From Phycisphaerae bacterium (lineage in GTDB: Bacteria > Planctomycetota > Phycisphaerae > UBA1845 > UTPLA1): DNA of 8,918 bases. Of this stretch, positions 1-8,918 are shown piece by piece (within the stretch, counting starts at the first letter, position 1; every line of letters starts with the position of its first letter). The stretch spans positions 1-8,918 of the forward strand of contig JAFGQA010000308.1 of NCBI GenBank assembly GCA_016935885.1, given 5' to 3'. A model generated the notes under the pieces. That model did no database searches. It was not told the origin of the DNA and was given only the letters and a program-made list of their open reading frames with translations. Made by a program: the position numbers and the translations under genes.

Positions 1-15
1 CACGGTTGGATGCAC

Positions 16-69
16 CTGTGGCACCGCCGTCTCGGCGGTGGATTCACGGGCGAGACGCCCGTGCCACAG
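16..69. repeat. Twin-hairpin palindromic repeat (CTGTGGCAC family)
   Basis: Two hairpins stand head to head. The first has a 7-bp stem CACCGCC (22-28) / GGCGGTG (34-40) with loop GTCTC. The second has stem CACGGGC (45-51) / GCCCGTG (57-63) with loop GAGAC, the reverse complement of the first loop, so the second hairpin is an inverted copy of the first. Both are enclosed by a perfect 9-bp inverted repeat, CTGTGGCAC (16-24) / GTGCCACAG (61-69). This resembles a REP/BIME arrangement. Further copies lie at 8479-8500 (20 of 22 bases identical to 19-40) and, degenerate, at 6766-6787. Confidence 0.85.
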
Positions 70-107
70 TCACAGGCAAGCGTGAACAGCTCTAGCGGTC
101 GAACGGA

Positions 108-231
108 GTGGCATGGGTAACGAACGACACGCCCCACAGGGGTGGGTCGTTCATTACCCGTGAGAAGGGGCTGGGACGGATGCCCACGGGTAAGCTCCGC
201 CGCCGCGGGCGGCTCCGCTCACCCATGCCAC
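108..231. repeat. Composite palindrome bounded by an 11-bp inverted repeat
   Basis: The outer arms GTGGCATGGGT (108-118) and ACCCATGCCAC (221-231) are perfect inverted repeats. Inside them, 113-128 pairs with 146-161 (14 of 16 positions) and continues into CCCC (132-135) / GGGG (139-142) around a 3-nt loop, forming a hairpin of about 22 pairs. TTACCCGTG (154-162) is also the exact complement of CACGGGTAA (185-193), giving an alternative fold. A third hairpin has stem GCCGCC (199-204) / GGCGGC (208-213). The nested, mutually exclusive pairings look like a miniature mobile or structured repeat element. No direct target duplication is visible at its ends. Confidence 0.7.
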
Positions 232-280
232 CCAGCCGAACAGGCACCAAGCCGCCCGTGGCACGCAGGATCGAATGCCG

Positions 281-360
281 CCGCTGGTGCGAGAATCCCT
301 TCCCGCCGCTGGTGCGAGAATCCCTTCCCCGCTGCTGGTGCGAGAATCCTTTCTCGCACC
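281..360. repeat. Tandem GAGAATCCCTTC repeats ending in a perfect hairpin
   Basis: Three units follow one another with spacings of 25 and 26 bases, each carrying GGTGCGAGAATCC (from 286, 311 and 337). The first two are half-palindromes, running on as CCTTCCC instead of CTTTCTCGC. The third is completed into a perfect hairpin: stem GGTGCGAGAA (337-346) / TTCTCGCACC (351-360), loop TCCT. Two further complete hairpins of the family lie at 395-418 and 6703-6726. The array is too short and too palindromic to be CRISPR. Confidence 0.85.
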
Positions 361-394
361 CATCTTCAACAGGCGTCATTGTCTGTGGGGGCAA

Positions 395-432
395 GGGCCG
401 AGAAGGGATTCTCGGCCCAGGGATTCTCGGGG
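395..432. repeat. GAGAAGGGATTCTC hairpin plus partial copy
   Basis: A perfect 10-bp stem GGGCCGAGAA (395-404) / TTCTCGGCCC (409-418) surrounds the loop GGGA. It is the same family as the hairpin at 337-360 in the opposite orientation: the loop is complementary in type, and the core GAGAA/TTCTC is shared. The outer five pairs differ but remain fully paired. Directly after it, 419-431 repeats the right half (AGGGATTCTCGGG), suggesting a truncated second copy or slippage. Confidence 0.85.
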
Positions 433-475
433 CAGCGGAGGCACCGCCGCAATGCGAGCGGGGGGATCGGGATGG

Positions 476-484
476 TGGTATGAT
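476..484 (+). promoter_or_regulatory. Possible extended -10 promoter for the Roco gene
   Basis: TG at 476-477 followed by one base and TATGAT (479-484) fits an extended -10 element. I see no good -35 hexamer 16-18 bases upstream, where the sequence is G-rich. Transcription would start near 491, giving a leader of about 40 nt before the start codon at 532. It is the only reasonable hexamer in the 100 bases before the gene, but the match is short and could be chance. Confidence 0.35.
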
Positions 485-517
485 GCCGCTGATCGCGGCG
501 CGGCAGGGCCGCAGCGC

Positions 518-524
518 GGAGGAG
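518..524 (+). promoter_or_regulatory. Ribosome binding site of the Roco gene
   Basis: GGAGGAG lies 7 nt before the ATG at 532. This near-perfect anti-SD match at ideal spacing fixes the start codon of the Roco gene. Confidence 0.85.
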
Positions 525-531
525 TGCCGGG

Positions 532-3500
532 ATGGCGAGGAAACGCAGGGGCAGCCCGGAAGACGCAGCCAAGTGGCGTATCCAGAAGGCCGCCCGGACC
601 GGGGCGGCGTCGTTGAACCTGTCGGACCTCGGGCTCACATCGCTCCCCCCGGAGATCGGCGGCCTGGCCAACCTGACGGAACTGGACCTCCGCGGCAACC
701 GACTCACGTCGCTCCCGCCAGAGATCGGCGGCCTGGCCAACCTGACGGCGCTGCGACTTGATGGCAACCAACTCACGTCGCTCCCGCCGGAGATCGGCGG
801 CTTGGCCAGCCTGACGGGACTGGGCCTCAGCGGAAACCAACTCACCTCGCTCTCGCCGGAGATCGGCCGCCTGGCCAATCTGACGCACCTGGGCCTCAGC
901 AGGAATCGACTCACGTCGCTCGCGCCGGAGATCGGTGGCCTGGCCAACCTGACGACGCTGTGGCTCGATCAGAACCAGCTCACGTCCGTCCCACCGGAGA
1001 TCGGCGGCTTGGCCAACCTGACCAGGCTGGACCTGAGCGGGAATCAACTCGCGTCGCTCTCGCCGGAGATCGGCGGCCTGGCCGACCTGACGATGCTGTG
1101 GCTCAACATGAACCAACTCACGTCGCTCCCGCCGGAGATCGGCCGCCTGGCCAACCTGACGACGCTGTGGCTTCACAGCAATCAACTCACGTCGCTCCCG
1201 CCGGAGATCGGCGGCCTGGCCAACCTGACGACGCTGTGGCTCCACGAGAACCAGCTCACGTCGCTCCCGCCGGAGTTGGGCAAGCTACGGAACGTGAAGG
1301 CGCTATCGCTGCTGGGCAATCCCCTGCCCGATGCACTGATCGAGCTTGCGGAGAGGGACGTCCGCGCCGCCCTGGCCTTCATCCGCGATCAGGGCGTCGA
1401 AGGCGGCGAGCCGCTGCACGAGGCCAAGCTCGTGCTGGTCGGCGAGGGGGACGTCGGCAAGACCTGTCTGCTGCGGGCGCTCCAGGGCAGGCCGTTTGAG
1501 CACCAGCCGACGACCAAGGGCATGGAGGTCGCCCGCGAGCCGCTGCCCCTGCCGCACCCCGAGGCCGACGCGACGATCATGCTCAACGCCTGGGACTTCG
1601 GCGGGCAGAAGGACTACCAGATCACGCACCAGTTCTTCTTCAGCCCGCGGTCGCTGTACCTGGTCGTGTGGGACCCGCGGAGCGGGCACGAGAAGTGCGA
1701 CGTGGACGGCTGGATCGGCCGCATCCGCCTGCGGGTCGGCGAGGACGCCACGATCCTCGTCGTCGCCACGCACTGCCGCACGGGCGACCCGCCGCCGGGC
1801 GTCAACATCGACAAGGATGAGCTCCTCCGCAAGCACGGCGACGTCATCGCCGGCTTCTTTGAGACGGACAGCTACGAAGACGAGCACACGCAGCGGTTCG
1901 GCATCGATGACTTGCGCGAGGCGATCGCCACGCATGCTGCCAAGCTGCGCGGCATGGGCGATCGGCTGCCGCCCAGTTGGAAGAGGGCCCGCGAGCAGGT
2001 CCTGGGCCTGGCAAAGAAGAACACGCCGTGGATCGCGCGTGAGCAATTCACGAAGATCTGCCGCGACGCCGGCCTAGCCGACGACGCGACGAGGGGCCTG
2101 CTGTTCCTGCTGCACGAACTCGGCCTGATCGTCTACTTCGGCGCCGGCCCCTCCGCGCCCTCCGCGCCTCTGCGTGAGACCCAACGAGACGGCGACCGCC
2201 GCCTCGGCGACGTGGTGATCCTGATGCCCGAGTGGCTCGCCAAGGCGGTCTGCTTCGTGATCGAGGATCAGGAGACGCGGAATGCCTCGGGCGTGCTGCG
2301 CTACGAGCGGCTCAAGAAGATCTGGCACGACGACCGCAAGCGCGACGCAAGGTACGAGCCCAAGCTGTACCCCTATTTCCTCGCGATCATGGAGAAGTAC
2401 GACGTGTGCTACCGGCTGGAGGATGGCCGCAGCAGCTTGGTGCCGCAGTTGATCAAGCGTGGCCGGCCGAAGGGCCTGCCGTGGTATCCCGAGCAGGAGC
2501 CGGGGCGGGTGCCGCAACTGGCGTTGTCGTGCGAGATGGACGAGGTGCCACCGGGGCTGGTCCCGTTGATGATCGTCCGCACGCACCGCTTCTCGAAGGA
2601 GGACACGCATTGGGAGCTGGGGGCGTTTCTCAACTACCACGACTACGGCACGGCCCACATGGCGCTGGTGGATCGCGAGCTGATGTTCACCGTCCGCGGC
2701 GAGTACCCGCCGCACTTCATGACGCTGCTCGCGGACAGCTTCGAGGTGCTGGTGGGCGACGTCTGGCCGGGCCTGAAGGCGCGGTATCGGTTCTCGGTGC
2801 CATGTCCGGAAAGAGACGAGCACGGCAGGTCCTGCTTGGGGCGTCTCAAGCTCGAAACCCTCCGCAAGACGAGGAAGAAGAGGACCAGGTCGGGAGCAAA
2901 GGTCGAGGAGACCCCGTGCCCCGAATGTGCCGAAATGCTCGATATCGATGGCCTGCTGGATGGCCGTGAGGCGCAGGGCCGCAGCCCGGAGCAGCGGATC
3001 GAACACATTGAGGCTCTTACCGAGGACCTGATGGAGCAGGCGAAGCTACACGCGAGTTTCGCCGCTGAACAGTTTCGCCTCATCCTCGCCTCGATGCACA
3101 ACGAGACGGCCGCCGGGCCGGGGATGTTCACGCTGCTGCCCGAGGACGGGAAATGGCTCAAGGTCCAAGGCAAGCGCCGCTATCGGCTGACGCTGTGGTG
3201 CGAGTACCCGGAGTGCCCGCACCCGCTGTGCAAGATCGGCAGCGGCGGCGAGGGCGAGTACACGTTCGACCGCTCCGCCGACTGGCTGATCAAGGTCGCC
3301 CCCGCGATTACCTGGACGGCGCGAGCACTGAAGGTCGCCCTGCCCATCACCAGCGGCGTGATCCAGGCCGGGTTGGACGAATGGGACTTGGCGGGCCTCA
3401 AGCCCAAGCTTGACCTGATGGAGAAGTGTGCCCGTGCCGTGCCCGGCGGCGAGCTCGAGACGCTCGGCGGGGCCGAGCGCCCTACGGGCTTCTTCAAGCG

Positions 3501-3666
3501 GCCGGAAGGCGCCGGGCTCCGCGAGTTCCACGACTTACTGGAGGCGGAGGTGAAGGGACGTGCGTGGGGCGGTCTGCAGCGGGTGCTCACGAAGACGGGC
3601 GATTACCTGTGGCTCTGCCCCGAGCACTACGCCGAATTCGAGCCTGAACTGCCGAAGCTGCCTTGA
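532..3666 (+). CDS. Roco protein: leucine-rich repeats, Roc GTPase, COR domain
   Basis: This is a 1044-residue cytoplasmic protein of the Roco (LRR-Roc-COR) family, GTPases that dimerise through COR; the physiological roles of bacterial members are mostly unknown. Residues 35-264 hold ten 23-residue leucine-rich repeats of consensus LTSLPPEIGGLANLT. The Roc domain (about 297-470) has a P-loop GEGDVGKT (304-311), a switch II motif WDFGGQ (354-359) and THCR at 413-416, where many GTPases have NKxD or THxD. COR follows (about 480-755). Cysteine pairs at 758/768 and 796/799 could form a zinc site, and a C-terminal region contains a second cluster (C890, C895, C900, C1029). There is no kinase domain, unlike human LRRK2. 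Ten uniform LRRs suggest recognition of a ligand or partner. A repeat-derived insert of about 20 residues (538-557) interrupts COR. The start is fixed by GGAGGAG 7 nt upstream. The secreted-protein gene begins 28 nt after the stop, so co-transcription is likely. Family call is near certain; biological role unknown. Confidence 0.95.
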   Translation: MARKRRGSPEDAAKWRIQKAARTGAASLNLSDLGLTSLPPEIGGLANLTELDLRGNRLTSLPPEIGGLANLTALRLDGNQLTSLPPEIGGLASLTGLGLSGNQLTSLSPEIGRLANLTHLGLSRNRLTSLAPEIGGLANLTTLWLDQNQLTSVPPEIGGLANLTRLDLSGNQLASLSPEIGGLADLTMLWLNMNQLTSLPPEIGRLANLTTLWLHSNQLTSLPPEIGGLANLTTLWLHENQLTSLPPELGKLRNVKALSLLGNPLPDALIELAERDVRAALAFIRDQGVEGGEPLHEAKLVLVGEGDVGKTCLLRALQGRPFEHQPTTKGMEVAREPLPLPHPEADATIMLNAWDFGGQKDYQITHQFFFSPRSLYLVVWDPRSGHEKCDVDGWIGRIRLRVGEDATILVVATHCRTGDPPPGVNIDKDELLRKHGDVIAGFFETDSYEDEHTQRFGIDDLREAIATHAAKLRGMGDRLPPSWKRAREQVLGLAKKNTPWIAREQFTKICRDAGLADDATRGLLFLLHELGLIVYFGAGPSAPSAPLRETQRDGDRRLGDVVILMPEWLAKAVCFVIEDQETRNASGVLRYERLKKIWHDDRKRDARYEPKLYPYFLAIMEKYDVCYRLEDGRSSLVPQLIKRGRPKGLPWYPEQEPGRVPQLALSCEMDEVPPGLVPLMIVRTHRFSKEDTHWELGAFLNYHDYGTAHMALVDRELMFTVRGEYPPHFMTLLADSFEVLVGDVWPGLKARYRFSVPCPERDEHGRSCLGRLKLETLRKTRKKRTRSGAKVEETPCPECAEMLDIDGLLDGREAQGRSPEQRIEHIEALTEDLMEQAKLHASFAAEQFRLILASMHNETAAGPGMFTLLPEDGKWLKVQGKRRYRLTLWCEYPECPHPLCKIGSGGEGEYTFDRSADWLIKVAPAITWTARALKVALPITSGVIQAGLDEWDLAGLKPKLDLMEKCARAVPGGELETLGGAERPTGFFKRPEGAGLREFHDLLEAEVKGRAWGGLQRVLTKTGDYLWLCPEHYAEFEPELPKLP
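634..1323 (+). repeat. Ten tandem 69-bp repeats encoding the LRR array
   Basis: The leucine-rich repeats are nearly identical at DNA level as well as in protein. The segment CTCACGTCGCTCCCGCCGGA and the following GGCGGCCTGGCCAACCTGAC recur with few changes every 69 bases. Differences cluster at the variable solvent-exposed positions (LxLxxN). Period 69 is a multiple of three, so units can be gained or lost without a frameshift. Such homogeneity points to recent duplication or gene conversion and makes repeat-number variation between strains likely. The last unit (about 1255-1323) is more diverged. Confidence 0.9.
2151..2177 (+). repeat. Short 9-bp tandem repeat inserted in the COR coding region
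   Basis: CTCCGCGCC occurs twice in exact tandem (2151-2159, 2160-2168), followed by a related TCTGCGTGA (2169-2177). The block is translated as PSAPSAPLRE (about residues 540-549), lying between the conserved COR strands IVYFG and LGDVVILMPEWL. Other COR domains have a short loop here, as far as I recall, so this looks like an in-frame insert. The CCTCTGCGTGAGA tail resembles a short repeat I associate from memory with many planctomycete and cyanobacterial intergenic regions; that association is unverified. Confidence 0.5.
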
Positions 3667-3679
3667 TCGGCCCTTACGC

Positions 3680-3685
3680 AGGGAG
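3680..3685 (+). promoter_or_regulatory. Ribosome binding site that sets the GTG start at 3695
   Basis: AGGGAG ends 9 nt before GTG 3695-3697. The open frame extends upstream to an ATG at 3560 inside the Roco gene, but that start has no SD and would bury the signal peptide 45 residues into the protein. The SD together with the signal peptide beginning right after the GTG argues for 3695. Confidence 0.75.
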
Positions 3686-3694
3686 ATCCGTGTC

Positions 3695-6600
3695 GTGCGC
3701 GCATCCAGATCAACCGAGTTGACGGTCCTCCTTTCACTCGTGGCCTTGGCCATCACGCCGATCGGTTTGGCAGCGGCCTTCGGTGCCCCGCCGGACAAGC
3801 CCAAGGCCCCCCCCGCGTCCCAGAAGGCCGACGACCCCTGGCAGGCCCTGGACCCCGTCGTGCGGGCGACCAACCGGGGCGTGGCCCTGATGGAGAAGTA
3901 CGAGTACGCCGAGGCGGTCAAGGCATTCGAGCAGGCGGCCAAGCTGGCCCCAGGCTCCGCGGCGGTTCGGGTCAACCTCGCGATCTCCCTATACAACCGC
4001 AACGCCAAGGGCGATCTTCAACGGGCCGAGAAGCTGTTTGACGAGGTCCTGCGCGACGAGCCGGAGAACGCCCGTGCGCTGTACTTCCGCGGCATCACCC
4101 ACCAGTACGGCGGGCGGGACGAGCAGGCCATCGCCTGTTTTGAGCGGGTCGTCAAGCTCGTGCCGCAGGATGCCTGTGCCTGGTACCTGCTGGCCCGTAG
4201 CAAGGCGCACGTCGGGCAGCCGTGCCGCGCGGAGTTGGAGCGGTCAATCAAGGAGAATCCCGCATTGGCCAGCGCGTACTACGACCTGATGCGCGTCGCC
4301 GCGCAGGAAGGCAAGCAGGACGAGGCGAAGGTCCTCCAGCAGCAGTTCGTCAAGCTGCGCCAAAGCCCGCTTTGCGAGATGGTGACGATGCCGCACTATC
4401 GGCAGATGGGGCCGCTGGCGGTGGTGCAGCCCGTCACCGGCCGGCCCCGGCGACCCGTGACGAGCGGAGAGCTGTCCTCCGGCCCGCCGCGGACGCTGTG
4501 GAAAGGGGATGCGAAGAAGAAAACACGGGACGTCCGACTGGACAAGAAGATATCCGAATTCGACATTGGCGTGGCCGCGGCGGACGTGAACGGGGACGGC
4601 CTACTCGATCTGGCGCCCGTCGCAGCCTTCGCGGAAGGCGCCGGCGGCGTGATGATCCTGTTGGGCCAACCGGATCAGACGTTCACCCGAGTCGCCGGGA
4701 TGTCGATCCTGACGGATATTCACCGGGCCATATCGTATGCGTTCGGTGACTACGACAACGACGGCAACGTCGATCTCTTCGTGAGTTGTTGGGGGCCCAA
4801 CTACCTGTTTCGCGGCCACGGAGACGGCACGTTCGAGGACGTAACCGCCAAGACGAACACTGCCGGTCCGAACGCAATGACCGTATCCGCGGTATTCCTC
4901 GATGCAGATCACGATGGAGATTTGGACATATACGCCTGCAACGCTGAAAGCTCGGTCCGGCCCATCGAAGCGACCTCCAACCAGCTTCTGAACAACAACG
5001 CGGATGGCACGTTTACCGACATCGCGGGCAGCGCCGGCGTGGCTTGCGCCAAGGACTACAGTGGGATGATGGCGCCTGCGGACATCGACGGTGATCGCGA
5101 TGCCGATTTGGTTGTATTCAACACGGGTGCCCCGGCGCGGGTCTTCTTCAATGACCGCCTAGGCAAGTACCACGCAGGACAGATCTCCACGGAGCCGATT
5201 CGAGCGGCCACGGTCCGAGGCGGTGTGGTGCAGGACTTCAACGGCGACGGTCGACCGGACGTGCTGACCTTGCCGATTCCGCTCACGGCGAGCCGTTTGT
5301 TTCTGACCGATGGAACCGGAGCGGTCCGGCCCAGCCCGCAGTTTGAGGAATGTCTCAAAGCCTTGGCCACATGGGGAGATATCCATCTCTCACGTGTGGC
5401 AGACATCGACTTGGACGGCGATCTCGACGTCATTCTATTGGGTCGCGCGGGCCACGTGCTGCTCAACGACGGGTGGGGACGCTTCGTGGCCAAGCCAAAC
5501 GTCTGGCCGACGGCATTGACCGACGAGACCGTCGCGGCGGACGTGATCGACCTGACCGGCGATGGCGTGCCCGATCTGCTGCGGGTCACCGCCGCCGGCA
5601 GCGAGGCGGTCGAACTCGTTCCGACGAAGCTGACCCCGCCCGCGAATTGGCTGGCCATCACGCCGACCGGTGACCGGGGCGTCGACAAGCGCACACGCAG
5701 CCCGGCCAGCGGGTTCGGCACGCGAATCGAGTTGCGCTGCGGCCTGCACAGCCAGGTGATGACGTACACCGGGCTCAACGGCAGCTTGAGCCAGTCGTGT
5801 GTGCCCCTGGTCTTCGGATTGAACGGGGCGACGAAGTCGGACTACGTGGCGTTTACCTGGCCGGACGGTGTGACACAGTGCGAGAACGAGCTGGCCGCGA
5901 ACACGCACCACCGGATCAGCGAAATGGAACGGCGGGTGTCGAGCTGTCCGGTGCTGTTTGCATGGAACGGCGAGCGTTTCGGCTTCATCGGCGATTTCGC
6001 GGGCGTCGGCGGGCTCGGCTACTACGTGGCCCCCGGCGAGTACGCCCCGCCGCAGCCTCTCGAACACGTCAAGATCGAGCCGCAGCAGTTGGTCGCTCGA
6101 GACGGCTTCTACGAGTTGCGGGTGTGCGAACCCATGGAGGAGGTCGCCTACGTCGATCGGCTCGAGTTGCTTGCCGTCGACCATCCGCGGGGACTTCGCA
6201 TCTATCCCGATGAGCGGCTGGCCATCACCGGCCCCCCGCCGACGCACAGGCTATTGTGTCCGCGGGAGCCCGTCTTTCCCCTCCGGGCCACGGCGCCGGA
6301 CGGCACTGACTGCACCGCGAACTTGGTCGAAGTGGATCGCGTGTACGCGTACCAACCGCAGCTCGATCGGCGCTTCGTGGGTTTCTGCCGGCCGCACTCG
6401 CTGGTGTTGGACTTCGAGGATCGCCTGGCTGACTTGGCCCTCGATCAGGCCGCGCGGGCTGAGGCCCGCGGCACGTGTTCGGGGACGGGGCGAAACACCT
6501 ATCTGTTTCTGAACGGTTCGATCGAGTATCCCTATTCGCAGACGACCTTCGCCGCTGCCCAGGCGGGCGTGGCGTGGGAACCGATGCAGATAGAATGGCA

Positions 6601-7360
6601 GGCCGACGACGGCCAATGGGAGACGATCGTCCCCGACGCTGGCGCGCCAGGCGGCATGGGCCGAACGATCGCAATTGACCTAACAGGCAAGTTGCCATCC
6701 CTGTGCCGAGAATCCCTTCTCGGCACTGGCCCAACGAACGGGCCGACGACCGGAGCCGATTCTCATGGCACACGTGTCTCGCCTGTGTCTCCGCCACGTG
6801 GACGGCGACCCCACATCAAGCTGCGCATTACGACAAACCTCGAGATCTATTACGACCAGGTATTCATCGCCGCCGACCGCGGAACGGATGACTTCGAGAT
6901 CAGGACGGTCCCAATGGCGGGGGCAGACCTTCGCCGGCTTGGCTTTCCGTTGGAATACTCTCCGGACGGCCGCCACCCAACGATTTACACGTACGACGTC
7001 ATCCAGCCGACGTCTTCGTTCAAGATGCCGCGCGGCGCCTACACGCGCTATGGCCCGGTGGAGGGCTTGCTCGCCGAGTTCGACGACCGCTACGTCATCC
7101 TTGGCACCGGTGACGAGATCGCGGTCAGGTTTGACGCGCGCGAGTTGCCGCCAGTTACGGAAGGGCACGTTCGCAGCTTCGTTCTCGTTTCACACGCCTA
7201 CTGCAAGGACATGGACCTGTACACCGCTGAGCCGGACACCGTCGAGCCGCTGCCGTTCCGGAACATGGGCGAGTATCCTTATTCTCCTAGCGAGCACGAA
7301 CCCGACGGCGACGAGCTCCGCCGGTATCGGCAGCGATTCAACACGCGCGCGACGCCGTAG
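3695..7360 (+). CDS. Secreted TPR, FG-GAP/VCBS and ASPIC/UnbV repeat protein (CRTAC1-like)
   Basis: This is a 1221-residue exported protein. A signal peptide (basic start, hydrophobic 9-28, likely cleavage around 28-31) is followed by a Pro/Lys linker. Residues 55-222 form about four or five tetratricopeptide repeats. Residues 288-640 are an FG-GAP/VCBS domain with seven calcium-binding-type motifs (for example DVNGDGLLD, DYDNDGNVD, DIDLDGDLD), the pattern of a beta-propeller. The ASPIC/UnbV domain (about 650-730) shows GFGTRIEL, VFGL and WPDG. From 751 (CPVLFAWNGERFGFIGDF) to the end is a long C-terminal region that I recall in planctomycete and acidobacterial relatives. The role is probably extracytoplasmic protein or glycan binding; no catalytic residues are evident. 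It lies 28 nt after the Roco gene, probably the same operon. Oddly, residues about 920-933 and 1002-1039 are encoded by palindromic repeats inserted in frame. GTG start supported by AGGGAG and the signal peptide. Domain calls are confident; function is not. Confidence 0.9.
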   Translation: MRASRSTELTVLLSLVALAITPIGLAAAFGAPPDKPKAPPASQKADDPWQALDPVVRATNRGVALMEKYEYAEAVKAFEQAAKLAPGSAAVRVNLAISLYNRNAKGDLQRAEKLFDEVLRDEPENARALYFRGITHQYGGRDEQAIACFERVVKLVPQDACAWYLLARSKAHVGQPCRAELERSIKENPALASAYYDLMRVAAQEGKQDEAKVLQQQFVKLRQSPLCEMVTMPHYRQMGPLAVVQPVTGRPRRPVTSGELSSGPPRTLWKGDAKKKTRDVRLDKKISEFDIGVAAADVNGDGLLDLAPVAAFAEGAGGVMILLGQPDQTFTRVAGMSILTDIHRAISYAFGDYDNDGNVDLFVSCWGPNYLFRGHGDGTFEDVTAKTNTAGPNAMTVSAVFLDADHDGDLDIYACNAESSVRPIEATSNQLLNNNADGTFTDIAGSAGVACAKDYSGMMAPADIDGDRDADLVVFNTGAPARVFFNDRLGKYHAGQISTEPIRAATVRGGVVQDFNGDGRPDVLTLPIPLTASRLFLTDGTGAVRPSPQFEECLKALATWGDIHLSRVADIDLDGDLDVILLGRAGHVLLNDGWGRFVAKPNVWPTALTDETVAADVIDLTGDGVPDLLRVTAAGSEAVELVPTKLTPPANWLAITPTGDRGVDKRTRSPASGFGTRIELRCGLHSQVMTYTGLNGSLSQSCVPLVFGLNGATKSDYVAFTWPDGVTQCENELAANTHHRISEMERRVSSCPVLFAWNGERFGFIGDFAGVGGLGYYVAPGEYAPPQPLEHVKIEPQQLVARDGFYELRVCEPMEEVAYVDRLELLAVDHPRGLRIYPDERLAITGPPPTHRLLCPREPVFPLRATAPDGTDCTANLVEVDRVYAYQPQLDRRFVGFCRPHSLVLDFEDRLADLALDQAARAEARGTCSGTGRNTYLFLNGSIEYPYSQTTFAAAQAGVAWEPMQIEWQADDGQWETIVPDAGAPGGMGRTIAIDLTGKLPSLCRESLLGTGPTNGPTTGADSHGTRVSPVSPPRGRRPHIKLRITTNLEIYYDQVFIAADRGTDDFEIRTVPMAGADLRRLGFPLEYSPDGRHPTIYTYDVIQPTSSFKMPRGAYTRYGPVEGLLAEFDDRYVILGTGDEIAVRFDARELPPVTEGHVRSFVLVSHAYCKDMDLYTAEPDTVEPLPFRNMGEYPYSPSEHEPDGDELRRYRQRFNTRATP
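6453..6470. repeat. GC hairpin within the secreted-protein gene
   Basis: CGCGGGC (6453-6459), loop TGAG, GCCCGCG (6464-6470) form a perfect 7-bp hairpin followed by GCACGTG. It is translated as part of AARAEARGTCSGTG (about residues 920-933), an Ala/Arg/Gly stretch between the strand SLVLDF and the conserved YLFLNGSIEYPYS. The low-complexity composition differs from its surroundings, suggesting that a small palindrome was inserted or expanded in frame. Confidence 0.6.
6703..6726. repeat. GAGAATCCCTTCTC hairpin inside the coding sequence
   Basis: A perfect 10-bp stem GTGCCGAGAA (6703-6712) / TTCTCGGCAC (6717-6726) surrounds the loop TCCC. It belongs to the same family as the intergenic hairpins at 337-360 and 395-418, with the same core and different but fully paired outer bases. 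It is read in frame as CRESLLGT, right after the conserved block ending DLTGKLP. A smaller GGCCC/GGGCC hairpin (6728-6732 / 6740-6744) follows within the same insert. Confidence 0.88.
6766..6787 (+). repeat. Degenerate GGCAC-GTCTCGCC repeat inside the coding sequence
   Basis: The 22 bases match 18 of 22 positions of the repeat at 8479-8500, including TGGCAC and GTGTCTCGCC-like cores. The stem is decayed compared with the intergenic copies. It is translated as HGTRVSPV (around residues 1024-1031), in the same foreign-looking insert as the hairpin at 6703-6726, just before the conserved block KLRITTNLEIYYDQVFI. Confidence 0.6.
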
Positions 7361-7474
7361 GGCTGTCGCGGCACGGCAACCCGCCGCCATCTTCGACAGT
7401 CAGAACCGCAAAAACGATCAAGCAGCCGGCAGGCACACGCGGTACAACACCCTTCAGAGGAGAGATCGGTCCAA

Positions 7475-7480
7475 GGGAGG
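7475..7480 (+). promoter_or_regulatory. Ribosome binding site of the AraC-family gene
   Basis: GGGAGG sits 4 nt before ATG 7485, slightly close but strong. It separates the true start from the long open frame that continues upstream into the preceding gene. In the 124-nt gap 7361-7484 I see no clear promoter, and only a weak 6-bp inverted repeat CTGTCG / CGACAG (7363-7368 / 7394-7399) without a T-run. Confidence 0.7.
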
Positions 7481-7484
7481 CACG

Positions 7485-8387
7485 ATGAGATCGCAAACCG
7501 AACAGACGTACCAGGAACGCATCTTGCGCGTGTTGGTTCATATCCAGGGCTGTCTTGACGAGGCGTTGTCGCTGGATGGATTGGCGCGAATCGCCCATTT
7601 CTCGCCGTTTCACTTTCACCGCATCTTTCGCGGCATGGTCGGTGAATCCGTCAAGGAGCACGTCAGGAGGCTGCGCCTGGAGCGGGCAGCGTTCCGGCTG
7701 AAGACCACGGACCACTCGGTCACCCAGATCGCCTTCGATGCCGGATACGAGACCCACGAGGCCTTCACGCGCAGGTTCCGGGCCATGTTCGACGAATCGC
7801 CCTCGGCCTTCCGCGAGATTCATCGAGCAGTGCCTTACCCGCCCTCTCCCTGCGGCGTGCATTTCGATCCCGACGGTCGGGTCGCGCGCTTTGAACCACT
7901 GAGAGAAGGAACATTACCGATGGAAGTGCGAATCAAGAACATCGAGCCGATGCGCGTGGCCTTCATGCGGCACGTGGGACCGTACGATCAGGTCGGCGAG
8001 ACGTGGAATAAGTTGTGCGCGTGGGCGGGCCCGCGCGGATTGCTGGGCCCGCAGACCACGCCGCTGGGCCTCTGCCACGACGATCCGGACGTCACGCCGG
8101 CGGACAAGATCCGCTATGATGCCTGCCTTCCGGTTGATGCGTCGTTCAAGCCGGAGGGCGACGTCGGCGTGCAGGAGATAGACGGCGGTGAGTACGCAGT
8201 AGCGACGCACCATGGACCCTATGAGAGACTGTCCGAGACATACGCGCAGCTATGCGGACAATGGTTGCCGTCGAGCGGCCGTGAGTTGCGGTCCTCGCCG
8301 CCTCTCGAGGTTTACCGCAACTCGCCGCACAACACGGCGCCGGAGGATTTGATAACGGAAATCCATCTACCGCTGAAGGCGAAGTAG
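7485..8387 (+). CDS. AraC-family transcriptional regulator with GyrI-like effector domain
   Basis: This is a 300-residue regulator. Residues 10-112 form the AraC/XylS DNA-binding domain with two helix-turn-helix units: about 28-50 (LDGLARIAHFSPFHFHRIFR) and 79-110 (VTQIAFDAGYETHEAFTRRF, then the family signature around FDESPSAFR). Residues 146-298 form a GyrI-like (SbmC/Rob C-terminal type) domain, with the two half-repeats opening VRIKNIEPMRVAFMRHVGPY and VGVQEIDGGEYAVATHHGPY, the DDPDVTPADKIRYDACLPV block, and the ending LEVYRNSP then LITEIHLPL. Such domains bind small hydrophobic or amphipathic molecules, so a ligand-responsive activator of efflux or stress genes is a reasonable inference. 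The DNA-binding domain comes first, as in E. coli Rob and unlike most AraC members. Its length is typical and it looks intact. The start is supported by GGGAGG. Its targets are not evident; it need not regulate the two genes upstream. Confidence 0.93.
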   Translation: MRSQTEQTYQERILRVLVHIQGCLDEALSLDGLARIAHFSPFHFHRIFRGMVGESVKEHVRRLRLERAAFRLKTTDHSVTQIAFDAGYETHEAFTRRFRAMFDESPSAFREIHRAVPYPPSPCGVHFDPDGRVARFEPLREGTLPMEVRIKNIEPMRVAFMRHVGPYDQVGETWNKLCAWAGPRGLLGPQTTPLGLCHDDPDVTPADKIRYDACLPVDASFKPEGDVGVQEIDGGEYAVATHHGPYERLSETYAQLCGQWLPSSGRELRSSPPLEVYRNSPHNTAPEDLITEIHLPLKAK

Positions 8388-8455
8388 CGCCGGCCCGTCC
8401 GATCCAACACGGGTGCCACCGGAAGCGCCCATGGACCCCCGCCGACAGTCCGTCA

Positions 8456-8563
8456 CCTAGCAGCCCGTGGCAAAACTGTGGCACCGGCGTCTCGCCGGTG
8501 GTTTTTACGGTCAAAAACGGCGTTTCCGATCCGCTGTCTTCCCTTTTACCACGGGCTGCTAGG
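8456..8563. repeat. MITE-like element with 20-bp terminal inverted repeats
   Basis: CCTAGCAGCCCGTGG (8456-8470) is the exact reverse complement of 8549-8563, and pairing continues to 8475/8544 with a single mismatch, so 19 of 20 bases match. The 68-bp interior carries a CTGTGGCAC-family hairpin (8482-8500) and a small GTTTTT/AAAAAC stem near 8502-8518. It encodes no protein. The size, terminal inverted repeats and lack of genes fit a miniature non-autonomous element. No clear target duplication flanks it (GTCA left, CGGC right). It may also act as a two-way transcription barrier between the AraC gene and the converging small minus-strand gene. Confidence 0.75.
8482..8500. repeat. Hairpin of the CTGTGGCAC family nested in the MITE-like element
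   Basis: Stem CACCGGC (8482-8488) / GCCGGTG (8494-8500) with loop GTCTC. Compared with the hairpin at 22-40, one stem base and its partner have both changed (CACCGCC/GGCGGTG there), keeping the pairing. The leading CTGTGG (8476-8481) is also shared. Confidence 0.85.
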
Positions 8564-8603
8564 CGGCCTCTGTTCAATACCGGCTGCTATCCGGGGGCGG
8601 ATG

Positions 8604-8726
8604 CTAAGGGAATGTGAATCCGCCGAAGAAGGCTGCCAGGCTGCCGAAGATCGTGTTCAGCAGGTCGGTGACGAACTGGAACACGGAGTCCAGGAAGGCT
8701 TGTAGTGCGTTCTGGAAATCGAGCAT
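8604..8726 (-). CDS. Small 40-residue Phe-rich acidic peptide, unknown function
   Basis: I do not recognise this peptide. It starts at ATG 8726-8724 and has AAGGAG (8739-8734) at an ideal 7-nt spacing. It begins MLDFQNALQAFLDSVFQF and ends AAFFGGFTFP. Nine of 40 residues are phenylalanine, all coded TTC. Three aspartates (3, 13, 21) and no lysine or arginine give a net charge near -3. Residues 1-21 can form an amphipathic helix; 22-36 is hydrophobic enough for a short membrane segment. About 80% of third codon positions are G or C, as expected for a real gene here. A near-consensus promoter lies at 8760-8789, so it seems to be transcribed alone. A longer start at 8816 is unlikely because it would precede the promoter. 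Possible roles are a membrane-associated or secreted self-assembling peptide or a toxin-like peptide; these are guesses. A weak hairpin (8589-8602) follows its stop. Confidence 0.68.
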   Translation of the reverse strand: MLDFQNALQAFLDSVFQFVTDLLNTIFGSLAAFFGGFTFP

Positions 8727-8733
8727 GGGGGGG

Positions 8734-8739
8734 CTCCTT
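8734..8739 (-). promoter_or_regulatory. Ribosome binding site of the 40-residue peptide
   Basis: On the minus strand AAGGAG is followed by seven bases and then the ATG at 8726. It is among the strongest SD matches in the window and decides the start against the upstream in-frame ATG at 8816. Confidence 0.8.
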
Positions 8740-8755
8740 GCGCTGGGCGAGGGTA

Positions 8756-8821
8756 ACCCATTGTATGAATTCGCCGAGCCGCGGGTCAAGGGCGCCCCGC
8801 GCTTCGATCGCTCCAATGGGT
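8756..8821. promoter_or_regulatory. 8-bp inverted repeat overlapping the small-gene promoter
   Basis: ACCCATTG (8756-8763) and CAATGGGT (8814-8821) are exact inverted repeats 58 bp apart centre to centre. One arm covers part of the -10 hexamer; the other lies about 25 bp upstream of the -35. Between them GCGGG (8781-8785) / CCCGC (8796-8800) can also pair. The arrangement could be a two-site operator working through looping, or a stem that matters in a read-through transcript. An 8-bp match over this distance could also be chance. Confidence 0.35.
8760..8789 (-). promoter_or_regulatory. Sigma70-type promoter of the 40-residue peptide gene
   Basis: On the minus strand TTGACC (8789-8784) and TACAAT (8765-8760) each match the consensus hexamers at five of six positions, with 18 bases between. 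Transcription would start near 8753, leaving a leader of about 27 nt that contains the AAGGAG. It is the best promoter match I see in the window, and in GC-rich DNA such a pair is unlikely to be accidental. Confidence 0.65.
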
Positions 8822-8831
8822 CCGTGACAGT

Positions 8832-8918
8832 TTAGAGCAGTTTAAGCTTGAGATTGCCTATGCCGCCGACGCCGATCGGAACCGCGACCGTGAGGGAGCG
8901 GTCAGCGTTCACCCTTGA
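8832..8918 (-). CDS. Possible C-terminal end of a minus-strand gene cut by the window edge
   Basis: Reading from the window end on the minus strand gives 28 codons in frame up to TAA (8834-8832), with a product starting SRVNADRSLTVAVP and ending GNLKLKLL. About three quarters of third codon positions are G or C, and the alternating hydrophobic pattern looks like beta strands, so a real C-terminus is plausible. I cannot name a family from so little. Caution: codons for DRSLTVAV come from a palindromic repeat (8881-8903) that I associate with spurious translations in planctomycete genomes, so this may be a repeat with a chance open frame. Confidence 0.35.
   Translation of the reverse strand, partial: SRVNADRSLTVAVPIGVGGIGNLKLKLL
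8881..8903. repeat. Palindromic repeat ACCGCGACCG-GAGCGGT at the window edge
   Basis: Two alternative small stems are possible: GACCG (8886-8890) / CGGTC (8899-8903), and ACCGC (8881-8885) / GCGGT (8898-8902). The sequence resembles a dispersed repeat I recall from planctomycete genomes; this window holds only one copy, so I cannot confirm that it is repeated. It overlaps the possible partial gene on the minus strand. Confidence 0.45.

Follow-up and report, generated by a model that had tools for sequence, protein, structure and literature searches.

Translated REP-like palindromes in a loop of a Phycisphaerae TPR/FG-GAP protein and in unrelated genes of related genomes

Introduction

In a 2025 survey, as far as its accessible text goes, REPs are defined as elements that seldom overlap coding regions (PMC12306157). 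REPs inside ORFs are described from several species, predominantly from Opitutus terrae and Rickettsia conorii, in the accessible part of the work of Di Nocera and colleagues (PMC3733652). In the same text, the in-ORF inserts are given as 20-30 residues long (43-82 in clusters), the recB genes of two Xanthomonas species carry REP inserts at about the same site, several REP families coexist in R. baltica, and GTGG is the tag of most GTAG-20 elements of O. terrae. Since in-frame REPs have already been published there, the phenomenon itself is known. For the Rickettsia palindromic elements (RPEs), the available portions of two reviews (PMC10969869, PMC2229807) give a size range of 105-146 bp and report that a guanylate kinase with an RPE insert stayed active with a changed substrate affinity.

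We analysed a stretch of 8,918 nucleotides (the window) from a Phycisphaerae bacterium, in which palindromes of two families, termed A and B, lie both between genes and within a long protein gene. Like the GTAG/CGTC intragenic REPs portrayed in the accessible text of PMC3733652, these palindromes are short, carry a tag, often form inverted pairs and lie chiefly between genes, with some in frame in conserved genes. In contrast to those REPs, the tag of family B is GCTG (the apparent tag of family A is GTGG, as in most O. terrae GTAG-20 elements), and here the same loops of a single protein family have been filled over and over by different repeat families. The likeness to RPEs, as the available review text describes them, is one of description and not of sequence: a 108-bp element of the window lies within the RPE size range, has terminal inverted repeats and is fused in frame, as near full-length copies, in a relative's genes for a DUF58 and a GT87 protein, but the phylum is different, more than one reading frame is used, and most of the palindrome copies tested lie outside genes. 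Tagged hairpins in +/- pairs are a trait shared with REPIN/RAYT systems, as is the Y1_Tnp gene that one genome has between inverted copies; the differences are the tag, the presence of copies on both sides at one RAYT locus only, and that mobilisation here is inferred. The original prediction had likened the palindromes to the Rickettsia elements and expected a separate, unrelated family. In substance the prediction holds. The elements are nearer to REP/RAYT elements, for which translated in-gene copies have been published, also from Verrucomicrobia, than to a phenomenon wholly apart. In the literature searched, mostly non-subscription, we found no account of translated in-gene palindromes in Phycisphaerae. 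What is new here are these families, the lineage of their host and the loops that were hit more than once; the translation of REP/MITE-type elements itself is known.

Results and Discussion

The host gene and its inserted segment

The host gene (Table 1) is an ORF of 1221 codons without a stop, and the C-terminal query of its protein is 74% identical to the homologue P0002. Its label as a secreted protein is based on a hydrophobic N-terminus judged by eye. Residue numbers of the insert are counted from the assumed GTG start at 3695. The segment had been predicted at residues 1002-1039 without disturbance of the frame; the frame is indeed open all through 6698-6817, and the homologue alignment moved the end of the segment to residue 1041. 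Compared with the modal homologue, the segment adds a net 36 or so residues (47 vs 11 in the alignment slice). Of its 120 bases, 74 can be attributed to one intact palindrome of family B and an inverted family A pair in decay; the 39 bases between them are left unassigned.

In an AlphaFold (AF2) model of the C-terminal part of the host protein (mean pLDDT 72.6), the insert corresponds to fragment residues 254-293, placed between the strands 242-247 and 293-301, and pLDDT falls below 50 at fragment residues 262-268 and 278-284. The fold of this part had no confident match in the PDB (best E 6.3e-3, TM 0.14). On either side of the host gene, the window encodes a leucine-rich-repeat Roc-COR protein (532-3666; Pfam LRR, Roc, COR-A, COR-B) and a protein with an AraC-type HTH and a GyrI-like effector-binding domain (7485-8387; Pfam).

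Palindromes within the window

The hairpin predicted at 6703-6726 (GTGCCGAGAATCCCTTCTCGGCAC) is a perfect 24-nt palindrome with a 10-bp stem (z -5.4), and none of 200 shuffles folded as well. Its predicted kinship with the intergenic copies was confirmed: positions 389-424 and 6697-6732 are 92% complementary over 36 nt, and family B cores (at most two mismatches) lie at 291, 316, 342 and 400, outside predicted genes, as well as at 6708, inside the host gene.

A second stretch, 6766-6787, had been called a decayed copy. The term is apt, since hairpin folding has been lost here (z +0.66), whereas the extent had been given too short: 36 of the 50 bases of 6766-6815 are identical, without gaps, to the reverse complement of the family A pair at about 16-70. 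The alignment score was 44, against a maximum of 37 for 94 other pieces of the gene and a mean of 27.5 and maximum of 43 for 200 shuffles, so the margin of the match over the shuffles is small. The original prediction had overlooked a second insert in the host protein (about 6437-6499) as well as the 108-bp element at 8456-8563, whose inverted ends match at 95% and within which the family A copy at 8478 lies.

Table 1. Coordinates of the host gene, its insert-bearing loops and the repeat elements in the window
Feature	Position	Strand	Description and basis
Host gene	3695..7360	+	1221-aa TPR + FG-GAP + UnbV_ASPIC protein; Pfam matches; GTG start at 3695 assumed
Inserted translated segment	6698..6817	+	Residues 1002-1041; homologue alignment
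Family B palindrome (REP-like)	6703..6726	+	Read as CRESLLGT; 5' tag CCTG, not GCTG
Decayed inverted pair of family A	6766..6815	-	Read as GTRVSPVSPPRGRRPH; like stretch in homologue P0006
Second insert-bearing loop (site 1)	6437..6499	+	Residues 915-935; imperfect palindrome 6449-6472 with 7-bp stem
Three family B copies	284..360	+	Between predicted genes; 337-360 intact, other two with one arm decayed
Family B reverse copy (395-418), then half copy (419-443)	395..443	-	Sequence matching
Family A inverted pair	16..70	.	Outside predicted genes
108-bp element	8456..8563	.	Ends in 20-bp inverted repeats; contains one family A palindrome

Empty and filled loops in homologues

The C-terminal query retrieved 2,885 homologues, of which the 120 listed were all aligned, giving 121 rows with the window protein (P0001). 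At the loop of the insert (the first loop, or site 2), the length is 11 residues in 106 of the 121 rows and 10 or 12 in a further three. The absence of the segment from most homologues, expected by the original prediction, was thus found in 109 of the 120 listed. Twelve of the 121 rows, the window protein included, have at least 16 residues at this loop. Among the filled loops, P0006 carries the A pair alone (GTGVSPVSPPPRRRCHT) in the same frame in which the window protein carries A and B, the insert of P0039 has two RES units typical of family B, and that of P0017 starts with LLRESLVDG. The second loop (residues 915-935) has 13 residues in 105 of the 121 rows of the slice and 28 in the window protein.

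On a tree of 60 rows built without both insert sites, the long forms call for no fewer than 10 changes at the first loop (12 long rows) and 9 at the second (10 long rows). Support is weak near P0001 (29 of 57 inner branches are open), so that P0006 may have lost B, or A may have entered twice. Inserts of at least six residues in at least two rows were also found in N-terminal linkers and at residues 270, 275, 423, 506 and 632; past residue 632, such inserts are confined to the two loops. Judged from the sequences, both loops were filled several times over, with words from three repeat families. This is one of two unusual features of the system, the other being the share of family A copies that lie in genes of one relative (see below).

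Several further inserts bear on the range of sequences involved. The core of site 1 in the window protein, CGGGCTGAGGCCCG, was tried as a repeat family and rejected, having 0-1 exact copies per genome in 10 relatives. In the DNA of L004 and L007 at site 1, and of L003 at site 2, we found no intact family A or B unit; the start of the L003 site 2 insert, CTGCGGGAGTCCC, may be a decayed variant of B. The site 2 insert of P0023 (LAREGEAPSEPR), the site 1 insert of P0035 (PSPLTKGGKRG) and the tandem RVAHRFSGGGH unit at residue 632 of P0029 and P0055 resemble translated repeats and may represent further families.

Repeat families in related genomes

The search for relatives yielded 268 stretches, 237 of them relatives; 80 loci were kept, and the genomes behind 16 loci were searched. 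The copy numbers below are those of the relatives' genomes and not of the window's own host genome. With at most one mismatch, family B reached 66 copies in G001, 151 in G002, 58 in G003, 93 in G004 and 28 in G008, and 0-5 copies in the other 11 of the 16 genomes; a control with the reversed pattern gave 0-2 per genome. The repeated core that had been predicted is therefore of high copy number in five of the 16 relatives. Family A, searched in ten genomes, had 290 copies in G003, 40 in G010, 25 in G006, 9 in G005, 7 in G004 and one in G002, with none in the remaining four and none in the control. A third pattern, family C, taken from the insert of P0003 (SPKRQGEG...PVACAPGS), was found 80 times in G003, 64 times in G007 and 0-24 times in the other eight genomes.

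The conserved 5' tag of family B, at -7 to -4 before CGAGAA, is GCTG in 101 of 111 copies (G001 and G002 loci), and not the GTAG or CGTC of described REPs. For family A, GTGG was found in 47 of 47 copies at loci chosen with a pattern starting with GTGG. Of 31 close pairs of B, 24 are in +/- orientation, seven in the same orientation and none in -/+. Like REPs, family B is a short palindrome of high copy number which lies mainly outside genes. In G003, scoring of 40 out of 456 candidates for the 108-bp element produced 50 matching pieces, the best at 92% over 106 bases; another four of the ten genomes gave mainly short hits on the A core, and G001, G002, G007, G008 and G009 gave no match. With its inverted ends and many matching pieces the element may be of the MITE type; no target site duplication was established.

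Copies inside and between genes

Copies were assigned to genes by codon usage on both flanks, with coding-like flanks of at least 25 codons required on each side; under this rule, copies near gene ends are overlooked. For family B we tested the copies at all 66 places in G001 and all 28 in G008, 24 in G004 (93 places), and 74 unique copies in G002 (151 places; 69 with long enough flanks). For family A we tested 55 copies in G003 (290 places), in 40 regions chosen for flank length. At control positions away from the repeats in the same loci, 47-62% passed as coding.

Five B copies were flagged as lying in genes and one of these was rejected, leaving four of the 192 tested, from which it follows that family B is mainly extragenic. 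The rejected copy (GAGAATCCCTTTTC; G008, L264) lacks complementary arms and is part of an ordinary gene. None of the 74 copies in G002 was found in a gene, nor was any of the 28 in G008 after this rejection or either of two B copies in the tested G003 regions. The B copies in genes comprise one in an RHS-type gene of G001 (with an RHS core match downstream of the insert and no Pfam match, the upstream side being judged by eye) and, in G004, a tandem pair of units within an XPB-like helicase and a single unit within a methylmalonyl-CoA mutase. For family A in G003, 11 copies were flagged and eight were verified in seven genes (of 55 tested, about 15%), by family or structure matches spanning or flanking the insert; L288, L294 and L300 were left out of the verified set, as were additional opposite-strand readings in L288, L269(+) and L308(+). 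These genes encode KARI, MnmE, a protein kinase, a BcrAD protein, an ABC2 permease (two units), a DUF58 protein and a GT87 protein. As the in-gene shares are below those of the control positions, both families avoid genes, B strongly and A less. The predicted invasion of genes by intergenic palindromes does occur, though for B in a small minority of copies, and in-frame copies of both families extend to unrelated genes. The frames used include GTGVSPV, TGETPVP and HRRDAGAT for A, and RESLL, EKGFS and RRDS for B.

Empty sites were found for two of these genes. The KARI (ilvC) of G003 carries the 18-residue insert MGGTGVSPVGRIRDCPAV, with nothing at the exact gap in the 119 other listed rows; in four of these rows, unlike inserts of 6-30 residues are located one residue before it; two solved KARI chains in the alignment are without the insert, and the G003 genome gave a single KARI match, i.e., this is the only ilvC found there. 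The 50-residue insert of the DUF58 protein of G003 is missing from the 119 other listed rows, one of which has a different 14-residue insert nearby. The 108-bp element is present nearly in full both in the DUF58 gene and, in another reading frame, in the GT87 gene. For GT87 and the genes beyond KARI and DUF58, the assignment is based on family or structure matches and not on empty sites.

A RAYT-type transposase gene

At L132:1573-2118 of G002, we found a 181-residue ORF with a Y1_Tnp match of RAYT type, flanked by a B(+) copy at 1501, 58 bp upstream, and by B(-) copies at 2156 and 2214, the first after 37 bp. On the evidence of this sequence, the locus has the layout of a REP-associated transposase, a Y1/HUH gene between inverted REPs, and it is the one locus at which family B shows it. 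Among the other RAYT loci examined, some have B on one side at a distance and most have no B. Kin of the L132 protein in other genomes are 23-43% identical, with no close orthologue in the other nine genomes. The KARI gene (L308, G003 C63) and the methylmalonyl-CoA mutase gene (L272, G004 C313) lie at most about 0.4 kb from a Y1_Tnp (RAYT-type) match, and their in-gene repeats about 1 kb and 0.5 kb from it, respectively.

Origin of the inserted segment

The repeat families, their copy number in relatives, the in-gene copies in several frames and the empty loops of homologues are direct observations. From them we consider it highly probable that palindromic mobile elements of the REP/MITE class gave rise to the segment, having entered a tolerant loop where they have been kept as a translated, probably disordered extension. 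The elements would be moved by a Y1 (HUH) transposase of RAYT type or by some other transposase acting on single strands, and most insertions into coding DNA would be lost. The survivors would be those that keep the frame in exposed loops, helped by the stop-free units of A and B. In the host protein, an A pair, found in P0006 as well, probably came first unless A entered twice, and the B unit followed later. Most likely, the inserted peptide has no function of its own.

A selected role of the palindrome-derived peptide or of the mRNA hairpin (e.g., pausing translation between domains) would offer a reason for the repeated hits on the loops of this protein family and for the A-like part common to the window protein and P0006. 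Such co-option appears improbable to us, since the inserts vary in sequence, length and family, most listed homologues have no insert, and the decay of the A hairpin is as expected under neutrality.

Even less probable, in our estimate, is that the loop is a hypervariable low-complexity linker whose likeness to palindromes arose by chance in GC-rich DNA. The 25 long inserts hold 31 four-letter words derived from the A, B and C repeats, where shuffles gave 5.5 on average and 14 at most; their density is 34.9 per 1000 residues, compared with 4.06 across whole proteins. The B unit is moreover a perfect 24-nt palindrome with matching copies elsewhere in the window, and the same families are found inside unrelated genes. 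Counted by insert the signal is less clear, and here the linker reading finds some room: 11 of the 25 inserts contain at least one such word, which the best of 500 shuffles equalled (mean 4.4, max 11), none was recognised in the other 14, and the decayed A pair scored narrowly above its 200 shuffles (44 vs 43). Least probable of all is a pseudogene or mis-assembly with accumulated repeats, for which it speaks that the window is known from a single contig, and against which stand the 1221 codons without a stop, the 74% identity to P0002 over the C-terminal query and the like insert in the only ilvC of a relative.

Coding potential of the units and consequences

With mobile palindromes in a tolerant loop as the preferred reading, the coding potential of the units deserves attention. 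The consensus units of A and B have no stop codon in any of the six frames, and their tags GTGG and GCTG, unlike GTAG, contain no TAG stop. Six open frames are unremarkable as such, being common in shuffles of GC-rich units (73% of shuffled A units and 19% of shuffled B units). When GTAG replaces the tag, one frame is closed, and for B it is the RESLL frame, the one read in the window. It is conceivable, although we think it rather doubtful, that the REP/MITE units of this lineage are a standing supply of stop-free linker modules and that loops grow by stepwise accretion of different families. If so, the in-gene frequency of such repeats across bacteria would track the coding potential of their tags.

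Phycisphaerae-like Planctomycetota can be added to the bacterial groups with palindromic repeats translated within genes. With loops that are empty in some members and filled in others, the protein family offers a natural set on which the tolerance, layering and decay of translated mobile DNA can be measured. For annotators, recurring GTGVSPV, TGETPVP and RESLL peptides in this group represent repeat DNA and not domains.

Additional observations on MnmE and KARI

The MnmE gene of G003 (L314:1853-3160) contains more than one GTGVSPV-like insert and scored far below the NCBIfam cut-off; from its sequence, the gene may be decaying. The KARI homologues P0123, P0221, P0226 and P0232 carry different long inserts at two positions, one of them beside the G003 site. 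At G008:C1:2742000-2742431, a KARI_C match has one TAG within an open frame.
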